A stretch of DNA of 64,000 nucleotides from positions 390,273-454,272 of the forward strand of contig JAQTOU010000001.1 of the NCBI GenBank assembly GCA_028713125.1, written 5' to 3'. Positions 1 through 64,000 of the stretch are shown piece after piece. The position numbers and the translations under genes were made by a program. The stretch is from Elusimicrobiales bacterium (GTDB lineage: Bacteria; Elusimicrobiota; Elusimicrobia; Elusimicrobiales; UBA9959). Numbering within the stretch: position 1 is the stretch's first letter; each line of letters starts with the position of its first letter. Under the pieces are notes generated by a model, which was not told the origin of the DNA, ran no database searches, and saw only the letters and a list, made by a program, of their open reading frames with translations.

Positions 1-12
1 CGAAGTCATCAT
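1..12 (-). CDS. First codons of a gene running off the left edge
   Basis: On the minus strand two tandem ATG codons (positions 12-7) are preceded by a good Shine-Dalgarno sequence (AAAGGAGACA, just upstream), so a gene probably starts here and continues outside the window. Only about four codons (M-M-T-S or M-T-S) are visible, so nothing can be said about its product. The gene would be divergent from the metallo-hydrolase at 312. Confidence 0.45.
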
Positions 13-299
13 TGTCTCCTTTCGGATCTATAATGTTAATGCGTACCCGGGGGCCTGGCCGGTTAGATGAAAAATAACTTTGGTATCCCCCCATGAACTT
101 CCCCATAACCATTGTAGCAAATCCCAAAGCTCATAAAAAGTAAAAAAACCCGCTCGCCGGCGCAAAAAAAGGACCCCGGACTGTATTTTTGAGGGATTTA
201 TATATAGTCCCAAGGCCTATATAGCCTTGGGCCCTTTGACGCTGGTCAAGCGCCACGGCATCCCATACAATATGCCATGGAGCAAACTCTCGGCGCCCG
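13..299. other. Divergent intergenic region, no gene seen
   Basis: This stretch lies between the left-edge gene and the secreted metallo-hydrolase gene and presumably holds both promoters. It is more AT-rich than its surroundings. It contains an 8-bp inverted repeat (CCCAAGGC at 209-216 and GCCTTGGG at 224-231) with no T-run on either side. A 61-codon open frame on the minus strand (213-28) has no ribosome site and no recognisable family and is not called. Confidence 0.4.
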
Positions 300-305
300 T
301 ATAAA
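300..305 (+). promoter_or_regulatory. -10 box of a probable leaderless promoter
   Basis: TATAAA is followed by six bases (GGCTAA) and then the ATG at 312. This spacing puts the expected transcription start on the A of the start codon. No Shine-Dalgarno sequence precedes the ATG. The same arrangement recurs before several other genes in the window. Confidence 0.5.
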
Positions 306-311
306 GGCTAA

Positions 312-1271
312 ATGAAAAGACTAACTCTTGCCGTGGCCATTCTACTCCTTGCCTCCGCGAACCTAAGGGCCCAGCTCAACGCCTACTTCGTCAACGTAGG
401 ACAGGGCGACGCGATCTATCTCGAGTTCCCCAACGGGACCAACGCGCTTATCGACGGCGGCCCTTCGGGCGAGCCGATCTACCAGTTCCTGAAAGGGAAA
501 GGCGTCACCAAGCTGGACCGGGTGGTCCTCACCCATCCCCACAGCGACCATTACCGCGGCCTTAAAAAAGTTTTCAATTCTTTCGAAGTGGACAAATATT
601 ACGACACCCGGGCGGAGAACGTGGACGCCCAGGGGGACAATAATCTCCGCGAGCTGGCCGGAGCCGAGCCCGGTTGCAGGACCCTCTACCCCGAGCCCGG
701 CAGCGAGCTCAAGTGGGACAGCAATGTAACCGTGAAGGTCCTCAGTTCCTGCACCAAAGCGGTGCAGATGCACGACAATGACGAAACCAATAACTGCTCC
801 CTCGTGCTCCGCGTCTATTATAACGGCAACGGGATACTTCTCACCGGCGACGCCGAATCCACCATCGAAAGCGAAATAATGCGCAACTACAAAAGCGGCC
901 TTAATTCCACCTATATCAAAATAGGCCATCACGGCGCGCGCACCTCCACTTCCGCCCAGTTCCTGGCCCGCGTCCAGCCCAAGGTCGCCATAATCTCAGT
1001 CGGCAAGGACAATGTCTACGGCCACCCCCACAAAGAATCCTTAGACCGCCTCCGCGCCGCCGGCGCCCAGGTCTACACCACCCTCGGCGGAACCCAGTCT
1101 CTCACCATCCCGGCCCCCCACAAAGGCATGGAGCTGCTCCTGGACGGCCAGCCCCAGTTCGGCGACCTGAGCAGCACCGAAACCCCCAAGTTCAACATGG
1201 AAGAGCGCCCCTTCGAAACCGCCGACCGCGCCGCCCTCCAGCAGCTGCAGGAAACCGCCCCAGCGAAATAA
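312..1271 (+). CDS. Exported ComEC/Rec2-like metallo-beta-lactamase-fold hydrolase
   Basis: A 319-residue protein with a cleavable signal peptide (about residues 1-20, ending in LRAQ). The rest matches the metallo-beta-lactamase fold as found in the C-terminal part of ComEC/Rec2: NVGQGDA near residue 28, the metal-binding THPHSDH near 74-80, an LLTGDAE strand, an IGHHGARTS motif and a late GHPH. The metal ligands all appear to be present, so it should be active. Unlike ComEC there is no membrane channel; these free-standing secreted homologues have no settled function, though some may be nucleases. Start chosen at the ATG after a TATAAA box. It stands alone and is closed by a strong terminator. 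Confidence 0.8.
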   Translation: MKRLTLAVAILLLASANLRAQLNAYFVNVGQGDAIYLEFPNGTNALIDGGPSGEPIYQFLKGKGVTKLDRVVLTHPHSDHYRGLKKVFNSFEVDKYYDTRAENVDAQGDNNLRELAGAEPGCRTLYPEPGSELKWDSNVTVKVLSSCTKAVQMHDNDETNNCSLVLRVYYNGNGILLTGDAESTIESEIMRNYKSGLNSTYIKIGHHGARTSTSAQFLARVQPKVAIISVGKDNVYGHPHKESLDRLRAAGAQVYTTLGGTQSLTIPAPHKGMELLLDGQPQFGDLSSTETPKFNMEERPFETADRAALQQLQETAPAK

Positions 1272-1281
1272 ACCCCCCAAT

Positions 1282-1321
1282 AAAAAACGCGCCCCCTGTC
1301 TCCGGGCGCGTTTTTTATTTT
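1282..1321. terminator. Intrinsic terminator
   Basis: Stem ACGCGCCC (1287-1294) pairs with GGGCGCGT (1304-1311) and is flanked by an A-run before and a T-run after. It terminates the metallo-hydrolase transcript and could also act on transcripts from the right. Confidence 0.9.
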
Positions 1322-1356
1322 TAGAAGGAGATTCGGCACTGCTGCTTCCCGGCTAG

Positions 1357-1545
1357 AGTAAAGACGCGCAATATCTGTGGAGGGGCGGCAAGGGGACCGG
1401 GTTAGCAAAACCGTCGTTGAGCCCGACGCTTGCGTAGCGCGGAGGGCGAATACCGAGCGAGGCCACGGTGTGGCCGAGTGTGTTTTGCGTTCCGGTCCAC
1501 TTGCCGCCCCGACTGGGCATCCCGCGGTCTTTTATTGTCTTTACT
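1357..1545. repeat. Structured inverted-repeat element (MITE-like or RNA)
   Basis: Core arms at 1382-1400 and 1492-1510 are reverse complements over 18 of 19 bases (GGGGCGGCAAGKGGACCGG). Inside lie a second pair (GCAAAAC/GTTTTGC) and small hairpins, including GGCCAC-GGT-GTGGCC. Weaker outer arms (AGTAAAGAC at 1357-1365, GTCTTTACT at 1537-1545) extend the symmetry to the btuD stop codon. No protein is encoded. It could be a miniature mobile element or a folded RNA in the btuD 3' region. A similar-sized element with the same GGGGCGG ends lies at 35944-36066. Confidence 0.6.
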
Positions 1546-2284
1546 TCGGCAGCAAAGGCGAATCGGGAGGGATGCCATAGGCCGCCGCCAGCCTCTCCGG
1601 CTCCAGCGCTACCGCCGCCGGCCCGAAAGAATACTTCCCCCCGCCGCCAAAAACCAGCGCCTTGCCGCAGCCCAGCCTGGCCACCGCCGGCTCGTGGAGC
1701 ACGGCCGCCACCGCCAGCCCGCGGCCGGCCAGCCGGGCGAGCAGCGCCATGATCCCGGACTTGTATTTAAGATCTAAATGCGAAGTAGGCTCGTCCAGCA
1801 GCAGGACCTTTGTCTCCTGCGCCAGCGCCTGAGCGATAAAGACGAGCTGGCGCTCGCCGGTAGAAAGAGTATTTATCGAGCGCTCCGCGAACGGGGCGAT
1901 CCCCGTCTCCTCCATAGCCAGGTCGGCGGCCTTCCCGTCCTCCGCGGAATAGCCGCGCCAGAACCCGGCCCTCGCCGTGCGCCCGAGCAGTACGGTCTCC
2001 CGGACGGAAAAATCATAAGGCGTAGCGGTCTCGCTCGCGACGTAGGCCGCCAGCCGCGCCAGGCGCCCCGGCCCGATAGAAGCCGCTTCCAGCCCGCCGA
2101 GCCGGACGGAACCCGACGACGGCTTCATAAAGCCAGTAAGAAGCCTCAAGAGCGTCGATTTTCCGGACCCGTTAGGACCCAGTACGCACATGAAGTCCCC
2201 GGGGCGGAGCTCAAAGGACAGGTCCTGGATAAGCGGCCGCGGCCCGTAGGAGAAAGTCAGCCCCGAAACCTTAAGCGCGGGCAT
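1541..2284 (-). CDS. btuD: Cobalamin ABC importer ATP-binding protein BtuD
   Basis: A 247-residue ATPase of the FecE/BtuD family. It has Walker A GPNGSGKST (about 36-44), signature LSTGERQ (about 140-146) and Walker B LLLDEP (about 161-166). It would power vitamin B12 import by the permease encoded upstream. The start chosen is the ATG that overlaps the permease stop as TGATG; a longer frame begins 12 codons earlier inside the permease gene and is less likely. The family alone does not separate cobalamin from iron-siderophore transport; the cobalamin riboswitch ahead of the operon decides in favour of cobalamin or cobinamide. Confidence 0.88.
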   Translation of the reverse strand: MPALKVSGLTFSYGPRPLIQDLSFELRPGDFMCVLGPNGSGKSTLLRLLTGFMKPSSGSVRLGGLEAASIGPGRLARLAAYVASETATPYDFSVRETVLLGRTARAGFWRGYSAEDGKAADLAMEETGIAPFAERSINTLSTGERQLVFIAQALAQETKVLLLDEPTSHLDLKYKSGIMALLARLAGRGLAVAAVLHEPAVARLGCGKALVFGGGGKYSFGPAAVALEPERLAAAYGIPPDSPLLPK

Positions 2285-3222
2285 CAGTTCCTCCCCCTCG
2301 AGCTCTTCCAGAGCAGCCACATGAAGAAGGGCGCCCCGGCCAGAGCCATCACTATGCCGGCCGGGATCTCCGCGGGCGAAAAAAGAGAGCGCCCCGCCGC
2401 GTCGGCCGCCGCAAGCATGGCCGCCCCGCCCAGCGCCGCGGCCGGAACCAGGCCGCGCGCCGAGGGCCCGGTAAGGCGCCGCACGATATGGGGCGTCATC
2501 AGTCCCACGAAACCTATAGTCCCGCCGATAGCCACGGCAGCCGAAGTGGCCGCGCAGGCGAGCGTAAAGAACAAGATCCTCTCCCGCTCCGGCTCGATGC
2601 CCAGGTGATAGGCGTTCTCCGAACCGAGCGCCATCGCGTCAAGGGCGCGCCAGCGGCCCATGGCCACCGCGCCCGCGGCCGCGATTATCAGGGACGAAAC
2701 AGCGAGAACTCCGGGCTGGACCGAATATAAACCGCCCAGCACGAAGTAGAAGAGCGAGAAGGAGCGCGCGCCCGACGAAGTCAGGACGAGCATTACGAGC
2801 GCAGAGAGAAAAGCGCTGACCGCCACTCCGGCCAGGACCAGTGCGGCGTCCGACAGCCGCCCGGCAAGCCGCGCCAGCCAGTAGGACAGGAAAGTAGCTC
2901 CAAAAGCCCCCGCGAAAACAGAAAGGAAAAAAACCGGCGAGGTCCTTTCGATCCCGGCTAAAAAGCAGAAGACCGCGGCCGCCGTAGCCCCCGAGGAAGT
3001 CCCGAGTATATACGGGTCGCTGAGGGGGTTCTTAAGCACGCCCTGAAAAAGCGCCCCGGCGAGGCCGAGGCCGGCGCCGACGGCCAGCGCGGCCAGCGTG
3101 CGCGGAAGCCGGAGGTTGAGGATTATGTCCAGGTTGGAGCAGCCGGCAGGTCCCGCGGCGAGCGAGAACAGGCAGGCGGCGGCGAGGACCGCGATAAATA
3201 CCGGGAATTTATTTTTTGACAT
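2284..3222 (-). CDS. btuC: Cobalamin ABC importer permease BtuC
   Basis: A 312-residue FecCD-family permease with roughly ten hydrophobic segments. Family motifs include LRLPRTLAALAVGAGLGLAGA near residue 35, PLSDPYILG, and IGFVGLMTPHIVRRL near residue 240, the coupling region that contacts the ATPase. It overlaps btuF by 14 bases and btuD by a TGATG junction, so the three are translated together. It forms the transmembrane pathway of the BtuCDF importer. Confidence 0.9.
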   Translation of the reverse strand: MSKNKFPVFIAVLAAACLFSLAAGPAGCSNLDIILNLRLPRTLAALAVGAGLGLAGALFQGVLKNPLSDPYILGTSSGATAAAVFCFLAGIERTSPVFFLSVFAGAFGATFLSYWLARLAGRLSDAALVLAGVAVSAFLSALVMLVLTSSGARSFSLFYFVLGGLYSVQPGVLAVSSLIIAAAGAVAMGRWRALDAMALGSENAYHLGIEPERERILFFTLACAATSAAVAIGGTIGFVGLMTPHIVRRLTGPSARGLVPAAALGGAAMLAAADAAGRSLFSPAEIPAGIVMALAGAPFFMWLLWKSSRGRN

Positions 3223-4039
3223 TCAAAAAAGCGGCCAGTTTCTTTATCTCGCCGAAAAGCCTGGGGCCGGGCCGTGAAAACGCGTCGCGGTCCAGGCCGG
3301 TAATGATGCGCCCGGCCTTCGCGGCGGCCAGGCCCTTCGCCATCGGGCGCGAAAGGAATTCCTCCTCCGTGCCCGAAAGCAGGATAACGGCCTCCGGGTC
3401 CAGAAGCAGGACCTCCTCCCAGGAGGCCTGGAAGTACCCGCGTTTCTCCCCCCCGAAAATATTCTTGCCGCCGGCCAGCCGCACGGCGTCCGAAAGGAAA
3501 GAATTTCCACCGGGGGTCCAGCCGCCGGTATCCGCTTCTAGGTAGACCTTCAGCGGTTTATCCGGAAGCTTTGCCGGCATCATGCCCGCAAGTTTACCGG
3601 CGAGCTTCTCCCCCTCGCGCTTGCGGCCGAGCTCGGCGGCGATAAGGCGCACGGTCGCGAAAATATCGGCCGCGTTCTTTTCCTCCGGCAGCGAGACGAC
3701 TTTAACGCCCATCGATTCCAGCTGTTTCGAGGAGGAAGCGTCGGCCCAGGCCCCGGCGAACACGACGTCCGGCTTAAGCGAGTAGATCTTTTCTATATTC
3801 GGGCGGAGATAATCCCCCGCTTTATCTATTTTGGCCGCCGCCGGGGGCCAGTTGCAGAAATTCGAAACCCCTACCAGGTCCTTTCCGGCGCCCAGCTCGA
3901 AGATTATCTCGGTGTAGGAAGGCATCAGCGAAACGACGCGCCTGGCCTGGACCGGGAGCGGAGCCGCGGCGGTCAATAAAAATGGAACCAGCATGGATGC
4001 CGTAAGGACCCTGGCCGCAATAATTTTTTTATCTTTCAT
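3209..4039 (-). CDS. btuF: Cobalamin-binding periplasmic protein BtuF
   Basis: A 276-residue substrate-binding protein of the helical-backbone (TroA/BtuF) class. It has a signal peptide (MKDKK then a hydrophobic stretch ending near PVQA), followed by RVVSLMPSYTEIIFELGAG, VGVSNFCNWP and LKPDVVFAGAW, all typical of BtuF. The ATG at 4039 is chosen; a TTG four codons upstream would lie inside the terminator hairpin. The start codon directly follows the terminator T-run, and no good Shine-Dalgarno sequence is visible. First gene of btuFCD, controlled by the riboswitch at 4104-4188. Confidence 0.88.
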   Translation of the reverse strand: MKDKKIIAARVLTASMLVPFLLTAAAPLPVQARRVVSLMPSYTEIIFELGAGKDLVGVSNFCNWPPAAAKIDKAGDYLRPNIEKIYSLKPDVVFAGAWADASSSKQLESMGVKVVSLPEEKNAADIFATVRLIAAELGRKREGEKLAGKLAGMMPAKLPDKPLKVYLEADTGGWTPGGNSFLSDAVRLAGGKNIFGGEKRGYFQASWEEVLLLDPEAVILLSGTEEEFLSRPMAKGLAAAKAGRIITGLDRDAFSRPGPRLFGEIKKLAAFLNVKK

Positions 4040-4064
4040 AAAAAAACCCAACCGGAAGGCTGGG
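4040..4064 (-). terminator. Riboswitch expression-platform terminator abutting btuF start
   Basis: On the minus strand CCCAGCC-TTCC-GGTTGGG (4064-4047) is followed by seven T residues (4046-4040) and then directly by the btuF ATG. It is a compact intrinsic terminator placed to stop transcription before btuF when cobalamin is bound upstream. Because it covers the ribosome-binding region, it could also block translation. Confidence 0.75.
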
Positions 4065-4103
4065 CTGACCTCCCCCTCGGAATACCGGGCTTTTACCTCC
4101 GGG

Positions 4104-4188
4104 TTCGCAGTAGATCGGGCTCAGCCTTGCGGCCATACCGTTGCGGGGCAGCCGGGGATTCTAACCCCGTTCCTTCTGCGACTACTGG
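4104..4188 (-). ncRNA. Cobalamin riboswitch (short form)
   Basis: The minus strand carries the conserved cobalamin-aptamer core. There is an AAGGAA-type segment, then GAATCCCCGGCTGCCCCGC followed by AACGGTA, matching the family pattern AATCCGG-RCTGCCCCGCAACTGT. A B12-box-like AGCCCGATCTACTGCG follows. P1 is visible as CAGTAG (4187-4182) pairing with CTACTG (4113-4108). It is shorter than the classic aptamer, with reduced peripheral arms. It lies directly upstream of btuFCD and a terminator, so cobalamin binding should switch the importer off. Confidence 0.85.
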
Positions 4189-4254
4189 ATAATAATACAA
4201 AATTTTCCGGAATTACCGTGCGGGTACGGCGGGAGAGAAACCGGGCTGTGCCGG

Positions 4255-5538
4255 TCAGGAGGAGGCCTGCGGAGTAAGCGGGGGCGGGCAGAGGGGCAGC
4301 CTTATCCGCACCAGGGCGCCGGCTGGCGGGGCATTGCCTATCTCGAAGGTCCCGCCATGCTCCCGGATAAAATCGCTGGTTATCGCCAGCCCCACTCCGG
4401 TTCCGTCGGGTTTTAAAGCCCCCGCAGTCTTCCGGGACCCGGGGACAAGCCCGCCCGGCAGGCCGGGGCCGGTATCCGAAATCTCGATCTCGGCGTGCAC
4501 TCCGGCGCGCCGCAGAACGACGCTTACCTTTTTTTCCGCGCGGGGCCCTACCGCGTCCAGGGAATTCTTGAGTATGTTGTAAAAAGCCAGCTGGAGCTCA
4601 TGCCGCGGCATTTCGACGCACATAGCCCCGTCGGGGAAATCCGCCGTAAGGGCCACCCCCGCCGCGGCGGGATGGAAGGAGAGCATGGTTTTAACTCCGG
4701 ATAAAAGAGCCTTAAGGCAGAGCCGCTCCGCCTTGAGGTCGGAGCGGCGACCGTAGCAGGTTACCTGGGTCAGCATGGAGGATATCTGCTCCAGGCTTTC
4801 GCTGATCATTTTAAGCAGCTCGGCGTCATCCGGGTCGGAGGGCCTGGCCCGCTTAAAATCCAGGTAGCCCAGGGCTGAGGCGAGCGGGGTGCGAAGGTCG
4901 TGGGCGATGCGGTGGACGGTAGTCCCGATCTGCGAATACGGGCTCATCTCGGCGCATTTTTTTCCGAGCTCCTCCTGTTTAAGCCGGAGAAATTCCAGAT
5001 TGGACTGCGCTGCGGCCGTGATATGCCTTGAGGAAAGTCCGGCGAGGATAATGAAAACGAAGTTAATGCCGGAAACCACCGCGACGAAGCGGCTGTCATA
5101 GAGACCGGGCGCCACGGTATCCGTATGCCGGACCAGGGCAAGGGCGTCGCCGTAGACCGAAAATAAATAGCAAAGCGCGGTGAATAAAGGGAGCCAGCGG
5201 TCCTCTATCCCGCAAATAGCCTCGGATATCATTATCCAGAAAAAGAGGAATATGAACGGGGAGGAGATCCCGCCGGTATCGCCCACGACTACGGCCAGCA
5301 GCACCACATTGAACCAGCTTAAAAAAATAAAGAAACCCGGCTTGCACTTCAGTCGCGGGAAGGCCAGCCAGGCGGCAAGGTGCGCGACTCCGGAGAGAAA
5401 GGCGCAGGTGCAGAAAACAGGGCTGAACGGAGACCTGCCCAGTAAATACAGACAGGCGCACGCCAGGCCCAGGCAGGCTACCAGGGCCATATTCCACCTC
5501 ACCATCTCCGGACAGAGCACGGCCGACGAACTCTTCAT
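4255..5538 (-). CDS. Membrane sensor histidine kinase
   Basis: A 427-residue kinase. The N-terminal ~185 residues hold about five or six membrane helices with little extracytoplasmic sequence, so the signal is probably sensed in the membrane. HisKA follows with the phospho-acceptor in VHRIAHDLRTPL (about residue 215). The ATPase domain has NILKNSLDAV (N box), DTGPGLPGG (G1) and GTGVGLAIT (G2). A Shine-Dalgarno (GAGAGGA) precedes the ATG. No response regulator is directly adjacent. A TACCAT palindrome about 145 bases upstream (5683-5698) may be a control site. Confidence 0.85.
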   Translation of the reverse strand: MKSSSAVLCPEMVRWNMALVACLGLACACLYLLGRSPFSPVFCTCAFLSGVAHLAAWLAFPRLKCKPGFFIFLSWFNVVLLAVVVGDTGGISSPFIFLFFWIMISEAICGIEDRWLPLFTALCYLFSVYGDALALVRHTDTVAPGLYDSRFVAVVSGINFVFIILAGLSSRHITAAAQSNLEFLRLKQEELGKKCAEMSPYSQIGTTVHRIAHDLRTPLASALGYLDFKRARPSDPDDAELLKMISESLEQISSMLTQVTCYGRRSDLKAERLCLKALLSGVKTMLSFHPAAAGVALTADFPDGAMCVEMPRHELQLAFYNILKNSLDAVGPRAEKKVSVVLRRAGVHAEIEISDTGPGLPGGLVPGSRKTAGALKPDGTGVGLAITSDFIREHGGTFEIGNAPPAGALVRIRLPLCPPPLTPQASS

Positions 5539-5682
5539 TTCCTCTCCTCTCTCCGACGGTCTTTAAAAAGGGACGGCCGTCACCCCCCGGGGACGGCCGC
5601 CACAAAGCGAAGGCCCCCCTAACCCGGAGCAGGACTACCCTGTCCCGGAGTTAAGATTACATGATTTCAGTTTCCGGATATA

Positions 5683-5698
5683 TACCATATTGATGGTA
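5683..5698. promoter_or_regulatory. TACCAT-N4-ATGGTA palindrome, possible NarL-type operator
   Basis: TACCAT (5683-5688), four bases, ATGGTA (5693-5698): a perfect 6-4-6 inverted repeat. Read as two heptamers separated by two bases it resembles the 7-2-7 sites of NarL-family regulators (TACYYMT half-site). It sits upstream of the membrane kinase gene; an identical palindrome with a different spacer lies at 7973-7988. Confidence 0.5.
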
Positions 5699-5758
5699 GA
5701 TGCAGAAAAGCCGGTTCATGAGCTTCCGGGCCGCGCTGGCGGTTTGCAGGGAGGGCCT

Positions 5759-7813
5759 TCAGGTCTGGCAGGCCAGCTTTGAAAGCACGGCGGCCAGGTC
5801 CTCGCACCGGTACGGTTTCTCGAGGGCGGCGGAGAAACCGCCGCTCTTGTTCTCCGCAGAAAGCTCGTCTTCGAAATAACCGCTGGAAAGCACTACTTTA
5901 ACCTTCGGGTCCAATTCGCGGAGCCTACTGACGGCTTCCGCGCCGCCCATCCCGCACGGGACGGTAAGGTCCGCTATTACGACGTGAAAGGCGTCCGGCC
6001 CGCCCATGGCGGCCCTATAGAGCTTTATCGCTTCGGCTCCATCAGCGGCGCAGACGCACTCATAGCCCAAAGAGACGAGCATCCGGCTGGCGGCTTTAAG
6101 GACGATTTCCTCGTCGTCCATTACCAGCACGCGCCCGGAGCCCCTGGGAAGCCCGGCCGCAGCCGGGCGCCAGGCGGGGGCCATGCCCTCCGCCGCCGGC
6201 AGGTAAAGAGTGAATTCCGTGCCCGAACCGGGCAATGAGCGCGCCCGGATATCCCCGCCATGGCTCTTGACTATCGAATAGGCCATGGAGAGTCCAAGGC
6301 CGTGTCCCCGGGCCTTGGTCGTAAAGTAAGGGTCGAATATCCTTTCCAGATCATCCGCCTGGATGCCGACCCCGGCATCGGCAACGGTCAGTCTCACGTA
6401 GTTACCCTCCGCCAGCCCGCAGCCCGCAGCCTCGTCGCGGCCCACATTCTCCGCCCTGATTTCGACGACCCCCCCGTGCGGCATGGCCTCTCTGGAGTTC
6501 CGGAGCAGGTTATTCACTACCTGGCTAAGCTGGCCTTCGTCGCCGTTGACCGCCCATAGTCCCGGGGCGATCGTCACCTCGGCCCTGGAATTCGAGCCCC
6601 GCAGGGAAAAACCGCCCCACAATGAAAGCGATTCGCCAAGATCGAAAGGCTTTTTAACGGGCTGCCCGCCTTTGGCGAAAGTGAGCAGCTGGAGCGCTAT
6701 TTTCTGCGCGCCTTCGGAAGCGGCGAACATATCGGACAGAACCTCCCTGTCCCCGCCCCTGAAGCTGTCGCGCGCCATCAACACCGACAAGTTGCCTATT
6801 ATGCCGGTCATAATACTATTAAAATCGTGAACGATGCCGCCCGCCAGATGACTCAAAGACTCCGTCTTCCGCATATCCGCGATTTCGATGAGCATCCGGC
6901 AGTTCCGGCTCTCCTGCCTCTCGGCGTCGAGCCGTCCTTTCATAAGGGCGGAGATATGACCGCCCATGATCCCGGCAAAAACGCCCTCCTCGGCGGTATA
7001 ATCCTGCGGCTTATTGGCGACGGTAATATGCCCCAGCAGCCTGTCCCCGTCCCTGAGGGGTATGCTTAAAAACCGCTTAAGACCGGCGTGTGCGGGAGGC
7101 AATTCCCGACTGGAAGGGTTATTGTCGGTTAGAACTGCCCCCCCGCTGATGGCCCCGGCCCAGGGCTGATCCTTCCAGGCGCCGGCAGGGATCGTCATAG
7201 GGGCCTCGTTCACGCGGCGGTCACCGCCGCCGTCCACGATAACGGCACCCAAGATCATTTCCTCGTCCTCGTTCAAATAGCCCAGCGAGCCTGTGTCGCT
7301 GGAGAACAGGCCGAGCGCGGCGGCGAGGAGCGCCCTCCATGTTTCCGCGCCGCGCGTGGAAATAAAGATCCTGTCGATCCGCGAGAACGCGGCCAATTTG
7401 GCATTGCCGGCAGCCAGGGCCGCTTCGGCCTCTTTTATCCGCAGCAGGGAATTTATCGTGGCGACTAGGACGGGCGTTTCCACCGGCAGCCGCAGGAAGC
7501 CGTCGGCCCCGTTCTCCAGGCCGGCCGTCTGGGAGGCCGGGTCGAGCGAGGTAGCCGACAAATGGAGGACGGGGATATGCGCGGTAAGCGCATTCTCCTT
7601 TATCCGCCGGCAGACTTCAAAGCCGTCGATATCAGGCAGGTTTACGTCCAGGAGGATAAGATCCGGTTTGGCCAGTGACTTTTCCAGCCCCTCCGCGCCG
7701 GTTGCGGCCTCAACCATTTTATAATGAGGCGCCAGAACTCTGACAAGGAGCTGGCGGCCATCCTGATCGTCGTTTATCACCAGAACTTCCGGCTTAGGGC
7801 GTCTTCCTGTCAT
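5759..7813 (-). CDS. Hybrid kinase: REC-GAF-HisKA-HATPase-REC
   Basis: A soluble 684-residue hybrid kinase. The N-terminal receiver (about 5-120) has DD and the phospho-acceptor in LILLDVNLPD, but the usual KP pair is replaced (FLRLPVE), so its switch lysine is missing. A GAF-like domain follows (about 150-310), then HisKA with GGIVHDFNSIMTG, an ATPase domain (NNLLRNSREAM, DAGVGI, GHGLGLSM) and a C-terminal receiver with all key residues (DDEE, IADLTV, SSG, EKPY). The start at 7813 is chosen because AAGGAAC precedes it; a longer frame starts 11 codons upstream. It may take phosphate from, or give it to, neighbouring two-component proteins. Confidence 0.85.
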   Translation of the reverse strand: MTGRRPKPEVLVINDDQDGRQLLVRVLAPHYKMVEAATGAEGLEKSLAKPDLILLDVNLPDIDGFEVCRRIKENALTAHIPVLHLSATSLDPASQTAGLENGADGFLRLPVETPVLVATINSLLRIKEAEAALAAGNAKLAAFSRIDRIFISTRGAETWRALLAAALGLFSSDTGSLGYLNEDEEMILGAVIVDGGGDRRVNEAPMTIPAGAWKDQPWAGAISGGAVLTDNNPSSRELPPAHAGLKRFLSIPLRDGDRLLGHITVANKPQDYTAEEGVFAGIMGGHISALMKGRLDAERQESRNCRMLIEIADMRKTESLSHLAGGIVHDFNSIMTGIIGNLSVLMARDSFRGGDREVLSDMFAASEGAQKIALQLLTFAKGGQPVKKPFDLGESLSLWGGFSLRGSNSRAEVTIAPGLWAVNGDEGQLSQVVNNLLRNSREAMPHGGVVEIRAENVGRDEAAGCGLAEGNYVRLTVADAGVGIQADDLERIFDPYFTTKARGHGLGLSMAYSIVKSHGGDIRARSLPGSGTEFTLYLPAAEGMAPAWRPAAAGLPRGSGRVLVMDDEEIVLKAASRMLVSLGYECVCAADGAEAIKLYRAAMGGPDAFHVVIADLTVPCGMGGAEAVSRLRELDPKVKVVLSSGYFEDELSAENKSGGFSAALEKPYRCEDLAAVLSKLACQT

Positions 7814-7972
7814 AATCCGTTCCTTATTCACGCGGCCTATATTCAACTGCGCATCGGACGAAACAAAAGTTTCCCCGGACAGCGAGGACCGCCTTCGGCT
7901 TGAAGGCCTCCTTCGCCCCGGAAAGGGAATATGCGATTAGAATAGGATACAGCACGAAGGCTGGAATTTAAA

Positions 7973-7988
7973 TACCATGAAGATGGTA
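7973..7988. promoter_or_regulatory. TACCAT-N4-ATGGTA palindrome, second copy
   Basis: TACCAT (7973-7978), GAAG, ATGGTA (7983-7988). The arms are identical to those at 5683-5698 and only the spacer differs. It lies between the NarL-like regulator gene and the hybrid kinase gene, roughly 37 bases upstream of a possible minus-strand -10 box (TATTCT, 7944-7939). That is a sensible activator position for the hybrid kinase promoter. Confidence 0.5.
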
Positions 7989-8006
7989 GGCGGTAAAACA
8001 GGGAGT

Positions 8007-8672
8007 TTACGGCTTGGAGAGGCCTTCGCGTATAGCGTAGCGAACCAGGTCGGTCTGCTTATGTATGTCCAGTTTGCGGGCGATATTGCGCCGGTGCACC
8101 TGGACGGTGCTGCAGGAGATGGAAAGCCTGACCGCGATCTGCTTGTTCCCGAGGCCCTCGGCGATATACCGCACGATGGCTATTTCGCTCGCCGTAAGGA
8201 GGGACCAGTCGCGCACCTTGCCGCCGCTCCGGGGGCAGGAGGGGGCGGAGCTCTCAAGCAGGTCCGTAATGGAAGGACTTAAATAACGCTTCCCGCGATG
8301 TACGACGCGCAAGGCCCTGGCTATTTCGCCGGCCGCGCTTTCCTTTACAAGGTAGCCCTTTGCGCCGGCCCGCAGCGCTTTCTCCACCGTGGGCCGGTCG
8401 TCGTGCATGCTCAGCATGATAACCCTGGCGTCGGAATCCGAGCGGAGAAGCAGCGACATCGCCTCCAGCCCGTTCAGCACCGGCATGGAAATATCGAACA
8501 CATAGACGTCCGCCGGGGAGCGCCGCGCCAGGTCGAGCGCCCGGCGCCCGTCGCGCGCCTCTCCTGAAACGACGATATCAGGGGCGGTTTTTTTGAGGAC
8601 CGCCTTGAGGCCCTCGATAACGACGGAATGGTCGTCGGCTATCAGCACGCGTATCTTCCCGGGTATGGTCAT
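8007..8672 (-). CDS. NarL/LuxR-family response regulator
   Basis: A 221-residue regulator. The receiver domain (1-120) has LIADDHS, phospho-acceptor VYVFDISMP, an MLSMHD switch region and LVKES. The C-terminal LuxR/NarL helix-turn-helix (about 155-215) reads LTASEIAIVRYIAEGLGNKQIA then LSISCSTVQVHRRNIARKL. Its start overlaps the stop of the upstream kinase gene as ATGA, so the two form a cognate pair. It is a candidate binder of the two TACCAT palindromes nearby; that link is inferred. Confidence 0.9.
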   Translation of the reverse strand: MTIPGKIRVLIADDHSVVIEGLKAVLKKTAPDIVVSGEARDGRRALDLARRSPADVYVFDISMPVLNGLEAMSLLLRSDSDARVIMLSMHDDRPTVEKALRAGAKGYLVKESAAGEIARALRVVHRGKRYLSPSITDLLESSAPSCPRSGGKVRDWSLLTASEIAIVRYIAEGLGNKQIAVRLSISCSTVQVHRRNIARKLDIHKQTDLVRYAIREGLSKP

Positions 8673-9769
8673 AGTTCCCTGGCCGGTCCTGCGCGGAGCG
8701 GCAGTTCCGCCTTGATAAGCGTCCCGCCGCCGGGCTTTGAATAGATCGAGAAATAGCCGCCGGCCGAGCCGGCCGCCTCGGCCATTATTTTCAGGCCCAG
8801 GCTGCTCTTCTTGTTTTTCGCCTTCACCATGTCGAAACCGCGCCCGTCGTCGCGCACGGACAGGGTCATCCAGCCGTTCTCGCAGGTTACGGAAAAATCC
8901 ACTTTTTTGGCGCCCGAATGTTTTTCCGCGTTGTTCAGCGCTTCCTGCGCCAGGCGGTAAAGAACTATGGCGAGCGGGCTCTCCGACGCGCCCTTCGCGT
9001 AGTGCAGGCGGATGTTCTGGATCACCGAGATGTTCGAGCGGCGGGAAAAACCGGAGATAAGTTCCCGGAGAACGGCGTCGAGACCGGAGACGGCCAATGC
9101 CGGCGGCCAGCTTTCTACGCAGGCTCCTTTGACGGCGGTGGTCACTTTTTTAAGGAGCTTGCGCGCCTGGTCGATGCGGGCCAGCGCGCGCCGCTTCTCC
9201 CCTCCGCGCAGCTCCGCCTCTATAAGGAGGAGCTCCGAAGACATCCCCACCTGCATAGCGCCTATGGCGTCGTGGAGCGAAGCCGCCAGCCTTTTTTTCT
9301 CCGCCTCGCGGGCCAGCATGATGCGGCCGGACAACAGCCTCCCCTCCTCCTCCTGCCTGCGGCGGGGAGTAACGTCGCGCTCTATCAGAATGCCGTAGGT
9401 CGCGGCGCCGAAATTGACATTGCGCGCGGTAACCTCGGTTATAAGCGGAGTCCCGTCCCTGCGCTTCTGCAGAACCTCGAAAGCGGCGCTCTCGCCGCCA
9501 TTATGCCGGGAAAGCCGGCCGCGGTTCAGGGACGCGCCCAGTACCGTGACCGGCTTCCCGACAAGCTCCTCGCGGGGATAGCCGTGGAGTATAAGGGCGG
9601 CGGGATTGGCGTCGCGTATTACCGGGACGCCTCCGGCGGGCAGCTCGAGCACCAAAATGGAATCCCTGGCCTGTTCGAAGATGACGCCATAGAGGCCGCC
9701 AGCCTCGGGCAGCTTCTTCCGCGCGGCGGCAGCCGGCTTCGGACCGGCAGGTCTGGAAATTGATTTCAT
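8669..9769 (-). CDS. PAS-domain NarX-like (HisKA_3) histidine kinase
   Basis: A soluble kinase of about 366 residues. A PAS domain (about 25-135; DANPAALILHGYPREELVGKP) is followed by a HisKA_3 domain with ASLHDAIGAMQVG carrying the phospho-histidine. A NarX-type ATPase domain follows (ALNNAEKHSGAKKV, DDGRGFD, SLGLKIM). It should phosphorylate the NarL-like regulator it overlaps by four bases. The frame is open 43 codons further up, but that extension would run into the divergent promoter region; the ATG at 9769 fits the protein better. Confidence 0.83.
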   Translation of the reverse strand: MKSISRPAGPKPAAAARKKLPEAGGLYGVIFEQARDSILVLELPAGGVPVIRDANPAALILHGYPREELVGKPVTVLGASLNRGRLSRHNGGESAAFEVLQKRRDGTPLITEVTARNVNFGAATYGILIERDVTPRRRQEEEGRLLSGRIMLAREAEKKRLAASLHDAIGAMQVGMSSELLLIEAELRGGEKRRALARIDQARKLLKKVTTAVKGACVESWPPALAVSGLDAVLRELISGFSRRSNISVIQNIRLHYAKGASESPLAIVLYRLAQEALNNAEKHSGAKKVDFSVTCENGWMTLSVRDDGRGFDMVKAKNKKSSLGLKIMAEAAGSAGGYFSIYSKPGGGTLIKAELPLRAGPAREL

Positions 9770-9840
9770 GCCACCGATATTCTGGCATAAGTCCGGCCCC
9801 CGGTCAACTTTACCGCGCGCGGCGCTATTTTTAATTATTG

Positions 9841-9846
9841 TATAAT
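9841..9846 (+). promoter_or_regulatory. -10 box upstream of Rcp1-like regulator
   Basis: TATAAT follows an AT-rich segment in the divergent gap between the NarX-like kinase gene and the receiver gene. A transcript starting just downstream would carry a leader of about 50 bases with an AAAGG ribosome site before the ATG at 9904. No clear -35 is seen. Confidence 0.45.
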
Positions 9847-9903
9847 TCCACCAGAGGTCCGGCGCATGAGGACGCTTATATCTACCTGCGAAAGGCATAC
9901 ATT

Positions 9904-10374
9904 ATGAAAACGATAAACGTACTTCTTGTCGAAGACAACCCGGGCGACACCGAACTTACCAGGCAGTCCCTGGCGGCCTCGAAGCTTTCCATCAACCTTA
10001 TCGCCCTCGACGACGGCGAAAAAGCGCTTAAATACCTCAAGCACGAGCCTCCCTATCAGAAGGCCGAGCGCCCCGACCTGGTCCTGCTCGACCTGAACCT
10101 GCCGAAGCTTTCAGGCAGCGAGGTCCTCCGCGAAATAAAAAGCGATAAAGCCCTTAAGAGCCTGCCCGTAGTCGTGCTCACCTCCTCCGAGGAGGAAACG
10201 GAGGTTTCGAAGTGCTACGCCGAAGGCGCCAACTGCTATATAGTAAAGCCGGTGGATTTCAAATCTTTCATGGCCATAGTCGGGCTGATAGAGGAGTTCT
10301 GGTTCTCCGTCGTAAAGCTGGGGTCGGAAAGGACGGAAAAGCACCAGGGAAGAACCGGCGGCAAAAAGAAATAA
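9904..10374 (+). CDS. Rcp1-like single-domain response regulator
   Basis: A 156-residue stand-alone receiver. It has VLLVEDNPGDTE, phospho-acceptor LVLLDLNLPK, a VVLTSS switch and IVKPVD. The EDNPGD signature and the inserted loop after the first strand are typical of Rcp1-type regulators, partners of phytochrome-class kinases. The kinase at 13329-15125 has the matching histidine region (SHDLQEPLKTISNY) and lies in the same run of genes, so the two probably form a pair. The ATG at 9904 follows AAAGG; an open extension to 9838 is not supported. Confidence 0.87.
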   Translation: MKTINVLLVEDNPGDTELTRQSLAASKLSINLIALDDGEKALKYLKHEPPYQKAERPDLVLLDLNLPKLSGSEVLREIKSDKALKSLPVVVLTSSEEETEVSKCYAEGANCYIVKPVDFKSFMAIVGLIEEFWFSVVKLGSERTEKHQGRTGGKKK

Positions 10375-10381
10375 GCCGCCG

Positions 10382-10399
10382 GGCGCCGTTAACGGCGCC
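10382..10399. promoter_or_regulatory. Perfect 18-bp palindrome ahead of the TonB receptor gene
   Basis: GGCGCCGTTAACGGCGCC is a perfect inverted repeat without spacer. It starts seven bases after the stop of the receiver gene and lies 26 bases before the putative CTG start of the TonB receptor. It has no T-run, so it is not an ordinary terminator. It could be an operator, an RNA hairpin that limits readthrough, or a processing site. Confidence 0.5.
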
Positions 10400-10425
10400 G
10401 CATCACGATCGAACCAGGGGGACTT

Positions 10426-12426
10426 CTGAAGAACATACTGCTTTCCCTATTCACTCTATTACTGGCCGGCGGGCCGGCCTATGCCGCGACCGCGGGCGAA
10501 CTGGAATTTTTCGACTTCGAAAGAGCCTCCCTGGAAGACATCCTTAATATCAGGACCGCGATAGCTTCCCGCCTGGATTTCTCCGCCAGGCAGGCTCCCG
10601 GCATAGTCACAGTGATAACCCGCGACGAGATCATCAATTCCGGCGCCAGGGACCTGATAGACGTGCTGAGGCTGGTGCCCGGCCTGGATTTCGGCGTGGA
10701 CGTAGAGAGCTCGCTGGGCCTCGGCGTAAGGGGCAACTGGGCTTACGAAGGGAAAATACTGGTCCTGGTGGATGGCCAGCGCTACAATGAATCTTTCTTC
10801 GGCAGCGCTCAGCTGGAGCGTATCTCCCCCGAGCAGGTGGAGAGGATAGAGATCGTACGCGGCCCCGGCTCGGCGGTTTACGGCGGTTTCGCGGAACTCG
10901 GCGTCATCAAGATAACCACAAGGAGCGCCAAGGCCATAGCCGGCACGGAAGCCGCGCTCTCCTACGGCCGCATGGCAAGGACCTTCGGAAACAGAAGCGC
11001 CAACCTGGCTTTCGGAAAAGTTTTCGAGAATTCCGAACTCTCCGCCAAGGCCAGGTTCAGCGATTCCAACAGGAGCGACAGGCGCTATACGGATTTCAGC
11101 GGCGGCAGCTATTCGATGAAGGACGCCTCGGAAATACACTCAAGGAACCTTAATATAGGCTTCAAGAGCGGCGTGGCGGACCTCAGGCTGATCGCCGACC
11201 AATACCGCACTACGGAGCAGGATTATTACGCCGAGTCGATCCTGCCGCGCCCGATGCACAGGAACTACGACGCCTATTTCGCCGAGATCAGCCGGGAGTT
11301 CAGCCCGGGAGAAAAGTTCACGCTGACCCCCTCCTTTAATTACAGCTACCAGGAGCCCTTCAACGGCTTTGACGCCGATTTCTACCCAAGGGACAAAAGC
11401 AGCCACTACTCCAAGGGCACGGTCATAGCCGCCTACACCGCCTCCGACCGCCTCAGATTCTCCGGCGGCGCCGAGGTCTCGAACGAAAGCGGGATACTTG
11501 CGGACACCACGCCCAGGATCTGGAACACCTACGATCTCTATTTCAGGAACGGGACCAAAAGCATCCATTACCACAATACCGCGTTCTTCCTTGAAGGGGT
11601 GGCTGATTATCCGTTCGGCATGCTTTCAGCGGGCGCGCGCTGCGACAAGCACGAAAAATTCGACCGCGCTTTCTCGCCCAGGCTGGCCTGGACCAAAGTT
11701 TTCGACAGGCTGCACCTGAAGACTATCTACAGCCAGTCCTTCAGGGCCCCCGGGATAGACAACCTGGAGATCGGCCCGGACTTAAAACCGGAGAAGACCT
11801 CCGTAACGGAATTCGAGGCCGGCTATAAGTTCGGGGATGATTTTTTCCTTTCCGCCAATATCTTCCACATAAATATAAAGGACCCGATAGTTTACTATAC
11901 GCTGAACGCGGCCGAGTCCTACGGCAATTACGGGCACACCGGCTCGGAAGGCTTCGAAGTGACGGCGCGGGTTAAAAAGGACTGGGGCTACTCCGACCTG
12001 GCCTATTCCTATTACACCGCCGCCAGCAACGGGGTGGCCTTTTACAATGCGGGAGCGGGCAGCGACGCGCTGCTGGCTTTCGCTCCCCATAAATTCACAA
12101 TGAACGCCAGCGTAAAGCTTTCCCCCGACTTCAGCGTAAACCCTTCGGCGGTCTATTACGCGGGCCGGCGCGGCTATTACGCTTCCAACTATCCGGCCGT
12201 CCTGACGCCCCCGTTCACGCATTATACGAGGAAGTTCAAAGACATCCTGCTGGCTAACCTCAATTTCTCCCGCAAGAACCTGTTAAGCGGACATATGGAA
12301 CTGGGCCTGGGCGTATTCGACATCTTCAATTCCGGCTACAGCTACCTCCAGCCGTATAACGGCGGCCACGCGCCGCTGCCCGGCCCAACGCGGGAAGTAC
12401 GGGCCAGAGCATCTTATAAATTCTAG
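10426..12426 (+). CDS. TonB-dependent outer-membrane receptor with a CTG start
   Basis: Read from 10426 this is a 666-residue TonB-dependent receptor. It begins with a clear signal peptide ((M)KNILLSLFTLLLAG, then PAYA) and a plug domain (PGIVTVITRDEI, GARDLIDVLRLVPGL, VLVDGQRYNE, VERIEIVRGPGSAVYG). A long beta-barrel follows, ending in an aromatic residue (SYKF). The first in-frame ATG (10612) would remove the signal peptide and half the plug. The only start candidate with a ribosome site (AGGGGG, four bases upstream) is CTG at 10426. The next gene encodes an ABC substrate-binding-like protein. The ligand is unknown; cobalamin is possible given btuFCD 6 kb away but is not shown. Confidence 0.85.
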   Translation: MKNILLSLFTLLLAGGPAYAATAGELEFFDFERASLEDILNIRTAIASRLDFSARQAPGIVTVITRDEIINSGARDLIDVLRLVPGLDFGVDVESSLGLGVRGNWAYEGKILVLVDGQRYNESFFGSAQLERISPEQVERIEIVRGPGSAVYGGFAELGVIKITTRSAKAIAGTEAALSYGRMARTFGNRSANLAFGKVFENSELSAKARFSDSNRSDRRYTDFSGGSYSMKDASEIHSRNLNIGFKSGVADLRLIADQYRTTEQDYYAESILPRPMHRNYDAYFAEISREFSPGEKFTLTPSFNYSYQEPFNGFDADFYPRDKSSHYSKGTVIAAYTASDRLRFSGGAEVSNESGILADTTPRIWNTYDLYFRNGTKSIHYHNTAFFLEGVADYPFGMLSAGARCDKHEKFDRAFSPRLAWTKVFDRLHLKTIYSQSFRAPGIDNLEIGPDLKPEKTSVTEFEAGYKFGDDFFLSANIFHINIKDPIVYYTLNAAESYGNYGHTGSEGFEVTARVKKDWGYSDLAYSYYTAASNGVAFYNAGAGSDALLAFAPHKFTMNASVKLSPDFSVNPSAVYYAGRRGYYASNYPAVLTPPFTHYTRKFKDILLANLNFSRKNLLSGHMELGLGVFDIFNSGYSYLQPYNGGHAPLPGPTREVRARASYKF

Positions 12427-12447
12427 AGCGGTCTCCCGACGGGCTCC

Positions 12448-13332
12448 ATGCAGAAAATAAATAAGGAAAATCCTATCTCCAGGGGAAGACGCGCGGCGCT
12501 GCCGCTGCTGGTCCTTGCGCTTTTATTCTGCGCGCCCGCCTGCGGCCGCGCGCAGGAAGCCGCCGCCGTGCTTTCAAAAGGGTCAGGTCTTTACTTCGAG
12601 ACCTTCCTGGCCTTTCAAAAAAGCCTTGGCCGCCCTATAGCCTCCTTCGACCTGTCTAAAGAAAAACCGAAATTCGCACCGGACCTGAAAGCCGTGGCGG
12701 CCTTCGGCTCCATGGCGGCGGCCTTCGATTACCCGGGCCAGGCTAAAGTCATCTACCTCCTGGCTCCCGGCTATGCGCCGAAGCGGGCCGGCGGCAGGTT
12801 TACGGGGATCTCCGCCCTTCCCGAGCCGGGCCAGGCGGTAGCGGCCTATAAAGGGCTCCAGCCGGCCCTCAAGCGCCTTGCGGTCTTCTTCAAAACTCCT
12901 TCCGGAGGTACATATCCGGCCGAACTGGCCGCCGCGGCAAAGCCGCTCGGAGTACAGATACTTCCGATAGGGTTGGACGGCCCGCTGGAGTTCCCCGGCA
13001 AGCTCCGGGACCTCGGAGGAAAGGCCGACGCCTTCTGGCTGCTGCCTGAACCTGCCCTTATAAACAAGACCTCCCTCCAGGTCCTCGCCGAGTTCGCCTG
13101 CTCGAACAAGATCCCTTTCTACGCGCCCTCCGGGGGCCTGTCAGAGCTCGGGGCGGCGGCCTCCTTCGCGCCCACTTTCACGGAAGCGGGGATAGCGGCC
13201 GCCGCCGCGCTCGATGCGGCGCTCGCCGGGAAACCGCTGCCGGAAACCATTTATGTGCCTCATTCGGAGCTGACCATCAACCGCACCTTCTCGGCCAAAT
13301 GCGGCCTGCCGCCGCCAGGGGAGGCTAGGTGA
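12448..13332 (+). CDS. Exported ABC substrate-binding-like protein (PF04392-type)
   Basis: A 294-residue protein with a signal peptide ending near residue 35. The body resembles the ABC_sub_bind family (two-lobed periplasmic binding fold): VAAFGSMAAAF, LAVFFKTPSGGTYPAEL, ADAFWLLPEPALINKTS, IPFYAPSGGLSELGAAASFAP, and a C-terminal TIYVPHSELTINRT. No ABC permease or ATPase lies beside it, so it may present a ligand to the sensor kinase that follows (GTGA overlap) rather than to a transporter. It starts 21 bases after the TonB receptor. Confidence 0.7.
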   Translation: MQKINKENPISRGRRAALPLLVLALLFCAPACGRAQEAAAVLSKGSGLYFETFLAFQKSLGRPIASFDLSKEKPKFAPDLKAVAAFGSMAAAFDYPGQAKVIYLLAPGYAPKRAGGRFTGISALPEPGQAVAAYKGLQPALKRLAVFFKTPSGGTYPAELAAAAKPLGVQILPIGLDGPLEFPGKLRDLGGKADAFWLLPEPALINKTSLQVLAEFACSNKIPFYAPSGGLSELGAAASFAPTFTEAGIAAAAALDAALAGKPLPETIYVPHSELTINRTFSAKCGLPPPGEAR

Positions 13333-15125
13333 AAATAAGGGCCAAGCTGCTCCTGTTCCTCGTCCCGCTGCTTCTGCTGAGCGGGGTAGTGATCAACTAC
13401 CTCACCGGCCGGGCCGTCTGCAATACCCTCCACGGAGAAACGGCGGCGGCCGCGGCGGCCGGGGCCAGAAGGCTGCTCGAAGCCGCCGCGGTGGATTTCT
13501 CCGCACCGCGCGAAGACAAGCTGCTCCCTTTCTTATATTCGCTGGTCGGCGACCTGAACGCCTCGAACGCCTGTTTCGCGGATAAAGACGGAAATATCCT
13601 GGCGCATACGGACGTGGCCAGGAAGGGCAAAAAGATCCCGGAAGCGCATGCCGCTAAATTCCTTTCCGCGGCAGGCGGCTATGAGATACCTGTGCACGGC
13701 GAAGCCGGGCTTATGCGGGTCTACGTCCCGGTCAACGCTCCCAAGTCGGAATCTCCCGAAGAGCTGGCCCTGCTCGGGGCCGGGACGGAGGCAAAACGGC
13801 TGGGCACGCTGGTGATCTATATACAGCTCAGGGGGCTGATAGAGACGGAAAGGTATATAGCCAGGAAAACCACAACCATCCTGGCGGCGGTCTATTCAGC
13901 CATCCTGCTCGCCGCCTTCTTTATCTCCGGGGCAGCTCTCCGGCCCATACGCAGGCTCATCGCCGGCACCGAGCGCATTCGCCTCGGGGATTACGAGACG
14001 ATGATCCCGGTCGCCTCCCGCGACGAGTTCGGGGACCTGGCCCGCAGCTTCAACTCCATGACCAGGACGCTCTCCGGCACTATAGTTTCAAAGAATTACC
14101 TGGACGCGATCCTGGACAACATGCTGGACGTGCTGGTGGTGGTGGGACTCGACGGAAGGATACAGAAAGGCAACCGCGCCGCCCTGGCCGCTCTCGGAGG
14201 CGGGAGCGCGCTAGAAGGCCGCATGATAACGGATTTCCTGCCCGGCGAGGAAGAGGGGAGCGGCCGCGCCAGGGTCCAGTCTGACGGCGAAGTGCGGGAC
14301 CATGAAGCCGTCATGATCACCGGGGCCGGCGCCAGGGTCCCGGTCCTCATTTCGGCCTCGAGGATAACCGACCCCGACGGCAAGATCACCGGCACGGTCG
14401 TAAGCATCCGCGACATCACTTCCATCAAGAAATACGAGGCCGAGCTGGCCCGCTCCAACGAGGACCTCCAGCGTTTTGCCTTCGTTGCTTCGCACGACCT
14501 GCAGGAGCCGCTCAAGACCATTTCCAATTACGTGCAGATGCTCGAGGCTAAATACAGGTCGGTAATGGGCCCGGAATCCGAGAAGCACGTCGATTTCATA
14601 ACCGGCGCGGTGGGGCGCATGCGGTCCCTTATCCGCGGCCTGCTGGACTATTCCAAGATAAACTCCTCCCTGCACCTGGAAGAAGTGGACTCCCGCGAAG
14701 CGCTGGATTACGTGCTCGGCGTGCTTGGCGACAGCATCTCCTCCTCCGGCGCGGTGATAGAGCGCGGGGACCTGCCCGTCCTGCGCGCCGACCGCTGCCA
14801 CATAGAAAGCCTGCTGCAGAACCTGATAAGCAACGCCATCAAGTTCAGGAACGGGGCCGCGCCGCGGATCCGCGTCTCGGCGGAGAAGGGAAAGAGCGGG
14901 TGGATCTTCGAGGTAAGGGACAACGGCGCGGGGATAGAGAACGCCTATAGCGCCAAGCTCTTTAAGCTATTCGGCAGGCTTCACGGCAAGGGAGTGGAAG
15001 GGGCCGGGATAGGCCTCGCTTCCTGCAAAAAGATAGTTGAACATTACGGCGGGAAGATCTGGTTCGAGTCGGAGCCTGGGAAAGGCTCTTCTTTCTTTTT
15101 CTCCATACCCGGGCAGCCGGGCTGA
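13329..15125 (+). CDS. Membrane sensor kinase, phytochrome-class, HAMP-PAS-HisKA
   Basis: A 598-residue kinase with a TM helix near residues 5-25, a periplasmic sensor region (about 30-175) and a second TM (about 180-205). HAMP (RPIRRLIAGTERIRLGDYE), PAS (about 255-370) and HisKA with FVASHDLQEPLKTISNYVQM follow. The ATPase domain has NLISNAIKFR, DNGAGIE and GAGIGLASCKK. It starts at GTG, overlapping the previous stop as GTGA. The histidine region is that of kinases served by Rcp1-like receivers, and one is encoded at 9904. The periplasmic domain is the natural contact for the upstream binding protein. Confidence 0.87.
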   Translation: MKIRAKLLLFLVPLLLLSGVVINYLTGRAVCNTLHGETAAAAAAGARRLLEAAAVDFSAPREDKLLPFLYSLVGDLNASNACFADKDGNILAHTDVARKGKKIPEAHAAKFLSAAGGYEIPVHGEAGLMRVYVPVNAPKSESPEELALLGAGTEAKRLGTLVIYIQLRGLIETERYIARKTTTILAAVYSAILLAAFFISGAALRPIRRLIAGTERIRLGDYETMIPVASRDEFGDLARSFNSMTRTLSGTIVSKNYLDAILDNMLDVLVVVGLDGRIQKGNRAALAALGGGSALEGRMITDFLPGEEEGSGRARVQSDGEVRDHEAVMITGAGARVPVLISASRITDPDGKITGTVVSIRDITSIKKYEAELARSNEDLQRFAFVASHDLQEPLKTISNYVQMLEAKYRSVMGPESEKHVDFITGAVGRMRSLIRGLLDYSKINSSLHLEEVDSREALDYVLGVLGDSISSSGAVIERGDLPVLRADRCHIESLLQNLISNAIKFRNGAAPRIRVSAEKGKSGWIFEVRDNGAGIENAYSAKLFKLFGRLHGKGVEGAGIGLASCKKIVEHYGGKIWFESEPGKGSSFFFSIPGQPG

Positions 15126-15135
15126 AGGGAAACCC

Positions 15136-15837
15136 TTACAATTCAAGCGTTTTAACCGCGGCCGCAAGGTCGCGGCAGAACCGCGTCTTCAGCAGGGCCG
15201 AAGGGCTGCCCAGGGCCGCTTCGAGCCCCGCGTCGAAGCGCAGCCGGGCGGCCGCGCTTTTTGACGCCGTACCGCGCGCCATATTTTCCACTACGCCGAG
15301 GACGGGGACCTTGAGAGTTCTATAAAGGGCGAGCGAGCGCTCGAGAACGTCGCGGGCTATGAGCGAAGGCGTAGTGACCGCCAGGACCTCGGCTTTTTTC
15401 GCGAAGCGCATCACGTCCAGCGCCGCGTCGTTGATGCCGGGCGGCATGTCCAGCACCAGGAAGTCGAGTTCCCCCCACTGGGTTATAGCGAGAAGCTCTA
15501 TGATAGCGTCGGAGACGTTCGCGCCGCGCAGCGGCACTGCCTTGTTCTCCGAGAAAAAGACCACCGACATGAACTTCACGCCTTCGAGCAGAGGAGGCTC
15601 TAGGCCCTTCTCCTCTTTCGGGAACAGGCCTTTGGCGCCGAGTATCAAATGGTCGGAGGCGCCGGCGAAGTCCAGGTCGAACAGCCCTGTCTTAAAACCT
15701 TTTTTCGCGAGAAGCAGGGCGAGCGAGCAGGCGGTGACGCTCTTGCCGATGCCGCCTTTCCAGCCGGTCACCGCTATGATGCGCTTTACGTTCTTAAGCC
15801 GCTCCTCGATAACGGAAGGGCGCGGGTCGATGTTCAT
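15136..15837 (-). CDS. Mrp/MinD-type P-loop ATPase, likely HypB-equivalent nickel chaperone partner
   Basis: A 233-residue ATPase of the Mrp/MinD class. It has the deviant Walker A KGGIGKS (about residues 25-31), LFDLDFAGASDH (switch I) and FLVLDMPPGIND (Walker B). It overlaps hypA by ATGA and has AAGGGAGC before the ATG at 15837. In Thermococcus the HypA partner is a Mrp/MinD-family protein rather than the bacterial GTPase HypB. The position beside hypA, with a [NiFe] hydrogenase 6 kb away, suggests the same role in nickel insertion. Mrp-type proteins can also carry iron-sulfur clusters, but no C-terminal CxxC is present. Confidence 0.72.
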   Translation of the reverse strand: MNIDPRPSVIEERLKNVKRIIAVTGWKGGIGKSVTACSLALLLAKKGFKTGLFDLDFAGASDHLILGAKGLFPKEEKGLEPPLLEGVKFMSVVFFSENKAVPLRGANVSDAIIELLAITQWGELDFLVLDMPPGINDAALDVMRFAKKAEVLAVTTPSLIARDVLERSLALYRTLKVPVLGVVENMARGTASKSAAARLRFDAGLEAALGSPSALLKTRFCRDLAAAVKTLEL

Positions 15838-16238
15838 TTCGCTCCCTTTATATAGCTTATGCTTACGCCGCGGCCCGCGACGAGCTCGAAATCCGGGCTT
15901 TTGCATTTTGGACATTTGAGGAAGGTATGCGCCATCTCGGGGACGAAATGGATGAACTCGGCCTCGTCCTTCGTTTTCTTCAGGCCCTTCAAAGCGAATT
16001 TATGGGAGCAGGCCTTGCAGCGGAAAGCCGCGGGCTCTTTTATGATCTTGAATTTGCAGGTCAGCGCGGCGGGAAACTGCCTGCGCAGTTCCTCCAGCGC
16101 GAAGACGAAGATCTCTTTATCTATCGCCTGCAGCTCGCCGAAGACCACCCCGGCCTCTTTAAGTTTTGTGATCTTCTCGGCGCCGGCGTATTCAACGGTG
16201 GATTTTATTACGGATTCAGCTAAGGCCCATTCGTGCAT
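15834..16238 (-). CDS. hypA: Hydrogenase nickel metallochaperone HypA
   Basis: A 134-residue HypA. It begins MHEWALAE, whose second residue histidine is the nickel ligand, and has the structural zinc site as two CxxC pairs (CKAC about residue 72, CPKC about 109). It delivers nickel to the hydrogenase large subunit precursor. The linker between the cysteine pairs is longer than in short bacterial HypA and recalls archaeal forms. The ATG at 16238 is fixed by the MHE motif; it sits six bases after a TATAAT, so the mRNA is probably leaderless. It is followed by the Mrp-type ATPase with an ATGA overlap. Confidence 0.9.
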   Translation of the reverse strand: MHEWALAESVIKSTVEYAGAEKITKLKEAGVVFGELQAIDKEIFVFALEELRRQFPAALTCKFKIIKEPAAFRCKACSHKFALKGLKKTKDEAEFIHFVPEMAHTFLKCPKCKSPDFELVAGRGVSISYIKGAK

Positions 16239-16244
16239 AGCTAA

Positions 16245-16250
16245 ATTATA
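16245..16250 (-). promoter_or_regulatory. -10 box of a leaderless hypA promoter
   Basis: On the minus strand TATAAT (16250-16245) is followed by TTAGCT and the hypA ATG at 16238, so transcription should begin at the start codon. No clear -35 hexamer is present. Confidence 0.6.
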
Positions 16251-16314
16251 CAAGTTATCCGGAGCGCGGCCGACTGAGGGAAGGCAACATGAGTCTTGCC
16301 TTATATCCGCTGTT

Positions 16315-16992
16315 TTACTTCGACCAGGTTACGGTAAGGACGTTCCGGCCCGTGTCGTATTTAAAGCTGAAGCCGTTCGCCTCGAGCGGCAGGGCCCTGA
16401 CCGAATACCTCTTCATCTTTTTGGGGAAATCCGCGGAGCAGAGAGAGTCAAGCGTCCCGGCGCCGCTTTCACCGGCCTGGAGGATCCAGGGATGGGTCCG
16501 GCCCAGCATCTCTTTCATCGGGCCGAGCGCGAAGCTCTCGTCCCTGATGGCGAACTCCCCGGCCCGGTCAGGGAGCTTTAGGCTGGAGCCCTTATACCCG
16601 AGGTACTGCCGCCCGGAGCAGACCACCGCCGCCCAGGACAGCACCGAAGTAGAGTCGTTACCTGCGAATTTCACGAAAAGCGAGGACCTGAAGCCGTGGC
16701 GCGACTCCGCGGCCGGGAAGTTTATCTCGGCCCTCCCCCTCTCCGCGTCCACTACCACTTTTATCAGGCTGTCCAGCCGCACCCTGCCGCCGCCGGCGCC
16801 GGAATAATAGCCGGTGTCGGTCGGCGGCGGAACGGCCGGAATATCACCGTCCGCCAGCCTCGGGATAGCGGAGATCCTGGTGGAGTTCAGCCGGAACTCG
16901 GGCAGTTTTTTCTCGCCGAAAGCCGCGCAGGGAAGCGCCAGCGCCAGGGCGAGCGTCAGCCGAAGTTTTTTTCCCGCGCAGTACGTTTTCAT
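16315..16992 (-). CDS. Exported protein of unknown function, last gene of the ECF operon
   Basis: A 225-residue protein with a signal peptide (hydrophobic LTLALALALPCAAFG, cleaved near residue 26). The mature part is predicted to be mostly beta: VRLDSLIKVVVDAERGRAEINFP, SSLFVKFAGNDSTSVLSWAAVVC, and a C-terminal GFSFKYDTGRNVLTVTW. Two cysteines (near CSGRQ and LCSAD) could form a disulfide. I do not recognise the family. It lies 30 bases downstream of the larger CpaB-domain gene on the same strand, so it probably belongs to that unit. Confidence 0.65.
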   Translation of the reverse strand: MKTYCAGKKLRLTLALALALPCAAFGEKKLPEFRLNSTRISAIPRLADGDIPAVPPPTDTGYYSGAGGGRVRLDSLIKVVVDAERGRAEINFPAAESRHGFRSSLFVKFAGNDSTSVLSWAAVVCSGRQYLGYKGSSLKLPDRAGEFAIRDESFALGPMKEMLGRTHPWILQAGESGAGTLDSLCSADFPKKMKRYSVRALPLEANGFSFKYDTGRNVLTVTWSK

Positions 16993-17022
16993 ATAAGCAT
17001 CCCCGCTCCGGACCGCCGGACG

Positions 17023-18060
17023 CTATTTGAACAGTTTGCGGAAACTCGCTATCTCCATGGGGCGCATCTCGAAGTCCCCGGCCGCGCGCCGGACCAGAAC
17101 TATATTATTGGCCTGCGCCAGGCTGAGAGAGGCGTACTGCGCCTCGTTTGGGTTGCACAGGAGCTGCACCACGCCTGATTCTGCGGGCGAGGCCGGCTTG
17201 AACACTTTCACCACCACTACGTTCTGCAATATGGTGGCAGTCACCTTCTCTTTGTCGCCGGAGCCCATGATAGCGTCAAAGGTGACCAGCATGTCCGCCC
17301 TGTCTCCGCTCTCCAGGAAAAGCGCCTGGGAGCCCGAGACTTTAAGGCTTACGCCCCTGTAGCCGGGAAGCACGCGTGCCTCGGGCGCGTATTTAGGTTT
17401 GAATTTCCCCGCGGCGGCCCGGGGAACCTCGAACATCTGGGCGAATACCTCGCGGCTGAGCTTAAGCGCTCCGCCCGCGTTCGTATTAAAGGCCTCTTTA
17501 TCGCCCTTCGCTATGGCCCCGGTCATGCCGTCCAGGCGCTCCATCACGGAGTTCATAGTCGAGAGGAGAGCCGTCCCCCTGCCCCCGAAGGAACCTTCCA
17601 GCCCGGCCCGCGTTATGCGGTCCACGCTCATTATATAGCGCAGGCGCATCTCGTTATACTGCGTTTCAAGGGCGGCGGGAGCCAGGGCGGCCCCTCCCGC
17701 CGAATTAGGAAGGGTCTTCTGGGTCGTGGCGGCCAGCTCGTAAAGGATGGAGAAGGCCGTCTGCCAGAGCTGGGCTTCGCTCAGGTCCCCCTCTTCAGGG
17801 TCTTTCCAGACTTTCCTCTCCCTCATGGCCGGAAGCGACTTCTCGAGCCAGTCGGGCATTTTCAGCGTAGCCTGGGCGCCATGGCACTTTGTCGGGCGCT
17901 CCTTGACCGCCTGGCCGGGCTCGGGCGCGAGGTAATAATAGAGCACCTGCATGTCCTCCGACGCGCAGTTTACCTCCTCCGCCGACGGCGCGGCGGAATA
18001 GCCGGCCGCCGGGATCGCCAGAATTACGGACAGTATCAGGAAGTTGGTCTTGAGTTTCAT
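17023..18060 (-). CDS. Exported protein with C-terminal RcpC/CpaB-like domain (long form)
   Basis: A 345-residue protein with a signal peptide (cleaved near YSA, residue 22) and an N-terminal region of about 200 mostly helical residues of unknown type. The C-terminal domain (about 225-345) looks like the RcpC/CpaB domain of Flp-pilus assembly proteins: PGYRGVSLKV, ESGDRADMLVTFDA, ATILQNVVVVKV and VVQLLCNPNEAQYASLSLAQANNIVLVRR. It ends in EMRPMEIASFRKLFK, nearly matching the end of the next protein (ELHPMEMASFRKLIQ), so the two are paralogues. No pilus genes are nearby. Confidence 0.7.
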   Translation of the reverse strand: MKLKTNFLILSVILAIPAAGYSAAPSAEEVNCASEDMQVLYYYLAPEPGQAVKERPTKCHGAQATLKMPDWLEKSLPAMRERKVWKDPEEGDLSEAQLWQTAFSILYELAATTQKTLPNSAGGAALAPAALETQYNEMRLRYIMSVDRITRAGLEGSFGGRGTALLSTMNSVMERLDGMTGAIAKGDKEAFNTNAGGALKLSREVFAQMFEVPRAAAGKFKPKYAPEARVLPGYRGVSLKVSGSQALFLESGDRADMLVTFDAIMGSGDKEKVTATILQNVVVVKVFKPASPAESGVVQLLCNPNEAQYASLSLAQANNIVLVRRAAGDFEMRPMEIASFRKLFK

Positions 18061-18078
18061 ATATCCTCCTCGGGACCT

Positions 18079-18582
18079 TTACTGGATCAGCTTGCGGAAG
18101 CTGGCCATTTCCATCGGGTGCAGCTCTACGTCGCCGGGAGCGCGCACGACTATGTTTATGCTTCCCTGGGAGATGGCCAGGGCGGCGTACTGGGCTTCTA
18201 CGGGGTTGAGCAGCAGCTCCACCGCGCCGGTCTCGTCCACCTTCTCGGGCCTGCGCACGTTTATCACTACGATGTTCTGAAGAAAAGTGGAGGTGATCTT
18301 CTCCTTGCGCTCCTTCTTATCCTTGTCCTCCATCTTGGCGTCGAAGGTGACCAGGACGTCCACACGGTCCCCCTTCTTCAGGTACAGGAGCTGGTCGCCG
18401 CCGACCGGCAGGGAAGTCCCCCTGTAGCCCTTGACCAGCGCCGAGGTCAGCGCCGCCGGAGTTCCGGTGGAAACCGCCGCCGGCTGCGCCGGGGTCCCGG
18501 CCGCGCTCAACTCCGAAGCGCGCAGCGCCTCAGGCGCCGCTAATACGGCCGCGCACACTATCGCGAGTTTAAGTTTTTTCAT
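18079..18582 (-). CDS. Exported RcpC/CpaB-like domain protein (short form)
   Basis: A 167-residue protein consisting of a signal peptide (cleaved near LRA, residue 22), a short Ala/Pro/Thr linker and one RcpC/CpaB-like domain: KGYRGTSLPV, KKGDRVDVLVTFDA, STFLQNIVVINV and GAVELLLNPVEAQYAALAISQGSINIVVRA. It is clearly homologous to the C-terminal third of the 345-residue neighbour. CpaB proteins normally add a SAF domain and sit in the Flp pilus machine; this one lacks the SAF part. It is co-directional with the anti-sigma-like gene 22 bases upstream. Confidence 0.72.
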   Translation of the reverse strand: MKKLKLAIVCAAVLAAPEALRASELSAAGTPAQPAAVSTGTPAALTSALVKGYRGTSLPVGGDQLLYLKKGDRVDVLVTFDAKMEDKDKKERKEKITSTFLQNIVVINVRRPEKVDETGAVELLLNPVEAQYAALAISQGSINIVVRAPGDVELHPMEMASFRKLIQ

Positions 18583-18604
18583 AAGGCCTCCTTTATCCTC
18601 TCTG

Positions 18605-19249
18605 CTAGATCACCTTGCGCTCAAAAATATCCTCAAGGGAGACGGCGCGCCTTTCAAGCGTGAAAACGCCGCTCCCGGTCTCGAAAACTATCCCTGAGCC
18701 GTTCTCCAGCTTCACCTCGCGGCCCTCGGCCACAACTATAGGCGAGCCGGTCCCGGCCTGGGATATCGGAAAATATTTTATAGGCTCCGTCTCCAGCCTG
18801 GCCATGGGGATAGGCGCGAAAAGGCCTTCGGCCGGCGCGGTATAGGAGGACGCAAGCTCGTCCGGGAGCCGCGACCCGGTTTTTTCCGCGGAAGGAGCGA
18901 GCGGCAGCCGGGCTAACACCGACGGGGCGGCGGGCCCGGGAACGCGCGCGGAATGGCGGCGGGCCAGCGGCAGCAGCGCGACCACCAGAATGGCGGCGGC
19001 CATAGCCGCGCGAGCGTAATTACCGGAGAACAGCGAGCGCGGGGTTTCCACGAAGCCGCCGGCTTCTTTACCGGTGAGCCGCCCACGCAGGCTTTCCTTT
19101 ATAAGGGACCGTCCGCTGAAATCGGCCCGGACCAGTTCCCCGGCCAGCGCCATAGCTCCGCCGTCGGGGCCGAAGGGGCGCTCCTGTCCGCCTTGCAAAA
19201 GAGCGTCCAGCTCCCTGTTAAAAAGTTCCGAAGTTTCCAGCTCGTTCAT
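18605..19249 (-). CDS. Putative membrane anti-sigma factor
   Basis: A 214-residue protein with a short cytoplasmic N-terminal part (about 1-85), one membrane helix (AAMAAAILVVALLPLA, about 87-103) and an extracytoplasmic C-terminal part rich in Ala, Pro and Gly. This layout, and the ATGA overlap with an ECF sigma gene, match a membrane anti-sigma factor. It has no zinc-finger HxxxCxxC motif, so it is not a classic ZAS-type protein. The C-terminal region (VVAEGREVKLENGSGIVFET) looks beta-rich, as if sensing or binding something outside the membrane. The role is inferred from position and topology. Confidence 0.6.
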   Translation of the reverse strand: MNELETSELFNRELDALLQGGQERPFGPDGGAMALAGELVRADFSGRSLIKESLRGRLTGKEAGGFVETPRSLFSGNYARAAMAAAILVVALLPLARRHSARVPGPAAPSVLARLPLAPSAEKTGSRLPDELASSYTAPAEGLFAPIPMARLETEPIKYFPISQAGTGSPIVVAEGREVKLENGSGIVFETGSGVFTLERRAVSLEDIFERKVI

Positions 19250-19755
19250 AACTTTTTTTTACCCTCTAAAAAAGCCTGCATTTTCTTGACCGCTCTATAG
19301 ATCACGATCCCTACATTACTTTCACCGAGCCCTGTCATAAGCGCTATATCGCGGTTGGTCAGTCCCGAGCTGAACTTCAGCGCTATTATATCCCTGGAGC
19401 GGTCATCCAGCGCTCCTACCGCATCAAGGAGCAGCCCCGCTTCCTCTTTCCTTTCAAAGACCGCCTCGGGCCTGGGGTCCGCTCCCGCCCGCTCCGCCGC
19501 GTCCTCCAGCGAGACTTCCCCCCTTCGGTTCCGGGCCCTGGCCCAATCTATCACCGCATTCCGGGCTATCGTGAATAGCCAGGCCTGCACCGGGGACCGC
19601 GCCGGGTCGTAAGTTCCATAGCTGTTCAGCGCGGATTCAAAGATCCTTCCCGTAACATCGTCGCTCTCGGCCGGCAGCCTGACGTGGTAGAGCACGTAAT
19701 TATAGACCTTGCTGAAAAACCGGTCGTATAGTTCGGTAAAAGTCATGGCTGCCAT
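19246..19755 (-). CDS. ECF-type RNA polymerase sigma factor
   Basis: A 169-residue sigma-70 family protein of ECF size. Region 2 spans about 5-75 (LYDRFFSKVYNYVLYHV, DDVTGRIFESAL, VQAWLFTIARNAVIDWAR) and region 4 about 105-160 (LDAVGALDDRSRDIIALKFSSGLTNRDIA, GLGESNVGIVIYRAVKKM). The start may be the first or the fourth codon (both ATG). It is the first gene of a unit of five: sigma factor, anti-sigma-like protein, two CpaB-domain proteins and an unknown exported protein. Such sigma factors usually activate their own operon. Confidence 0.87.
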   Translation of the reverse strand: MAAMTFTELYDRFFSKVYNYVLYHVRLPAESDDVTGRIFESALNSYGTYDPARSPVQAWLFTIARNAVIDWARARNRRGEVSLEDAAERAGADPRPEAVFERKEEAGLLLDAVGALDDRSRDIIALKFSSGLTNRDIALMTGLGESNVGIVIYRAVKKMQAFLEGKKKL

Positions 19756-19813
19756 TCCCTCTATACTAATAAATACGGCGGCCGGGTAAAAGTATTACAT
19801 TCGCCGCCTGCAA

Positions 19814-19848
19814 ATAAAGAACCCGGCCTGCATAGCCGGGTCCTTTAT
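19814..19848 (-). terminator. Intrinsic terminator after ybaB
   Basis: ACCCGGC (19821-19827) pairs with GCCGGGT (19835-19841), extended by AAAG/CTTT. On the minus strand it is followed by TTCTTTATTT. It ends the ybaB transcript and separates it from the sigma factor unit. Confidence 0.8.
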
Positions 19849-19867
19849 CGCCGCTTTCCTTGATATC

Positions 19868-20152
19868 TTAGGAGAGACCGGGGATCCCGCCCAGCGCGCT
19901 CATCTTCTGCGCTGCGGCCTTCTGGCTCTCGCGCACCGCGCGGTTGACCGTCTCGGCCAGCGCGGCCTCCAGCTTGGCCTTGTTGGCCGTAGCCAGGTCG
20001 CACTTCAGCTCCACGCTCTTTATCTCCTGCGAGCCGGTTATGGTGACTTTCACCAGGCTGTCCTCGCTCGCGAGCTGGAGGACGTCCAGCTCCTTCTTTA
20101 TCTGGTCCATCTTGGTCTTCATTTCCCAAAGCTGCTTCATTTTATCAAGCAT
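19868..20152 (-). CDS. ybaB: YbaB/EbfC nucleoid-associated protein
   Basis: A 94-residue YbaB/EbfC family protein. It starts MLDKMKQLWEMKTKMDQIKKEL, continues with the central VKVTITGSQEIKSVEL strand region and ends in Met/Gly-rich residues (KMSALGGIPGL). Family members dimerise as tweezers that bind DNA and often neighbour dnaX and recR, which are absent here. It is slightly shorter than the ~105-residue norm. The permease gene lies 33 bases upstream on the same strand, so the two may be cotranscribed, with a terminator after ybaB. Confidence 0.88.
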   Translation of the reverse strand: MLDKMKQLWEMKTKMDQIKKELDVLQLASEDSLVKVTITGSQEIKSVELKCDLATANKAKLEAALAETVNRAVRESQKAAAQKMSALGGIPGLS

Positions 20153-20185
20153 AAGTCTCCTTTTAGTCCGCGGCCGGCCGCGGCT

Positions 20186-21676
20186 TTATACTATATGTCC
20201 CGTCGTAGGCGGCCTGAGCGCCAGGTCTCCGGTGCGAAGGCGCGAATTTTTATAGCCGTAGAAGAAATAGATGACCAGGCCCACGATGAGCCAGCCGAAG
20301 AACCTCACCCAGGTCATGAACCCGAGCCCCAGCATCAGGAAAAGGCAGAAAAGTATGCCGAGCACGGGCGTCGCGTACCCGCCCGGCGCCCTGAAGGGCC
20401 TGGGGCGGTCCGGCTCTTTCACCCGCAGTATTATCACCCCGGCGCAGACGATGACGAAAGCGAAAAGGGTCCCGATATTGCAGAGCTCGGCCATCGTGTC
20501 CAGGCTGAAGAAGGACGCGAAGCCCGCGACAAAAATACCGGTCCAGATGGTGGTGACGTGCGGGGTATGGTATTTCGGGTGCACCCTGGCGAAATACGGG
20601 GGAAGCAGCCCGTCGCGGCTCATCGAGAAGAAGATCCGGGGCTGCCCCATCTGGAAGACCAGCAGCACGGCCGTGGTGGCGACCACGGCGCCCAGGGAGA
20701 CCAGGCCTATCAGCCACTGGGCCGCGTGGTTGTACTGGAGCCCGGCTACCAGCGGCTCGGCGATCTTGTCCTTCATCTCGGTGAAAGGCATCATCCCGGT
20801 CAGCGCCACCGTAACGAGGACATAGATTATGGTGCAGATGATCAGCGAACCTATTATGCCTATCGGCATGTTCTTCTGCGGGTCGCGGGTTTCCTCGGCC
20901 ACCGTCGAGACCGCGTCGAAGCCGATATAGGCGAAAAAGATGTAAGCCGCGCCTACCTGGATCCCCTTCCAGCCGCCGGGGGCGAAAGGCGTCCAGTTCT
21001 TCGGGTCGAAATAATAGATGCCCACGCACACGAAGACGGCCAGCACCAGGAGTTTTATCCCCACCATCAGGGAGTTGAACCTCGTGCTCTCCTTGATGCC
21101 TATCACCAGCACCCAGGTCAGGAAGCCGACTACGGAAACCGCGAGCAGATTGCAGACGATGGGAACGCCGAGGATATGCGGCACGGTCGCGATATCGGCG
21201 CCGGATCTGAGGAAAGTGTGGTAATCGGTCCTGAGCCACTGCGGGACCCCGAAACCAAGAACGCTCTTCAGGAAATCGTTGAAGTAGCCGGACCAGCTGA
21301 TGGCCACGGCCACGTTGCCGATGGCGTATTCCAGGATCAGGTCCCAGCCTATGATCCAGGCCACCAGCTCGCCCATGGTCGCGTAAGCGTAGGTATAGGC
21401 GCTGCCGGAGATCGGGACCATGGCGGCGAGCTCGGCGTAGCAGAGGGCGGCGAAACCGCAGGCTATCGCCGTGAGGACGATAGAAATTATAAGGGAAGGG
21501 CCCGCGCCGCCTTTGACCGCCGCTTCGCCCAGCATGGCGAAGATCCCGGCCCCGATGATGGCGCCGATGCCTATCATGGTAACGTCGAAAGACCCCAGGA
21601 CCCTGGGCAGTTTATGGCCCCGCTCGTGGGACTCGGCCATTATCTCGTCTACGGATTTAACCTGGAAAATTGACAT
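20186..21676 (-). CDS. APC-family cationic amino acid permease
   Basis: A 496-residue permease with about 12-14 membrane helices. The first helix carries the APC substrate-binding signature (IGIGAIIGAGIFAMLGEAA), and later motifs include GFDAVSTVAEETRDPQKNMPIGI and RPRPFRAPGGYATPVLGI. These resemble the CAT/YfnA group, which takes up amino acids by proton symport or exchange. The specific amino acid cannot be read from sequence. It lies between the hydrogenase protease gene (66-base gap) and ybaB. Confidence 0.87.
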   Translation of the reverse strand: MSIFQVKSVDEIMAESHERGHKLPRVLGSFDVTMIGIGAIIGAGIFAMLGEAAVKGGAGPSLIISIVLTAIACGFAALCYAELAAMVPISGSAYTYAYATMGELVAWIIGWDLILEYAIGNVAVAISWSGYFNDFLKSVLGFGVPQWLRTDYHTFLRSGADIATVPHILGVPIVCNLLAVSVVGFLTWVLVIGIKESTRFNSLMVGIKLLVLAVFVCVGIYYFDPKNWTPFAPGGWKGIQVGAAYIFFAYIGFDAVSTVAEETRDPQKNMPIGIIGSLIICTIIYVLVTVALTGMMPFTEMKDKIAEPLVAGLQYNHAAQWLIGLVSLGAVVATTAVLLVFQMGQPRIFFSMSRDGLLPPYFARVHPKYHTPHVTTIWTGIFVAGFASFFSLDTMAELCNIGTLFAFVIVCAGVIILRVKEPDRPRPFRAPGGYATPVLGILFCLFLMLGLGFMTWVRFFGWLIVGLVIYFFYGYKNSRLRTGDLALRPPTTGHIV

Positions 21677-21742
21677 TGGTTCTCCCCATCAGGGCCCGGC
21701 GCGCAAAAGGTGGCGACGCCAGGCTCCCGGACTTTTCCGCAA

Positions 21743-22222
21743 TTAGTCTATATTATTAAAATACTGGGCGAGTTTTGAAGCGGTTTCTTCGACTTCAGGC
21801 GAAAGGCCTTCCTTATAGTCCAGGTTTTTGACCTGTACGCCCAGGATCACCAGCTCGGCGCCGGTATCTTCCTTTACTATCGAAAAAGTGACGGAGAGCG
21901 GGAAGCTGTGGGTGGAAAGCACGGTCTGGCGGTTTATGGCCTCGAGAGGGATGATCCGGAGCTCGCCGGCAGCCCCCCCGAAATTAGCCGCGTCTATAAG
22001 GACGATCTTGTCGGGCTTCCAGTCTATCGCCGTCTGGGCGATGTTCTCAGGGACGGTGCCGGCGTCCATGACCCGCAGGTCCGGCCGCCGCGGCTTAAGC
22101 CGGGAGAAAACGGAAGGGCCGACGCCGTCGTCGGCCCTTAGTTCGCTCCCCAGCGTGATCACCAGCGTCCTGCCCCTGGGCGCCAGCGCGCGGGCCACCT
22201 CTTCAGTCCACGAATTTGACAT
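21743..22222 (-). CDS. Hydrogenase maturation protease (HycI/HyaD family)
   Basis: A 159-residue endopeptidase of the [NiFe]-hydrogenase maturation family. It has VITLGSELRADDGVG with the nickel-sensing acidic residue, VMDAGTVPEN, and KIVLIDAANFGG with the second acidic ligand. A later histidine (STHSFPLS) completes the site. It removes the C-terminal tail of the large subunit after nickel insertion. Its start lies 20 bases inside the end of the large-subunit gene, so the two are translationally linked and the adjacent HydA is its likely substrate. Confidence 0.88.
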   Translation of the reverse strand: MSNSWTEEVARALAPRGRTLVITLGSELRADDGVGPSVFSRLKPRRPDLRVMDAGTVPENIAQTAIDWKPDKIVLIDAANFGGAAGELRIIPLEAINRQTVLSTHSFPLSVTFSIVKEDTGAELVILGVQVKNLDYKEGLSPEVEETASKLAQYFNNID

Positions 22223-23534
22223 CGAGGTAATGGGTCGAGCACGAGATGCACGGGTCGTAGGCCCGCACCAGCATTTCCAGCCGGAGGCGGATCGTCTCCT
22301 TAGGGAGAGTGATTATCTCCGGCAGGAGCTTCGCGAAGTCGTACTCGATATTGTTTATGTTCTGGTTGGTCGGGATGATGCAGTTCGCTTTCTTTATCAT
22401 CCCGGCCGCGTCGGTCTCGTAATTGTGGTAGAGGATGCCGCGGGGAACTTCCACCGCGCCCACGCCGTTGCCGGCGCGCACGGGCACCACCCCTTTCTCG
22501 TTGACCCCGACGGTAACCTGCTGGCTGTAATCCAGGCCGGTCTTCTTCAGGTCCTTCAGGATCTCCAGCGCGTGATAATAACAGTGCACCGTCTCCACTA
22601 TCTGCGCCACGGTGTTCAGGTAAGGGTTATGGCAGACGGGCTTCAGGCCCAGCTCTTTCGCCACGGCCTTGGCCTTGGGATGCAGCTTGTCGGCGTTCAG
22701 GTTGAAGCGGGCCAGCGCGCCCACGAAGAAGCTGTCTCGGGAAAGCTTCGTGAACTTGGCCGAGCTGCGCGGGTCTATGAACTCGTTGGTGGCCTTCTTA
22801 TAATCTTTTTTATTGAAGCGCTTCCCGTCGGTGGAGCCGATCTGGCCCTCCAGCAGCGGGTATTCGGAGTCGTCCGAGACCAGGCCGACGTACTCGGTTT
22901 CGCGGTGGAAGTCGGGGAACTTGAGGGCCTTCGCGAGCTTCAGCGTCTCCGCCATGTCGTCCGCCATGCCCTCGAGGATCGCTATCTGGGCGTCTATGTC
23001 CTTCGGGCGCGGCAGCTTGGTGAAGCCGCCGACTATGGCGCTTATCGGGTGCACATGGCGCCCGACCAGAATGTCGCAGACGTCGTTGGCGGCTTTCTTC
23101 ATGCGCAGCGCGCGGCGGACCACCCCGTTATGCGTCTCTATCAGGGGAACGAAAGACGGCACGCCGAGCACGTCGGGAGCCGCCAGCAGGTAAACGTGGA
23201 GGAGATGGCTGTCCAGGAACTCGTAGTCGAGCAGCAGCTTACGCAGCTTGGTGGTCTGCGCGGAGGGCTTTACGCCCAGCGCATCCTCGGCCGCCTGGAT
23301 GGAGGCCAGCGAGTGGCCGCAGGAGCAGATCCCGCAGATGCGCGAAGTGATATGCTGCGCCTCGAAGACGGAGCGCCCGCGGAGCATCCCCTCGAACAGG
23401 CGGGGCGACTCCACCACGTGAAATTCGCATTTCTCTATCTTCCCGTCCTTCACGTTGACCACGATATTGCCGTGGCCCTCGACGCGGGTGACGTATTCCA
23501 CTTTAATATCGAGATTCTTATTTGCGGTTGACAT
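22203..23534 (-). CDS. hydA: [NiFe] hydrogenase group 3b large (alpha) subunit
   Basis: A 443-residue catalytic subunit. The L1 motif RICGICSCGHS (about residues 60-70) and the L2 motif DPCISCSTH near the C-terminus give the four cysteine ligands of the NiFe centre. Eight residues (YLDVKFVD) follow the final His and should be cut off by the maturation protease encoded next. The ATG at 23534 is chosen because AAGGAGG precedes it; an open 17-codon extension overlaps hydD. With B, G and D subunits it forms a cytoplasmic NAD(P)-linked bidirectional (sulf)hydrogenase. Confidence 0.92.
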   Translation of the reverse strand: MSTANKNLDIKVEYVTRVEGHGNIVVNVKDGKIEKCEFHVVESPRLFEGMLRGRSVFEAQHITSRICGICSCGHSLASIQAAEDALGVKPSAQTTKLRKLLLDYEFLDSHLLHVYLLAAPDVLGVPSFVPLIETHNGVVRRALRMKKAANDVCDILVGRHVHPISAIVGGFTKLPRPKDIDAQIAILEGMADDMAETLKLAKALKFPDFHRETEYVGLVSDDSEYPLLEGQIGSTDGKRFNKKDYKKATNEFIDPRSSAKFTKLSRDSFFVGALARFNLNADKLHPKAKAVAKELGLKPVCHNPYLNTVAQIVETVHCYYHALEILKDLKKTGLDYSQQVTVGVNEKGVVPVRAGNGVGAVEVPRGILYHNYETDAAGMIKKANCIIPTNQNINNIEYDFAKLLPEIITLPKETIRLRLEMLVRAYDPCISCSTHYLDVKFVD

Positions 23535-24306
23535 TGATGTCGCCCTCCTTGCACTTGTTGTACATGTCGAACTTGTTCTTGACAAGTTCGGGCTTGAGGT
23601 TATATTTGCCGATAACGTCGTTGGCGTTTTTAGCCGGGTTCGTCACCTCGCCGCGGCAGCCGTAGCAGATATTCCCGTTATTGACGCACCAGGAATTGCA
23701 GCCCGCCTTCGTCCAGGGGCCGAGGCAGCTTACGCCGCGCTCGTACATGCAGACGTTCTCGTTGAGCTTGCACTCGGAGCAGACCGGGTTGTCCGGCACG
23801 GTATAAGGAAGCCCGCGCAGCGCGTGCTTCAACACCTCTATGAGCTCCGGCGGGTAGATGGGGCAGCCGTTGATGGTGTAATCCACCTTCACCACCTGGT
23901 GGATGGGGCGGGTCGGCGAGCTGGGGAACAGCTTGAAATCCTTGCCGTAGACGGACTGGCGGATCTCGTCGAGGTCGAAGGAGTTCTTCATCCCGTTCAC
24001 GCCGCCGATAGCCGCGCAGGCGCCGTAGGCTATCAGCACCTTTGAGCGCGCTCGGATCTTTTTCAGGCGCTCCTCGGCGTGGTGGTCGGTTATGGAGCCC
24101 TCTATGATCGCGACGTCGTAATCCTTATCGTACTTCTCGCTCATCACCTCGCGGAATTCCACCACGTCGACAGCGCCCAGGATGTCGAGCAGGGACTCTC
24201 CGATGTTCGCCACCTGCAGCTGGCAGCCTTCGCAGCAGGCGAAGTCGAAGAAAGCCACTTTTGGTTTTGCGGCGGTCTTAACGGGTTCTTTCTCTGTTTT
24301 CATCAT
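23518..24306 (-). CDS. hydD: [NiFe] hydrogenase group 3b small (delta) subunit
   Basis: A 262-residue small subunit carrying the electron-relay iron-sulfur clusters. The proximal-cluster motif is FACCEGCQLQ (about residue 20), with GACAAIGGVNG and NGCPIYPPE supplying further ligands. A cysteine-rich C-terminal part (CSECKLNENVC, GVSCLGPW, GCNSWC, CYGCRG) holds the remaining clusters. It passes electrons between HydA and the HydG/HydB pair. Its end overlaps hydA by 17 bases, and the hydA ribosome site lies inside its last codons. Confidence 0.91.
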   Translation of the reverse strand: MMKTEKEPVKTAAKPKVAFFDFACCEGCQLQVANIGESLLDILGAVDVVEFREVMSEKYDKDYDVAIIEGSITDHHAEERLKKIRARSKVLIAYGACAAIGGVNGMKNSFDLDEIRQSVYGKDFKLFPSSPTRPIHQVVKVDYTINGCPIYPPELIEVLKHALRGLPYTVPDNPVCSECKLNENVCMYERGVSCLGPWTKAGCNSWCVNNGNICYGCRGEVTNPAKNANDVIGKYNLKPELVKNKFDMYNKCKEGDINVNRK

Positions 24307-24317
24307 GGTTCTCCGTC

Positions 24318-25154
24318 TTAAAGTTTCTTCGCTGCCTTTACCTCTTCATAGGTGAAGGTAGGGCCGTCTTTGCAGCAGTAGTAGTTCTTGGGGTGGTCTA
24401 TCTGGCAGTGCCCGCATTTCCCCATGCCGCATTTCATATGCCTCTCGAGCGACAATATTATCTGCCGCTCCGGTATTCCTTTTTTGAGGAGCTCGGCGAT
24501 GACGAACTTGTACATGATAGGCGGTCCCACCACGACGCTGAAGGTCTTCTCCGGGTTGATGGTCACGCCGGGGATCAGCCCCGTGATAAGGCCCACGTTC
24601 CCTTTCCAGTCCGGATCGCTGCGGTCCACTGTGCAGGAAAAGTTCACGTCCAGGCGCTTCTGCCAGCCGGACACTTCGTCACCGAACAGCATGTCCTTCG
24701 GGGTTTTGCACCCCAGCAGGATATCCACTTTGCCGAACTCGCGGCGGTTATCCACTACATAGTTTATCAGCGAGCGGAGCGGGGCGATGCCCAGCCCGCC
24801 GGCCACGAACAGCAGGTCGTTGCCCGTCATCAGCTTGACCGGGAACGGCTTGCCGAAAGGCCCGCGGATGCCCACCCAGTCGCCTTTGCCCAGCGCGTGC
24901 ATCGCCTTCGTCAGCCTGCCGGCCGCGCGGACGGTCAGCTCGAAAGAGCCGCGCTTCGTCGGGCTGGAGCAGACGGAGATGGGAGCTTCGCCGATGCCGT
25001 AGAGCTCGACCTGAACGAACTGTCCCGGCTCGTGGTCAAGCCTTCCGTCGTCAAGCTTGATGTCGAACCACTTCTCGGAGGCCGTCATCTGTTTTGCGGC
25101 TATGATCTGCCCTTTGCGGAGCTTCCAGTTGGAGTGCGTGATTTCCTCGGTCAT
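24318..25154 (-). CDS. hydG: Hydrogenase FAD/NAD(P)-binding (gamma) subunit
   Basis: A 278-residue ferredoxin-NAD(P) reductase-like subunit. The FAD domain has PISVCSSPTKRGSFELTVR. The nucleotide domain has LLFVAGGLGIAPLRSLINYV (about residues 117-136). The C-terminal 2Fe-2S site is CGMGKCGHC with a later YYCCKDGP, as in dihydroorotate dehydrogenase electron-transfer subunits. It couples hydrogen turnover to NAD(P)H. It lies between hydB (2-base gap) and hydD (11-base gap) in one operon. Confidence 0.91.
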   Translation of the reverse strand: MTEEITHSNWKLRKGQIIAAKQMTASEKWFDIKLDDGRLDHEPGQFVQVELYGIGEAPISVCSSPTKRGSFELTVRAAGRLTKAMHALGKGDWVGIRGPFGKPFPVKLMTGNDLLFVAGGLGIAPLRSLINYVVDNRREFGKVDILLGCKTPKDMLFGDEVSGWQKRLDVNFSCTVDRSDPDWKGNVGLITGLIPGVTINPEKTFSVVVGPPIMYKFVIAELLKKGIPERQIILSLERHMKCGMGKCGHCQIDHPKNYYCCKDGPTFTYEEVKAAKKL

Positions 25155-25156
25155 AT

Positions 25157-26266
25157 TTATCCCTTTACCATGCTCTCATCGCCCGATAACGGCAAAGATG
25201 AGGAACTATATTGTCCCGTTCCGTGTGAAACGGAACGAGACTCGGCGACCAGGGCCTTCAGCGTGTCTTTAAGGCTGATCTTGGCCATGCAGGTCCGCGT
25301 GCAGCGGCCGCAGCCGGTGCAGAAGGAGCGGTAGAACTTGTCCAGCGGGTAGCTGAACTTGCGGTTGATGCGGTGGCGCTGCCGGCCGGCGCGCTCCGCC
25401 CGGAAGTTCTCCCCCCCGGCCACCGTCGCGAACGTCTCGAACTGGCAGGAGTCCCAGGTGCGGGTCCGGAAACCCGTCTTCATGTCCAGGTTGATAGTGT
25501 CGGCCATATCGAAGCAGTAGCAGGTGGGGCAGACATTGGTGCAGTTCCCGCAGGAGACGCAGCGGCTCCCGATCTCCTGCCAGACCTTGCTTTCCTGGCG
25601 CGCGGCTACGATCCCGGCCAGCGTCTTCTGGTCAACTCCTATCTCGTTCTGGAAAACGGCCCTCTTTTCCTCGCGGACGTCGTCCAGCGACTCCAGGTAA
25701 GCGGAGGAGGCTTTGGGCAGGCCCATCCCCTCCACCAGGTCCTCCCCTTTCTGCGTATTGACGTGTATGATGAACTTGTCGCCCAGCTCCGTGAAGAAGA
25801 GGTCATACCCGCCGTTGGGATAATGGTTCCCGACCAGCGCGCAGGTGGCGCTCCCGTCGCAGTACCGGCTGCATTCCAGGCCGATTATGAAGATATTCTC
25901 CTTGCGGAGTATGTAGTTATAATCGCGGGGCTTCTCGGAAAACACCATGTTGAGGCACTGTATCCCGGCGAGGTCGCAGGTATGGACGCCGAAGATCGCG
26001 AGTTTTTCAGCGTCGACCGAAGCGGTGTCCCTGGGCTTGTCACCGGAGATATCGAAATCCAGCAGTTTTTCCCGGGGAGGCATGAAGTACTTTTTAGGCG
26101 GGAGTATCGTAGGGATATAGTCCAGGGCGATCCCGGCGGCAGAGGAGACCTCTTCGAAGGCGAAGTTATTGTGCCCTTTGGCCACGGGAGCGCAGACTTT
26201 CATCTTCGTGGCGAGTTTTCTAATGAACCCGTCAAGCTCGTCTTTTTTTAATATGTGGTAGTTCAC
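25157..26266 (-). CDS. hydB: Hydrogenase 4Fe-4S (beta) subunit
   Basis: A 369-residue iron-sulfur subunit and first gene of the hydrogenase operon. Two ferredoxin-type sites are visible: CVSCGNCTNVCPTC (about residue 237) and CTGCGRCTRTC (about 317), each missing or altering the standard fourth position as is usual in this family. It starts at GTG with a strong GGAGG ribosome site six bases upstream. It is homologous to the beta subunit of Pyrococcus sulfhydrogenase and of anaerobic sulfite reductase. A TATAAT box lies about 35 bases upstream. Confidence 0.9.
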   Translation of the reverse strand: MNYHILKKDELDGFIRKLATKMKVCAPVAKGHNNFAFEEVSSAAGIALDYIPTILPPKKYFMPPREKLLDFDISGDKPRDTASVDAEKLAIFGVHTCDLAGIQCLNMVFSEKPRDYNYILRKENIFIIGLECSRYCDGSATCALVGNHYPNGGYDLFFTELGDKFIIHVNTQKGEDLVEGMGLPKASSAYLESLDDVREEKRAVFQNEIGVDQKTLAGIVAARQESKVWQEIGSRCVSCGNCTNVCPTCYCFDMADTINLDMKTGFRTRTWDSCQFETFATVAGGENFRAERAGRQRHRINRKFSYPLDKFYRSFCTGCGRCTRTCMAKISLKDTLKALVAESRSVSHGTGQYSSSSLPLSGDESMVKG

Positions 26267-26300
26267 CTGTAACCTCCGTTCAAACTGACGCTGTACTTAT

Positions 26301-26306
26301 ATTATA
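26301..26306 (-). promoter_or_regulatory. -10 box of the hydrogenase operon
   Basis: TATAAT on the minus strand lies 35 bases before the hydB GTG, leaving a short leader with a GGAGG ribosome site. The hydrogenase transcript is therefore leadered, unlike hypA. Confidence 0.5.
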
Positions 26307-26548
26307 TGCAACTTTACCTCTTTATCTACCTGCGCCAAAGCCTGCTAAAAAAAGAGCCCGGCGCGAATGTATTAGCAAAACTAATACTTCCGGCGCTGCG
26401 GCGTATGGGAGCGCACAATAGAAGCGTTTGCGCCGGGAAAGCGCCGGCGGCGAAACCCGGATAAGAAGAATTAATATGCCCTCGTCCCGGCCAAGCGCCG
26501 CCGCCCGCGGCCTGCCCCGGATTTAATCCACAGGGCGCTATCCGGCTG

Positions 26549-26613
26549 CGGCACGAACAAAGTTTTGGCCGTCCGATGCGCATAGCGCTTGTTACGGCAC
26601 AAACAAAGTTTTG
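26549..26613 (+). repeat. Two direct repeats in the 26267-26625 gene-free gap
   Basis: CGGCACGAACAAAGTTTTG (26549-26567) and CGGCACAAACAAAGTTTTG (26595-26613) match at 18 of 19 bases, 46 bases apart. The second copy ends exactly where the -10 box of sixA begins, so it fills the promoter spacer. This suggests a regulator site or a duplicated promoter fragment. The rest of the 359-base gap holds the hydB promoter and GC-rich sequence; an 85-codon minus-strand open frame (26583-26326) is rich in Arg, Ala and Gly with no support. Confidence 0.6.
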
Positions 26614-26619
26614 TAAAAT
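26614..26619 (+). promoter_or_regulatory. -10 box of leaderless sixA promoter
   Basis: TAAAAT is followed by TTAGGG and the ATG at 26626. The six-base gap predicts transcription from the start codon. The GGG is too close to the ATG to serve as a ribosome site. Confidence 0.55.
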
Positions 26620-26625
26620 TTAGGG

Positions 26626-27114
26626 ATGGCGGAAATCGTATTGATGAGGCACGGACACGCGCTTTCGGCGCGCGAAGCGGGAGTAGCTTCGGACCCGGAA
26701 CGCCCGCTCTCCCCGCTCGGAGAAAAAGAGGCCCTTGAAACCGTGCGCCACCTTAGCGCCTCCGAGTTCGTTCCCGACGTGATAATCTCCAGCCCCTTCC
26801 AGCGCGCCGACCGCACCGCCAGGATCGCCGCGGCCGTTTTTACCGGCGCCGAGAGGCGGACTTCGGACGCGCTCAGCGGCGGCTCCCTCCAGGAACTTCA
26901 GGAACTGATACTGAGCGCGGCCTCGGGGAATTCCCGCGTGCTGCTGGTCGGGCACCAGCCCCTGATAGGCGCGATCGCGGGTTTCCTCACCGGCGCGGAC
27001 AGCTTTGACGTCTCGCCGGCGGGCTTCATCCGGATAAGACCGGCCCAAAAACCCGGGCCGGGTTCCCTGGTTGAATTCTACACCCCTCCGCCGCCCGAGG
27101 AAAAAAGGCGTTGA
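26626..27114 (+). CDS. sixA: Phosphohistidine phosphatase SixA
   Basis: A 162-residue histidine-phosphatase-superfamily protein. It has the catalytic MRHGHAL at residues 7-13, ISSPFQRADRTARIAA (second arginine) and VGHQP with the second catalytic histidine. The length and the EIVLMRHGHA start match SixA, which removes phosphate from His-containing phosphotransfer domains. Given the many kinases in the window this could feed into signalling. Its stop overlaps the next start as TTGA. Confidence 0.87.
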   Translation: MAEIVLMRHGHALSAREAGVASDPERPLSPLGEKEALETVRHLSASEFVPDVIISSPFQRADRTARIAAAVFTGAERRTSDALSGGSLQELQELILSAASGNSRVLLVGHQPLIGAIAGFLTGADSFDVSPAGFIRIRPAQKPGPGSLVEFYTPPPPEEKRR

Positions 27115-28256
27115 AAGTATTTCTATTCCTGCTGTTATCAGCCGTTTGTTGCCCGGCCCGGGCCGCAGCCGGCCGCCAGATAGCCGTACGCCTCTATTCG
27201 CTCCATAAAACAGCTTCAGTCACGGTCGAGCCGGCTAACGGAGGAGTTTCCGCGGCCGGCCGCTTTCTGGGCGGGCGCGGCCGGGTCTACGCCCGCGGCT
27301 CCTCGGTGCTCCTGGACGGGATCCTGAAGGCCGGGCCGGCAAAAAATCTCCGCTTCAGCGGCACGCTTTGGCTTTCCGGCAGCGGGCTGCCGCGCCGCCT
27401 TTACAAAGGAGAGCTTATTTTTTCCGCGGAAAAAGGACTCCTCAGAATAATCAATACAGTGCCTCTCGAAACCTACCTGGCCGGCGTCGTCTCCGGCGAG
27501 GCCTCCGACCTTTCCCACCCCGAGGCGTACAAAGCGCAGGCCATAGCCGCCCGCACCTATACCGTGAAGTATATGAAGAACCACTCCGGTGAAGGGTACA
27601 ATATGTGCGACTCCACCCACTGCCAGCTTTATACCGGCCTGGGCCAGATCAGCCCCAAAGCCCAGGCCGCCGCCGACGCCACTAGCGGCGAGATGCTCCT
27701 TTACAAAGGCGAGCCGGCCGCCGCCTTCTACCATTCCGTCTGCGGCGGCCGCACCGAGGACATGACGTATGTCTGGCCTTTCGAGTACAAGCCGTACCTC
27801 ATCTCCGTGCGGGACGGCCCGCCCGGCCTCCCCTATTGCTCCATAGCCCCCGGCTTCAAGTGGAAAACAAAGCTCTATTTCACCGGCCTCACCAGGCTGG
27901 CCAGGCAGGCGGGCTGGCTGGTCTCGGACGAGGAAGCTCACGGCCTGAGGATAAGCGCGTGGGGCCCCTCCGGCCGGGCCGCGGAGCTGGAGATCTATAC
28001 CCAGCGGCGCAGGGCGAAGGTTACGGCTACGGACTTTTACCACGGGATAGGCCGCAGGGCCGGCTGGCAGGCCGTCAGGAGCTCTTTTTTCAAGCTCCTG
28101 CCCGGCAAGGATTATGTGCTGCTGGACGGGATCGGCAACGGGCACGGCGTCGGTCTTTGCCAATGGGGCGCCGAGGGGATGGGGCGGAAGGGTTTTAAAT
28201 ACCGGGAGATACTGCGGCATTACTACCCGGGCACGGAGGTGGCTGTTCATGACTGA
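27111..28256 (+). CDS. SpoIID/LytB-domain cell-wall protein
   Basis: A 381-residue exported protein with a signal peptide (residues 1-20, ending ARAAA). The SpoIID/LytB domain begins near residue 115: LETYLAGVVSGEA, AQAIAARTYTV, DSTHCQLYTGL, AFYHSVCGGRTED and a final GIGNGHGVGLCQWGAEGM. SpoIID proteins are lytic transglycosylases acting on denuded glycan; in non-sporulating bacteria they are thought to act in wall remodelling. It starts at TTG, overlapping the sixA stop, with AAAAAAGG upstream. It overlaps uppP by 8 bases, so sixA-spoIID-uppP is one operon. Confidence 0.87.
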   Translation: MKVFLFLLLSAVCCPARAAAGRQIAVRLYSLHKTASVTVEPANGGVSAAGRFLGGRGRVYARGSSVLLDGILKAGPAKNLRFSGTLWLSGSGLPRRLYKGELIFSAEKGLLRIINTVPLETYLAGVVSGEASDLSHPEAYKAQAIAARTYTVKYMKNHSGEGYNMCDSTHCQLYTGLGQISPKAQAAADATSGEMLLYKGEPAAAFYHSVCGGRTEDMTYVWPFEYKPYLISVRDGPPGLPYCSIAPGFKWKTKLYFTGLTRLARQAGWLVSDEEAHGLRISAWGPSGRAAELEIYTQRRRAKVTATDFYHGIGRRAGWQAVRSSFFKLLPGKDYVLLDGIGNGHGVGLCQWGAEGMGRKGFKYREILRHYYPGTEVAVHD

Positions 28257-29034
28257 ATTCCAGGCGGTCGTTCTGGGGATACTGCAGGGAGCGGGAGAAT
28301 TCCTGCCCATTTCCAGCTCTGCGCATCTTGCGCTGGCGCCGCGCGTTTTCGGCTGGCCCGACCAGGGCCTCGCCTACGACGTCATGCTTCACGTGGGGAC
28401 GCTGCTGGCGGTGGCCGTCTATTTCTGGAAGGACTGGCTTAAGATCTTTTCCGACGCCATAAAGCGCCCGGCCGAAAAAGAGGGACGCCTGCTCTGGCTG
28501 CTGGCGGCCGGCTCGGTGCCCGCCGGCGCCGCGGGGCTCCTGCTTAACCACACGGCGGAGACCGTGTTCAGGAACCCGCTCTGGATAGGCTTCAATTTGC
28601 TCTTCTTCTCGGTCCTGATCTACCTCGCGGACCGCAAGCCCGCGCAGGAGCTCGAGGAAAGTTCCTTCTCCCTGAAACATGCCCTGCTGATAGGCCTGGC
28701 CCAGTCCCTGGCTTTAATGCCCGGGGCCTCGCGCTCCGGGATGACCATCATGGCCGCCCTTTTCCTCGGCTACAGGCGCGGCGCCGCGGCTAGGCTTTCC
28801 TTCCTGCTGGGCACGCCCATAATCCTTGGCGCGGCGCTCATGGAGGCCCGGAAGATCTCCCCCGAGCACCTGAACGCGGCCTTCGCCACCGGCCTTGCCT
28901 CCTCTATGATCGCGGGCCTCTCCTGCATCTGGCTGATAATGGCCTGGCTAAAAAAGCGCACGCTGGCGCCCTTTATCGCCTACAGGGTGGCCCTCGGCGC
29001 CGCGATATTATGGATGTTCTGGGGAAACGGTTAG
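28249..29034 (+). CDS. uppP: Undecaprenyl-diphosphatase UppP (BacA)
   Basis: A 261-residue membrane enzyme that recycles undecaprenyl pyrophosphate for peptidoglycan and O-antigen synthesis. Both BacA signatures are present: GILQGAGEFLPISSSAHL near the start and MPGASRSGMTIM near residue 158. There are seven or eight hydrophobic helices. The ATG at 28249 is chosen because GGAGGTG precedes it and the family begins at this point; the frame is open upstream inside the SpoIID gene. Confidence 0.92.
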   Translation: MTEFQAVVLGILQGAGEFLPISSSAHLALAPRVFGWPDQGLAYDVMLHVGTLLAVAVYFWKDWLKIFSDAIKRPAEKEGRLLWLLAAGSVPAGAAGLLLNHTAETVFRNPLWIGFNLLFFSVLIYLADRKPAQELEESSFSLKHALLIGLAQSLALMPGASRSGMTIMAALFLGYRRGAAARLSFLLGTPIILGAALMEARKISPEHLNAAFATGLASSMIAGLSCIWLIMAWLKKRTLAPFIAYRVALGAAILWMFWGNG

Positions 29035-29053
29035 GAGGCGGCGGGTTCGCAGC

Positions 29054-30340
29054 TTACTTGGTTTTGTTTTTAACCTGCGGCCCGTCGACAGGCAGGTGGA
29101 TGGTTATCATTGCGCCGCCGACGGGGAGATTGCCCAGGCTCATTTTTCCGCCGTGGCGCAGCGCTATCTGCTCGCAGACAAAAAGCCCCAGGCCGGTGCC
29201 GCCCTTCTCCTTCCGCGTTGTCGAGAAGGCCTTTATTCCGCCTTTCAGCATCTTCTCCGGGAAGCCGGGGCCGTTATCGGAAATTTCCAGCACTATCCAT
29301 TTTCCCTCTTGCCTGGCGGAGACCCGCACCTTCCCCCCCTCCGGCACGAAGGACAGGGAATTGGAAAGCGCGTTCATGAAAACTCTTTCTATATGAGCCC
29401 TGCTGATGACCGGCGGGGGCAGCCCCTCGGGAAAATCAAGCTCCACGACGGCGCTCTTCTTCTTCGCCGTAAAATCCACGAGCAGGGCCGCGCTTTCAGC
29501 GGGCTCTTTCAGCTGCACCGCCTCGAACGTGTATTCCTGGCCGCGCACGATGCTTAGCGCGGCGGAGAGCAGCCCCCTTGCGTACCTGGCGCCTTTAAGG
29601 ATCCTTTCAAGGTCCTTCTGGTCCGGCTTTTCCTCGCCCACGGCCAGCTCCGCGCTCAGCATGATCACCGAGACGGCATTGCCGAGGTCGTGCAGGACCC
29701 CGCTCACCAGGGTCCCGACCTCTCCGGCGGAGGCCGTCTTTACGATCTCGCTTTCCGTTTCGGTGACTTTCTTCTCTAGAACTTCCACCTGCCCGCGCTT
29801 GAAGGCCAGCCCGGCTTCCGCCCTTTTGCGGGATTGCGCCGTGCTATAGACGACGCCGGAGGAGAAAACCAGGACCGATATTTTAACGGCCAGGGACAGC
29901 GCCCCGGCCAGGTCCCCGCCCGCTACCGGCCAGGACATGACCACTATCGACAGCACGCACAGGAAAACCATGCCCGCCGCGTCCTTGAAGCTGGCCATCA
30001 GCGACGCCGCGAAGACCGGCAGGAGGTAAAGGACCCAGAAATAAGAACCGCCCCGGCCTGAATAATAAAGCACGCCGGTTATCAGCCAGAAGTTTATCAG
30101 CAGGATAAGGTCTATCAGCCAGACATTTACGGCCGAGCGGCGCCTGAGCAGGTAATTGAACAGGAAGTTCGAGCCCAGCAGCAGGAGGAAGAAGTAAAGT
30201 ATGCGGGGATAGACTATCTGGGGGTTGTCGCGGTAAAAATACGCCAGCGCGATCATGAAGACGGCGAAGATCACCTCGTAGGAATTACGGGAAAAATTGG
30301 TGACCTCTCCGCGGTCCAGCGCTTTAAAATAACTCATCAT
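29054..30340 (-). CDS. Membrane sensor histidine kinase
   Basis: A 428-residue kinase. About six membrane helices fill residues 25-175 without a sizeable external domain. A coiled-coil linker follows, then a histidine region LVSGVLHDLGNAVSVIMLSAEL (about residue 213) and an ATPase domain with NALSNSLSFV, DNGPGFPEK and GGTGLGLFV. Its layout resembles the kinase at 4255-5538 but the sequences differ. It is convergent with uppP, with a 19-base gap and no clear terminator. No regulator is adjacent. The start is at one of two tandem ATGs. Confidence 0.85.
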   Translation of the reverse strand: MMSYFKALDRGEVTNFSRNSYEVIFAVFMIALAYFYRDNPQIVYPRILYFFLLLLGSNFLFNYLLRRRSAVNVWLIDLILLINFWLITGVLYYSGRGGSYFWVLYLLPVFAASLMASFKDAAGMVFLCVLSIVVMSWPVAGGDLAGALSLAVKISVLVFSSGVVYSTAQSRKRAEAGLAFKRGQVEVLEKKVTETESEIVKTASAGEVGTLVSGVLHDLGNAVSVIMLSAELAVGEEKPDQKDLERILKGARYARGLLSAALSIVRGQEYTFEAVQLKEPAESAALLVDFTAKKKSAVVELDFPEGLPPPVISRAHIERVFMNALSNSLSFVPEGGKVRVSARQEGKWIVLEISDNGPGFPEKMLKGGIKAFSTTRKEKGGTGLGLFVCEQIALRHGGKMSLGNLPVGGAMITIHLPVDGPQVKNKTK

Positions 30341-30412
30341 GCTTAACTCAATTAAAACAACTTATGCGGCATAAGGCAAGGGAACAAAATATCCGGCGCC
30401 GCCATCTTATAG

Positions 30413-30418
30413 TATAAT
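30413..30418 (+). promoter_or_regulatory. -10 box close to the AI-2E transporter start
   Basis: TATAAT is followed by eight bases (TGTCCTCT) and the ATG at 30427. The transcript would be leaderless or carry only one or two leader bases. Confidence 0.5.
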
Positions 30419-30426
30419 TGTCCTCT

Positions 30427-31512
30427 ATGAACGGAACCCCCCCGCTCCCCAAGCTGCTGCGGTTCGACAAGGCGCAGCTCTTCAATTTTTTCTTTTTCGG
30501 CATACTCTTTTTCCTTCTCTACCAGCTCCTGCGCATCCTTTCCCCCTTCACCGGGGCGATACTCGTGTCCGCCACGCTCGCGCTGATCTTCTACCCCCTC
30601 AACCTCTGGATCCGCCGCCGCATAATGGAGAACAGGTCCTTCGCGGCCGCCGTCACCACTCTTACCGCCGTGCTTACCGTGGTCCTCCCCCTGCTTGTTT
30701 TCGGCTGGCTGCTTTTGCGCGAGTCGAGGGACCTGTACCCCAGGACCAACCAGTGGCTCACCACTTTCTCCGAGCGCGACCTCCAGATCCAGCTCCCGGA
30801 AACGCTAAAAGCCTATTGGGACCTCGACCTCGGCGATATGGTGGCCGGCAACCTGAAAACCATCCAGGAAACCATCACCCGCTCCGGCACGGTGCTGCTG
30901 AAGAATATTTTTTTCTTCCTCGTGAGCTTCATGGTGATGATCATAACCCTCTTCGTCTTTTTCCGCGACGGGGAGCGCTTCCTTCACTGGCTGATAGACA
31001 TCCTCCCGATGGACCAGGAATACAAGAACCGCATAGCGGGCCAGCTCTACATGACCACGATGGCCGTGGTCCGCGGCCTGCTCCTTACGGCGGTTTTCCA
31101 GGGCCTGATGGGCGCGATCGGCTACTGGCTGGCCGGGGTCCCCGCGCCGGCGCTTTTCGGCGTGATGACTTCTTTCGCGGCGCTAGTGCCCTTCGTGGGC
31201 ACCAGCCTGATCTGGCTTCCCCTTTCGGCCGCCATGTACTTCTGGAAAGGCGCTAAAATAGGGCTGATCGTGCTCCTCTGGGGCGCGATAGTCGTCGGGC
31301 TGCTGGATAATATCCTGCGCCCGATCCTGATAGGCAAAGGCGCCAAGCTGCCGATCTTCCTCCTTTTCCTCGGCATTTTCGGCGGGATGAAAGTCTACGG
31401 CCCGGTCGGCCTTTTGATGGGCCCGCTTCTCATCTCCTGCGTCACGGTCTTCCTGCAGATCTACCGGGAGACCAAGAACCTGCCCCATGCCGGAGAGCAG
31501 GGAAACCCCTAG
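30427..31512 (+). CDS. AI-2E family (PerM-like) membrane transporter
   Basis: A 361-residue protein with about seven membrane helices, of the AI-2 exporter/PerM family. It has the N-terminal paired helices (LLYQLLRILSPFTGAILVSATLALIFYPL), a soluble central segment (about 95-140) and the conserved C-terminal block (GVMTSFAALVPFVGTSLIWLPL, LLDNILRPILIGKGAKLP, LLFLGIFGGMKVYGPVGLLMGPLL). Members export small molecules or act as ion antiporters; the substrate here is unknown. The ATG at 30427 is chosen over a TTG three codons upstream. A strong terminator follows. Confidence 0.87.
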   Translation: MNGTPPLPKLLRFDKAQLFNFFFFGILFFLLYQLLRILSPFTGAILVSATLALIFYPLNLWIRRRIMENRSFAAAVTTLTAVLTVVLPLLVFGWLLLRESRDLYPRTNQWLTTFSERDLQIQLPETLKAYWDLDLGDMVAGNLKTIQETITRSGTVLLKNIFFFLVSFMVMIITLFVFFRDGERFLHWLIDILPMDQEYKNRIAGQLYMTTMAVVRGLLLTAVFQGLMGAIGYWLAGVPAPALFGVMTSFAALVPFVGTSLIWLPLSAAMYFWKGAKIGLIVLLWGAIVVGLLDNILRPILIGKGAKLPIFLLFLGIFGGMKVYGPVGLLMGPLLISCVTVFLQIYRETKNLPHAGEQGNP

Positions 31513-31534
31513 AGCCCGCGCCCGGGCGCAAAAA

Positions 31535-31569
31535 AAGAACCACGGGAAAGACCCGTGGTTCTTTTTATT
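31535..31569. terminator. Bidirectional intrinsic terminator
   Basis: GAACCACGGG (31537-31546) pairs with CCCGTGGTTC (31552-31561), with an A-run before and T-run after. It lies between the convergent AI-2E transporter and RecB-like genes and can serve both. Confidence 0.92.
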
Positions 31570-31589
31570 TAGCCGGGGGCCCGCCGGGA

Positions 31590-32315
31590 CTAGCCGCCGC
31601 CCGCCTCGAACTCGGCGCACAGCTTCCTTATAGGACAGCGGTCGCACTTCCCTTTGCGGGAAAGGTCCAGCGCAAGCATCTTTTCGCCGGTCTCGCGGAT
31701 GAGGGCGAGGATAGCCTCTTCGCCGGAGGGGTCGTAAGGCACGGAAACTTTTTTAGGTCCGGTCAGCACGAAATAGGCCATCGCCCCGACTTTCAGCTTC
31801 AGGGCGCGGGAGAGGCCTATCGCGTAGATCGCGAGCTGAAGGCTTCCGGCCACGTCTTCGCCGGTCTTGCCCTCGAATCCCATTTTATAGTCTATAAGCT
31901 CCACCACCCCGCCGGGCATCCGGTCCACCCGGTCGATGGTCCCTTTAACGCGCCACTTCTCGAAAGGGAACTCGAAACTCTTTTCCGAATAGATCACCTG
32001 CGCCGGGTTCTCCTGGAAATGAAGCCACCAGTTCTCCAGCACCAACGCGCCCTTGTTGTAGAACTCCATGCTCTCCTGCGGGGTGGCGTAGCCCTGGTGG
32101 AGCCAGACGTTCTCGTAATGCCCCAGCAGGTCGGTCAGGTCCCCCCCGGGCGAGGCGTGGAAGCGGGCCAGGGCCTTATGCACCGAGAGCCCCAGGGAGG
32201 AAAAAGAGGTGGGCGGCGTGAAACGCCTTTCCACGTAAATATAGCGGTAGAGGAACGGGCAGTCCAGGTAGGCGCGTATCTTGCTGTAGTTAAGTTCGAA
32301 GGGATCGAAGATCAT
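31590..32315 (-). CDS. RecB-like PD-(D/E)XK nuclease with iron-sulfur cysteines
   Basis: A 241-residue single-domain nuclease of the PDDEXK_1 (RecB/AddB/Cas4-like) group. The N-terminal SKIRAYLDCPFLYRY holds the first cluster cysteine. The catalytic core includes GLSVHKALARFH, GTIDRVDRMPGGVVELIDYK (the D and D-x-K residues, about 130-148) and QLAIYAIG. The C-terminal CDRCPIRKLC supplies the other three cysteines. The architecture is that of 5'-acting DNA exonucleases. No cas genes are nearby, so a general repair role is more likely. It lies 21 bases after rsmD on the same strand. Confidence 0.83.
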   Translation of the reverse strand: MIFDPFELNYSKIRAYLDCPFLYRYIYVERRFTPPTSFSSLGLSVHKALARFHASPGGDLTDLLGHYENVWLHQGYATPQESMEFYNKGALVLENWWLHFQENPAQVIYSEKSFEFPFEKWRVKGTIDRVDRMPGGVVELIDYKMGFEGKTGEDVAGSLQLAIYAIGLSRALKLKVGAMAYFVLTGPKKVSVPYDPSGEEAILALIRETGEKMLALDLSRKGKCDRCPIRKLCAEFEAGGG

Positions 32316-32336
32316 TGTGTAATCGGCCGCCGGGGG

Positions 32337-32966
32337 CTATTCCGGCTCCGGTCCGCCCTTGACCGGCTCGGCCGCGGCCCCGGGCTTCTTCGCGGGCCGG
32401 AAAAAGTCCACGTCGGTATCCCCGTATTTCTCGCGCCGGACATGCTCCAGGCCGGGGACGTCGGTCACTTCCTCTTTCCTGTGGTGCTGCACGACGATAA
32501 GCGCCGTCGGGCTGGTAATGCCCGCCTCGGCCAGCAGCTTGAGCGTCTCCATGCTGTAGTACAGGGGGAGGTTCTCCTCCGTGCGGTACGGGGGCCCCAT
32601 GAAAACTATGTCGTAGCCTTTGTAGTCGGAAAAGTGTTCCAGCCATTTCACGCCGGTAAGGACGTCGGCCTTCAGCGCCTTGGCCTGTTCGGCGAACTCC
32701 AGGTGGGCGATGTTCTTCTCGATGGTCTTCATGCAGAGGCCGTCCTTCTCCACGAAAACGGCCTTCGACGCGCCGCGCGAGAGCGCTTCCAGCCCCACGG
32801 CCCCGGTCCCGGCGTACAGGTCCAGGAAGATAGCGCCGGTGACGTAAGGACGCAGGATGTCGAAGAGGGACTGCCGGATGCGGCCGGAGATGGGCTTTAC
32901 GAACTTGTCTTTGGGGATGGAGAAGATGCTCCTGCCCCGCTTTGTACCGGCTATAATTCTCATCAT
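32337..32966 (-). CDS. rsmD: 16S rRNA (guanine-966-N2)-methyltransferase RsmD
   Basis: A 209-residue RsmD family protein. It starts MRIIAGTKRGRSIF, with PISGRIRQSLFDIL, the SAM-binding FLDLYAGTGAVGLEALSRG (about 50-68) and the DYKGYDIVFMGPPY region (about 125-138). RsmD modifies G966 of 16S rRNA. The catalytic motif normally reads (D/N)PPY or DPPF; here it is GPPY, an unusual change at the residue that positions the target amine. The C-terminal ~25 residues are a charged, Pro-rich tail. The start is one of two tandem ATGs. Confidence 0.87.
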   Translation of the reverse strand: MMRIIAGTKRGRSIFSIPKDKFVKPISGRIRQSLFDILRPYVTGAIFLDLYAGTGAVGLEALSRGASKAVFVEKDGLCMKTIEKNIAHLEFAEQAKALKADVLTGVKWLEHFSDYKGYDIVFMGPPYRTEENLPLYYSMETLKLLAEAGITSPTALIVVQHHRKEEVTDVPGLEHVRREKYGDTDVDFFRPAKKPGAAAEPVKGGPEPE

Positions 32967-33079
32967 AATTAATTTAATCCCGCCGAAACATTTCCTTAAC
33001 GAGCTAAAATGTATAATATATTATAGTAAATACCGAATGTGGACGCCTTGAAGCATTGCAGTCTTCAGCCGGAAAAAAA

Positions 33080-34408
33080 ATGGCAAACCCCGACATAGTG
33101 ATAGTTGACGACGACCCCATGGTGGGCGAGCTTTCGCGCGACCTCCTTACCGACGCGGGCTACACCGTCACGCTGGTCCAGGACTCGCTCGAGGCCATTC
33201 CCACGATAAAAGCCCAGATGCCCCGCCTGATAGTCACCGACATCATGATGCCCGGCATCACCGGCATGGATATCTGCAAGTCCGTGAAGAACGACCCCGC
33301 TTTGAAGCATATAAAGATCATCGTCGTCTCCGGCAAGTCCTATGACGTGGAAAAACAGCGCGCTTTCCAGTTCGGGGCCGACTTTTTCCTGCAGAAGCCG
33401 TATAACGTCGAGACTTTCTCCGCTACCGTAAAGACCATTTTGGAGGGCTCCTCCGGTCCGCAGTCGCCGGCCCCCCCCGCCCCTTCCGCCCCCGAGATCA
33501 TCCGCGAGGACGAGTTCGTCCAGGCGAGCGACCTCGGCGCCGGCCAGATCCGGGTGACCGTGTGGGGCTCCCGCGGCCTCCCGCACGTGATGCCCAATAC
33601 GACGTCCCGCTACGGGCGCCAGACCTCCTGCGTTTCAGTGGAAACCAGGGACCATCTCTTCATCTTCGACGCCGGCACCGGCATCGTCGAGCTCGGCAAG
33701 GAAATAATCGAGAAGAAGCGCTATTACAAGGACATCTGGATCTGCCTCACCCACTTCCACCTCGACCATATCCTGGGCCTGGGGCGCTTCGCCCCAATCT
33801 ACGACCCCGCCTATTCCATACACGTCATCGGCGCTAACGATCCCGAAAAGAGCCTGAAAGAAGTCGCGCAGGCGACCTTCTACAGTTCTTTCTCGCTCAC
33901 CAAGCAGCCCCCCAAGGCGAAGATCGATATTTACGAGATCCTCGAGGACAACTACGAGCTGTTCCCCGGCGTCAAGCTCTCCTCGATGTATTCCAACCAC
34001 CCGACCAACACCCTGGTCTACGTGCTAGACATGTTCGGCAAGAGGATCACTTTCTCCCCTGACAGCGAGATCTGGGGCGACGCGACGGCTTTCCAGGACT
34101 ACGACGAGAAGCTGGGCGGCTTCGTGAGGAACTCCGATATCCTGATCCACGACGCGGTCTATACCGACGCGGACTACGAGACGGGCAAGCACCAGGGGCA
34201 CTCCGGCCTTTCGATCGTGGTGGACTTCGCCTTCGAGAAGGCCCAGGCCCGCGACCTGGTGCTTTTCCACGCCAGCCCGGACTATTCCGACGAGAAACTG
34301 GACCAGATGCTGGCCGACGCCAAGGCCAGGATCCTCGAGAAGGGCTACGCCCTGAACTGCCACCTCCCGATAGAAAAACAAACTTTTATGCTACTGGGAA
34401 ATCAATAA
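33080..34408 (+). CDS. Response regulator with metallo-beta-lactamase-fold output
   Basis: A 442-residue fusion. A receiver domain (about 3-118: IVIVDDDPM, phospho-acceptor LIVTDIMMPG, VVSGKS, FLQKPY) is joined by a Pro/Ala/Ser linker (about 125-145) to a metallo-beta-lactamase-fold hydrolase. The hydrolase has YGRQTSCVSVET, FDAGTGIVELG, LTHFHLDHILGL (metal ligands), SNHPTNTLVY, ITFSPDSE and HDAVYTD. It resembles PhnP/phosphodiesterase-like members, so phosphorylation may control hydrolysis of a nucleotide or other phosphodiester. The ATG at 33080 is chosen; the frame is open to a TTG at 33056. The partner kinase is unknown. Confidence 0.83.
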   Translation: MANPDIVIVDDDPMVGELSRDLLTDAGYTVTLVQDSLEAIPTIKAQMPRLIVTDIMMPGITGMDICKSVKNDPALKHIKIIVVSGKSYDVEKQRAFQFGADFFLQKPYNVETFSATVKTILEGSSGPQSPAPPAPSAPEIIREDEFVQASDLGAGQIRVTVWGSRGLPHVMPNTTSRYGRQTSCVSVETRDHLFIFDAGTGIVELGKEIIEKKRYYKDIWICLTHFHLDHILGLGRFAPIYDPAYSIHVIGANDPEKSLKEVAQATFYSSFSLTKQPPKAKIDIYEILEDNYELFPGVKLSSMYSNHPTNTLVYVLDMFGKRITFSPDSEIWGDATAFQDYDEKLGGFVRNSDILIHDAVYTDADYETGKHQGHSGLSIVVDFAFEKAQARDLVLFHASPDYSDEKLDQMLADAKARILEKGYALNCHLPIEKQTFMLLGNQ

Positions 34409-34518
34409 TCGAAAATCGAAAGTCGAAGATCAAGAAATAAAGAAAAACCCGGATCTCTCCGGGTTTTCTTTTGGGGGCGTTCTTCCTGCCCCTGGTTCTC
34501 GATTCTCGATTCCCGATT
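34409..34518. repeat. Short repeat units flanking a terminator
   Basis: After the stop codon come repeats of the type (A)ATCGAAAATCGAAAGTCGA. After the terminator come the inverse-type units TTCTCGATTCTCGATTCCC then GATT (34496-34518). The arms are imperfect inverted repeats of each other. The same AATCGGGAATCG core (in reverse here) flanks the terminator at 47541-47576. Both loci lie between convergent genes. Confidence 0.55.
34443..34472. terminator. Bidirectional intrinsic terminator
   Basis: AAAACCCGG pairs with CCGGGTTTT around a six-base loop (about 34444-34467), with A-rich sequence before and T-rich sequence after. It serves the REC-hydrolase gene and the convergent DUF3467 gene. Confidence 0.88.
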
Positions 34519-34522
34519 TTTT

Positions 34523-34825
34523 TTAGCTGTGTCCCTGCGTCAGGTTTACCGCGCGCTCGGGGATAACCCCGAACCGCTCTTCATACCGTTTGATATTCTC
34601 GAGCAGGGCCGCAAGGAAGCGCTTGGTATGGACCGGGCTTGAAATAATGCGGGAGCGCAGCTTGGCCTTGGGCTGGTTGGGCTGGAGAAAGAGGAAATCG
34701 AAAATAAATTCCGTCTCGCTGTGGGTAACCCCGGCCAGGTTGGCGTAATTGCCCTGAGCCGTCACCTCGTCCATCTGCACCTCGAGCTGCATGGGCTTGT
34801 TCGCGTCCTGCTTGGCGTCTGACAT
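34523..34825 (-). CDS. DUF3467 family protein
   Basis: A 100-residue protein matching the DUF3467 pattern: YANLAGVTHSETEFIFDFLFLQP, then a SRIISSPVHTKRFLAALLENIKRYEERFG block. The family is widespread and its function is not established; members are small, single-domain and cytoplasmic. The ATG at 34825 is chosen because AAGGAGA precedes it; an open 39-codon extension overlaps the divergent promoter region and is unlikely. Confidence 0.85.
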   Translation of the reverse strand: MSDAKQDANKPMQLEVQMDEVTAQGNYANLAGVTHSETEFIFDFLFLQPNQPKAKLRSRIISSPVHTKRFLAALLENIKRYEERFGVIPERAVNLTQGHS

Positions 34826-34933
34826 AGAGTTCTCCTTAAATCGTTTCAATTCCCGGCAGCTAAAAGTATAATATATTTGATAGAGTTCTGCACCAGCTGC
34901 GGCTACGCGGCGGGCGACCACGGAGACTAACAA

Positions 34934-35926
34934 ATGAGACACGCAGCCGTACTTACGCTTTTCCTGTGCCTGCCGGCGGCGGCCCAGACCGACCTGAAGT
35001 GCCCCGAACTGACGCCCAAAACGCGCTTCCTGAAGATCTCTCGCATGCAGCCGCAGCGCCGCGGCAAGGAGTGGCTGGAGGGCACCCCTAAAAGCGTGAA
35101 TTCCGTCTCCTGCGACCTGTACGGGATGAAAACCGAGGAAGCGGAGTACGACTTAAAGAACCTGGTGCTCAAGAACTCCTATATTTACAAGGAAAAGGAC
35201 GAAGCGCGGGCGCTCTGCGAAAAGCTCAAATCCGAGGAAAAGCCGGTCAACACTTTCAGCGACGAGGACCGCTCCACCCTCGACGATTACTGCCGCAAGT
35301 ACCTCAAGAAGGATTTCGGCGTGGTCCAGGTTTACGACGCCTCCCCCTCCCAGGGCGGCGAGTCCTCCCGCAAGCCCGTAAGGCAGATCTTCAGGCTTTA
35401 CAACAAGAGCGGCTTCCCGGTGGAGGAGCGGGCTTTCGACCCTTTCCTGAAGCTGGAGAACGTCATCCTCTACACCTACGACAAGGCCAACAACCTGACC
35501 GAGCTGGCCGCTAACGACTTCGACGACCGCCAGCTCCGGCGCGAGACCTGGTCCTGGAACAGGGCGACGAGCTCGAAGACGCATTCGGTTTACGGCGAGA
35601 CCAACGAGCTGCGCAGGAAGACCGTCCTCGAGCTTCGGGAGGACGGCACGCTGCGGCGCGAGGTGCGCTCGGCTTACGACTCGGGCGAGCAGCCCGTCAC
35701 CCGCAGCGAGATCTACTGCGACGCCAAGGGCCACCCGGAAAAGGAGCTGGTCTACGACGCGGACGCGACCGACCCCAAGTACGAATACACCTACAGCTAT
35801 AAATACGACGCGAAGGGCAACTGGACCGAGGAACGCAAGAGCCGCGTGATCATGTACAACGGCAAGCGCATGCAGGACTCCCAGTACGCCCCCGAGATCA
35901 CCAAGCGGGAACTGCAATATTACTGA
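34934..35926 (+). CDS. Exported protein with degenerate YD-type repeats, function unknown
   Basis: A 330-residue protein with a short signal peptide (residues 1-17, AVLTLFLCLPAAAQ). From about residue 90 onward it holds repeated beta-hairpin units such as LYNKSGFPVEERAFD, LYTYDKANNLTELA, SYKYDAKGNWTEERKS, which resemble YD or MORN-like repeats seen in RHS-type and outer-surface proteins. It has no toxin-like C-terminal domain and is far shorter than RHS proteins. It stands alone, with TATAAT near 34868 and a CGGAG ribosome site. Function not recognised. Confidence 0.7.
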   Translation: MRHAAVLTLFLCLPAAAQTDLKCPELTPKTRFLKISRMQPQRRGKEWLEGTPKSVNSVSCDLYGMKTEEAEYDLKNLVLKNSYIYKEKDEARALCEKLKSEEKPVNTFSDEDRSTLDDYCRKYLKKDFGVVQVYDASPSQGGESSRKPVRQIFRLYNKSGFPVEERAFDPFLKLENVILYTYDKANNLTELAANDFDDRQLRRETWSWNRATSSKTHSVYGETNELRRKTVLELREDGTLRREVRSAYDSGEQPVTRSEIYCDAKGHPEKELVYDADATDPKYEYTYSYKYDAKGNWTEERKSRVIMYNGKRMQDSQYAPEITKRELQYY

Positions 35927-35943
35927 AGCCCGGCCCGGGGTCC

Positions 35944-36066
35944 GGGGCGGTGTTACGCCCTGCGAACCCTGGAAGATGGAAACCGTTGCGCGGTTTCCCC
36001 CCGCCTTTCGGAATTTACGGCGGCCCCCCCCTTCCCCAAAGGGTTCGCCGAACGTAACACCGCCCC
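35944..36066. repeat. Structured inverted-repeat element, second type
   Basis: Perfect 14-base arms GGGGCGGTGTTACG (35944-35957) and CGTAACACCGCCCC (36053-36066) enclose a second pair (GCGAACCC 35962-35969 with GGGTTCGC 36041-36048). Inside are hairpins GGAAACCG-N5-CGGTTTCC and CCGCC/GGCGG. The whole 123 bases can fold into one branched structure. It sits between a gene end and a terminator. It shares size, branched fold and GGGGCGG ends with the element at 1382-1510. Confidence 0.65.
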
Positions 36067-36080
36067 TCCCTCTACGCATA

Positions 36081-36120
36081 AAAAAAACCGGCCCCGTTCG
36101 ACGGGGCCGGTTAATTTTTA
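36081..36120. terminator. Bidirectional intrinsic terminator
   Basis: AACCGGCCCCG (36086-36096) pairs with CGGGGCCGGTT (36102-36112). A-run before, TAATTTTTA after. It lies between the convergent YD-repeat protein and cold-shock genes. Confidence 0.92.
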
Positions 36121-36134
36121 AAGAAAGGCCTTCG

Positions 36135-36347
36135 TTACTTGCCGGCGGCTTTCTTCACGTTGATGGCTTTGGGGCCTTTATCCGTGTTTTCGGTTTCGAA
36201 TTCGACTTCCTGGTTTTCAGCCAGGGTCTTGAACCCTTCGCCGGTGATCGAAGAGTGATGCACGAAGAGGTCTTTTGAACCGTCTTCAGGTATGATGAAA
36301 CCGAAGCCCTTCTTGTCGTTAAACCACTTTACTTTGCCTTTTGCCAT
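36135..36347 (-). CDS. Cold-shock domain protein
   Basis: A 70-residue CspA-family protein: [18 protein letters not shown] contains RNP1 (KGFGFI) and LFVHHSSI is RNP2. The remainder ([24 protein letters not shown]) completes the five-strand OB fold. It binds single-stranded RNA and DNA as a chaperone. A GAGAGG ribosome site and a structured leader of about 50 bases precede it. Confidence 0.95.
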
Positions 36348-36409
36348 TTGCTTATTTACCTCTCTTTAATTGTACTACCGGGCCGTTTCCGGCCGTTATC
36401 CCTATTATA
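36348..36409 (-). promoter_or_regulatory. csp promoter and structured 5' leader
   Basis: TATAAT on the minus strand (36409-36404) predicts a transcript start near 36397 and a leader of about 50 bases. The leader holds a hairpin GGCCG-GAAA-CGGCC (36394-36381) closed by a GNRA tetraloop, then an A-rich stretch with the ribosome site. Folded leaders are common on cold-shock genes and can act in temperature control. Confidence 0.55.
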
Positions 36410-36462
36410 TATTAATTATGCCGCAAAAACACAAGCGCCCCGTCCCTGACGGCCGGCGCCCC

Positions 36463-39009
36463 TTACTCCTCGCTCCATTTTACGAACAGGGGCATGAGGG
36501 CGTTCACCGCGTCCGGATGTTTGCCTATCACGCGGACCGAGAAGTCGTGGCGGCCGCTTTTATAGCAGGGGATCTCGCCCTTGTAGACGTAGGCGTCGCC
36601 CATGCGCGCATCCTGCGCCATCGAGATCGAGCGCCCTTCCTTGAAGAGCGCCTCGCCGCTGGCGGCGCCTATATGGAGCTGCACGTCCACCTCCGCCGGC
36701 TTCAGGTCCCCCAGCCAGACTATGGCGCGCACGGGCAGCTTCGCGCCGGCGTGCACTTCCATCTGCGGCTTGAACTGGTCGGTGACAACTTTGACCACTG
36801 GCCAGTTGTCCTCGAGCCTTTCCCGCCACGCCGCGATCCCGGCCACGCGGGAATTCTCCAGGAATTTTTTCGAGGAGGAATGCGCGTGGGCGTAGAACTT
36901 CTCGTAATACTCGCGGAGCATGCGGTTGGTATTGAAGTGCGGCACCAGCTTCTGCACGCAGACCTTCATCATCTTTATCCAGCCGTGCGGCAGCCCGTCC
37001 TCGCTCCGGTCGTAATAGAGCGGCGCGATCACCTTCTTGAGGAGGTTGTAGATGGACTCCGCCTCCACGTAATCCCGCTCCTCGTCGGAGTTGTAGGCCT
37101 CGGTCCCGCCTATGGCCCAGCCGACGTCGGGAGAATAGCCTTCCTCCCACCAGCCGTCCAGCACGGAGAGGTTCATCACGCCGTTTATCACGGCCTTCAT
37201 CCCGCTGGTTCCGGAGGCCTCAAGCGGCCTGATCGGGTTATTCATCCACACGTCGACGCCCTGCACCATGTACCGGGCGACGTTCATGTTGTAGTCTTCA
37301 ACGAAGATTATCCGGTTCTTGAAGCGTTTGTCCATGGAGAGCTTCGCCACGGCCTTTATGAATTCCTTGCCGCTGGTATCGGCCTGGTGGGCCTTGCCGG
37401 CGAACACGAACTGCACCGGCATCTTCTCGTCGTTGACCAGCTCGAGCAGGCGCTCCAGGTCGCGCATGAACAGCGTGGCGCGCTTGTAAGTGGCGAAGCG
37501 CCGCGCGAAACCGATGGTCAGGTAGGCGGGGTTGAGCACGGAGCCGGCCTCTTCCAGCACGGTGCGGTCCGCGCCCAGGCGCTGGTGCTGCCGCTTCAGG
37601 CGCTGGCGCACCAGCTTTACGAGCTTGTCCTTGCGCACCATATGCGTGTCCCAGAATTCCCTGTCGTCGATGTCGGCCATCTTCGGCCAGTCGCAGGAGT
37701 CCGGGATGCCGTTATGGCCGCCGGCCAGGGCATTGCTGTAGAGCTTATGGTGCTCGTGGCTTATCCACGAGCAGGTATGCACCCCGTTGGTTATCCCCTC
37801 TATGGGGATCTCGTAGCGGGGCAGCTCCGGCCACAGCTTGTGCCACATGTCGCGCGACACGTCGCGGTGCAGCAGGCTCACCCCGTTAAGGAAAGCTGAA
37901 AGGCGCATGGCCACCACGGTCATGCAGAAGGCCATCGAGGAGTGCTCCTCCTTGCCTATCTCCAGGAATTCCGGGAAAGTCAGGCCGAGCTCCTTCGAAT
38001 AGGCCTCCAGGTATTTGCGCACCAGCTCGAAGTCGAAATGCTCGTTGCCGGCCATCACCGGGGTGTGGGTGGTGAACACCGAGGAGGCCCAGACCACTTC
38101 GCGGGCCTCGGAGTAGGACAGGCCGCGGTTCTTCATCAGCTGGCGGATGCGCTCGAAAAGCAGGAAGGCGCTGTGGCCCTCGTTGACGTGGAAGACCGTG
38201 GGTTTCAGGCCCATGGCCTCGAGCGCCCTGGCCCCGCCTATGCCCAGCACTATCTCCTGGCGGATGCGGTTCTCGCGGTCGCCGCCGTAAAGCTGCTCGG
38301 TTATGGTCCTGGCCGTGGGCGAATTTTCCGCCAGCGCGGTATCCAGGAGGAACAGCGAAGCCCGGCCGATCGGGACCTTCCACACGCCGATCTGCACCTT
38401 CTCGCCCGCCAGGTCCACCTCGACGCGCAGCGGTTTGCCGGAGGCGTCGTTCACGATCTGAACCGGCATATTGTACCAGTCGTTCTCGGGGTAGCGCTCC
38501 ACCTGCCAGTTGTCGCGGTTAAGCACCTGCTGGACATAGCCTTTTTTATAAAGCAGCCCCATGCCGACGACCGGTATACCGAGGTCGGAGGAGGATTTCA
38601 AATGGTCGCCGGAGAGCATGCCAAGGCCGCCGGAATAGATCGGCAGGCCCTCGCCGATGCCGTATTCCATGGAGAAATACGCCACCTGCATATCCTTATC
38701 CTGTTCCTTCGCGTTCTTGGCGAACCAGGTGTCCTTATAGGATATATAGCTTTCGAACTTCTGCTGTATCTCCGCCAGCTTCCCCAGGAAAGCCCCGTCC
38801 TGGCTGAGCGCTTCAAGGCGCTCGGGGGCCAGCGTGCCGAGGATCCATTTGGGATTGCGGCGCGAGCGGTGCCAGAGGTCCTCGTCTATGCTGACGAACA
38901 TCATTATCGCGTCCCAGTTCCAGGTGAACCACATATTGGTAGAAAGCTCCTCGAGAGCCTGCAGGCTGGCCGGAAGCTTGGGAATAACATTAAAAGATTT
39001 GATTTTCAT
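36463..39009 (-). CDS. glgP: Alpha-glucan (glycogen) phosphorylase, GT35
   Basis: An 848-residue GT35 phosphorylase of the short bacterial type. It begins with the DUF3417 region (ELSTNMWFTWNWDAIMMF, HRSRRNPKWIL), followed by the catalytic core with AYFSMEYGIGEGLPIYSGGLGMLSGDHLK, FHVNEGHSAFL, and the PLP site EASGTSGMKAVINGVMNLSVLDGWW (about 600-625). It releases glucose-1-phosphate from glycogen or other alpha-glucans. A GGAG ribosome site precedes the ATG. It stands alone, with the csp gene downstream having its own promoter. Confidence 0.93.
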   Translation of the reverse strand: MKIKSFNVIPKLPASLQALEELSTNMWFTWNWDAIMMFVSIDEDLWHRSRRNPKWILGTLAPERLEALSQDGAFLGKLAEIQQKFESYISYKDTWFAKNAKEQDKDMQVAYFSMEYGIGEGLPIYSGGLGMLSGDHLKSSSDLGIPVVGMGLLYKKGYVQQVLNRDNWQVERYPENDWYNMPVQIVNDASGKPLRVEVDLAGEKVQIGVWKVPIGRASLFLLDTALAENSPTARTITEQLYGGDRENRIRQEIVLGIGGARALEAMGLKPTVFHVNEGHSAFLLFERIRQLMKNRGLSYSEAREVVWASSVFTTHTPVMAGNEHFDFELVRKYLEAYSKELGLTFPEFLEIGKEEHSSMAFCMTVVAMRLSAFLNGVSLLHRDVSRDMWHKLWPELPRYEIPIEGITNGVHTCSWISHEHHKLYSNALAGGHNGIPDSCDWPKMADIDDREFWDTHMVRKDKLVKLVRQRLKRQHQRLGADRTVLEEAGSVLNPAYLTIGFARRFATYKRATLFMRDLERLLELVNDEKMPVQFVFAGKAHQADTSGKEFIKAVAKLSMDKRFKNRIIFVEDYNMNVARYMVQGVDVWMNNPIRPLEASGTSGMKAVINGVMNLSVLDGWWEEGYSPDVGWAIGGTEAYNSDEERDYVEAESIYNLLKKVIAPLYYDRSEDGLPHGWIKMMKVCVQKLVPHFNTNRMLREYYEKFYAHAHSSSKKFLENSRVAGIAAWRERLEDNWPVVKVVTDQFKPQMEVHAGAKLPVRAIVWLGDLKPAEVDVQLHIGAASGEALFKEGRSISMAQDARMGDAYVYKGEIPCYKSGRHDFSVRVIGKHPDAVNALMPLFVKWSEE

Positions 39010-39092
39010 TTTTTCTCCACTTAACAGTATCGCCGCATAACAATTCTATTAAATTATGAACCGCGCAAAAAAGAGGGACGGTTTTTAAGCGC

Positions 39093-39121
39093 TTGAACTG
39101 GCGCGCGTTTTTTTATATTAT
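39093..39121 (+). promoter_or_regulatory. Promoter of tRNA-Ala
   Basis: TTGAAC (39093-39098) and TATTAT (39116-39121) are 17 bases apart, a good housekeeping-type promoter. The predicted start near 39128 gives a leader of about 43 bases before the tRNA. Confidence 0.65.
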
Positions 39122-39170
39122 ATTCCTAGTTCTTTAATCAAGCAGACGCAATAAAAGCAAGAACTGTTTT

Positions 39171-39246
39171 GGGCGTGTAGCTCAGTTGGGAGAGCGCCTG
39201 CATGGCATGCAGGAGGTCGCAGGTTCGATCCCTGTCACGTCCACCA
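39171..39246 (+). tRNA. tRNA-Ala (anticodon GGC)
   Basis: A 76-base cloverleaf with CCA encoded. The acceptor GGGCGTG/CACGTCC contains the G3-U70 wobble pair that defines alanine tRNAs. The D arm is AGCTCAGTTGGGAGAGC, the anticodon stem CCTGC/GCAGG encloses ATGGCAT (anticodon GGC), and the T arm is CAGGTTCGATCCCTG. Confidence 0.97.
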
Positions 39247-39251
39247 AATTT

Positions 39252-39278
39252 AAAAGCCCCGTCGTACGGGGCTTTTTC
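39252..39278 (+). terminator. Terminator after tRNA-Ala
   Basis: AAAAGCCCCG (39252-39261) pairs with CGGGGCTTTT (39267-39276), followed by a T. It lies only 17 bases before the glycosyltransferase gene, which has no obvious promoter of its own, so some readthrough may be needed. Confidence 0.88.
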
Positions 39279-39293
39279 ATTACTTAAGAAACA

Positions 39294-40247
39294 ATGAAAA
39301 TTCTTATAGTCTCCCTGGACAATGTCGGCGACACGATCGTAAGCCTCGCCGTGTACCGCGCCCTCCGCGCGCAGCCCGGCGTGGAGCCGGCTTTCTGGAC
39401 CAAAGAATATTCCCGCGACGTGGTCCCGCTGGCCGGCCCGGGCATCGAGCACTATCACTGCGACCCTTTCTGGGACCGCTCCCCCGGCAAGGCCAAGGGC
39501 GGGTTTTATAACTATTTCAAGACCCTGCTCGCCATCCGCGCCGCGCGCTTCGACGCGGCCGTGATCATTCACGCCAACTGGCGCAAGAACCTCTCCTGCC
39601 TCCTGGCCGGGATCCCGGCCAGGTACGCGCTGAAGGGAGCCTTCGCCACTCATTATGTCACGCCCGGCCCGGAGGTGACCCATATCCTGGACACTTCGCG
39701 CCTGCTTGTCGAGGCCGCGCTGGGAAAGGACCCCGGCGAACTCAGATATCCGGCCGCCGCGACCAGCTACGGAGAAACCCCGGAGACCGCCGCCCTATTC
39801 TCGTCCGGCGCCTGGGCCGTCATCCACCCTTTCTCGGGAAACCCGAGGAGGAACCTCCCGCTCGCGCATTGGACTCCCATACTGCAATTACTGGAGGCCC
39901 GCGGCCTGCGCGTACTGGTGAACGCCAGCCGCGATGAAAAAGAGGTTTTCAGCGCCTTACCCCACACGGCGGGCAGCCGGGTCTATTCCTGCGACCTCGG
40001 GCTCGACATCAAGAACCTGGCCTACGCCGTTTCACGCGCGAAGCTCTTCATCGGCAATAACTCCGGCCCGCTGCACCTGGCCAGCGCCCTCGGCACGCCC
40101 TGCCTCGGGATCTTCCAAAAAATCTGGATAGGGAAGATCTCCCCCCGCGGCAAATTCCTCCCCGAGCTGGCCGTGTTCGAGAACGACCCCGCGGAGATCG
40201 GCGCCGGGGAGATCCCGGCCAAAGCCGGCAAGCTCCTGGGCCTTTAG
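39294..40247 (+). CDS. GT9 heptosyltransferase-like glycosyltransferase
   Basis: A 317-residue GT9 family enzyme (ADP-heptose:LPS heptosyltransferase type). It begins MKILIVSLDNVGDTIVSLAVYRALR, has AVIHPFSGNPRRNLPLAHWTPIL near residue 178, and ends with the nucleotide-binding LFIGNNSGPLHLASALGTPCLGIF. It acts at the inner face of the membrane in LPS core or similar glycan assembly. It is the first of four glycosyltransferase genes in a row. No Shine-Dalgarno sequence stands out. Confidence 0.87.
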   Translation: MKILIVSLDNVGDTIVSLAVYRALRAQPGVEPAFWTKEYSRDVVPLAGPGIEHYHCDPFWDRSPGKAKGGFYNYFKTLLAIRAARFDAAVIIHANWRKNLSCLLAGIPARYALKGAFATHYVTPGPEVTHILDTSRLLVEAALGKDPGELRYPAAATSYGETPETAALFSSGAWAVIHPFSGNPRRNLPLAHWTPILQLLEARGLRVLVNASRDEKEVFSALPHTAGSRVYSCDLGLDIKNLAYAVSRAKLFIGNNSGPLHLASALGTPCLGIFQKIWIGKISPRGKFLPELAVFENDPAEIGAGEIPAKAGKLLGL

Positions 40248-40269
40248 CGCCGCCGCGGCTTTTAATTGT

Positions 40270-40275
40270 TAAAAT
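40270..40275 (+). promoter_or_regulatory. -10 box close to a glycosyltransferase start
   Basis: TAAAAT is followed by eight bases (ATTCCTTT) and tandem ATG codons at 40284 and 40287. The mRNA would be leaderless or nearly so. Confidence 0.45.
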
Positions 40276-40283
40276 ATTCCTTT

Positions 40284-41444
40284 ATGATGGAAAACCGGCT
40301 CGCAGTATTTCACCTTGACGATGGGAAGGAGCTGCGCGGCGGCCAGCGCCAGCTTCTCTACCTCGTAAAAGAGCTAAACCTCCTCGGCCACGACAACACC
40401 GTCGTCTGCCGGGAGGACTCCCCGCTTCAGAAAGCCGCCCGCCGGAAGGGGTTCAAAACCCTCACGCTGCCGTATTTTTTCGAATGGGACCCGGTTTCCG
40501 CCCTGCTTCTCCGGCGCGCGCTTAAAAGCCTGCCGCCGGGGAAATTCCCCCCGGTGCTGCATTCGCACACTTCCCACGCAGCGGCGGTCTCCTGGCTGGC
40601 CTCGGCCGGCCTGGACTGCGTGCGCGTCGCCCACCGGCGCGTGGATTTCATCCCCGGCTCTTTTACCGCCCGGTTCAAGTACGGAAAGGCCCACGCCGTT
40701 ATCGCCATCTCCGACGCCGTGAAAGAGATACTTTTGAAAGCCCGGGTCCCTGAAGAAAAGGTGGCCGTAGTGAACAGCACTATCGACCTCGACGAGACCC
40801 CCTGGAAGCCGGGCGAGTTCCACGCTTACCGGCAAGCCGCGCGGCAGGCCCTCTCAGCCGAACTGAATATCCCGGCCGACGCTTTCTGGGCGGGCTCGCT
40901 TATCGCCCTCGTCCCGCACAAAGACCCTGAGAACATGGTGCGCGCCGCCGCGCTGGTGCTGAAGGAAGCGCCCGGGGCTTTCTTCCTTATCGCCGGGGAA
41001 GGCCCCCTGGCGCAGAAGACGGAACACCTCGCCCGGATGCTCAAGATACAGGACCGCTTCAAGCTGATCGGCTACCGCAGCGACCCGTACATGGTCCTGG
41101 CGGCGCTGGACATGTTCGTACTTTCCTCCTGCGAGGAAGGGATGGGCAGCGTGCTCGTTGAAGCGATGAACGCCTCCCTCCCGATAGTGGCCACCACCGC
41201 CGGAGGGATAACCGACGTGATAGAGGACGGCGCGAACGGCCTGACGGTGAAGCCCCGCAGCCCTGAAGAATTGGCGAAAGCCGCCCTCAGGCTGATAAAA
41301 GACGCCCCCCTCCGGGAACGCCTCGCGGCCGAAGCCCACCGCCGGCGGGAGGATTTCTCCTCGCCGCGCATGGCGGCCCTGACCTTTAAATGCTATGAGA
41401 CAGCCATTGAGAATTTTAAGCGTAATCGACATCCCGTGGAATAG
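40284..41444 (+). CDS. GT4 family glycosyltransferase
   Basis: A 386-residue GT-B fold enzyme. The N-terminal half has the acceptor-side GGQRQLLYLVKEL and VLHSHTSHAAAVSWLA. The C-terminal GT4 domain has LIALVPHKDPENMVRAA, FFLIAGEGPLAQKTEHLARML, FVLSSCEEGMGSVLVEAMNASLPIVATTAGG and IEDGANGLTV. It transfers an activated sugar in LPS core or surface glycan assembly. Start at one of two tandem ATGs after a TAAAAT box. Its last 50 bases overlap the next gene. Confidence 0.87.
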   Translation: MMENRLAVFHLDDGKELRGGQRQLLYLVKELNLLGHDNTVVCREDSPLQKAARRKGFKTLTLPYFFEWDPVSALLLRRALKSLPPGKFPPVLHSHTSHAAAVSWLASAGLDCVRVAHRRVDFIPGSFTARFKYGKAHAVIAISDAVKEILLKARVPEEKVAVVNSTIDLDETPWKPGEFHAYRQAARQALSAELNIPADAFWAGSLIALVPHKDPENMVRAAALVLKEAPGAFFLIAGEGPLAQKTEHLARMLKIQDRFKLIGYRSDPYMVLAALDMFVLSSCEEGMGSVLVEAMNASLPIVATTAGGITDVIEDGANGLTVKPRSPEELAKAALRLIKDAPLRERLAAEAHRRREDFSSPRMAALTFKCYETAIENFKRNRHPVE

Positions 41445-42462
41445 CGGGCTGGCGGCCTACGCTTTCGACCAGGCCCTGGCGCTGAAAAGCGCCGGGCATC
41501 TCGTCGCTTTCGCCTGCCCCGACGGAACCGCGGCCGCGGCTTTCGCCGCGCGGGAGGGCTTCAGGCATTTCCCTATCCCCGGCCGCAAAGACTATCTCCG
41601 CCTGCCGCTGGCCCTCCTCCGCCTCCGCGCCGCGGCGCGCGAGGAAAAGATAGACCTGGTCTGCGCCCATACCGGCCGCGCCCAGACCATCGGGCTCCTC
41701 CTGGGTCTGCCGCTCCTGCGCGTAAAAGCCGACGCGAAAAAGCCCTCCGCGGGCTTTACCTTCTCTTCTGTAAAAAAGACCATAGCCGCCTCCGCCTATA
41801 TACAAAAGCTCTATCTTGAAGCCGGGCTGGACGGGGCCATGGTAACTGTCATACCGCAGGGGATAAAGCTCCAGGCGCCGGCCGCCGCCGGCGCTTCAGC
41901 CCCGTTCAAGATAGGCCTGCTTGGCCGGCTGGACCCGGTAAAAGGGCACGCCTGCTTCCTGAAAGCCGCCGCCGCTCTGCTCCGCTCCGGCGCAAAAGCG
42001 GAATTCCACATAGCCGGCTATGAAGCCAATATCAAATACGCCGAACTGCTCGGCTTGGCCGAAGAGCTCGATATCGCCTCGAGCGTGGTATTTCACGGCA
42101 AGGTGGACGAACCCTTTAAGTTCATGGCCTCCTGCGATATAGGCGTTATAGCCTCGCTCGGCAGCGAGGCCGTTTCCCGCGCCGCCCTTGAATGGCTGGC
42201 CTCCGGCAAGCCTTTGCTCTCCACCTCCGCCGGCAGCCTGCCGGAATACGTCGGACCCGACTGCCTGGTCCCGCCCGGAGACCACTCCGCCCTTGCCGCC
42301 AGGCTGGCCGCGCTCCTCTCCGACCCGTCAAGAATAAAAGCGCTTGGAGAACAGAACCGGGCCCGCGCCGCCAGGGACTTCTCTCCCGAGGCCTTCGCCG
42401 CCGCCACCTGCGCCGCCTTCGAACAAGCCGCCTCCCACGCTTCCCCGGGCCCGGTTTCCTGA
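41395..42462 (+). CDS. GT4 family glycosyltransferase
   Basis: A 355-residue GT-B enzyme. The N-terminal part reads RILSVIDIPWNSGLAAYAFDQALAL and IDLVCAHTGRAQTIGLLLG; the C-terminal part has IGLLGRLDPVKGHACFLKAAAALL, FHIAGYEANIKYAELLGL and a SEAVSRAALEWLASGKPLLST donor-sugar loop. It begins inside the 3' end of the previous gene (50-base overlap in another frame). It probably acts on the same glycan as its neighbours. Confidence 0.86.
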   Translation: MRQPLRILSVIDIPWNSGLAAYAFDQALALKSAGHLVAFACPDGTAAAAFAAREGFRHFPIPGRKDYLRLPLALLRLRAAAREEKIDLVCAHTGRAQTIGLLLGLPLLRVKADAKKPSAGFTFSSVKKTIAASAYIQKLYLEAGLDGAMVTVIPQGIKLQAPAAAGASAPFKIGLLGRLDPVKGHACFLKAAAALLRSGAKAEFHIAGYEANIKYAELLGLAEELDIASSVVFHGKVDEPFKFMASCDIGVIASLGSEAVSRAALEWLASGKPLLSTSAGSLPEYVGPDCLVPPGDHSALAARLAALLSDPSRIKALGEQNRARAARDFSPEAFAAATCAAFEQAASHASPGPVS

Positions 42463-42470
42463 TCCCGCCT

Positions 42471-43235
42471 ATGCCTACTATCTCCGTCGCCATGATAGCC
42501 CACAACGAGGAAAAGAACCTCGCCCGCTCCCTCGCAAGCGCCGCCTGGGCCGACGAGGTCGTCTTCGTGGACTGCGGCTCCACGGACGGAACGGCCCTGG
42601 CCGCCCGCGATTTCGAAATAAAATATTTTTCCCGCCCGAACAGCCGCGCCGTCTACGTCAACAAACAGTTCTCCATCGAGCAGGCTTCTTCCGACTGGGT
42701 GCTCATCCTGGACGCGGATGAGGAAATTACCCCCGCGCTCCACGCCGAGATCAGGCGCGCGGTCGCAGCCCCGGCCGACGCCGCCGCCTTTACCATGCCG
42801 CGCCGGAACTTCTATTTCGGCCGCTGGCTGAAGCACGGCGGCAAGTATCCTGACGCCCAGCTCCGCCTCTTCAGGCGCGGGACGGCCCGCTACCTGCCGC
42901 TCCCCGTGCATGAAAGGCTGGAGGTGGACGGGCGGGTGGGAGCCCTTAAGGAGCCGCTGCTCCACTATCCATATTCGGACGAATCCGATATCGAGACGAA
43001 ACGCGGTTTCTATTCGGAGATCCTCGCCCGCTCCTACGCCCTGAAAAAGCGCAGCCGGCTTTTCATACTTTTCCGCCCTTTCACCAGGTTCATCTCCGCA
43101 TATTTCCTGAAGCTGGGTTTTCTCGACGGGACGGAGGGCCTCAGGACGGCGCTCCTGGATTTCGGCAATGTGCTGAGCTCAGCGCTGCTTTATATAAAAA
43201 GCTCCGGCACGGACGACAGTACCCTAAAGTCCTAG
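42471..43235 (+). CDS. GT2 family glycosyltransferase (KdtX/WaaE-like)
   Basis: A 254-residue GT2 enzyme: MPTISVAMIAHNEEKNLARSL, VFVDCGSTDGTALAA and WVLILDADEEITPAL (the DxD metal site). Later motifs (FYFGRWLKHGGKYPDAQLRLFRR, PVHERLEV) match LPS-core beta-glucosyltransferases of the WaaE/KdtX group. The start ATG at 42471 fits the family; the frame is open far upstream inside the previous gene. It ends the glycosyltransferase run. Confidence 0.87.
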   Translation: MPTISVAMIAHNEEKNLARSLASAAWADEVVFVDCGSTDGTALAARDFEIKYFSRPNSRAVYVNKQFSIEQASSDWVLILDADEEITPALHAEIRRAVAAPADAAAFTMPRRNFYFGRWLKHGGKYPDAQLRLFRRGTARYLPLPVHERLEVDGRVGALKEPLLHYPYSDESDIETKRGFYSEILARSYALKKRSRLFILFRPFTRFISAYFLKLGFLDGTEGLRTALLDFGNVLSSALLYIKSSGTDDSTLKS

Positions 43236-43280
43236 CCAGCGCCGGGTCTTTTAGCCTGTAACCGGGCTCCGTTTTCCATG

Positions 43281-43286
43281 TATAAT
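43281..43286 (+). promoter_or_regulatory. -10 box of leaderless amidase promoter
   Basis: TATAAT, six bases (TATCCT), then the ATG at 43293. There is no ribosome-binding site, and the expected transcription start is the start codon. Confidence 0.6.
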
Positions 43287-43292
43287 TATCCT

Positions 43293-44441
43293 ATGACGGC
43301 AAGACTCAGAACCGCGCTTCTTTCCTTATCGCTCCTCGCTTCCTTCCTCCCGGGCGCGGCTTACGCCGAGAATATCCCGGTTTTCACAGGCCTGCCCTAC
43401 CCCATAACGGGAAAACTCTCCGCCGGCCAGAAAGAAGGCTTCGTTTTTTTCAATACCCCTTTCAGCGAGCCCCCTTCCGCCGACTACGACACTGTCTTCC
43501 TGCAGGGAGAAATGCCCGACCCCGGCGTAACCCTGCAGTTGGCGGTAAAAGGCAGTTATTTTTTCTCGCCCGCTTCGAACTACGCCAGCGAGGCCTTCCG
43601 CCGCTTTCCGAACGGGCGCTTCTGGGCCAGGTACCGCGTCCCCGCCACCAGGCAGCCTCTGAAGATCAGCATGGTCAACCGCGACGTCAAGACCAATTCC
43701 TCGGTAATTATCTACGAAGCGGAACTGACGCTCGACGCCGATTCTAAAGAAGAGCCCCTCCCCCAGTCCACGGCCCCTTACGTCGCGGCCCCGGAGCTCT
43801 TCCTCCCGGACTCCGCCCCCTTCAAGGTGATCCGCCGCGCCGACTGGCAGGCCGCCCCGCCTACGCAGCCCTACACCCCGCACGAGCCGCGCTATTTTAC
43901 GCTCCACCACACCGCCGCGCATTACCCCGGGACCTACAAAGAGGCCGTGGCGGAGATGCAGTTCATCCAGGATTTCCATCAGAACGGCCGCGGCTGGATA
44001 GATATCGCCTACCATTTCCTGATAGACCCGGCCGGCAATATCTTCGAAGGCCGCCCTATCAAAGTACTGGGCGCCCACGTAAAGAACCGGAACACCGCGA
44101 ATATCGGGATCTCGATAATGGGCGACTATCACCCCCCCAAGAGTAATCTCTTCACACCCGCCTCCCAGGACTCCTTCGTAGCGATAGGCCGCTACCTCAG
44201 GGACACCTACGAAGTCCCGGTCAGCAGTTTCTACGCCCACAGGGACATCGGCGATACCACCTGCCCCGGCGACGACCTCTACGCAAAAAAAGAATTCCTG
44301 CGCGGCCTGATCTTCACCCCGCAGGAGCCGCAGCCTGTCCCCGTAGACCCGGCCGCGGCCCCGCCCCCCACCCCCGCCCAGGAGCAAAGCCTGCGCCAAT
44401 TAATGCAGTTCCTGAACAACCCCTGCCCCTATCGAGGTTGA
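43293..44441 (+). CDS. Exported N-acetylmuramoyl-L-alanine amidase (PGRP/Amidase_2)
   Basis: A 382-residue protein with a signal peptide (residues 1-25, ending GAAYA). A beta-rich N-terminal domain (about 30-165) of unknown type is followed by a zinc amidase domain (about 185-345). The domain has YFTLHHTAAHYPG (first zinc His), DIAYHFLIDPAGNIFEGRP, GAHVKNRNTANIGISIMGDY and HRDIGDTTCPGDDLY (second His and Cys ligands). It cleaves the peptide stem from peptidoglycan glycan strands in the periplasm. A Pro-rich tail ends the protein. A strong terminator follows. Confidence 0.87.
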   Translation: MTARLRTALLSLSLLASFLPGAAYAENIPVFTGLPYPITGKLSAGQKEGFVFFNTPFSEPPSADYDTVFLQGEMPDPGVTLQLAVKGSYFFSPASNYASEAFRRFPNGRFWARYRVPATRQPLKISMVNRDVKTNSSVIIYEAELTLDADSKEEPLPQSTAPYVAAPELFLPDSAPFKVIRRADWQAAPPTQPYTPHEPRYFTLHHTAAHYPGTYKEAVAEMQFIQDFHQNGRGWIDIAYHFLIDPAGNIFEGRPIKVLGAHVKNRNTANIGISIMGDYHPPKSNLFTPASQDSFVAIGRYLRDTYEVPVSSFYAHRDIGDTTCPGDDLYAKKEFLRGLIFTPQEPQPVPVDPAAAPPPTPAQEQSLRQLMQFLNNPCPYRG

Positions 44442-44460
44442 GCCTCGATAAACCGCTAAA

Positions 44461-44490
44461 AAAAACGCCCCGTAAAGGGGCGTTTTTTTA
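44461..44490. terminator. Bidirectional intrinsic terminator
   Basis: AAAAACGCCCC pairs with GGGGCGTTTTT around a GTAAA loop. It serves the amidase gene and the convergent lysA. A perfect 14-base palindrome GGCGAGGCCTCGCC (44492-44505) follows it inside the short gap. Confidence 0.93.
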
Positions 44491-44514
44491 TGGCGAGGCC
44501 TCGCCTCGACAGGG

Positions 44515-45732
44515 CTAAAGCTCGGCGGCTACCAGGTCTTTGTAGGTTTCGCGGCGGCGGATCAGGCGCCAGGAGGAGGCGCCGGTGATGAGGGCCTCGG
44601 CGGCGCGGGGGCGGGAATTATACTGGGAGCTCATTGAAAAGCCGTAAGCCCCGGCGGAATAGACGGCGAGTAGGCTCCCGGCGGCCGGCTCCCGCAGGCG
44701 CACGCCTTCGGCCAGGAAATCCCCGGTCTCGCAGACCGGTCCCACTATGTCGTAGATCTTTTCCGGGCCGCGCCCGCGCCCGACCAGCGCTACCGGGTGT
44801 TTGGCCCCGTATAAAGCCGGCCTGATGAGGTCGTTCATTGCCGCGTCCACTACGATAAAATTCTTATGCCCGCCGCGTTTCCGGTAGATAACGCGCGTCA
44901 AAAGCGCCCCGGCCGGGGCGGAGACGGAACGGCCAGGTTCAAGTATGACCTTGAGCCCGGTTCCGGCGAAAACCCCGGCGACGGCGCGGGCCAGCGGGGC
45001 GGGATCGGACATTTCGGCGCCTTCTTTTACGCCCCAGCCGCCGCCCACGTCGGCGTATTTAAGATTTATCCCGCGCGAAGCGAGCTTGAGCATGAAAGCG
45101 GCCAGCCGGCGGGCGGCCAGCGCGTAAGGGGCCGCCGAGTGCACCTGTGAGCCGATATGGAACTGCGCCCCTACGGGTCTCAGGCATTCCGACTCGGCCG
45201 CGTAAAGATAGATCTTCTGCGCTTCCTCGAAAGTGACGCCGAACTTGCTACCGAGCTTGCCGGTGGTGATATATTTATGGGTATGCGGGTCTACGTCCGG
45301 ATTGATCCGCAGGGAAAGCGGGGCCCTTACCTTAAGCCTGGCGGCCACGCGCTCTATCTCCTGCACTTCCTCGAAGGATTCTGCGTTGATAAAGAGTATG
45401 CCGGCCTTCAGGGCGTACTCAAGTTCGGCCGGGGTCTTGCCGACGCCGGAAAGAATTATCTTTTCCGGCCTGAAGCCGGCTTTCAGCGCGCGGTAGAGCT
45501 CCCCGCCGCTGACCACGTCGGCGCCCCACCCTTCGCGGGCGGCCAGGCCGCAAAGCGCGGCGCTGGAATTGGCCTTCATGGCGTAGCAGAAGAGCGGGCC
45601 GAGCGAACTGAAAGCTTTTTTATAGGCGGTGATCTGCTTGAGGAAGACGGCGGCGGAATAGACGTAAACCGGGGTTCCGGCGCTTTCGGCTATTTTCTCC
45701 AGGAGAGAAGGTTTGAAGTATTTGGAAAGCAT
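44515..45732 (-). CDS. lysA: Diaminopimelate decarboxylase
   Basis: A 405-residue fold-III PLP enzyme making lysine from meso-diaminopimelate. The PLP lysine is in FCYAMKANSS (about residue 53). Further motifs are DVVSGGELYRAL, HIGSQVHS, DVGGGWGVKEG, LEPGRSVSAPAG and the substrate-binding CETGDFLAEG. GGAAG precedes the ATG. It follows tRNA-Leu on the same strand but is separated from it by a terminator whose T-run ends 19 bases before lysA. It must use a promoter within that short gap or depend on readthrough. Confidence 0.93.
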   Translation of the reverse strand: MLSKYFKPSLLEKIAESAGTPVYVYSAAVFLKQITAYKKAFSSLGPLFCYAMKANSSAALCGLAAREGWGADVVSGGELYRALKAGFRPEKIILSGVGKTPAELEYALKAGILFINAESFEEVQEIERVAARLKVRAPLSLRINPDVDPHTHKYITTGKLGSKFGVTFEEAQKIYLYAAESECLRPVGAQFHIGSQVHSAAPYALAARRLAAFMLKLASRGINLKYADVGGGWGVKEGAEMSDPAPLARAVAGVFAGTGLKVILEPGRSVSAPAGALLTRVIYRKRGGHKNFIVVDAAMNDLIRPALYGAKHPVALVGRGRGPEKIYDIVGPVCETGDFLAEGVRLREPAAGSLLAVYSAGAYGFSMSSQYNSRPRAAEALITGASSWRLIRRRETYKDLVAAEL

Positions 45733-45750
45733 AAGAGGCTTCCAACGGGA

Positions 45751-45781
45751 TAAAAAATGCGGGGGGTTCTCCCCCCCGCGA
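45751..45781 (-). terminator. Terminator between tRNA-Leu and lysA
   Basis: On the minus strand GCGGGGGG (45779-45772) pairs with CCCCCCGC (45766-45759) around GAGAA and is followed by ATTTTTTA. It ends the tRNA-Leu transcript. Confidence 0.85.
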
Positions 45782-45788
45782 AAAAGTC

Positions 45789-45870
45789 TGCTCGGGGGGG
45801 GACTTGAACCCCCACGCCGTTAGGCACACGCCCCTCAAACGTGCGTGTCTACCAGTTCCACCACCCGAGC
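45789..45870 (-). tRNA. tRNA-Leu (anticodon GAG)
   Basis: A class II tRNA of 82 bases without encoded CCA. The acceptor GCTCGGG pairs with CCCGAGC. The D arm is GTGGTGGAACTGGTAGACAC, the anticodon loop TTGAGGG gives GAG, and a long variable arm and T arm GTGGGGGTTCAAGTCCCCC follow. After the discriminator A comes GAC and a T-run, so CCA must be added by the cell's CCA enzyme, unlike tRNA-Ala in this window. Confidence 0.95.
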
Positions 45871-45974
45871 ATAAATCCTGTTCTGCGCGGCGCCGCGGTT
45901 GACTCCCGCCGTAAGGCCGACAAAACCATCTTAAAAGAGCGTAGTATAGTTTACCAAAATTTAAAGCAGAATGC

Positions 45975-45980
45975 TAAAAT
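45975..45980 (+). promoter_or_regulatory. -10 box of leaderless CNNM-EIIA promoter
   Basis: TAAAAT, six bases (ATAGCT), then the GTG at 45987. TTACCA (45951-45956) is a possible -35 with an 18-base spacer. Transcription should begin at the GTG. Confidence 0.55.
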
Positions 45981-45986
45981 ATAGCT

Positions 45987-47504
45987 GTGATTTATTTCCT
46001 GGACCTCCTCATCGCCGCTTTCCTTATCATCCTGAACGCCGTATTCGTAGTGGTAGAATTCGCGCTGGTAAAAGTGCGTTTTACCCGCCTGGAGGAGCTG
46101 GCCGCCAAGGGGCTGAAGTCGGCGAAGCTGGCGAAGAAGCAGGTGCAGCATATCGACGCCTACCTTTCCTCCATCCAGCTGGGCATAACCATGGCCAGCC
46201 TCGGCCTGGGCTGGGTCGGAGAGCCGGCCCTGGCCGCTATCCTGGACCCGGTCTTTCTCTGGCTCGCCCTCCCCCTCTCGCCGGCCGCCCTGCATACCGT
46301 CTCCTTCGTGCTGGCTTTCGGAATGATCACGGGCGCCCACGTCATCATCGGCGAGCAGGCCCCGAAATACCTGGCGATACTGATGCCGGAGAAAATAGTC
46401 CTCATTTCTGCGATCCCGCTCGAGATCTTCTACAGAATAACCTATATCCCCATGCTGGCGATAAACAAGAGCGCCAATTTTTTCCTCGGCCTGTTCCACC
46501 TGAAGCCGGGCGAAAGCGAAGCCCTGCACTCCGACGAGGAACTGCGGATGATCCTGGGCCAGTCGCAGGAGCACGGAAAGCTGTCCCTGGGCCGCCTGAT
46601 GATGTTCGAGCACCTCTTCGATTTCGGGAAGACCAGGGTCAAGGAAGTCATGACCCCCCGCGGCGCGATAGGCTTCATAAACCTGGACGCCCCCGTCGAG
46701 GATGCTCTTAAGCTTATCAAGGAAAGGCGCTTTTCCCGCTACCCGCTCGTGGCGGCCGACGGGACTACGGCCGGCTACGTGCATTTCAAGGACCTTTACG
46801 GCTGCCTGCTGAACGCCTGCGCCCCCGGCCCCGATTTCAACACTTTAAAAAGGCCGATCACCGACATCTCCGAGGAGATCTCGGTGGAGCGCGCCCTGCG
46901 CGATTTCCAGCAGAAGCGCATACAGCTCGCTATGGTCAAGAACGCGAAGGGAGAGACCACGGGCCTCCTGACCATGGAAGACATCGTCGAGGAACTCACC
47001 GGTGAGATCCGCGACGAATTCGACCAGCCCCCGAAGCTCCTTTTGAGCAGCCTGCTCCTGCAGGAAGCCTGCCGGCTGGACCTGGCCCAGACCGGCCGGT
47101 TCGAGGTCATAGAGGAAGTCCTGGCCGCGCTGCACGCCGCCTCCCCCACTTTCGACAAGGACGAGGCCCTTAAGGCCATCATTAAGAGGGAAACCAACTT
47201 CTCCACCGCCCTGGGACACCAGTCGGCCTTCCCCCACGCCCGTCTGGCCTCGCTCTCGAAGCCGCTGCTCGCTATCGGGAAAAGCAGGGACGGCATTTAT
47301 TTCCCCTCCCCGGACAGCCAGCCCGTAAAGCTGATCTTCCTTATTCTCACGCCTTTCAACGAGCCCATACTCCAGCTCAACACTCTCTCACAGCTTTCCG
47401 GCCTCATCTCAAATGTAACGCTGCGCAAGCGCCTGCTGTCCGCGAAAACCCCGGAGAACCTGCTGGACATCATCCACACTTTCGAAAACAAAGTCATGAA
47501 ATAG
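45987..47504 (+). CDS. CNNM/DUF21-CBS membrane protein fused to a PTS EIIA-like domain
   Basis: A 505-residue fusion. Residues about 1-190 form a CNNM (DUF21) membrane domain with four hydrophobic segments (FLIILNAVFVVVEFALVKVR, SIQLGITMASLGLGWVGEPAL). Residues about 205-335 form a CBS pair (VKEVMTPRGAIGFI, TTGLLTMEDIVEELTGEIRDEF). In place of the usual CorC_HlyC tail, residues about 345-495 look like a PTS EIIA type 2 (PtsN-like) domain with GHQSAFPHARL, whose His would be the phosphorylation site, and IFLILTPFNEPILQLNTLSQL. This predicts a cation (Mg2+-type) transporter controlled by phosphotransfer. Starts at GTG, probably leaderless. Confidence 0.82.
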   Translation: MIYFLDLLIAAFLIILNAVFVVVEFALVKVRFTRLEELAAKGLKSAKLAKKQVQHIDAYLSSIQLGITMASLGLGWVGEPALAAILDPVFLWLALPLSPAALHTVSFVLAFGMITGAHVIIGEQAPKYLAILMPEKIVLISAIPLEIFYRITYIPMLAINKSANFFLGLFHLKPGESEALHSDEELRMILGQSQEHGKLSLGRLMMFEHLFDFGKTRVKEVMTPRGAIGFINLDAPVEDALKLIKERRFSRYPLVAADGTTAGYVHFKDLYGCLLNACAPGPDFNTLKRPITDISEEISVERALRDFQQKRIQLAMVKNAKGETTGLLTMEDIVEELTGEIRDEFDQPPKLLLSSLLLQEACRLDLAQTGRFEVIEEVLAALHAASPTFDKDEALKAIIKRETNFSTALGHQSAFPHARLASLSKPLLAIGKSRDGIYFPSPDSQPVKLIFLILTPFNEPILQLNTLSQLSGLISNVTLRKRLLSAKTPENLLDIIHTFENKVMK

Positions 47505-47506
47505 CA

Positions 47507-47638
47507 GATCAGGAATCGGGAATCCGGGACCACGGAAAAGAAAGAAGCCCCGCGCAGCGCGCGGGGCTCTTCTTTGTGCAGGCAGGATCGGCAATTTACC
47601 GCTCTGCGATTCCCGATCCTCGATCCTTGATTCCCTAT
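47507..47638. repeat. Short repeat units flanking a terminator, second locus
   Basis: GATCAGGAATCGGGAATC (47507-47524) lies before the terminator, and GCGATTCCCGATCCTCGATC then CTTGATTCCC (47606-47635) lies after it. They are imperfect inverted copies sharing ATCGGGAATC with the locus at 34409-34518. The right arm reaches the secG stop codon. Confidence 0.5.
47541..47576. terminator. Bidirectional intrinsic terminator
   Basis: AGAAGCCCCGCGC pairs with GCGCGGGGCTCTTCT around a short AGC loop, with A/G-rich sequence before and CTTCTTTG after. It serves the CNNM-EIIA gene and the convergent secG operon. Confidence 0.88.
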
Positions 47639-47997
47639 TACTTCTTCTCGGGAAGCGGGGCGGCTTTGGCGGGGGCCGCGGCGGGAGCCGGGGTTCCGGG
47701 CTGGGCCGGGGCGGCGGCGGGGGCCTGCTGCTGCTGCAGCGGGTATTCCTGCACCACGGAGCGGAAGCGGTTATTGGCGCCGAAGATGGTCAGGAGCAGG
47801 GAGGTCACGGCGAAGAGCGCCGCGCAGCCCGCCGTGAACTTCTTGATGAAGGAAGTCCCGCTGGCCGCGTTGAAAAGGGAATCTCCCCCGCCGCCGAACA
47901 TGGACAGGGCGGAGCCCTTGCTGGTCTGGAAGACCACGATCGAGACGATTATCACCAGCGCGAGTATGACGTGAACGGTTACGATAAATGAGTACAT
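47638..47997 (-). CDS. secG: Protein translocase subunit SecG
   Basis: A 119-residue SecG. It has two membrane helices (about 3-23 and 55-75) joined by the conserved VVFQTSKGSALSMFGGGGDSLF loop. A Pro/Ala/Gln-rich tail of about 35 residues makes it longer than the ~75-110-residue norm. It stabilises the SecYEG channel. It is the last gene of gap-cDPGS-pgk-secG, 47 bases after pgk; pgk and secG are often linked in bacteria. Confidence 0.92.
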   Translation of the reverse strand: MYSFIVTVHVILALVIIVSIVVFQTSKGSALSMFGGGGDSLFNAASGTSFIKKFTAGCAALFAVTSLLLTIFGANNRFRSVVQEYPLQQQQAPAAAPAQPGTPAPAAAPAKAAPLPEKK

Positions 47998-48044
47998 TAA
48001 TTATTCTCCTCCGGATATATTGAAACACCGCGACCGCAAAACAA

Positions 48045-49262
48045 CTATTTCTGCGACAGCGCTACCAGCCCGGGCAGCTGCTTTCCCTCTATGAACTCGA
48101 GGCTGGCGCCGCCGCCGGTCGAGCAGTGAGAAATATTTTCGGCTTTCACCTTGGCCGTCTTGAGCACGGACAGCGTGTCGCCGCCGCCGAGTATCGTGGT
48201 GGCGCCGTGCCTCGTGGCCTGGGCCATGGCATTGGCCACGGTTATGCTCCCGCTGGCGAAAGCAGGGGTCTCGAAGATGCCGACGGGGCCGTTCCAGAAG
48301 ATGGTCTTGGCCGCCTTGATCTTGTCGGCGAAGAGGAGCTCGGTGCGGGGGCCGATGTCCACCCCTATCCAGCCGTCGGGCACCGCCATGGCCTGGGTGA
48401 CGTCCACTTTCGCGTCGGGCTTTATTTCCTGCACCACGCGGTGGTCCGCGGGGAGGAGCATCTCGACGTTATTGCGGTGCGCTTTCAGGATTATGTTCTT
48501 CGCGTCCTCCACCTTGTCGGCCTCGAGCAGCGAATTGCCTATATTGGTGTTCTGCGCGGCCAGGAAAGTGTAGGCCATGCCGCCGCCGATTATCAAAGTG
48601 TCCACTTTCTCTATCAGGCTGTAAAGCACGCTGATCTTGTCGGAGACCTTGGCCCCGCCGATGATGGCGAGGAAAGGCCGCACGGGGCTGACCATGGTCT
48701 TGTCCAGGTATTCAAGTTCTTTCTGCACCAGGAAGCCGATGGCCCCGGGCAGGAACTTCGCGATGGCCGCGGTGGAAGCATGGGCGCGGTGCAGGGCCCC
48801 GAAAGCCTCCTGCACGAAGAACTCGCCGTGCTTGGCCAGCAATTTCGCGAATTTCTCGTCGTTCTTTTCTTCCTCGGCGTGGTAGCGCAGGTTTTCCAGG
48901 AGGACGATCTCCCCCTTCTTGGCCGCCGCCACAACCTTGTCCGCCTCGGGGCCGACGCAGTCGGAGGCGAAATGGACCTTCACGCCCGCCAGTTTTTCAA
49001 GCGCCGCGACGACGGGCTGAAGACTGTATTTGGGCTCCGGCTTGCCCTTGGGCCTGCCGAGGTGGGCCATCAGCACCACCCTGCAATTCCCCTCCAGGAG
49101 CAGCTTGACGGTCTTCATCGTCTCGCGTATCCGGGTGTCGTCCTTGATGACGCCGTCCTTGATGGGCACGTTATAGTCCACGCGGACCAGGACGTTCTTG
49201 TCTTTCAGGTGGGCGTCCTGCACTTTGGCCAGCTTCAAAACGGTCTTGTTTTCAGTGGGCAT
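48045..49262 (-). CDS. pgk: Phosphoglycerate kinase
   Basis: A 405-residue enzyme interconverting 1,3-bisphosphoglycerate and 3-phosphoglycerate with ATP formation. It has VLVRVDYNVPIKDGVIKDDTRI, LMAHLGRPKGKPEPKYSL, LLENLRYHAEEEKND, AIIGGAKVSDKI, FWNGPVGIFE and the C-terminal GGGDTLSVLK...STGGGASLEFIEGKQLPG. Full length, with all substrate-binding motifs present. It lies 24 bases after the cyclic-DPG-synthetase-like gene. Confidence 0.96.
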   Translation of the reverse strand: MPTENKTVLKLAKVQDAHLKDKNVLVRVDYNVPIKDGVIKDDTRIRETMKTVKLLLEGNCRVVLMAHLGRPKGKPEPKYSLQPVVAALEKLAGVKVHFASDCVGPEADKVVAAAKKGEIVLLENLRYHAEEEKNDEKFAKLLAKHGEFFVQEAFGALHRAHASTAAIAKFLPGAIGFLVQKELEYLDKTMVSPVRPFLAIIGGAKVSDKISVLYSLIEKVDTLIIGGGMAYTFLAAQNTNIGNSLLEADKVEDAKNIILKAHRNNVEMLLPADHRVVQEIKPDAKVDVTQAMAVPDGWIGVDIGPRTELLFADKIKAAKTIFWNGPVGIFETPAFASGSITVANAMAQATRHGATTILGGGDTLSVLKTAKVKAENISHCSTGGGASLEFIEGKQLPGLVALSQK

Positions 49263-49286
49263 AGAAACTCCTGTAAACGGTCAGCG

Positions 49287-50636
49287 TCAGGAAACCAGGG
49301 CCGCCCGGCTCTTGGCGGGTTTTATCTTCAGGGCCTTGGCGACTATCGCCTTCAGCGCGGGCTTGCGCTCCTTGAGCGAATAGTTCACGCGCACCGACGG
49401 TTTGTTGAACTTCAGGTGCTTCGCCAGGTCGATCGGGGTCCCGACCAGGACCAGGTCCGCGGGTATCGCGTTGATGGTCCTGTTCAGCTCCGCCATCTGG
49501 GCGTCGCCGTAGCCCATCGCGGGCAATATTTCCTTAAGCTGCCGGAAGTTCTCGAATACTTTCTTTATGGTCCCGATGGCGTAGGGCCGGGGGTCCACTA
49601 TCGACTTGGCCCCGTATTTCTTGGCCGCGACGTAAGCCGCGCCGTAGGACATGTCGCCGTGGGTAAGCGTGGGGCCGTCCTCTACGACCAGCACTTTCTT
49701 CCCCTTCACCACGTTCGCGCCCTCGATGGCCACGGGGCTTTCCGCCTCGATGATGACGGCCTTCGGGTTCATGAGCTTTATGTTCTCTTTCACCCTGGCT
49801 ATCTGTTCCTTGGTGGCGGTATCGACTTTGTTGATCACGACCACGTCGGCCATGCGCAGGTTCACGGCGCCCGGGTAGTAGGTGGCTTCATTGCCGGCCC
49901 GGAGCGGGTCGGTCACTACGATATGGAGGTCCGGCTTGTAGAAAGACAGGTCGTTATTGCCGCCGTCCCAGAGGATGACGTCGGCTTCTTTCTCGGCGCG
50001 CTTGAGGATCTCGCCGTAGTCGACGCCGGAGTAGATTATATGCCCGGCGGCTATGTGGGGCTCATACTCTTCCATCTCTTCGATGGTGCACTTGTGCTTC
50101 TTGAGATCGGCGAGGGTCTCGTAGCGCTGCCAGGTCTGGGCCACCAGGTCGCCGTAGGGCATCGGGTGGCGTATGGCCACCACTTTCTTGCCCATGGACT
50201 TGAGGAGGTCCGCTATATAGCGCGTGGTCTGGCTCTTGCCGCAGCCGGTGCGCACGGCGCAGACGGAGATCACGGGCTTGCTTGATTTTATATAGGTATG
50301 GTCGCCGCTGAGCAGCTTGAAGTCCGCGCCGCAGGCGAGGGCGAGGGAGCCCTTGGCCATCACGGTGTCGAAAGCCACGTCGGAGTAGGAGAACACGACC
50401 TCGTCCACTTTCAGCTTCTTGATGAGCGCCGGCATTTCTTTCTCTTCGTAAATATTTATGCCGTTCGGGTACAGCTTGCCGGAAAGCTCTTTGGGATACT
50501 TGCGGCCCGCTATATTGGGGATCTGGTACGCCGTGAACGCCACCACTTCGCAGGAAGCGTTGTCGCGGTAGTAGACATTGAAGTTATGGAAGTCGCGGCC
50601 CGCGGCTCCCATGATCAGAACTCTTTTCTTAGCCAT
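49287..50636 (-). CDS. Cyclic 2,3-diphosphoglycerate synthetase-like P-loop protein (COG2403 type)
   Basis: A 449-residue cytoplasmic protein. The N-terminal part (KRVLIMGAAGRDFHNFNVYYRDN) is nucleotide-fold-like. A P-loop AVRTGCGKSQTTRYIADLL lies near residue 128, followed by WDGGNNDLSFYKPDLHIVVTDPLR, VVINKVDTA (NKxD-like) and VLVVEDGPTLTHGDMSYGAA. These are features of the COG2403 'predicted GTPase' group that includes the archaeal cyclic 2,3-diphosphoglycerate synthetase. Its place between gap and pgk, which act on 1,3-bisphosphoglycerate, supports a phosphoglycerate-related role. Whether it makes cyclic DPG here is inferred. Confidence 0.75.
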   Translation of the reverse strand: MAKKRVLIMGAAGRDFHNFNVYYRDNASCEVVAFTAYQIPNIAGRKYPKELSGKLYPNGINIYEEKEMPALIKKLKVDEVVFSYSDVAFDTVMAKGSLALACGADFKLLSGDHTYIKSSKPVISVCAVRTGCGKSQTTRYIADLLKSMGKKVVAIRHPMPYGDLVAQTWQRYETLADLKKHKCTIEEMEEYEPHIAAGHIIYSGVDYGEILKRAEKEADVILWDGGNNDLSFYKPDLHIVVTDPLRAGNEATYYPGAVNLRMADVVVINKVDTATKEQIARVKENIKLMNPKAVIIEAESPVAIEGANVVKGKKVLVVEDGPTLTHGDMSYGAAYVAAKKYGAKSIVDPRPYAIGTIKKVFENFRQLKEILPAMGYGDAQMAELNRTINAIPADLVLVGTPIDLAKHLKFNKPSVRVNYSLKERKPALKAIVAKALKIKPAKSRAALVS

Positions 50637-50718
50637 CGTAGCTCTCCTGTCGTGAACATAACAAAGCCGGGCGCCTTGGGGGCGGCGCGCGGCGCCGACC
50701 CGACACCCAGGCGGTAAA

Positions 50719-51807
<1,089 letters not shown>

Positions 51808-51842
51808 TTAACAAATCTATTAAAGCGACCGCAGAATAATTG

Positions 51843-51856
51843 TAGCAAATTTGCTA
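51843..51856. promoter_or_regulatory. Perfect 14-bp palindrome between gap and the O-antigen ligase gene
   Basis: TAGCAAATTTGCTA is a perfect inverted repeat in the divergent promoter region. It is AT-rich and lies 72 bases before the gap ATG, where a repressor or activator of glycolysis might bind. The regulator is unknown. Confidence 0.45.
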
Positions 51857-51922
51857 TTTCCCGGACTTAAGGTCCGTTAATCCGCAACTTGATATAACGG
51901 GCTGACCCCGATTGCTTTTTAC

Positions 51923-51928
51923 TATAAT
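51923..51928 (+). promoter_or_regulatory. -10 box of leaderless ligase promoter
   Basis: TATAAT, seven bases (CATATTT), then the ATG at 51936. No ribosome-binding site is present. Confidence 0.55.
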
Positions 51929-51935
51929 CATATTT

Positions 51936-53174
51936 ATGGATCCATCCATGAAAAGCGCCGCGACGGACCGGTATATCTCCTTAGGCCTGGGTCTTTTCGC
52001 CTTTTCCGTTATATTTTCGGTGACCGCCGTCGAGGCCGCCCTTCTCCTGGTGCTCGCGCTGGTTTTATTCAAGAAGCGCGCCGAAGGTTCCCTCCCCTCC
52101 CTTAAGGCGGACCTTTACGGCCATCCGCTCTTCCTCCCCTGGATGCTCTACCTGGGCGTCTGCCTGCTTACGGCGCTTACGGCCTACTACCCGGTCAAAG
52201 GCCTGGGCCAGGTGAACTCCGACTTCCTCAAGTACGTCTGTTTATCCACGCTCCTGCTGGCCGTAAAAAAAGAACACCTGTCCAGGCTGGCGGCGATATA
52301 TACGCTTACGGCCTTCGTCTTCGCGCTTATAGGCATCGCGGAAGTGGTCCGCTCTATAGCGGTCGGGGACCTGACGATAACCCGCGCCAACGCCTTTATG
52401 AACGCCGTAAGATACAGCGAAGTAATGACCATCGCTCTCACTTTGATAATCAGCCGCCTCCTCCTGCCGGTCAATGAGGTCTTCCGCGGAGAACAGCTGC
52501 TTTACAAACTGGCCGCCTTGCCGGTTTTTACGGCCATAACCCTGACCCAGACCCGCGGCTCATACCTGGGCCTCATTACCCTTGTGGCCGTTATGGCCTG
52601 GTTCGGCGGCGCGGCAAGGAAGAAAATGGCCGCCATTACCGCCGTCATGCTTGTCGCGGCGGCGCTGCTTGTAATGAACAATCCTTCGCTAAAAACCCGC
52701 TTATCCGCCATGGCAAACCCCCGCCAGGGGGATTTCGCCATAGGCAGCCCCTCCACCGGGATAAACATCCGCAAGGAGCTCTGGAAACTGGGTTTCACAA
52801 TGCTTAAAGCCCACCCGGTGGTGGGAGTAGGACCGGACAATGTCAAGAAAGTGTTCACAAGGTTCCACCCCGAGCCAGTAGGCTACGAGGGGATCTGGGG
52901 CAGCCTGCACAACCTCTACATCCACCAGGCCGCCGAGCGCGGCCTATTAGGGCTGGGCGCTCTATTGCTTCTCTTCTGGACCATGTTCCGTTTTGCCCTG
53001 GAACGATTCAGAAAAGCAAGGAGCCCTTACGCTCTTTGGGCGCTGTGCGCCCTGCCCGTTTACTATGTAATGAACCTCACCGAGATCTCTTTCCAGCACG
53101 TGCACACGGCCTTCGCCATTTTCCTGGCGCTGGCTTTCTCGGCCGCGGCTGTCGAGGAGAAGTTAAGCAGTTAA
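51936..53174 (+). CDS. O-antigen ligase (WaaL/Wzy_C family)
   Basis: A 412-residue membrane protein with 10-12 helices and one large periplasmic loop (about 255-320) containing a conserved HPVVGVGPDNVKK and HNLYIHQAAERGLLG block. The TQTRGSYLGL motif near residue 202 is typical of the Wzy_C/WaaL family. It should join undecaprenyl-linked glycan to lipid A core. A related O-antigen polymerase role cannot be excluded, but a separate polymerase candidate lies at 60648. The ATG at 51936 follows a TATAAT box. Its end overlaps the convergent sugar transferase gene by 12 bases. Confidence 0.82.
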   Translation: MDPSMKSAATDRYISLGLGLFAFSVIFSVTAVEAALLLVLALVLFKKRAEGSLPSLKADLYGHPLFLPWMLYLGVCLLTALTAYYPVKGLGQVNSDFLKYVCLSTLLLAVKKEHLSRLAAIYTLTAFVFALIGIAEVVRSIAVGDLTITRANAFMNAVRYSEVMTIALTLIISRLLLPVNEVFRGEQLLYKLAALPVFTAITLTQTRGSYLGLITLVAVMAWFGGAARKKMAAITAVMLVAAALLVMNNPSLKTRLSAMANPRQGDFAIGSPSTGINIRKELWKLGFTMLKAHPVVGVGPDNVKKVFTRFHPEPVGYEGIWGSLHNLYIHQAAERGLLGLGALLLLFWTMFRFALERFRKARSPYALWALCALPVYYVMNLTEISFQHVHTAFAIFLALAFSAAAVEEKLSS

Positions 53175-54569
53175 CGCCGTTTTACCCGCCATCCCGGCGT
53201 CTTTCTGGAATACCCTGCGGAAAGTCCTTAAAATAATACCGAGGTCTATGGCCAGCGACATGTTCTTGACATAGTACAGGTCGTAGTGCAGCTTCTCGAG
53301 CGACTCGGCCTCGCTGGAAGTGGCGTGGTAATTTATCTGCGCCCAGCCGGTAACGCCGGGCTTTATCAGGTGCCGCAGATGATAGTGCGGCACATTGCGT
53401 TCAAGGATCTCCACTTCGCGCGTCCACTCCGGGCGCGGGCCCACGAGAGACATGTCGCCCTTGAGCACGTTCCACAGCTGCGGGATCTCGTCCAGGCGCG
53501 TCCCGCGCAGGAACCTTCCGAGCCTGGTAATGCGGGAATCGTTCCGCTCCGCCTTGTAAAGAGGGCCCGCCTTGTCGGCCCCGTAGACCATGGTGCGGAA
53601 CTTCCAGATCATGAACCTCCGGCCCAGGTGCCCCACCCGCTCCTGCATGAAGAAAACATGGGAGTGAAAGCCTCCCCCCAGCTTCACGGCGGCACTGACC
53701 GCTACGGACAAAGGGAGCGTCACGATAAGGCCCGCTATGGAAAATACGATATCCAGCGCCCGCTTCAGAACCGCGTAGAACGGGTTATTTTTATGAAGAA
53801 CGTTGCTAAGAAGCCAGCTTGGCTTCGCGGCGTGCTCGGGCGGGATCTTGCCGTAAATATCCTCGTAGAAATCCAGGTGGGTTATTATAGGTATCTCTTC
53901 CATCACGGCCGTAGAAAGCAGAAGTCCCTCCATGGCGGGGTTCTTCTCGGCGTCCTCGGCGTCCACCACCAGCAGGTCTATTTTCCGCGACAGATCGCCG
54001 CAGGTACTGCCATTAGGCCGCCAGTAACCGCCTTCCCCGACCCCTACGGCTTTAAGTTCCGGCAGGGGCACTACCGTGAAACCCAAATGCGGGGTGCAGC
54101 CGAGATCCTTCTTTATCTCCTCCACCAGCGGATTGCTCCCCAGGAAGGCGACTCTCTGCGCCAGGAACTTCGAGAGTATGGCCCTGGTCCAGACCCGGCG
54201 CCAGGCCGTAGCCAGTATATGCATGTAAAGGATCGTCAGGAACAAATGCGTCTTCGGCGTCAGCCCGAGCTGCAGGTAAAAAGCGTAAAAAAGCGCGCTG
54301 GCCGCGGCGAGGTTGACCGCAAAAGCTATGAGGGCCGAATTTATAAGGTTAATGAGTTTGTTTATACGCCTGACGTCATAAAAACCCACGGCGTAATAAA
54401 CTCCGGCCAGCACGGGGACAAAAACAGAGAACACCTTTACATGCTCCAAGAAGAAATCCAGCGGGATAAGACTGAACCGCCGCGTTATCAGGGCAAGCGC
54501 CAGCGCCGCGTAAAAAAGCGGTATATCGCCCAGGAAAAGCAGGAAACTGCGCCACCTGAAAATGAACAT
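53163..54569 (-). CDS. Polyprenyl-phosphate sugar-phosphotransferase (WbaP/WcaJ type)
   Basis: A 468-residue initiating enzyme of O-antigen or exopolysaccharide synthesis. Four or five N-terminal membrane helices (to about residue 125) and a central Rossmann-like domain precede the bacterial sugar transferase domain (from about 265). That domain reads KRALDIVFSIAGLIVTLPLS, FFMQERVGHLGRRFMIWKFRTM, LGRFLRGTRLDEIPQLWNVLKGDMSLVGPRPEW and HLIKPGVTGWAQINY. It moves a sugar-1-phosphate to undecaprenyl phosphate at the inner membrane. A five-codon reading frame overlaps its start codon (TAATG). Confidence 0.88.
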   Translation of the reverse strand: MFIFRWRSFLLFLGDIPLFYAALALALITRRFSLIPLDFFLEHVKVFSVFVPVLAGVYYAVGFYDVRRINKLINLINSALIAFAVNLAAASALFYAFYLQLGLTPKTHLFLTILYMHILATAWRRVWTRAILSKFLAQRVAFLGSNPLVEEIKKDLGCTPHLGFTVVPLPELKAVGVGEGGYWRPNGSTCGDLSRKIDLLVVDAEDAEKNPAMEGLLLSTAVMEEIPIITHLDFYEDIYGKIPPEHAAKPSWLLSNVLHKNNPFYAVLKRALDIVFSIAGLIVTLPLSVAVSAAVKLGGGFHSHVFFMQERVGHLGRRFMIWKFRTMVYGADKAGPLYKAERNDSRITRLGRFLRGTRLDEIPQLWNVLKGDMSLVGPRPEWTREVEILERNVPHYHLRHLIKPGVTGWAQINYHATSSEAESLEKLHYDLYYVKNMSLAIDLGIILRTFRRVFQKDAGMAGKTALTA

Positions 54570-54586
54570 TAATTTAAACCCGCCAT
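54569..54586 (-). CDS. Five-codon leader frame overlapping the sugar transferase start
   Basis: ATG GCG GGT TTA AAT TAA (M-A-G-L-N) ends in TAATG, sharing its final A with the ATG of the sugar transferase. Its own ATG is six bases after a TATAAT, as for the leaderless genes. Leaderless initiation here and reinitiation at TAATG would give coupled translation. No homology can be judged at this length. Confidence 0.35.
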   Translation of the reverse strand: MAGLN

Positions 54587-54592
54587 GAACTG

Positions 54593-54598
54593 ATTATA
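54593..54598 (-). promoter_or_regulatory. Internal -10 box ahead of the sugar transferase gene
   Basis: TATAAT on the minus strand overlaps the last codons of the upstream glycosyltransferase gene. It is followed by CAGTTC and the ATG of the five-codon frame at 54586. No clear -35 is seen. Confidence 0.4.
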
Positions 54599-55814
54599 TA
54601 ACTTTATGCCGCGTCCCATTTTCCAGAACCGAGCGTATGCCCGCCTCTATCTTTTCCCGGTCATACTCCGCTTCAAGCAGTTGACGGGCGTTCTCGGCGA
54701 AGCCGGCAAGGCCGGTCTCCCTCCTGGCATAAAATTCAAGAAAGCCGTCCCGTATGGACTCCGGGCTGTCCGGGTCGGCGCAGATCCCTATCTTATACTT
54801 CTCCACCAGGCCGCGGACCTCGCCGTTCATCACGGCGAAAACCGGCTTATGAAAAGCCAGGTAAGCCTGGAACTTCGCGGGCACGGTCAGGGCGAGCCCG
54901 GGGGCATTGTTCAGCGAGATTATCATGACGTCGCTGGGCCTGAAAAAAGCCGGCATATCGCCGCTTTTCCGCCGGCCCCAGAAAACTACGCCGCTGATGC
55001 CCTCTTCCTTCGCGATCCCTTTCAGGGTCTCCAGGTGGGAGCCGTCGCCGACGATATTAAGCCTGAGGCCGGACCGCAGCCTTGAAGCGAGGCCGAAGCC
55101 GCGCAGCACGTTCTCCAGGTTCTGAAGCTTCCCGATATTGCCGGCGAAAGTGAAATTAAAACCCTCCGGAAGCTTCTCCGTTTCCGTTCCGCCGTCCGGA
55201 GCGACGGTGGGCCAATTCGGGAAATGCCTTATCTCCCGGCCGGGAACATATTCCCCGATGCGGCGGGCGAACCCCTCGCAGGAAACCAGGATATTGTCGC
55301 AGTTACGGTAGATAAAGCGGATGATCAGGCCGAGGAACCCCTCTAGCAGGCGGGTCTTTTTAAAGCCGTAAGCGTAGACCATGTCAGGCCAGATATCCTG
55401 CGTCCAGATGGTCACCGGTACGCCGTAGACCTTGCGGGCGAGCACCGCCGGGAGCGCCAGCGTCAGCGGCCCGGTCTGGTAGACGAAGATCCTGTCATAG
55501 CCGCGCGCCTTGAAAAGCGCGGCCAGGCAGCCGGTGACCGCGAAGCTCAGGTAATTAAGCAGCTTGAAGAAAAGGGAATCCCTGTAGCCCGTTACCGTGA
55601 AGAAGCGGAAGATATTTATATTCTTCCACCGTTCCGTCGAGAATATCTTATTCGAATAGCCAGGAAAGATCGCCCCGGCCGGATAACTGGGCGCCTGGGT
55701 GAGCACGTCCACCTGCAGGTCGCCGGCCGCCCACTCCGCGGCCAGGCCGTTGATTATGAATTCTTCCGGGTAAAACCTTTCGGTGATTATAAGGATCTTA
55801 AGTTTTTCCGGCAT
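54594..55814 (-). CDS. GT4 family glycosyltransferase (WcaI-like)
   Basis: A 406-residue GT-B enzyme. The N-terminal half has KILIITERFYPEEFIINGLAAEWA, VDVLTQAPSYPAG and VTIWTQDIWPDMVYAYGF, a pattern seen in WcaI/WbuB-type enzymes that add a sugar to a lipid-linked intermediate. The GT4 half has FTFAGNIGKLQNLENVLRGF, LNIVGDGSHLETL and VPAKFQAYLAFHKPVFAV. It lies 26 bases after the cupin gene in the O-antigen cluster and probably uses the sugar made by the genes upstream. Confidence 0.86.
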   Translation of the reverse strand: MPEKLKILIITERFYPEEFIINGLAAEWAAGDLQVDVLTQAPSYPAGAIFPGYSNKIFSTERWKNINIFRFFTVTGYRDSLFFKLLNYLSFAVTGCLAALFKARGYDRIFVYQTGPLTLALPAVLARKVYGVPVTIWTQDIWPDMVYAYGFKKTRLLEGFLGLIIRFIYRNCDNILVSCEGFARRIGEYVPGREIRHFPNWPTVAPDGGTETEKLPEGFNFTFAGNIGKLQNLENVLRGFGLASRLRSGLRLNIVGDGSHLETLKGIAKEEGISGVVFWGRRKSGDMPAFFRPSDVMIISLNNAPGLALTVPAKFQAYLAFHKPVFAVMNGEVRGLVEKYKIGICADPDSPESIRDGFLEFYARRETGLAGFAENARQLLEAEYDREKIEAGIRSVLENGTRHKVI

Positions 55815-55840
55815 ATGGAGATCGGCTGGCGTCGCTTCCG

Positions 55841-56275
55841 TTAGCCCGGTTTATAATCGCTGAAATCGGCGTCGTGCTCGTCGTTCATTTCGGGGGTCCA
55901 CGCGGGGTTCGGCATATTCAGCACGAAAGCTTCCCCTTCGCCGGAGTTGATCACCAGCGAGGGAACCCCCGTCGGGACTTCCACGGAGAGATACTCGTGG
56001 TTTTCGCCGGAAAAGAACTCTTTATACCCCTCGGGCGTCTTTAGAACTATTTTAACGTCGCCCTTTATGCAGGTGAAAAAGCCGGTGCGGATGAAATGAA
56101 GGTGGGGCGCCTTCTTCTCGCCGGGAGAGATGACCGTAAGGTAAACCTGCTTCGGCTCGGCGCCCTTGGGGAAAAGCCCGTCGTTAACATTATAAAGCGG
56201 GACAAGGTAGCCGTTAGCGGCGCCGGTTTTATGCTTCGTGATGAACTTAGGATGCTTCTGTGTCCTGATCTCCAT
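55841..56275 (-). CDS. Cupin-fold sugar-nucleotide protein (WxcM/CapF C-terminal-like)
   Basis: A 144-residue single-cupin protein: VYLTVISPGEKKAPHLHFIRTGFFTCIKGDVKIVL carries a HxH-type core (PHLHF), and later come EYLSVEVPTGVPSLVIN and FVLNMPNPAWTPEMNDEHDADF. It resembles RmlC/WxcM-like cupins and the C-terminal cupin domain of CapF (FnlB). It lies 5 bases from the wecB-like gene. With a separate RmlD-like reductase at 58457 it may supply the epimerase half of a split CapF-type enzyme. That is inference. Confidence 0.72.
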   Translation of the reverse strand: MEIRTQKHPKFITKHKTGAANGYLVPLYNVNDGLFPKGAEPKQVYLTVISPGEKKAPHLHFIRTGFFTCIKGDVKIVLKTPEGYKEFFSGENHEYLSVEVPTGVPSLVINSGEGEAFVLNMPNPAWTPEMNDEHDADFSDYKPG

Positions 56276-56280
56276 ATTTA

Positions 56281-57414
56281 TCAGACCTGGCGGCGCCAGA
56301 CCGTGCGGTTGATATAGTCGGTATAGCTCAGGATTATGCGCAGGACCTTTTTTGAGACATTGTCCGTATCGTAGTCATGGACAAGTCGGAAACGGCGCTC
56401 GGCGGCGGAATGCTGCTTCACGACCACGTCCACGGATTCGAGCACGCGCTCGGTCTTGAGGCCGCACATTATCAGCGTGCCCTCGTCCATCCCCTCGGGG
56501 CGCTCGTGCGCCTGGCGGATGGTGACGGCGGGCACGTTCAGGATGGTGGATTCCTCGGTTATCGTGCCGCTGTCGGAGACCACGCAGAAAGCGCTGAGCT
56601 GGAGCTTTACATAGTCGTAAAAGCCGAGCGGCTTCAGGAAGCTTATGCGCTTGTCCAGGCCTTTCATCCCGAGCTCCTCGAGCTTCTTGCGGGTGCGCGG
56701 GTGGGTGGAAACTATCACCTGCATCGAATATTTCCTGGCGAGAGCGTTCAGGGACCCGAGGAGGTTTTTGAAATTCTCGGGGCTGTCTATGTTCTCCTCG
56801 CGGTGCGTGCTGACCACGAAATAAGCGTGTTCCTTCAGCTTCAGGCGCTTAAGCACGTCGGACTTGAGGATCTTCGGCATATAATGCGCCAGGACTTCCT
56901 TCATCGGCGAGCCGGTCTTTATCACTGTTTCCGGGCGTATCCCTTCGGAGATGAGATACCGGCGGGCGTGCTCGGTCAGCGTCATGTTTATATCGCTCAG
57001 ATGGTCCACCACCTTGCGGTTCAGCTCCTCGGGCACGCGCTGGTCGAAGGAGCGGTTCCCGGCTTCCATATGGAACACGGGGATCTTGCGGCGCTTCGCC
57101 GGCATCACTGAAAGGCAGCTGTTGGTGTCGCCGTAAAGCAAAATGCAGTCGGGCTGCTCCTTCTCCATGACCTCGTCGGCCTTAGCGATGATATTGCCTA
57201 TGGTGGCCGCCAGGGTCTTGCCCACGGAGTCCAGGAAATAATCAGGCTTGCGGATGCCGAGCTCTTTGAAGAAGATCTCGTTCAGCTCGTAATCGTAATT
57301 CTGGCCGGTATGCACGATAACGTGCTTGACGTGCTCCTCCAGCTCCGCCATCACGCGGCTGAGCTTGATGATTTCCGGCCTGGTCCCGACGATGGTCATT
57401 ACTTTCAAAGGCAT
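56281..57414 (-). CDS. UDP-N-acetylglucosamine 2-epimerase family (WecB/CapG/FnlC-like)
   Basis: A 377-residue GT-B-fold epimerase: MPLKVMTIVGTRPEIIKLSRV, HTGQNYDYELNEIFFKELGIRKPDYFL, LLYGDTNSCLSVMPAKRRKIPVFHMEAGNRSFDQRVPEE, VSTHREENID and VVSDSGTITEESTILNVPAVTIRQAHERPEG. In the FnlABC/CapEFG and WbvBRD pathways the same family does the final C2 epimerisation of a 6-deoxy UDP-HexNAc. Its neighbour FnlA-like dehydratase supports that use over plain ManNAc synthesis. Confidence 0.88.
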   Translation of the reverse strand: MPLKVMTIVGTRPEIIKLSRVMAELEEHVKHVIVHTGQNYDYELNEIFFKELGIRKPDYFLDSVGKTLAATIGNIIAKADEVMEKEQPDCILLYGDTNSCLSVMPAKRRKIPVFHMEAGNRSFDQRVPEELNRKVVDHLSDINMTLTEHARRYLISEGIRPETVIKTGSPMKEVLAHYMPKILKSDVLKRLKLKEHAYFVVSTHREENIDSPENFKNLLGSLNALARKYSMQVIVSTHPRTRKKLEELGMKGLDKRISFLKPLGFYDYVKLQLSAFCVVSDSGTITEESTILNVPAVTIRQAHERPEGMDEGTLIMCGLKTERVLESVDVVVKQHSAAERRFRLVHDYDTDNVSKKVLRIILSYTDYINRTVWRRQV

Positions 57415-57427
57415 AAGGTCTCCAAGT

Positions 57428-58441
57428 CTATTTTAATTCCGCGGCTACTTCCGGCAGCTTCAGCAGCATTTCTTTCACTTGTTCCACGCCCAGCCGTTCG
57501 GTATTGTGAGAGGTGTAGTCTGAAAGCCGCGCTTCCTTTTTATCCCCCTCGGTAAAGTACTTGTTGTAGTTCAGGTCCCTGTCGTCCATGCTTACCCTGA
57601 AATAGTCCCCCATATCCTCGGCGCGCCGCAGTTCCTCTATCGTGGCAAGCGTCTCGTAGATCTTCTCGCCGTGGCGTATCCCGATGCTCCTGACCGGGAC
57701 GTCGGACTTGAAGAGCTCCTTCAGCGCCTGCGCCAGGTCTCCGACGGTGCAGGCCGGGGCCTTCTTGATGAAGATATCGCCCTGCCTCGCGTTCGAGAAA
57801 GCGAAAAGCACCAGCTTTATGGCCTCCGGCAGCGGGAGCAGGAACCTGGTCATCCCGGCTTCGGTGACGGTTATCGGCTTTTTCTCTTTGATCTGCTTTA
57901 TGAACAGAGGGATGACGGAACCGCGCGAGCACATCACGTTCCCGTACCTGACGCAGGAGACCCGCGTATCCTTGTCCGTGAGGCCGCGGCAGGCGGCCTG
58001 GCTGACCTTCTCCATCAGGGCCTTGGTCATGCCCATAGCGTTCACCGGGTAGACAGCTTTATCCGTGCCCAGGCAGACCACGCTTTCGATCTTATGCTGG
58101 ATAGCGGATTCCACGACATTGTGGCTGCCGAGGATATTCGTCATCACGGCCTGCATCGGGAAGAATTCGCAGGACGGGACCTGCTTCAGGGCCGCGGCGT
58201 GGAAGACCATATCCACGCCTTTCATCGCCTGGTCCACGCTGTCGCGGTCGCGCACGTCGCCGATATAGAATTTCACCTTCGGGTTATTCAGCTGGATGCG
58301 CATATGCTCCTGCTTGAGCTCGTCGCGGCTGAAAATGCGGACCTCTTTATACTCCTTGTTCACTATGGTATCCAGGAGCTCGTGCCCGAAGGAGCCGGTG
58401 CCCCCGGTGATAAGGATGGTTTTATTTTTAAGGTTTGGCAT
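57428..58441 (-). CDS. UDP-N-acetylglucosamine 4,6-dehydratase/5-epimerase (FnlA/CapE/WbvB-like)
   Basis: A 337-residue short-chain dehydrogenase: ILITGGTGSFGHELLDTI (NAD-binding), EVRIFSRDELKQEHMRIQ, VFHAAALKQVPSCEFFPMQAV, and the catalytic region VCLGTDKAVYPVNAMGMTKALMEK, which has the M-x-x-x-K form found in this subgroup in place of Y-x-x-x-K. It would convert UDP-GlcNAc to a 4-keto-6-deoxy sugar with C5 inversion. This commits the pathway to an L-FucNAc or L-RhaNAc/L-QuiNAc sugar. Confidence 0.88.
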   Translation of the reverse strand: MPNLKNKTILITGGTGSFGHELLDTIVNKEYKEVRIFSRDELKQEHMRIQLNNPKVKFYIGDVRDRDSVDQAMKGVDMVFHAAALKQVPSCEFFPMQAVMTNILGSHNVVESAIQHKIESVVCLGTDKAVYPVNAMGMTKALMEKVSQAACRGLTDKDTRVSCVRYGNVMCSRGSVIPLFIKQIKEKKPITVTEAGMTRFLLPLPEAIKLVLFAFSNARQGDIFIKKAPACTVGDLAQALKELFKSDVPVRSIGIRHGEKIYETLATIEELRRAEDMGDYFRVSMDDRDLNYNKYFTEGDKKEARLSDYTSHNTERLGVEQVKEMLLKLPEVAAELK

Positions 58442-58456
58442 AGCTAGGCAGTTCCT

Positions 58457-59356
58457 TTATTTGCGCCAGTCGCCGTAGGGCGTCCTGTCCGCGGCCATCT
58501 CGGCCATCATCCGCTTCCAGGGCGGGCAGGCGAAACCGACCGCTTTGGCGAACCTGTCGCCGTTCAGGTCGCGCCTGCACTCGAAGCTGTCGTCGGGCTC
58601 TATCCGCACTTCCAGCCCGTAGGCCTCTTTCATAAGCCTGAGCAGGTCGTATTTTGAAACGGTCTCGCTGGAAACGTGGTAAAGACCGTTCAGGCCCGGG
58701 TGATTTTCTATCAGCCCCCCCACGACTTCGGCCAGCTTATTGGTAGTAAGGCCGGTGAACATGGCCTTCGTAAAGCCCTTTATCTTTTTCCCCTTCTGCG
58801 CCAGGAACCACTCGAGCAGCTCGGCGCCGCCGAAGATCTCGCGGCCGATGAACGAGGATCGGAGCGTAAGCGCAAAAGAGGCCGAGACGTCGCCCAAAGT
58901 CTTGGTCATGCCGTAAAGATCGCGGGCGTCGGGCTGGCTCTCCTCGGTATAGCCCCCGGTCTTCCCGTCGAAAACGCAGACCGTGCTGAAATGGATAAGG
59001 CGCGCCCCGGTGTGCGAACACCATTCGGCCAGCCTGTGCGGCAAAAGGGCGTTGATGGAAATAGCGGAATTCTTGTCCAGCGCCTCTTTACTGCGCAACG
59101 TCACCCCGGCGCAGTTCACGATAACAGCGGGCTTAATATCGTTAAGGACGGAGTTAAGGCGGGAAAAATCCCTCAGGTCCAGGCCGTCTATGACATTCTG
59201 TCCGGCAAACAGCCCGCACCTGGCGTAAAAATCCTTTTTTTTGCGTATAGAGACGAAGGTATCCGGGAACCTGGCCGGCAGGTACTGCCAGAGCTTATGC
59301 CCCAGCGTTCCGCCGCCGCCCAATATAACTATTCTTGGTTTTTCAGCCCCGTGCAT
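58457..59356 (-). CDS. RmlD-like sugar-nucleotide reductase (WbvR/FnlB-like)
   Basis: A 299-residue extended SDR of the dTDP-4-dehydrorhamnose reductase family: RIVILGGGGTLGHKLWQYL, VIVNCAGVTLRSKEA, STVCVFDGKTGGYTEES and DLYGMTKTLGD, with the catalytic YxxxK as YGMTK. It should reduce the 4-keto product of the FnlA-like enzyme. The ATG at 59356 is chosen since AAGGCG precedes it and the NAD motif then starts about residue 9; the frame is open 14 codons further up. CapF/FnlB proteins add a C-terminal cupin that is absent here. Confidence 0.82.
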   Translation of the reverse strand: MHGAEKPRIVILGGGGTLGHKLWQYLPARFPDTFVSIRKKKDFYARCGLFAGQNVIDGLDLRDFSRLNSVLNDIKPAVIVNCAGVTLRSKEALDKNSAISINALLPHRLAEWCSHTGARLIHFSTVCVFDGKTGGYTEESQPDARDLYGMTKTLGDVSASFALTLRSSFIGREIFGGAELLEWFLAQKGKKIKGFTKAMFTGLTTNKLAEVVGGLIENHPGLNGLYHVSSETVSKYDLLRLMKEAYGLEVRIEPDDSFECRRDLNGDRFAKAVGFACPPWKRMMAEMAADRTPYGDWRK

Positions 59357-59433
59357 AAGCGCCTTGAATAAAAATCTCACGGCGGGACAGCCCGCCATTA
59401 CAATAATAACAAATTTCGATTAGGCGGGGCATT

Positions 59434-60651
59434 TCAGGAAGTTTTTCCAAGCCCGGCATACAAAGCTTCCCATTTTGGGCCGACTACCCGCGCCGAATAC
59501 CTGGAAAGCATCAGTTCGCGCGCCGCTTTCCCGGCGGTTTCACTCAGGGCTTTATCGCTTAATAAGCGTTTAAGCGCCGCGCTAGCTTGCGCGGGCCCGT
59601 CGCAAACAAAACAATTCTTCCCGTTCTCGGCGTCAATACCGCTGAACACTATAGTTGTGCCGATTACCGGCTTTCCCAGCGACATAGCGTCCAATGTTCG
59701 TGTTTTTATGCCGGGCGCGCCCGACCTGTCGAGAATAAGGACGATATCGGAAGAGGCGAGAAAAGCCTCGTAATCCTCGACCCACCTGAAATATTTAGTT
59801 CCGGGAAAACCGGAGATGCGTTTTTCATCTTCCGGGGAAGCCTTGGGCCCCAGCACGTAAAATTCAAAAAGGGCGGCGGAGGCGACAGTTCCGTAACCAT
59901 CGTCCAAAAAACCGAACAGCCCGTTAGCTATGCCCGGCACGTCCAGATTTCCGGTAAAAACGACCCTGGGAACGCTATTGGCCAGGCGGGACAAGGAGGG
60001 AGCGTAATCGGTGAAAGCGCCGTTCGCGGCTATCGGGATAATTTCTACGTCCAGCCCGGGACATAATTCCTTCAAATGGGCGGAGTCCTCCGCCGAGACG
60101 ACGTGCACTTTGTCGAATTCCGGATAAACCCTGGCTTCGAACCTGGCGATAAGATATTTTGCGAGCGAAAGATACAGGCGGCGCAGAACACCCGGTGTCT
60201 CTTTTATCATTCTTTCGTAAAAAAGGGAGATAGCGTCGTTCGCGGAAAGAACGGAAGGGACCCGCGGCCCCCACGGGAGGTACTGGGCCATATTTATCAC
60301 GTCGTAATGAACGGCGTTATAGGAGCCGTCCGCCCCGGCTTTTTGAAGGGCGGCCCTGAACCTGCCGCTGCTGAACCCGCCCAGGGAGGGCGGAAGCCCG
60401 CGGACAAGACATAGGAGCTTTTTAAAGCTGGCGGCTATTCCCGACGGGGGCGGAACGACGGAAAGCACTTTAACCCCCGGAACCGCGGCCTCGAAAGCCG
60501 GGATCCTGGCGGCGGCGGCCGGCCCGCCAAAACACAAAACGTCGCATTTCCAGCCCTTTGAGGCCAGGCAGGAAAGCACCCCGTATACCTTGCGGTTCAT
60601 GCCCGTAGCGGGCGGATAGGGAAAATCCTGGAGGAGGAATAAAATTCTCAT
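59434..60651 (-). CDS. GT4-type glycosyltransferase
   Basis: A 405-residue GT-B enzyme: MRILFLLQDFPYPPATGMNRKVYGVLSCLASKGW, AVHYDVINMAQYLPW, VVFTGNLDVPGIANGLFGFLD, FYVLGPKASPEDEKRI, VEDYEAFLASSDIVLI and IKTRTLDAMSLGKPVIGTTIVFSGI (a donor loop without the usual Glu-rich motif). It is part of the O-antigen cluster and overlaps the polymerase-like gene by four bases. Confidence 0.82.
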   Translation of the reverse strand: MRILFLLQDFPYPPATGMNRKVYGVLSCLASKGWKCDVLCFGGPAAAARIPAFEAAVPGVKVLSVVPPPSGIAASFKKLLCLVRGLPPSLGGFSSGRFRAALQKAGADGSYNAVHYDVINMAQYLPWGPRVPSVLSANDAISLFYERMIKETPGVLRRLYLSLAKYLIARFEARVYPEFDKVHVVSAEDSAHLKELCPGLDVEIIPIAANGAFTDYAPSLSRLANSVPRVVFTGNLDVPGIANGLFGFLDDGYGTVASAALFEFYVLGPKASPEDEKRISGFPGTKYFRWVEDYEAFLASSDIVLILDRSGAPGIKTRTLDAMSLGKPVIGTTIVFSGIDAENGKNCFVCDGPAQASAALKRLLSDKALSETAGKAARELMLSRYSARVVGPKWEALYAGLGKTS

Positions 60652-62084
60652 GCGCCGGTCCGGCCTTTACCGGGAGGAACCGCTATAAAATTCCTGATCG
60701 TAAATTCCGCGGCAAAAAGTACCGACGCCGCAACGAAGGATTGCTTCAGAAGGTAGGGAGAAACCCCCTCGGTGAGCGCCCAGAATAGAATGAGCAGGAA
60801 AAAAGCCCCGGCAACGGGAGCGATCATATATTCGGACCTCTTCAGCCTGTCCCAGGCAGCCACGGAGATAAACAGGGCCGCTATTGCGGCCAGCGCGATC
60901 CCTGGATACCCCCCCGCCATGTACCATTGAGCTATAAAGGGCGTCGCGAAGCCGTTAGGGGCGTCGAACGGAAGGCCGAACGCGGAATGCCCGAGGTACC
61001 ACGAAAAGCCTTTTCCGGAGAATAGAACCCCGAAAGTCCCGGCCCACAAAGGCTTGACCATGAAACCGGAAACGACCACGGCAGTCTCGATTCCCGGAAC
61101 CCGGAAGAAAATAAAACTCGCGGCTTTTGAAAAATCGGCAATTCTCGGATGAAAAGCGGAGATCGAAGATATAATAGAAACAAGGGAACCCAGGCCTGAA
61201 AGCCGGCAGATCCTGTAGCCCCAGATCAGGGGCGAAAGGATCACGGCGAGAAGGCCCAGCCCCAGCCCCGCCAAGACCTCGTATTTTTTTATCTTGATCC
61301 CGCCGCTGAGCGCGAGGAACAGGACGAGCAAGGGGACAAGCATCAAACTGGCCCTGCTCGTCCGTAAAACGACGTCTGACAAGGCCCAAAGGACGAAAGC
61401 GAGCATTCCCAGCCTGGACCACCAATATTTGCCCGCGGTCCCGCAAAGGTAAATAAAGGTCACGATCACTATAGGCAGGACCATGGTATGCAGATAGAAG
61501 ATCAAGCCGGAGAGATGGAAAGGCAGGGGGGCGGACGCCATGCCCAGCAAGCCGATCTTATATTTATGCATCAGGGACGCCGAAAGGAGGAAAACGCAGA
61601 AAAATAAAAAAGAGCTGAACCGTAAAAAGGCCGGGGGAATTTCCAGCCTGGCCGGATCGAAAGACCTGCTTTTCTTTTTAAAACGCAGGAGGGCGGCCAG
61701 CGAAAGACAAAACGCTGCAAAACCCATGGTTTGCATCCGGAAGGCCTCTAATAAAGCGGAGGAACTCCCGAAGAACTCCCAGGCCCGCCCTTCCGGGAAA
61801 AATTGCATTACCGGGGCCGGGTCGAGGACAAGCCAGTAGAATTTAGCGTAACCGAAGACCAGCAGGATACAAAAGACCAGCCAGGCCGCCGCATTGTTTT
61901 CTTCGCTGTCGTTCAATGCTTTGAAAGCCAGGAACCCTGAAATACCGGCCGCGGCCGTCAGCAGCAAGTAACCCTGCCACTGGGAGTAAAAAGCCCGGAA
62001 AGAGAGAAGGTACCCGGCGAGAAAAAAAACGGGGATAACCAGGTTAATGAAGACTCTCTGCTTGACGGGCGCCGGTTTTATCAT
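60648..62084 (-). CDS. Oligosaccharide repeat-unit polymerase candidate (Wzy-like)
   Basis: A 478-residue integral membrane protein with about 12 helices. It has a cytoplasmic or periplasmic loop around 320-375 with WYLGHSAFGLPFDAPNGFATPFIAQWYMAGGYPGIAL, which resembles O-antigen polymerase proteins. Sequence identity in this class is always low, so the call rests on topology and position between the flippase and glycosyltransferase genes, overlapping each by four bases. Confidence 0.68.
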   Translation of the reverse strand: MIKPAPVKQRVFINLVIPVFFLAGYLLSFRAFYSQWQGYLLLTAAAGISGFLAFKALNDSEENNAAAWLVFCILLVFGYAKFYWLVLDPAPVMQFFPEGRAWEFFGSSSALLEAFRMQTMGFAAFCLSLAALLRFKKKSRSFDPARLEIPPAFLRFSSFLFFCVFLLSASLMHKYKIGLLGMASAPLPFHLSGLIFYLHTMVLPIVIVTFIYLCGTAGKYWWSRLGMLAFVLWALSDVVLRTSRASLMLVPLLVLFLALSGGIKIKKYEVLAGLGLGLLAVILSPLIWGYRICRLSGLGSLVSIISSISAFHPRIADFSKAASFIFFRVPGIETAVVVSGFMVKPLWAGTFGVLFSGKGFSWYLGHSAFGLPFDAPNGFATPFIAQWYMAGGYPGIALAAIAALFISVAAWDRLKRSEYMIAPVAGAFFLLILFWALTEGVSPYLLKQSFVAASVLFAAEFTIRNFIAVPPGKGRTGA

Positions 62085-63580
62085 AAGTCCTGCCCGGTGC
62101 GGGAAAGTTCGCCGCCGGCGGCGTATTGAGGAGCGTTACCTTCGGGCGGCCGGGCTTCGCCAAGCCATTTGCTGGCGACCCGGTACTGCAGAAATGAAAA
62201 ATACAGGACGGAGATAGACAGCATCCCGAGCGAAGGCAGAAAACCGGGCGCGTGAAAAAGGACCAGCGGAAGAAAAAGCGCTGACAGAAACAAAGCTTTA
62301 AGGATCGGCCCGGTTTCCAGGCTCAGTCCGACCATGGAATTAATTACCCGCCACATCCCCAGCGTGGTGATCAGCCCGCAGACCGCCAGCACCGACGGGA
62401 CAAGCGTGGACGGGTCCGGGGACAGCGCCGCAAAGTAGACGCCGGCGATGGCCGCCACGCCGCCTAGAAGGTACGGCATTACAAGCGCCCTGGTCCGCAT
62501 TTCCGAGTGCGCTCCCGAGGTAAGGATATTCGTGGTCATCCGGAAGAATTCCATGAAAGCCCCATACCTGGCGTAAACGAAGACGCTGTGGTACTTTGGC
62601 GCGACTAAAAAGCGCGTCAGATATTCCGAAGAGCCTATTATGAAGAACAGGTAGATTATGTATACAGGGATCACCTTGGAAACCAGCTCTATCAGGGCGG
62701 CCCGGCGCGCGTCTTTATCCCCCCCGCTGATCCGGCGGTAAAATGGCGGCATATATATCTGCTGGACGAGGGACTCCAGGATGCCCGCCACGCTCGTGGC
62801 GATGCTGAAACCTACCGCAAGATAACCGAGGAACTCGGCCCCGTTTATTTTTTCCACCAGGAGCCTGTAGGACTGGCCCTGGGCCCACATGAAAAAAGTC
62901 GCGCCGGCCAGCGGGACGGCGAAGACGGCGATATTCGAAAAAGCGGCCTTGCTGACGTAGCGCAGCGCGCCACCGCCAGCCGCCCGGGGCTCACGGACCT
63001 TTTTCCGGAAAACATAGGCGCCGAGAACGGTCACAAGTGCCATTGCGGCGACCTGCCCCGACATCCAGACTACGGCGGACGGAGAAGCCACGCGGATAAA
63101 GATAACCGAGAACAGGAGCCCTAAACCCGCGGTAGCCAGGGTCAGAAGGACGAAACTGACCTTATGGCCCAGGGCGTTCAAAAAAGGGATGAAGATCTGG
63201 TTCCAGTTAAGCGCGTAAACGTAAAAGGAAACTATCAGGGCTAAAGACAGCCCGGACAGCCCCGCCCCTATCCCGAAAAACCTCCAGGACAGCCAGACCG
63301 TTATAAAGGCCAGGACCGAAACGCCGAGCAAAAATAAATTATAACCGAGCAAATGGTCGAAAATGCTTTTGGAATCATGCCAGAAAAATAATTTCCTGTT
63401 AAGGTAGATACAGACCGGGCTGAGCAGGAACATCCCGAACAGGGTCGCCATGGAAAGGATGAGGTAGGTATTCCCGACGTCCGCCGGGGAAAGGAAAGTG
63501 GTCAGAAGCCTGAAAGCGGCTATCGTGAGAACGGCCTGCGCGCCGCGGCCGGCGACAAGGATGAGCACTTCGCTTTTCAA
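62081..63580 (-). CDS. Wzx-type lipid-linked oligosaccharide flippase
   Basis: A 499-residue protein with about 14 helices of the MATE/MVF-like polysaccharide transporter group. It begins VLILVAGRGAQAVLTIAAFRLLTTFLSPADVGNTYLILSMATLF, with paired helix repeats and a polar central loop (YRRISGGDKDARRAALIELV). It should move the undecaprenyl-linked O unit across the inner membrane. It overlaps the genes on both sides by four bases (ATGA type), so the cluster is translated as one unit. Confidence 0.8.
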   Translation of the reverse strand: MKSEVLILVAGRGAQAVLTIAAFRLLTTFLSPADVGNTYLILSMATLFGMFLLSPVCIYLNRKLFFWHDSKSIFDHLLGYNLFLLGVSVLAFITVWLSWRFFGIGAGLSGLSLALIVSFYVYALNWNQIFIPFLNALGHKVSFVLLTLATAGLGLLFSVIFIRVASPSAVVWMSGQVAAMALVTVLGAYVFRKKVREPRAAGGGALRYVSKAAFSNIAVFAVPLAGATFFMWAQGQSYRLLVEKINGAEFLGYLAVGFSIATSVAGILESLVQQIYMPPFYRRISGGDKDARRAALIELVSKVIPVYIIYLFFIIGSSEYLTRFLVAPKYHSVFVYARYGAFMEFFRMTTNILTSGAHSEMRTRALVMPYLLGGVAAIAGVYFAALSPDPSTLVPSVLAVCGLITTLGMWRVINSMVGLSLETGPILKALFLSALFLPLVLFHAPGFLPSLGMLSISVLYFSFLQYRVASKWLGEARPPEGNAPQYAAGGELSRTGQDL

Positions 63581-64000
63581 GCGGCCTCCTTTTTTTCCTT
63601 AACCATGCGCTGCAGGAGGTCCACCGTCATCACTGCCGACCTCTCCCAGGTAAACCCGAGGGAGCGCGCGTACGCGGCCGCGGAAGCTTTTTCTTTTTTT
63701 TCTTTATCCCAGGCAAGCACCTCGCTGACGCGCGCCGCGAGCATCTCGCCGTCGCCCGGCTTGTAATAAAGCGCGGTCTCGCCGTAAAATTCCGGGAGGG
63801 GCGCGTTATCGGCGGCGATGCAGACCGCCCCGCAGTTCATTGATTCGAGAACGGTGTTCGGCCCGGCCTCGACCCGGCTGGTCATGACGAAAGCCGAGCA
63901 GTTCTTATAGCACCAGGTCATTTTCTCCGCCGAGATCTGCCCGGCCCAGCAAAGATCCGTCACCACCCCCGCCTCCCGCGCCATCTTTTTCAGATGGAGC
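63577..64000 (-). CDS. GT4 glycosyltransferase, 3' part only
   Basis: Only the C-terminal ~141 residues are inside the window; the frame stays open to the right edge, so the start is outside. Visible GT4 features are AGQISAEKMTWCYKNCSAFVMTSRVEAGPNTVLESMNCGAVCIAADNAPLPEFYGETALYYKPGD, the donor-sugar loop with E-x7-E spacing typical of the family. It is first in the visible part of the flippase operon, with a four-base overlap. Confidence 0.82.
   Translation of the reverse strand, partial: LHLKKMAREAGVVTDLCWAGQISAEKMTWCYKNCSAFVMTSRVEAGPNTVLESMNCGAVCIAADNAPLPEFYGETALYYKPGDGEMLAARVSEVLAWDKEKKEKASAAAYARSLGFTWERSAVMTVDLLQRMVKEKKEAA

Follow-up and report, generated by a model that had tools for sequence, protein, structure and literature searches.

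In an Elusimicrobiales bacterium, five adjacent genes encode an ECF sigma factor, a putative membrane anti-sigma factor, two proteins (A and B) built from soluble parts of the Tad (Flp) pilus machine, and a further predicted exported protein (C). The genes lie in a window of 64,000 nucleotides, the whole stretch of DNA analysed (Table 1); their content, the ancestry of their domains, the chimeric nature of B, the conservation of the set, and the promoter motif with its reuse at other loci were obtained directly by computation. Judged by alignment, protein A is the ring domain of CpaB minus the anchor and the SAF domain, and protein B joins two soluble Tad-machine domains drawn from two unrelated Tad components. 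Most likely, the five genes form a self-contained, autoregulated ECF sigma/anti-sigma operon, in which the pairing of the two regulators and the autoregulation are what we infer.

Table 1. Features of the operon (positions in the window)
Feature	Position	Strand	Basis
Putative ECF promoter TGTAAT-N16-CGTATT (TGTAATACTTTTACCCGGCCGCCGTATT)	19772..19799	-	Conserved 5' of the ECF gene, flanks not conserved
ECF sigma factor, BldN-like	19246..19755	-	Pfam sigma r2/r4_2; TIGR02952 best model; alignment of upstream regions and starts
Putative membrane anti-sigma factor	18605..19249	-	Follows the ECF gene with a 4-nt overlap; topology; conservation pattern; no known family
Protein A: predicted signal peptide, CpaB/RcpC ring domain and CpaB C-terminal tail, without TM anchor or SAF	18079..18582	-	PF16976, 35.6 bits; 43% identity to residues 108-256 of own CpaB
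Protein B: chimera of predicted exported TadB N-domain (residues 1-~225) and CpaB/RcpC ring domain with tail (~230-345)	17023..18060	-	TadB match; CpaB match; model; 9gzr match
Protein C: predicted exported beta-rich protein, family without known relatives; regulon member	16315..16992	-	Conserved; relocated copies retain promoter motif; model pLDDT 68

All five open reading frames are present on the minus strand and run in the same direction, with intergenic gaps, in gene order from the ECF gene, of -4, 22, 18 and 30 nt. The neighbours are hypA, a Mrp-type ATPase gene, ybaB and a permease gene. The ATPase, secretin, platform and pilin genes of a Tad/Flp locus do not occur together here, neither cpaC nor tadA adjoins the operon, and A and B contain no SAF domain. 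The initial annotation had described stand-alone CpaB/RcpC-domain proteins encoded in an ECF/anti-sigma operon, with neither a SAF domain nor adjoining cpaC/tadA genes; the former is borne out by the reading frames, the Pfam matches and the conserved linkage, and the latter by the alignment of A to residues 108-256 of CpaB only. It had also exposed itself to three findings, namely, no profile relation to CpaB, unlinked genes in related genomes, and an Flp locus elsewhere without its own CpaB. The relation is found (RcpC, PF16976), the genes remain linked, and the Flp locus of the host has its own CpaB.

The first protein contains sigma regions 2 and 4 only (Sigma70_r2, 1.2e-12; Sigma70_r4_2, 2.6e-07) and so qualifies as an ECF sigma factor. 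The closest curated model is the BldN family, with a score (127 bits) that is under the equivalog cut-off of that model; alignment of the orthologues suggests that translation starts at the second ATG, at 19746. The motif (T/C)GTAAT-N16-CGTAT precedes the ECF gene in 22 of the 22 loci compared, whereas the flanking sequence is not conserved. The host motif, TGTAAT-N16-CGTATT, resembles the BldN promoter site, CGTAAC-N16-CGTTGA (PMC2375139), and its conservation is consistent with autoregulation via putative binding of the operon's own sigma factor. At up to 3 mismatches of 18, the host genome contains a single site; across the family, the motif occurs at 69 sites versus 6 for the reversed pattern, and it also precedes relocated C genes (loci L097, L102 and L103) and solitary RcpC genes (L105 and L106). 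No site was found near the host Tad locus, nor, family-wide, on the CpaB-carrying contigs of these genomes; on these grounds, together with the single site in the host genome, the sigma factor was ruled out as a controller of the Tad locus. Since Tad loci yielded no instance of the motif, the pili do not appear to be transcriptionally co-regulated by this sigma factor, the apparent targets of which, unlike those of the BldN-RsbN system, are Tad-derived proteins rather than developmental genes.

The putative anti-sigma factor is predicted to consist of a cytosolic N-terminal domain, a single hydrophobic segment (residues 77-97), a Pro-rich linker and a periplasmic C-terminal motif, the latter being conserved among the orthologues while the linker varies. 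Neither a Pfam match nor the HxxxCxxC motif (zf-HC2) was detected in 15 orthologues, so that the earlier description of a one-helix putative anti-sigma factor lacking the zinc motif agrees with both the topology and the orthologues. The absence of this motif distinguishes the protein from the zinc (ZAS) anti-sigma factors and is a feature shared with the BldN-RsbN pair; however, the protein cannot be aligned to known families, and sequence comparison with the PDB and Pfam revealed no match to the sigma-binding domain of the RsbN (class III) type. Unlike the operon anti-sigma factor, those of loci L085 and L077 possess HxxxCxxC. A stand-alone RcpC gene is also found directly 3' of a second, distinct ECF gene accompanied by a zinc-type anti-sigma gene.

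The RcpC match of protein A lies above the Pfam gathering score of 28.8 bits, and a PF16976 match is present in 25 of 25 A-type proteins. As the alignment covers solely the CpaB segment given in Table 1, the anchor and the SAF domain are gone and the tail is kept. A TPR repeat is present in some A proteins and an STN domain (STN/FecR_C-like, of the type found in the N-termini of secretins) in one; fusions of A to a chagasin-type inhibitor domain also occur. The possibility that A is a remnant of a lost CpaB was ruled out, given that a complete CpaB is present and A is widely conserved as a stand-alone protein.

For protein B, the RcpC match (24.9 bits) is just under the same gathering score, but in a search with its AlphaFold model (pLDDT 83; helical N-domain and RcpC C-domain) the sole PDB matches under E 1e-3 were the RcpC chains 9gzr_B and 9gzr_A. 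By sequence, the periplasmic N-domain of the Elusimicrobiota TadB, the platform protein of the inner membrane, makes up the N-terminal half of B, which the initial annotation had not recognised: the two are 38% identical (E 7e-39), with a pair of conserved cysteines and the KVW-DPEEG-SEA-LWQ block in common. The match stops before the first TadB membrane helix, at 232; in B, the RcpC domain takes the place of the T2SSF platform domain and of every membrane helix. Chance is excluded as the source of this match because 200 shuffles reached at most 5.6 bits versus the actual 137.8 bits. Outside the phylum, a search for the TadB N-domain in a plasmid collection, a weak test confined to plasmids, yielded no match.

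On contig C35, the host genome has a complete Tad/Flp locus that includes a CpaB, the alignment protein of the Tad pilus. The C-terminal tail shared by A and B is kept in all aligned A and B proteins and is also the C-terminus of the host's true CpaB; it is the universal CpaB C-terminus in Elusimicrobiota. In RcpC of Pseudomonas aeruginosa, the D2 domain, the counterpart of this ring domain, builds a ring with 12-fold symmetry, in which each subunit grips the next by means of the L3/alpha7 segment at its C-terminus (PMC12307814); by analogy, the tail is probably a ring-assembly clasp. Hence, of the suggestion that the shared tail is a docking motif, the tail itself is real but is not special to A and B, and a private docking code is ruled out by its generality in the CpaB of the phylum. 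That A and B share an RcpC/CpaB domain likewise holds, for A at the profile level and for B, below the cut-off, via the fold match to 9gzr. Sequence profiles built from these proteins did not match P. aeruginosa RcpC, which was reached by fold search alone. A and B belong with CpaB/RcpC by profile, predicted fold and tail, yet they have a predicted signal peptide instead of a transmembrane anchor, no SAF/D1 domain and, in B, the TadB N-domain, and their genes stand in an ECF operon, not in a tad locus with the secretin, TadA and TadB/C. Their RcpC domains have diverged from CpaB, which forms a separate clade. The earlier view of a system "not tied to Flp pili" is not supported and, as regards ancestry, is probably wrong: both halves of B trace to Tad-machine proteins of the same genome, some A proteins carry TPR repeats and one carries STN.

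The gene order ECF-anti-A-B(-C) is kept in 25 of 59 genomes of the family, and the ECF-anti-RcpC core is found at 12 further loci belonging to other families within the class (a contig end truncates one locus), in accord with the gene-neighbourhood survey that had been proposed: the five genes are conserved as a set across the family, and the core reaches beyond it. In every case the A gene adjoins that of the anti-sigma factor, and this holds for the minimal ECF-anti-RcpC loci as well. Protein C, described earlier as an unknown exported beta-rich protein, is a real protein, conserved at 16 other loci (33-63% identity); its model is too weak for a fold assignment and gave no PDB match under E 0.001. 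A scan of genome contigs with patterns derived from RcpC-domain peptides only returned 78 loci, of which one is labelled Micrarchaeota and the rest Elusimicrobiota or bacteria without a taxon name. Within the host's family, the Tad locus is nearly universal. In two operon-bearing MAGs, G012 (96% complete) and G029 (90%), no TadA, CpaB or TadB N-domain match was found outside the operon, which gaps in the MAGs could explain; with incomplete MAGs and a Tad locus that almost all members of the family have, co-occurrence of the operon with Tad is uninformative.

Our preferred scenario, held tentatively and at somewhat less than even confidence, is that envelope stress frees the sigma factor for the production of soluble mimics of the Tad ring and platform. 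An envelope signal, possibly Tad-related, would free the sigma factor from the membrane anti-sigma factor, and the sigma factor would transcribe its own operon from the BldN-type promoter; soluble A and B would reach the periplasm after export, attach via their native interfaces to the alignment ring and the platform of the Tad machine, and cap, replace or hold these parts, so that pilus assembly is modulated, with C as a co-regulated envelope protein. We counted in favour of this scenario the domains of two Tad components in B, the loss of anchor and SAF from A with retention of the tail, the conserved operon order and the spread of the core to other families, the BldN-like motif at all 22 ECF loci and at relocated C and solitary RcpC genes, the RcpC gene 3' of the second ECF/zinc anti-sigma pair, and the TPR and STN domains on A proteins. 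Counted against it were the lack of the motif at Tad loci, the two MAGs without Tad matches outside the operon, and the divergence of the A and B RcpC domains from the CpaB clade, such that the ring interfaces may be incompatible. A more specific version, in which an ECF-controlled defence or repair response acts on the pilus nanomachine through secreted anchor-less decoys, plugs or caps, and in which the fusion in B reflects a contact that the TadB N-domain and CpaB make in the normal machine, appears doubtful.

The invariable adjacency of A to the anti-sigma gene can be read differently, namely, as a sign that A and B are periplasmic co-regulators that bind the C-terminal segment of the anti-sigma factor, in the manner of RseB, and are titrated off by Tad components that are misplaced or have not been assembled; the operon would then be a Tad-assembly stress sensor with feedback. 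The conserved periplasmic motif behind the variable Pro-rich linker fits this reading, as does the gene order, given that rpoE-rseA-rseB shows the parallel succession of sigma factor, membrane anti-sigma factor and exported protein. The STN/FecR_C-like domain of A is suggestive in this respect, given the contact between STN domains and FecR anti-sigma factors in iron signalling, but it is seen in a single A protein. The operon proteins, with RcpC-based proteins in place of the RseB type, show no detectable homology to RseB, RseA or MucB. The promoter copies of C and of some RcpC genes away from the operon fit effectors better than dedicated co-regulators; we consider RseB-like sensing somewhat unlikely. 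Divergence from CpaB, the lack of promoter sites at Tad loci, the two MAGs without a detectable Tad locus, and the fusions of A to a TPR repeat or to an inhibitor domain of the chagasin type would also suit the view of the initial annotation, that is, exaptation of Tad-descended domains for an independent periplasmic or envelope complex, such as a scaffold or ring, that is connected to the pilus neither physically nor functionally. The origin of both B halves from the same machine, the near-universal Tad locus and the ring tail kept throughout speak against this view, which we deem unlikely. Finally, on host contig C15, a chimera of the CpaB N-terminus with TPR lies ~3.5 kb from another RcpC-only gene, which raises the idea that A and B work with separate SAF-domain proteins of this kind in a parallel, partly split alignment complex, serving a second, inducible Tad or T2SS-like conduit. 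However, that pair is on another contig where no motif was found, the operon has no accompanying secretin or ATPase, and the TadB N-domain replaces a platform rather than supplying one, making such a conduit very improbable.

Little is known of how Tad pili are switched, repaired or monitored in the envelope, and we found no account of it in the literature for Elusimicrobiota. In this little-studied phylum, a stress-type switch appears to control secreted, anchor-less Tad parts, and the operon suggests a hitherto undescribed way to control or monitor the Tad machine. By Rosetta-stone reasoning, the fusion in B points to a specific contact within this machine, between the TadB N-domain and the CpaB ring. 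The conserved sigma regulon of Tad-derived soluble parts offers a testable handle, A and B being small, apparently secreted and natively truncated.

The operon comprises five closely spaced genes (see the Table), the first of which encodes an ECF sigma factor with Pfam matches to regions 2 and 4, BldN being the nearest model. The product of the second gene has a single hydrophobic segment and shows no family match in any of the 15 orthologues searched; judging from its position and topology, it is likely to be an anti-sigma factor. The next two gene products, A and B, carry, according to Pfam, the RcpC domain of the Tad (Flp) pilus protein CpaB, and the fifth gene encodes C, which is exported and predicted to be beta-rich. 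Genes for a hydrogenase large subunit and a hydrogenase maturation protease are found upstream of the operon, and hypA downstream of it; these are probably unrelated to the operon.

Table. Location of the operon and of other genes discussed in the text
Feature	Sequence	Coordinates	Strand	Remarks
Five-ORF operon	window	19755 to 16315	minus	successive gaps of -4, 22, 18 and 30 nt
Hydrogenase large subunit and maturation protease	window	21743-24306		recognized by eye
A-type protein with fused STN (secretin/TonB N-terminal) domain	locus L128	4422-5408		4e-11
A-type protein with fused chagasin-type peptidase inhibitor domain	locus L127	4278-5372		2e-09
Chimera of CpaB N-terminus and TPR, with another RcpC-only gene	locus L015 (contig C15, own genome)	11599-12117 and 7609-8082		the two genes lie near each other

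The linked set, which starts with the sigma factor, the anti-sigma factor and A, occurs in 25 of the 59 genomes of the family. B is present in the linked sets of the family, except in G052, and lacks its TadB-derived half in G031, while C follows in 16 sets. Twelve further loci outside the family combine ECF, anti-sigma and RcpC genes (L194 with only the latter two, at a contig end), and two of these also keep B. Therefore, the ECF-anti-RcpC triad is the core, with B and C as additions. Ahead of the ring domain, the A proteins differ: those of L112 and L116 have a TPR repeat, and two others have the fused domains listed in the Table. Relatives of the anti-sigma N-domain are also found in proteins of 600-753 aa adjoining ECF genes (L199, L200, L201 and L202), fused in L200 and L201 to von Willebrand factor A/YfbK_C domains.

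In L085 and L077, a different ECF gene is accompanied by a zinc-type anti-sigma factor (zf-HC2, confirmed in these two loci), followed by a short RcpC-only protein; L070, L072, L079 and L080 show the same ECF-RcpC spacing. In all six loci, the RcpC-only protein is 143-148 aa long and has an N-terminal hydrophobic segment. Thus, there are two contexts in which stand-alone RcpC proteins are linked with ECF regulation.

Protein B is chimeric. Over residues 1 to ~225, which include the signal peptide, it matches the N-terminal domain of TadB, the inner-membrane platform protein, from the same genome (BLASTP 1e-47; E 7e-39 in another search), with 137.8 bits as compared to at most 5.6 for shuffled sequences. 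The homology ends about where the first TadB membrane helix starts (232), and beyond this point B consists of the CpaB ring domain. The AlphaFold model of B contains two confidently predicted domains (mean pLDDT 83), and RcpC chains are all that it matches in the PDB below E 1e-3. The TadB N-domain is present in 57 of the 59 family genomes, mostly as part of TadB; in its tree, the B and TadB groups are each moderately supported (84/80 and 94/89), with two divergent fusions separate from both. In the RcpC-domain tree, the true CpaB sequences form a single group with good support (95/98); the B domains fall among the A domains, few forks being resolved.

The genome belongs to Elusimicrobiota, the close relatives detected by sequence being Elusimicrobia MAGs. 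It encodes a Tad machine of its own: consecutive genes on contig C35 specify CpaB, secretin, a TadA-type ATPase, TadB, a probable TadC and a TPR protein. Across the phylum, 238 of the 295 sampled genomes have a CpaB match (E <= 1e-6), a count that possibly includes RcpC-only hits. Since CpaB of Elusimicrobiota ends in the consensus GDVELHPMEIASFRKLIK, the C-terminal tail common to A and B is inherited from CpaB. In RcpC of Pseudomonas aeruginosa, a 12-fold ring is formed by the domain that comes after the SAF-like one; oligomerisation requires the C-terminal L3/alpha7 segment, which packs on the adjoining subunit (PMC12307814). The Pseudomonas protein is not alignable by profile with those studied here; we infer that the tail is probably the counterpart of this clasp. 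In the C15 chimera, the CpaB part consists of a TM and a SAF-like segment, and the TPR part resembles the TPR protein of the Tad locus. An Elusimicrobiota-type Tad locus is also carried by a contig titled Candidatus Micrarchaeota (L142), a label that is probably a binning error.

All 22 loci compared have a candidate promoter motif, (T/C)GTAATACTTT-N11-CGTAT, a short distance upstream of the ECF gene, within sequence that is otherwise not conserved. Written as TGTAAT-N16-CGTATT, it is laid out like the BldN site, CGTAAC-N16-CGTTGA (PMC2375139). Family-wide, there are 69 sites at <=1 mismatch versus 6 for the reversed pattern; in the operon's own genome the motif occurs at the operon only, and it was not seen at any Tad locus. 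Several of the 20 further loci inspected were informative. In L097, L102 and L103, a C homologue stands on its own and has a copy of the motif; L102 and L103 come from genus g11, in which the operons are devoid of C. L105 and L106 show the motif, with the -10 variant CGTAA, at RcpC-only genes. The same motif precedes a paralogous operon of an ECF gene (about 165 aa) and a small anti-sigma gene (L087-L095, L100, L104); in several of these loci, a second site ~1.7 kb away (~2 kb in L092) precedes an exported protein of ~150 aa (FVNDPAVLGEWVSVDFV).

The economical reading of these data is that an envelope signal would free the sigma factor, which would raise expression of its own operon, leading to secretion of A, B and C. 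As A and B retain the ring domain and the presumed clasp and have lost the membrane anchors, they could become part of CpaB rings or cap them, and B could keep a TadB-N-like domain positioned there. The main rival explanation assigns A and B an RseB-like role in the periplasm, as co-regulators acting on the anti-sigma factor. As a second rival, they might have a function independent of the pilus; two MAGs that carry the operon but show no detectable Tad locus provide mild evidence for this.

We found no paper, among the open-access literature, describing an operon of CpaB/RcpC with ECF or anti-sigma genes. The regulatory module as such belongs to a known type; what appears to be new is its Tad-derived, chimeric output. 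The domain fusion in B suggests that the TadB N-domain and CpaB are in contact in the normal machine.
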